A DNA stretch of 7,731 nt, taken from assembly GCA_021780095.1 (NCBI GenBank), contig JAJXZK010000024.1, forward strand, positions 1 to 7,731, written 5' to 3'. The notes beneath the pieces were generated by a model that was given only the letters and a program-made list of their open reading frames with translations, was not told where the DNA came from and did not search any database. Shown in pieces: positions 1 to 7,731 of this stretch. Source of the stretch: Acidobacteriota bacterium. Lineage in GTDB: Bacteria > Acidobacteriota > Terriglobia > Terriglobales > Acidobacteriaceae. Positions within the stretch are counted from its first letter, which is position 1, and the number at the start of each line of letters is the position of its first letter. The position numbers were made by a program, and so were the translations under genes.

Positions 1-30
1 ATAGCGAAACTTAAAAGTCATTACCATCTC

Positions 31-36
31 AAGGAG
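31..36 (+). promoter_or_regulatory. Ribosome binding site deciding the TTG start of ndk
   Basis: AAGGAG lies 8 bases before TTG 45. This strong Shine-Dalgarno is what makes the non-ATG start credible. Confidence 0.8.
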
Positions 37-44
37 AATTTTCA

Positions 45-458
45 TTGCAACGTACGTTTAGCATCGTCAAGCCGGATGCGGTCCGCAAGGGTCAGACCGG
101 CGCCGTCCTCGCCATGATTGAGGCTGCGGGCTTCCGCCTGGTAGCCATCAAGCGCATCTCTATCAGCAAACAGCAGGCTGCAGGCTTTTATGCCGTCCAT
201 GCCCAGCGTCCGTTCTTCAATTCCCTGACGGACTTTATGTCTTCCGGCCCCATCTTCGTCATGGTGCTTGAAAAAGAAAGTGCCATCGCCGACCTGCGCA
301 AACTCATGGGTGCCACCAACCCCGCAAACGCGGAAGAAGGCACCATCCGCAAAAAGTTTGCCGGCAGCATTGAAGAAAATACGATTCACGGGTCGGATGG
401 AGAAGACACGGCCGCCTTTGAAATTGGCTATTTCTTCGCCGGCTACGAACTGGCATAA
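45..458 (+). CDS. ndk: Nucleoside diphosphate kinase
   Basis: Cytosolic enzyme that moves the gamma phosphate from ATP to other (d)NDPs through a phosphohistidine, balancing NTP pools. The 137-residue product has the family's usual length and opens with the typical [11 protein letters not shown] strand, where Lys9 of the KPD motif contacts phosphate. The active-site motif NTIHGSD lies at residues 112-118, with the phosphorylated histidine at His115. The Asn-Pro-Ala-Asn segment (residues 92-95) and the following RKKF match the nucleotide-binding part of the family. The start is TTG at 45. It is supported by a Shine-Dalgarno AAGGAG at 31-36 with 8 bases of spacing, and there is no in-frame ATG that would keep the first strand. 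It is a stand-alone gene here, convergent with the gene pair on the other strand, so the neighbours say nothing about its role. Confidence 0.97.
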
Positions 459-478
459 TCTCCCGACACAAGCGTGCG

Positions 479-507
479 ATCCGGCCTCCATCTGATGGAG
501 ACCGGAT
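479..507 (+). terminator. Hairpin downstream of ndk, possible terminator
   Basis: The left arm at 479-491 and right arm at 495-507 pair over 13 positions with a single C-A mismatch, closing a CTG loop. It begins 20 bases after the ndk stop codon. The T-run is short (TTTT at 516-519) and lies 8 bases past the stem, so it is a weak intrinsic terminator at best. It may instead be a 3'-end stabilising structure. Confidence 0.45.
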
Positions 508-611
508 TGTGTGCGTTTTGCCTATGCGAAAGGGTCAACCCAGCGGCCTGACGCGGCTCTGCGCAGTTTTGCGCTTCGATGCCGTTGATTGAAGTTTTAA
601 AGGGGGGGTAA

Positions 612-667
612 AAGCGGAAGGAATTGAGACTGGAGATAGGGGGGAGGGCCTAAATTCCAATCCGCTT
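612..667 (-). terminator. Inverted repeat beyond the minus-strand barrel gene, possible terminator
   Basis: AAGCGGA at 612-618 plus GGAATT at 620-625 are complementary to AATTCC at 653-658 plus TCCGCTT at 661-667. This gives two stem blocks with a small asymmetric internal loop around a roughly 27-base apical segment. Read on the minus strand, the stem ends in CGCTTTTA, a short U-run. It could end transcription coming from the barrel gene at 731. The apical part is G-rich on the plus strand (GGGGGG at 639-644, GGG at 646-648), and a further run of seven G lies at 602-608. Nothing else was found in the 459-730 gap. Confidence 0.3.
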
Positions 668-730
668 CTGATTGAGATATTGATTCGTACCCTACACAGG
701 TGTCAAAGTACCGAAGGACGAGCCCTTTGG

Positions 731-1627
731 TCACTTATGCAATGGGTTATGTAAGTGCCAATGTTTGCCACTCGATGCCGTCGATCCGCCGGAAGTATCC
801 AGGTGTCCCAGCCGGAAGATCGGACCCACGGAAAATCCAAAATTCTGCTGCGCCGTGCCGCCATAGCGCGTGACTAACAGCTCCGGTTGAGCACGAAACG
901 CGATTCGCGGAGTGTAGTTGTAATCGAACGTGCTGCCGATGGCGCTGGCAAAGGTCCATTGCGTTGCAAATAGGCCGATCGTCTGAACATTCAAGCCCGT
1001 AAGGTGAGCGGCGTCGAAGATGCCCCAGGCATTGCCAAACATCGCATGAAACGTGGCGGAAGCCTTGGCGCGGCGAAATACCCGATACTCCGGGCCCGCC
1101 ATAAAGTAATACTGCATGATACGCGGCCCTGTCACAGTGGGGTTGTTGTAGCAGGTGGTTTCAAAGGGCTGGCACGGTGGAATAGGCAGGCCACCGTTTG
1201 CGTTCGGAAACACGCCAGAGGTTCCGATGTACTCACGTGCGTCCGCCATCAGGCCCCAGTGCCACCCAAGCCAGTAACTCGCAGCGGCTTCCCATCCACC
1301 CATATTGGATCGTTGAAACAATGCTGGGCCTGCCAGAAAATTCGTATACCCTGCGCCGGCGTAGATGTCCCAACGGTGGTTGTAGTACACGTCCGGGCCA
1401 GAGGGTGGCGCTGGCGGAATGTAGTTCCCCGTGCTTACGTTGTGGTTCTGGGGATTGTTAATCGTCGGGGTTGTGCCGTTACCGTTGGCGGTGTCGCTGC
1501 TGCTGCTGGACTGGGACTGTGACTGCGCCAGCCCGAGCATGGATGTTGCCATGAAAACAGCGCACAAATACACTCCCAACTTCAGGCGGCGGACCACCTG
1601 AGGAGGAAGAAAGCAAAACAGATTCAT
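731..1627 (-). CDS. Predicted outer-membrane beta-barrel protein with signal peptide
   Basis: 298-residue exported protein of unassigned function. A classical signal peptide is visible: a basic n-region (Arg13, Arg14, Lys16), a hydrophobic core about residues 17-33, and a likely signal peptidase I cut after Ala34 (LGLA/QS). Next comes a low-complexity Ser/Gln/Asn/Pro linker up to about residue 75. After that, alternating aromatic and glycine strands begin at WDIYAGAGYTNF and run to FGFSVGPIFRLG, the pattern of a small 8-stranded-type barrel. Two cysteines in the segment PPCQPFETTC could form a disulfide-closed loop. The tail after the last strand is His-rich (HWHLHNPLHK) and does not end in the usual aromatic residue. 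ATG 1627 was chosen because GGAG sits 6 bases upstream and the signal peptide then begins properly. The frame is open further, to a TTG at 1693, but that would bury the signal peptide. It lies 71 bases after kdsB and is probably co-transcribed with it. Confidence 0.75.
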   Translation of the reverse strand: MNLFCFLPPQVVRRLKLGVYLCAVFMATSMLGLAQSQSQSSSSSDTANGNGTTPTINNPQNHNVSTGNYIPPAPPSGPDVYYNHRWDIYAGAGYTNFLAGPALFQRSNMGGWEAAASYWLGWHWGLMADAREYIGTSGVFPNANGGLPIPPCQPFETTCYNNPTVTGPRIMQYYFMAGPEYRVFRRAKASATFHAMFGNAWGIFDAAHLTGLNVQTIGLFATQWTFASAIGSTFDYNYTPRIAFRAQPELLVTRYGGTAQQNFGFSVGPIFRLGHLDTSGGSTASSGKHWHLHNPLHK

Positions 1628-1698
1628 CCTGATCTCCAGCATGTAGTGTATCGGAACCGCTCGGTTTCGTCTGGTGGGGGAGACGACGGGCAAATCCT

Positions 1699-2499
1699 TC
1701 AGGGCGCATTCCGTTGGCGCTCCCGGTGGCGCAACAGTGCCGCCGCCGTCTCCAGGTCGGGTTCGGTGTCGACCCCGATCGTGTCGTGCTCCACCGCCTG
1801 GACGTGAATGGCTATTCCGTTTTCGAGCAGCCGCAATTGCTCCAGCCGTTCGACCGCCTCCAACTGGCTACTCGGCAGGTCAGGGAAGCGACCGAGGATA
1901 AGGTTCCGATACGCGTACAGTCCCAGGTGTTTCCAATACGGAATGGCGCTCCCGGCGTTCCCGTCGCGATCGAACGGAATGGTCGACCGCGAAAAATACA
2001 GCGCCCTGTCCTCGTGATCGACGACTACCTTCACGACGTTAGGATTGCCGATCTCCTCCGCTGGACATCGTGTCCGCAGCGTGGAAACATTCACGTCAGC
2101 GCGTTCAAAGGGAAGCAGAAGCGCGCGGAAATGTTCCGCCCGCAGTAGCGGTTCGTCCCCCTGAATGTTGACGAAAATATCATTCGACTGGTCGCGGCCA
2201 TCTTCTCGGCCAAGTTGTTGGGCCACCGCGTGGACGCGGTCAGTTCCACTGGCCAACTCTGAGGCCGTCATCCGCCACTCCCAACCCTCCGCCCGGCAAA
2301 GGTCAGCCACTTCTTTCGCATCGGTAGCAACGATCAGGCGATCGAATACGCCTGCGCTGGACGCAGCTTGATGCACCCACGCCAGCATCGGCCTGCCTGC
2401 GATCTCTCGCAGGATCTTGCGCGGCAAACGGGTTGAAGCCAGGCGCGCCGGAATTACGCCAATCACCTGCGGGCCAATCAAGTTGGAAGATGCGGACAT
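1699..2499 (-). CDS. kdsB: 3-deoxy-manno-octulosonate cytidylyltransferase (CMP-Kdo synthetase)
   Basis: Cytosolic enzyme that activates Kdo with CTP to give CMP-Kdo and pyrophosphate, the sugar donor for the LPS inner core. The product is 266 residues, slightly longer than the usual ~250. The CTP-binding signature PARLASTRLPRK lies at residues 17-28. The metal- and nucleotide-binding NIQGDEPL lies at 111-118 (Asp115). The sugar-binding segment SRSTIPF lies at 170-176, followed by KHLGLYAY at 190-197. The C-terminal metal motif is GVDTEPDLE at 242-250, where the common form is GVDTPEDLE, so E and P are swapped while Asp244 is kept. The ATG at 2499 has no clear Shine-Dalgarno, and the first ten residues are not part of the conserved fold. 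It is the first gene of a minus-strand pair with the downstream barrel protein, which fits an envelope theme. It implies an LPS-bearing organism. Confidence 0.95.
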   Translation of the reverse strand: MSASSNLIGPQVIGVIPARLASTRLPRKILREIAGRPMLAWVHQAASSAGVFDRLIVATDAKEVADLCRAEGWEWRMTASELASGTDRVHAVAQQLGREDGRDQSNDIFVNIQGDEPLLRAEHFRALLLPFERADVNVSTLRTRCPAEEIGNPNVVKVVVDHEDRALYFSRSTIPFDRDGNAGSAIPYWKHLGLYAYRNLILGRFPDLPSSQLEAVERLEQLRLLENGIAIHVQAVEHDTIGVDTEPDLETAAALLRHRERQRNAP

Positions 2500-2740
2500 G
2501 CAAATCTGAGTCTAATGCAAATTCTTTCCACCAAAAATTGGGACGCACAGCTCGTCGGGCAAGATAGCGACCTCCGACTTTCCTGGATGGAGAACTTCTG
2601 TTCCAACATTTTGCTGCGCTGCGCTCCCGAATGCTACCCTGTTAGCAGCGTGCCCGGTTAGTTCGCAATGTCGTCCATGCAGATGTTCGCAAGTGGCTTG
2701 CCGGCTGTTGGTGTATCAAATAGCGACGCAGCGGGCCCAA

Positions 2741-2768
2741 TGGACGATGAATTCACGGCCTCGATAAA
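2741..2768 (+). promoter_or_regulatory. Possible promoter of the tRNA gene
   Basis: TGGACG (2741-2746) and GATAAA (2763-2768), 16 bases apart, each match four of six sigma-70 consensus positions. They would start transcription a few bases before the tRNA. The rest of 2500-2783 shows no gene, and no promoter for kdsB could be called on the other strand. Confidence 0.3.
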
Positions 2769-2783
2769 TCTTCACTCCAAATT

Positions 2784-2860
2784 GGCGGCGTAGCTCAGAT
2801 GGTTAGAGCGACGGACTCATAACCCGTAGGTCAGTGGTTCGATTCCACTCGCCGCCACCA
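2784..2860 (+). tRNA. tRNA-Met (CAT), elongator type, CCA encoded
   Basis: The full cloverleaf can be drawn. The acceptor GGCGGCG (2784-2790) pairs with CGCCGCC (2850-2856), followed by discriminator A and an encoded CCA (2858-2860). The D stem is GCTC/GAGC. The T stem AGTGG/CCACT closes the loop TTCGATT. The anticodon loop CTCATAA puts CAT at 2818-2820. The first base pair is a normal G1-C72, so this is not the initiator, which has a mismatch there. The anticodon stem ACGGA/CCCGT has an A-C opposition next to the loop (positions 31 and 39). A CAT anticodon could also belong to the lysidine-modified tRNA-Ile. Elongator Met is preferred on overall resemblance, but this is not certain. Confidence 0.92.
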
Positions 2861-2947
2861 AAAAATCAATACCATTCGCGGATCTCAAAACCCGCAATCA
2901 TCTCCATCACCGACCCAACTCTTCTCCGGTTTAAGATGGGGACTACG

Positions 2948-4543
2948 ATGCTGCCCACACCCAACACGCTATTGCTGCTGGTCGATGGATCGTCTCAGCG
3001 TGAGGCAGTCATGGCTCACTCCCCCTTCACAATTGGTCGTTCTCCCGATCGCGACCTGGTTCTTCCATATCCCTACATCTCGCGCAATCACGCCGAAATT
3101 CTGTACGAAGGGGGCCAGTTCCACCTGGTCGACTGCGGCAGCAAGAGCGGCAGCTACATCAATGGCAGGCGCGTCGAGCGCCAGACATTGATGCCGAACG
3201 ACGTCATCCGTCTAGGCACGCTGCAGGGGCCATTCCTGCGGTTTGGCAAGGCGGAGGATACAACCTCCGTCCTCAGCGACCTGCTGCATCGCGAACAACC
3301 GACATCGGACCTGGAAAAACTCAGCTGGTTTCTCGATGCGGCGCGCAAGCTGAATATGGTGGGTGCCGTCCACGAGATTCTCATCTCGCTGCTTGAAACC
3401 ACCATGCACCTCACTGAGGTCGAACGCGGTTATGTCTTCCTGAAAGATTCGACCGGCAATTTGCATCTGGCGGTTGGCCGAAACATTCAGATGGAACCGC
3501 TGGAGGACGACTCGACCGTCTCGCATTCCGCTATTCAACAGGCGATTCACAGCGCATCCGAGTTCATCGTGACCGACACGCTTTCCGGCGCTGCGGGATC
3601 TCCGTCGGCAAGCATCGTGGCCCAGAGCCTTCGCACCGTCATCTGCATCCCGCTGCGCAAGCGCTCTGTGGACCCTGACTCTCCCCTCGCGGAAATTCTC
3701 GGGATTCTCTACCTTGACAGCCGCCAGCAACGGCAAAGACTGATGCGCGTCGACAGCGATTTATTAAGGACCATCGCAATGGAAGCGGCAGTGTTGGTCG
3801 AAAATGCATCTCTCGCCAGCGCTGAGGAATCCGCGCGCCGGTATCGCGAAGAGTTGGGCATCGCGGCTGCAATCCAGCAAGGTCTCATGATGGTGAGAAT
3901 TCCGGAGCTGTCCTATGCGCGCGTTCTCGCTCATAGCATTCCCTGCAAGGAAATTGGCGGCGATTTCTACGATGTCATCGCCACCGACACCGCGCTTTAT
4001 GTCGTTGTCGCCGACATTTCAGGAAAAGGAGTTTCCGCCGCCCTACTGGCCTCTACGCTGCAGGGGCTGGTGCATGCACAGGTGCTGGCCGGGCTGTCGC
4101 TGCCGCAGATAGCCATGTTCTCGAACAAATACATCTGCGAGAAGTCGATTTCAAAATATGCCACCTTAATCCTGTTGAAGCTGACGCCGGATGGCTCTCT
4201 GGAATATCTCAACTGCGGGCACGTGCAGCCCTTGCGCCACCGAACTGGCGAAATTGCAGCTCTCGCAAACGGGAATCTACCGGTGGGGTTGATGCCCGAC
4301 GCCGTCTATAAATCAGAGATGATTCGCGTCGAACCCGGCGAGCGGATAATTGTCTTCACCGACGGCGTTACCGAAGCAGAAGATCCGGCGGGAGAGTTTT
4401 TTGGCGATGCGCGACTTGAATCTTCCGTGGTGGGGGGCGGCAGCATTCAGGAAATCTTCCACCAGGTGCAGCGCTTTATGGATACCGCCCCAGCGGCCGA
4501 CGATTGCACCGTCCTTGAGGTCTGCTACGGGCGATGTCAGTGA
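2948..4543 (+). CDS. FHA-GAF-SpoIIE (PP2C-type) serine/threonine phosphatase
   Basis: 531-residue cytosolic signalling protein with no membrane segment. Residues about 8-100 form an FHA domain, a phosphothreonine-binding module, with Gly30-Arg31, the SRNHAE motif at 45-50 and NGR at 72-74. Residues about 125-288 fit a GAF sensor domain. A helical linker EELGIAAAIQQGLM (301-314) is typical of the segment before SpoIIE/RsbU phosphatases. The PP2C-like domain follows: EIGGDFYD at 335-342 (Asp339), VADISGKG at 354-361 (Asp356), CGHVQP at 423-428, FTDGVTEAED at 470-479 (Asp472) and DDCT at 518-521. The metal-binding aspartates are thus kept and activity is expected. ATG 2948 has GGGGA 5 bases upstream. 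ATG 2936 in the same frame is possible, and the frame is open back into the tRNA, which is not coding. It heads the five-gene plus-strand run, and its stop lies close to the next gene. By family it would remove phosphate from Ser/Thr of a partner protein; the partner is unknown. Confidence 0.9.
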   Translation: MLPTPNTLLLLVDGSSQREAVMAHSPFTIGRSPDRDLVLPYPYISRNHAEILYEGGQFHLVDCGSKSGSYINGRRVERQTLMPNDVIRLGTLQGPFLRFGKAEDTTSVLSDLLHREQPTSDLEKLSWFLDAARKLNMVGAVHEILISLLETTMHLTEVERGYVFLKDSTGNLHLAVGRNIQMEPLEDDSTVSHSAIQQAIHSASEFIVTDTLSGAAGSPSASIVAQSLRTVICIPLRKRSVDPDSPLAEILGILYLDSRQQRQRLMRVDSDLLRTIAMEAAVLVENASLASAEESARRYREELGIAAAIQQGLMMVRIPELSYARVLAHSIPCKEIGGDFYDVIATDTALYVVVADISGKGVSAALLASTLQGLVHAQVLAGLSLPQIAMFSNKYICEKSISKYATLILLKLTPDGSLEYLNCGHVQPLRHRTGEIAALANGNLPVGLMPDAVYKSEMIRVEPGERIIVFTDGVTEAEDPAGEFFGDARLESSVVGGGSIQEIFHQVQRFMDTAPAADDCTVLEVCYGRCQ

Positions 4544-4555
4544 CACCCGCGCAAG

Positions 4556-6241
4556 TTGCCAAACTCAAATTCGCCGCAATGCCTCATCTGTGCTCTCGAC
4601 ATCGGCATGCGTGACCCCATGGGGAAGGAATCCTCGAACCGCCCGACGGAGGAACCCCGACTACTCGTCCTCGGGTATCGCGGCACGCTTCGATCATCGC
4701 GCAGCGAGAACCTGCCGCCTGCAATGGAAACGCTGCTGGAGCCGTGGCTCGCGAAGGCAAGGTATTGGCTGAACCAGCGGGTTCCTCAGCCCCACCGCAC
4801 ATTCCAGGACGAGCCCGTTCCTCTGGACTCTATCCTTCCGATCCTCAAAGAGAGGCTGATTGGCATTTTTACCCAGGTTCTCGGCGCCATCGGCAATGAG
4901 GCCGGCGAACCATCTGCGACGAACATCTATCGCGAATTCCCGCTGCTGCCATCACTGATCCGGGGTGCAATTTCGGAGTGGGTCGCGGCCATCGCTACAT
5001 TTCTTCAGCGGCTGCATCGAGATGAACCATGGTTAGCCGCCGGTCTGCAGCCTAGCGGGTTGCCCCCGATCCAATCCATCTCCGGAACCGCGTCGGACGC
5101 ACACGCCGGCGGTCATGCCGTGCTGCGCGTCTGCTTCCAGGGAGGCCGCTGCCTGTATTACAAGCCGCGCCCACTCACCGGGGAGTGGCTCTGGCAAACC
5201 CTGCTCGACGCCATCGCTCGCATCGATCCGCAAGTGCAGCTGCCAGCTGCCCGCGTGTTCACAGGCGACGCTACGAGTCGCTACGGTTGGGCTGAATCGG
5301 TGTTTCCGGAAGAGAACTTCTTCTCCAATACCTCAGACCCCAGGCCTCCGGCCGCGGTCGATTATTGGCATGCCGCCGGAGCCATTCTTTGCCTTGCGCA
5401 ACATACCCGTCTGACCGACCTGCACCTTGGGAATATTGTCGCCACTCCCTCAGGGCCAGCCGTTGCCGACGCTGAATGTTTTGCCACCCCGCTCCTTCGT
5501 CAGCTTCTCGACAATACACCCTCGCAACAGGCCCTCGTCGCCGGTTCAGTGGAAGCGATCCTCAGCACCGGACTGCTACCCCACAAACAAGATTCCGATC
5601 TGCCGGATGTCTCCGGCTTGTTTGGACACGCCGCACCCGTCTCGGGCGTCAGGCTTCCAGCATGGTCGCTCTCTCCAGGCGGCCGTTATCAACTCACTTC
5701 CGTCGGCGCGGAACTTGTCGCCCATGGCAACGTACCCACCCAGACCACTCCCATTGTGGTCCTGCCGCAAATGTTGAGCGGCTACCGTCATGCCGCCGAG
5801 CTACTGATCCGTGCCCGCAAAACACTCCTCGCGCCGGATTCGCAATGGCGTTCGGTCCTTGAGAAACTGCACGCCCCCCGCATCGTGCTTCGCGACACCG
5901 TTACCTATGGTTGCCTGCTCAGCCGGTCGCTCGAGCCACAATATTTGCGCTCCTGCTACCGTCGACGGAACGTCCTTCTTGCCGAGCTTCAATCCCATTC
6001 TCGACAGAGCCTCCCTGCGGCTCTTTTGCGTGCTGAACTCGCCGCAATCCTGCAACTTCACATTCCTCGCCTGACTATTTTGCCCGGCAGCCTTACCCTC
6101 GCAACCGGTTGCGGACGCGCGATTGCCCGCAGGTTCACCGCCTTGACTCCGCCTCAATCCCTCCTCCCGTCGATCGAAACACTATCATCCGAAAGCATCG
6201 ATAACCTTCATGTTCCTGCGCTGTTAGCGGCCATGTTGTAG
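4556..6241 (+). CDS. Stand-alone LanM-type lanthipeptide dehydratase domain (DUF4135), no cyclase
   Basis: In LanM enzymes this domain phosphorylates Ser/Thr of a peptide with ATP and then eliminates phosphate, giving Dha/Dhb. Numbered from TTG 4556 (561 residues), the landmarks are: EFPLLPSLIRGAISEWVAA (127-145) and FLQRLHRD (149-156), which match the helical lead-in; SDAHAGGHAV at 180-189 (Asp181, His183; usual form GDxHxGGRxV); YYKPRPL at 201-207 (Lys203); YGWAESV at 243-249; TDLHLGNIVA at 287-296 (Asp288, His290, Asn293); ADAECF at 304-309 (Asp305, Glu307); and PRIVLRDTVTY at 441-451, whose Arg442 and Thr448 have the spacing of the elimination pair in LanM. The family's DIPxF appears as HIPRL (502-506). 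The protein ends where LanC would begin (full LanM is about 900-1000 residues), so the Zn-binding cyclase is missing. The start is uncertain: TTG 4556, ATG 4607 and ATG 4619 all lack a good Shine-Dalgarno, and the recognisable fold begins near residue 52. Confidence 0.85.
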   Translation: MPNSNSPQCLICALDIGMRDPMGKESSNRPTEEPRLLVLGYRGTLRSSRSENLPPAMETLLEPWLAKARYWLNQRVPQPHRTFQDEPVPLDSILPILKERLIGIFTQVLGAIGNEAGEPSATNIYREFPLLPSLIRGAISEWVAAIATFLQRLHRDEPWLAAGLQPSGLPPIQSISGTASDAHAGGHAVLRVCFQGGRCLYYKPRPLTGEWLWQTLLDAIARIDPQVQLPAARVFTGDATSRYGWAESVFPEENFFSNTSDPRPPAAVDYWHAAGAILCLAQHTRLTDLHLGNIVATPSGPAVADAECFATPLLRQLLDNTPSQQALVAGSVEAILSTGLLPHKQDSDLPDVSGLFGHAAPVSGVRLPAWSLSPGGRYQLTSVGAELVAHGNVPTQTTPIVVLPQMLSGYRHAAELLIRARKTLLAPDSQWRSVLEKLHAPRIVLRDTVTYGCLLSRSLEPQYLRSCYRRRNVLLAELQSHSRQSLPAALLRAELAAILQLHIPRLTILPGSLTLATGCGRAIARRFTALTPPQSLLPSIETLSSESIDNLHVPALLAAML

Positions 6242-6253
6242 CCTCGGTGGTCC

Positions 6254-6272
6254 CGAATCATCCCATGATTTG
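6254..6272. repeat. Short inverted repeat in the gap before the small peptide gene
   Basis: AATCAT (6256-6261), a CCC spacer, then ATGATT (6265-6270). The match extends by one G-T and one C-G pair to 8 pairs in RNA. It lies 12 bases after the dehydratase stop in the longest gap of this gene run (6242-6344). It could be an operator half-site pair or a small mRNA hairpin. No T-run follows, so it is not an intrinsic terminator. Confidence 0.3.
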
Positions 6273-6317
6273 TGTGCTAACATTCGGATGTGTTGGGAGC
6301 GTCATCATGGTCTCGGA

Positions 6318-6339
6318 CCTCTCAACAACCTTGAGAGGA
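6318..6339 (+). promoter_or_regulatory. Hairpin enclosing the Shine-Dalgarno of the small peptide gene
   Basis: CCTCTCAA (6318-6325) and TTGAGAGG (6331-6338) are perfectly complementary over 8 bases around a 5-base loop. The Shine-Dalgarno GAGAGGA (6333-6339), 5 bases before ATG 6345, forms the 3' arm almost exactly. In mRNA this would hide the ribosome site, suggesting control of peptide translation or coupling to an unseen factor. The pairing is seen directly; the regulatory role is inferred. Confidence 0.5.
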
Positions 6340-6344
6340 CTGCA

Positions 6345-6548
6345 ATGACTAACGTAGAGAGGCTTCAACAAGCTGGATTGGTTCAAATTCACCACCCCCT
6401 CACAGATGACGAAATTCAAAGTGTCAATGCACTCAACGCAGCGGAAATTGACGCACTCATTTCAGTGCGCGCCAAGCTCGGCGATGCCTTTTTCCAGCGC
6501 AAGGTAAAAGACGGCGATTCCCATCGCATGGGAACTGTAATGCTCTAA
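6345..6548 (+). CDS. Small peptide, candidate RiPP precursor without cysteine
   Basis: A 67-residue product of no recognised function, placed between the LanM-type dehydratase and the haem-oxygenase-like enzyme. The ATG at 6345 is fixed by a strong Shine-Dalgarno, GAGAGGA, 5 bases upstream. The frame is open further upstream (TTG 6270) but without ribosome site support. Residues 1-50 look like a leader: acidic, mostly helical, with LTDDEI (19-24) and AAEIDALISVRAKLGDAFF (32-50) forming amphipathic helices. The C-terminal stretch from Gln51 (QRKVKDGDSHRMGTVML) is basic and polar, with Ser59 and Thr64 as the only hydroxyl residues available to a dehydratase there. There is no Cys anywhere, so a lanthionine ring cannot form within this peptide, and no GG-type cleavage site is seen. 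The helical pattern recalls, from memory, short leader-like proteins found in RiPP clusters; this is unverified. It could instead be a small regulatory or partner protein. The reading frame itself is well supported, the precursor role moderately. Confidence 0.7.
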   Translation: MTNVERLQQAGLVQIHHPLTDDEIQSVNALNAAEIDALISVRAKLGDAFFQRKVKDGDSHRMGTVML

Positions 6549-6605
6549 CTCAGAGCTCGCAGTCGGCAAGGTTCCGGGGAGAGCCATGGTCGCAGGGGAG
6601 ACGGG

Positions 6606-7349
6606 ATGACGACGCAGAGTCAACGTCTGCGCGAAACGGTGTCCCTTGTTCGGGGACATCTCAATCGCTTGATTCATGAAGTGTGGTTTCACCCACGTTT
6701 GAGCGAACTCTTTCCTGAATTCCTATTTGCCATGTACGGCATCACGGTCGCTTCGGCTCCAGCCATGCGGTCCGCAGCGACGTGTTGCTCTGCTTTGGCT
6801 GCCGACGATCCTATCGAGATTTGGCTCCGTGATTATTATCTGGAACACGCCGACGAAGAAGCAGGCCACGAACAGTGGCTGCTGAATGACCTTGCTTCCT
6901 TCGGCATTCCGCAGGACCAGGTATTGCAGCGGCTGCCCTATCCAAGCGTGGCCGCCTTGGTGGGCGTCCAGTATTACTGGATGTTTCATGTTCACCCGAT
7001 CGCATACCTGGGATACATTGCCGTGGTCGAAGAGCCGGCATCGATGGAATTTCTGGAGACGATCTCCCGGCGCACCGGTATTTCGCTTTCCTCCATGTCT
7101 GGCCACGCGATGCATGCCAGGTTGGATCCGGATCATGTTGCGGAATTCGATGCAGCGCTCGATGCATTGCCCCTGCGGCAGCATCATCAGGATTTGATTT
7201 CCGTCAGCGCCATCGCCACTGTGGCGCATCTTGAACATGTCTTTTCCGAGATTCTCGAGCACTTCGAGCGTATCGGCGATCCAGTCACGGCCGCGACCAT
7301 CTTTACCTCTCCCGGAGTAGCCCTGGCAGCACCGCCCCGAGAGTTCTAA
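6606..7349 (+). CDS. Haem-oxygenase-like di-iron-type oxidase (HDO / iron-containing redox enzyme family)
   Basis: 247-residue, mostly helical cytosolic protein. The pattern of likely metal ligands is that of the HDO superfamily, relatives of PqqC/TenA folds that include UndA- and BesC-type oxidases. The first ligand helix is YLEHADEEAGHEQWLL (78-93), with Glu84 and His88 in ExxxH spacing. A second helix carries VVEEP at 140-144 (Glu142/143). A third is HAMHARLDPDH at 167-177, with His167 or His170, Asp174 and His177 (DxxH). Such enzymes bind two irons and use O2 for C-C or C-H cleavage or N-oxygenation. The substrate cannot be told from sequence; PqqC-like cofactor-free chemistry is less likely given the full ligand set. 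ATG 6606 has a strong AGGGGAG 5 bases upstream. It follows the small peptide by 57 bases and ends one base before the kinase gene, so it is in the same operon. The context suggests that the peptide, or the dehydrated peptide, is the substrate (inference). Confidence 0.8.
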   Translation: MTTQSQRLRETVSLVRGHLNRLIHEVWFHPRLSELFPEFLFAMYGITVASAPAMRSAATCCSALAADDPIEIWLRDYYLEHADEEAGHEQWLLNDLASFGIPQDQVLQRLPYPSVAALVGVQYYWMFHVHPIAYLGYIAVVEEPASMEFLETISRRTGISLSSMSGHAMHARLDPDHVAEFDAALDALPLRQHHQDLISVSAIATVAHLEHVFSEILEHFERIGDPVTAATIFTSPGVALAAPPREF

Positions 7350-7350
7350 T

Positions 7351-7731
7351 ATGCAGATGGCCTTCAATCCCGGAGACGAACTCCTGCAGTATCGCCTTGT
7401 CCGCAAGCTCGGAGAAGGCGGGATGGGTGTCGTCTTTGAGGCCGAGGACATCCGGCTTCAACGAACGGTTGCGATCAAGGTGCTGCAGCCTGCCATCTCA
7501 GAAGATGTCGAGATGCGCGAACGATTTCTGCGCGAGGCCCGCGCCGCATCCGCGATCGACCATCCCAACCTGTGCACCATCTATACAGTCGAAACAGCTC
7601 CCGACGGCTCACTGCTGCTGGTGATGGCCTACTACCGCGGTCAAACTCTTTCAGAGCTCATCCTCCGCGGTCCCGTCGACGTCGCCCGCATTCGCGACAT
7701 CGGCCGCCAAGCTGCCTCCGGTCTTCATGCC
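7351..7731 (+). CDS. Hanks-type serine/threonine protein kinase, N-terminal part (cut by window edge)
   Basis: 127 residues are visible; the gene continues past the window. The N-lobe is clear: a Gly-rich loop LGEGGMGVVFEAED (20-33), the ATP-anchoring lysine in VAIKVL (Lys43), the alpha-C glutamate in RFLREARAAS (Glu62), then HPNLCTIY (71-78) and the hinge LLLVMAYYRG. The window ends before the HRD catalytic loop, so activity cannot be judged, and any sensor or membrane part is unseen. The start is ATG 7351, one base after the stop of the oxidase gene. It has only a weak GAGA upstream, so translation is probably coupled; ATG 7357 is an alternative. With the FHA-GAF-phosphatase at the head of the same run, this gives a kinase/phosphatase pair flanking the peptide-modifying genes. 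The sequence style is typical of the many such kinases in Acidobacteriota and Myxococcota. Confidence 0.93.
   Translation, partial: MQMAFNPGDELLQYRLVRKLGEGGMGVVFEAEDIRLQRTVAIKVLQPAISEDVEMRERFLREARAASAIDHPNLCTIYTVETAPDGSLLLVMAYYRGQTLSELILRGPVDVARIRDIGRQAASGLHA

Follow-up and report, generated by a model that had tools for sequence, protein, structure and literature searches.

A gene set conserved in some acidobacteria points to a modified-peptide product of an undescribed kind. It is probably a RiPP-like operon in which a small precursor peptide would be oxidised by a heme-oxygenase-like dimetal oxidase (HDO) and, in one branch, would also be dehydrated at Thr64 without ring formation. The genes, their linkage, their conservation and the active-site residues were computed, as were the folds, by structure model. 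The window, i.e. the whole stretch of 7,731 nucleotides that was analysed, carries the following features:

2936..4543, + strand: FHA-GAF-SpoIIE (PP2C-like) phosphatase, just upstream of the dehydratase (Pfam, tblastn)
4607..6241, + strand: stand-alone LanM-type dehydratase (DUF4135, 544 aa), ORF open from TTG 4556
6345..6548, + strand: peptide gene, 67 aa, no Cys (54 homologues)
6345..6488, + strand: residues 1-48 of the peptide, leader-like, with similarity to NCBIfam aroma_sacti_dom NF045560
6489..6548, + strand: core-like tail, residues 49-67 and stop, ending in GDSHRMGTVML (pN/pS, alignment A1)
6534..6536, + strand: Thr64 codon, fourth residue from the C-terminus, proposed dehydration site (alignment A1)
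6606..7349, + strand: HDO, 247 aa (PF14518, predicted fold)
7351..7731, + strand: 5' part of a Ser/Thr protein kinase gene that runs past the window end (Pfam Pkinase, 52.2 bits for this fragment)

A sequence-only reading of this DNA had described a DUF4135 protein lacking a LanC part, a 67-residue peptide without Cys and a haem-oxygenase-like oxidase, in this order on one strand. All three ORFs were confirmed, with this order and on the + strand. The kinase from 7351 and the phosphatase at 2936-4543 had been overlooked.

The peptide

The peptide ORF is more than a chance reading frame, as judged by its homologues and by pN/pS. The 54 homologues were 61-91% identical to the query, and 53 of them spanned its whole length. 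Mean pN/pS was 0.23 (91 pairs from 14 of the 15 sequences, with L004 omitted since its peptide is one residue longer), and tail and leader were equally conserved, with 0.23 in each. Cys was absent from all 55 rows of the peptide part of alignment A1, which comprises the window and all 54 homologues. Thr64 was the sole invariant Ser/Thr of the tail (T in 55/55 rows; the tail of row P0174 lies out of frame), and Ser59 was present as S in 37/55 rows.

The N-terminal 48 residues of the window peptide aligned with NF045560, a domain of the aroma-sacti / StsA type (NF045560, NF045559), with 24.9 bits, under the cut-off of 30. The model was matched by 54/55 peptide rows at E<=0.01 and by 16/16 rows of the wider peptide family, and one relative with another tail scored 40.5 bits, above the cut-off of 30. 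A related leader domain was also seen in L120, joined to the end of an apparent histidyl-tRNA synthetase, which was named by eye.

The dehydratase

Homologues favoured ATG 4607 over TTG 4556 as the start of the dehydratase; the nearest is 544 aa long and 99% identical. Pfam DUF4135 matched with 190.9 bits (cut-off 29) over model positions 1-375 of 378, and the NCBIfam LanM model TIGR03897 was covered only at positions 86-503 of 932, its score of 173 bits lying below the cut-off of 304. LANC_like was absent from the ORF in the Pfam scan, and the ORF stops where LanC would start. The dehydratases were 544-561 aa long, without a further Pfam domain. Equivalents of the catalytic residues, numbered from 4556, are D181, H183, K203, D288, H290, N293, D305, R442 and T448. 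These nine positions, which serve phosphorylation and elimination, were identical in 44-45/45 rows of alignment A2 (the window and 44 of 120 homologues among the matches listed). The elimination residues of CylM are D252, H254, R506 and T512, as given in the accessible part of PMC4550811; all four have equivalents in the window protein, conserved in 44-45/45 rows.

LanC was found in 0/15 genomes carrying a close dehydratase, 14 of which are metagenome-assembled genomes, and the same LANC_like search was positive in 1/14 control genomes. As counter-evidence the sequence-only reading had named a LanC gene just outside the window together with a Cys-bearing peptide; LanC was not seen in these 15 genomes, nor Cys in the 55 rows. 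A hidden class II lanthipeptide pathway, completed by a LanC at another genomic site and by a different peptide with Cys, is already disfavoured by these two counts and appears highly improbable, even though the search covered related genomes rather than the window's own and nearly all of these were metagenome-assembled.

The oxidase

PF14518 matched the HDO with 36.6 bits (cut-off 28.9), and the structure model showed a heme-oxygenase-like fold. Residues E84, E85, H88, E142, D174 and H177 were kept in 30/30 and 19/19 rows, and H170 in 29/30 and 19/19 rows; alignment A3 comprises the window and 29 of 120 among the matches listed (346 found). Three His and three carboxylates are thereby present as candidate metal ligands, with H81, E84 or E85 as the putative ligand from the first helix. 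In the structure model UndA, CADD, HrmI and AetD share the fold of the window HDO, and the ligand residues of these four and of MboA are also available in it.

As far as the source material describes them, the substrates of UndA, CADD, HrmI, AetD and MboA are small acids, amino acids, residues of the own protein or a ligase-made tripeptide, unlike the peptide proposed here. MboA, whose target in the same material is the C-terminal residue of its tripeptide substrate, resembles the proposed action in that respect.

Linkage and subtypes

Dehydratase, peptide and HDO genes followed each other in the same order on one strand in 14/15 related loci; in the 15th, L008, the contig stops inside the dehydratase. 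The kinase and a papain-fold protein came next in the same 14 loci. Shared neighbours were defined as ORF clusters, and further clusters were dropped because their coordinates marked them as antisense or off-frame. The co-occurrence of the three genes, earlier only proposed as a check, was thus borne out; the compact three-gene cassette stood as to its linkage, while the gene set proved larger, with kinase and papain-fold protein.

Among 298 genomes of the window's order, whose completeness is unstated, the leader peptide and the HDO (A3, E<=1e-20) occurred in the same 28. The A1 profile recovered the peptide in 24/28 HDO genomes; the remaining four were obtained with a motif and a wider profile and later with profile A5, which was built mostly from those same peptides. 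Peptide and HDO genes were adjacent in 28/28 genomes, and the kinase was next in 27/28. The dehydratase was present in 10/28 and missing from 18/28, such absences being approximate because a limited number of candidates was scored per genome. The ten were exactly the genomes whose peptide ends in H-R-M-G-T-x-x-[LIF], a subtype with a single origin in the HDO tree. In 17 other genomes the peptide ends in P-N-[FI]-x-[VI] and a dehydratase was not found, so that the fourth residue from the end is Thr where the dehydratase is present and Asn in the other subtype.

Peptide and HDO are therefore the core of the system and the dehydratase is an add-on. Since 18/28 peptide-HDO genomes lack the dehydratase, the HDO needs no dehydrated substrate. 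The sequence-only reading is supported in part: the co-occurrence of the genes, the lack of LanC and Cys, the conserved catalytic residues and the invariant tail Thr agree with it, and ring-less dehydration at Thr64 remains the favoured interpretation, but the dehydratase is not central to the system.

The small protein might instead be a regulator or adaptor, e.g. of the kinase, with HDO and dehydratase acting on other small molecules or proteins. Its whole-length conservation, the kinase adjoining in 27/28 genomes and the fusion in L120 would suit such a role. The tail, however, varies with the enzyme set, the leader is akin to a domain whose name suggests that it was curated from RiPP clusters, the papain-fold protein goes with the operon, and ribosomal peptides are substrates of the LanM enzyme CylM (accessible part of PMC4550811). 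We regard a regulator as rather unlikely.

Neighbouring kinase, phosphatase and papain-fold protein

The kinase begins one base past the HDO stop, and its relatives formed a blastp cluster in 14 loci. Full-length relatives are approximately 800-860 aa long and carry C-terminal TPR repeats (Pfam, three relatives). The gene after the kinase in relatives, whose position lies past the window end, encodes a protein with a predicted papain fold; in Acidipila rosea (L002) it lies at 15170-15934. Its C51 and C52 were conserved in 90% or more of the 14 rows, that of L005 being disrupted at this point, and H180 in 14/14. The phosphatase ORF 2834-4543 matched Pfam FHA with 72.9 bits and SpoIIE with 123.3 bits, and comparison with L002 placed its start at ATG 2936. 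When the neighbourhoods were searched by tblastn with the window protein, phosphatase homologues were found near the operon in 9/15 dehydratase loci and in 3/14 loci of other subtypes (L040-L049, L078-L081), namely L048, L080 and L081.

The DUF4135 protein could be a peptide kinase only, leaving Thr64 as a phosphothreonine that is read by the adjoining FHA-phosphatase, without dehydration. FHA domains bind phosphothreonine. The phosphatase near most dehydratase loci and the strict use of Thr, not Ser, in all 55 tails agree with this, as does the CcaM domain, which gave no dehydration when excised (accessible part of PMC10676384). The conserved equivalents of the CylM elimination residues argue against it, and the phosphatase also lies near the three loci that have neither dehydratase nor Thr64. 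A kinase-only role is quite unlikely in our estimate.

Proposed pathway

For the favoured RiPP-like operon the reactions, the peptide cleavage and the function are all inferred, as follows. The 67-aa peptide would be the precursor, with residues 1-48, which resemble the aroma-sacti domain, as recognition leader and the last 19 residues as core. The HDO, as the constant partner of the peptide, would oxidise the core; the aliphatic residue at its C-terminus, or a position close to it, is the most plausible site. In the branch of the window the dehydratase would phosphorylate Thr64 and eliminate the phosphate, yielding dehydrobutyrine, which would never become part of a ring, as cyclase and Cys are both missing. 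The modified tail may then be released by the papain-fold protein. The product would be fixed rather than diversifying; with a kinase and an FHA-SpoIIE phosphatase as neighbours, sensing or regulation appears a likelier fate for it than use as an antibiotic.

A more specific and distinctly speculative version is an intracellular peptide signal or cofactor. The HDO-oxidised C-terminal peptide, with dehydrobutyrine in one branch, would be freed by the papain-fold protein and bound by the TPR part of the kinase, with phosphorylation as output together with the phosphatase. A parallel set of NHLP-like peptide, second enzyme, stand-alone DUF4135 protein and Ser/Thr kinase was observed in four genomes and fits such a plan.

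Comparison with known systems

The earlier statement that no described pathway has this set holds for the combination as far as searches of the open-licence literature show; its parts have separate precedents. Class II LanM enzymes (CylM, LicM2) share the DUF4135 dehydratase domain with kinase and elimination residues, whereas the window protein has no LanC domain and stays below the LanM model cut-off, its relatives' genomes yielded no LanC, and the peptide is free of Cys. Dehydrazoles (carnazolamide, CcaM) likewise contain dehydroamino acids made by DUF4135 and no lanthionine, as does the product proposed here. As far as described in the accessible part of PMC10676384, a class III cyclase domain remains fused to their synthetases and is required for activity, unlike in the window dehydratase; these synthetases work together with YcaO, and their azole-bearing cores abound in Ser, Thr and Cys. 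Neither YcaO nor radical SAM enzymes were noticed among those shared neighbour families that were identified from the ORF clusters.

In nostatin A the LanM-like NstG is proposed to form Dha/Dhb in a RiPP, and that pathway differs by YcaO-type azole formation, an epimerase and a sactionine bond (accessible part of PMC11583998). The thiovarsolin cluster encodes a heme-oxygenase-like protein, VarO, inferred to be an Arg dehydrogenase, and differs by YcaO-TfuA thioamidation and a repeating precursor; DUF4135 is not among the seven genes named in the accessible part of PMC6511847. Aroma-sacti sactipeptides differ in that the window peptide has no Cys for sactionine bonds and scores under the NF045560 cut-off. 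CA_C0082, a LanM-like Agr effector, is also tied to peptide signalling, and it lacks the catalytic residues that the window dehydratase keeps (accessible part of PMC10301443).

If the proposed pathway is right, it would represent a new RiPP-like family in a little-studied phylum, with the HDO as its constant enzyme. A natural comparison would be built in, between related operons that have the dehydratase and those that lack it, their peptides differing close to the C-terminus. LanM dehydratase action without a cyclase, HDO action on ribosomal peptides and the reading of modified peptides by acidobacterial Ser/Thr kinases would all become testable. Should the signal reading be true, RiPP chemistry would here serve a new purpose, supplying a bacterial Ser/Thr kinase with a fixed, built-in modified-peptide input.

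Gene content of the window and conservation of the peptide

The sequence-only reading had placed a DUF4135 protein (a stand-alone LanM-type dehydratase), a Cys-free 67-residue peptide and a heme-oxygenase-like dimetal oxidase (HDO) in this order on one strand, and all three were found as described, on the plus strand and within a gene run extending from a phosphatase to a kinase. The genes to the left of position 2936 look ordinary; a tRNA-Met also lies to the left of the run. Named records among the relatives of the window were acidobacterial.

Genes of the window
45-458, probable nucleoside diphosphate kinase (named by eye)
1699-2499, minus strand, cytidylyltransferase (Pfam), which we take to be KdsB
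2936-4543, plus strand, FHA-GAF-SpoIIE phosphatase
4556-6241, plus strand, ORF of the DUF4135 protein (ATG at 4607 is the likelier start)
6345-6548, plus strand, 67-residue peptide
6606-7349, plus strand, PF14518 protein (HDO)
7351 to the window end, plus strand, 5' part of a Ser/Thr kinase, truncated

Of 54 peptide homologues, 53 aligned over the whole query. Cys was absent from all 55 aligned rows, including that of the window; Thr64 was present in 55/55 rows (one row being out of frame there) and Ser59 was Ser in 37/55. Residues 1-48 resemble the NCBIfam aroma-sacti domain, which matched 54/55 rows at E<=0.01; the window peptide fell short of the cut-off of 30 bits, scoring 24.9, and a relative with the other tail type scored 40.5 bits. 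This leader part and the tail evolve equally slowly (pN/pS 0.23 for each; 91 pairs, 14/15 sequences).

Catalytic residues of the dehydratase

The DUF4135 domain is covered nearly whole by the window protein, whose C-terminal end coincides with the expected start of LanC (Pfam, NCBIfam), and LANC_like was detected in none of the 15 genomes bearing a close dehydratase; both results agree with the proposed lack of a cyclase. Sequence matching identified LicM2 and CylM as PDB relatives. In the resulting alignments, CylM D252, H254, K274, D347, H349, N352 and D364 correspond to D181, H183, K203, D288, H290, N293 and D305, and R442 and T448 are taken to correspond to CylM R506 and T512 from the LicM2 alignment and equal spacing. 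The eLife paper on CylM (PMC4550811) links five of its residues (K274, D347, H349, N352, D364) with phosphorylation and the other four (D252, H254, R506, T512) with elimination of the phosphate. In an alignment of 45 sequences, made up of the window protein and 44 of the 120 homologues listed, each of the nine catalytic positions was identical in 44 or 45, so that both half-reactions look possible for the window protein. According to PMC10676384, the dehydratase domains of CylM, HalM2 and NukM still dehydrate once excised, but that of CcaM did not work by itself.

Peptide and HDO as the core of the system

The HDO profile (A3) matched 28 of 298 genomes of the order. The peptide profile (A1) matched 24 of these, and the wider leader profile (A5) matched 28 genomes, a set identical to that with HDO, although this agreement is partly built in because A5 was made mostly from peptides beside these HDOs. 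One of the 28, G080, carries a second leader. The three genes had been read as one cassette: the peptide indeed lay directly before HDO on the same strand in 28/28 genomes, but the dehydratase (>600 bits) occurred in just 10 of the 298, all within the 28 and all previously found as related loci. The kinase directly followed HDO in 27/28 (exception G083). The core of the system is the peptide and HDO.

All 10 dehydratase genomes showed the H-R-M-G-T tail; 17/28 had a tail ending P-N-[FI]-x-[VI], with Asn at the position of Thr64 counted from the C-terminus. One genome (G104) had another tail, and its contig holds some 260 bases ahead of the peptide, leaving room for an unseen dehydratase. A tree was built from 30 HDOs, those of the 28 genomes plus the window and locus L091; in it the dehydratase subtype formed a single group (support 100/99) with G104 as sister lineage, so that gain (or loss) of the dehydratase together with the tail change is counted as one event.

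At the G104 locus (L060 230-1189) the tail is longer, rich in Ser/Thr and contains a Cys. At L010 11645-14250 an insert of some 2.6 kb, containing other ORFs, separates dehydratase and peptide, the rest of the operon being in order. The second leader of G080 (L120 ~1492-1686) is fused to the C-terminus of an apparent histidyl-tRNA synthetase (named by eye) and has its own tail.

A Pro-kumamolisin-type peptidase directly followed the kinase in 5 (L046, L049, L079, L080, L081) of the 12 P-N-[FI] loci with enough context (L040-L043, L045-L047, L049, L078-L081), where the dehydratase subtype has a papain-fold protein. In Acidipila rosea (L002 15170-15934) the latter matched PHROG 19005 (52.6 bits; function not assigned), indicating that its relatives are carried by phages.

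The leader across the phylum and a second DUF4135 system

Among 347 sampled genomes of the phylum, HDO was found in seven, six of them also in the order sample. The curated leader model matched 10 genomes (6 above cut-off), namely the seven with HDO and three without (G549, G485, G320), so that the strict pairing of the order is broken at phylum level. The G485 and G320 matches were weak and inside long frames. The G549 leader was above cut-off, and its peptide (tail ...AFGILH) has as neighbours an FAD oxidoreductase and an oxidase of LodA type (LodA_N, 256.1 bits), in a stretch without an HDO-profile match (L131 8614-11919). The leader is thus not always tied to HDO, in keeping with a reusable RiPP leader.

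Nine more DUF4135 matches, each <165 bits, were found in the 298 genomes; LanC was present in three that were checked (G086, G268, G159), and the other six are G264, G095 and four stand-alone frames. These four frames have 453-502 residues, DUF4135 being the sole Pfam domain at L084 and L082, and L087 and L088 being called from the dehydratase profile (A2) and length. All four showed the order NHLP-like small peptide(s) (found by motif), middle protein, stand-alone DUF4135, Ser/Thr kinase. The peptides end in LT, LT, IT and VS. The middle proteins (~310-390 residues) are 42-54% identical mutually and gave no confident Pfam match (best, polyprenyl synthetase, E 0.075, L082).

Loci of the parallel system
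L082 3515-8430, genome G239
L084 5523-10741, genome G074
L087 5746-10759, genome G150
L088 4752-9936, genome G041

Interpretation

As the sequence-only reading had anticipated, no paper describing this combination of genes was found among the open-licence papers searched. Partial precedents appear in published work: carnazolamide, in which a DUF4135 enzyme gives dehydroamino acids and no lanthionine rings form, as is likewise proposed here (PMC10676384); nostatin A, with a LanM-like enzyme alongside other modifications (PMC11583998); VarO, an HDO in a peptide pathway (PMC6511847); and MboA, an HDO whose target is a tripeptide's C-terminal residue (PMC13185094). Our guess is that HDO targets the aliphatic C-terminal residue common to the tail types, and that kinase and phosphatase serve sensing or regulation is likewise a guess. 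The best reading of the operon is a RiPP-like one, in which the peptide is fixed and its tail would be modified by HDO in all branches and, in one branch, by the dehydratase as well.
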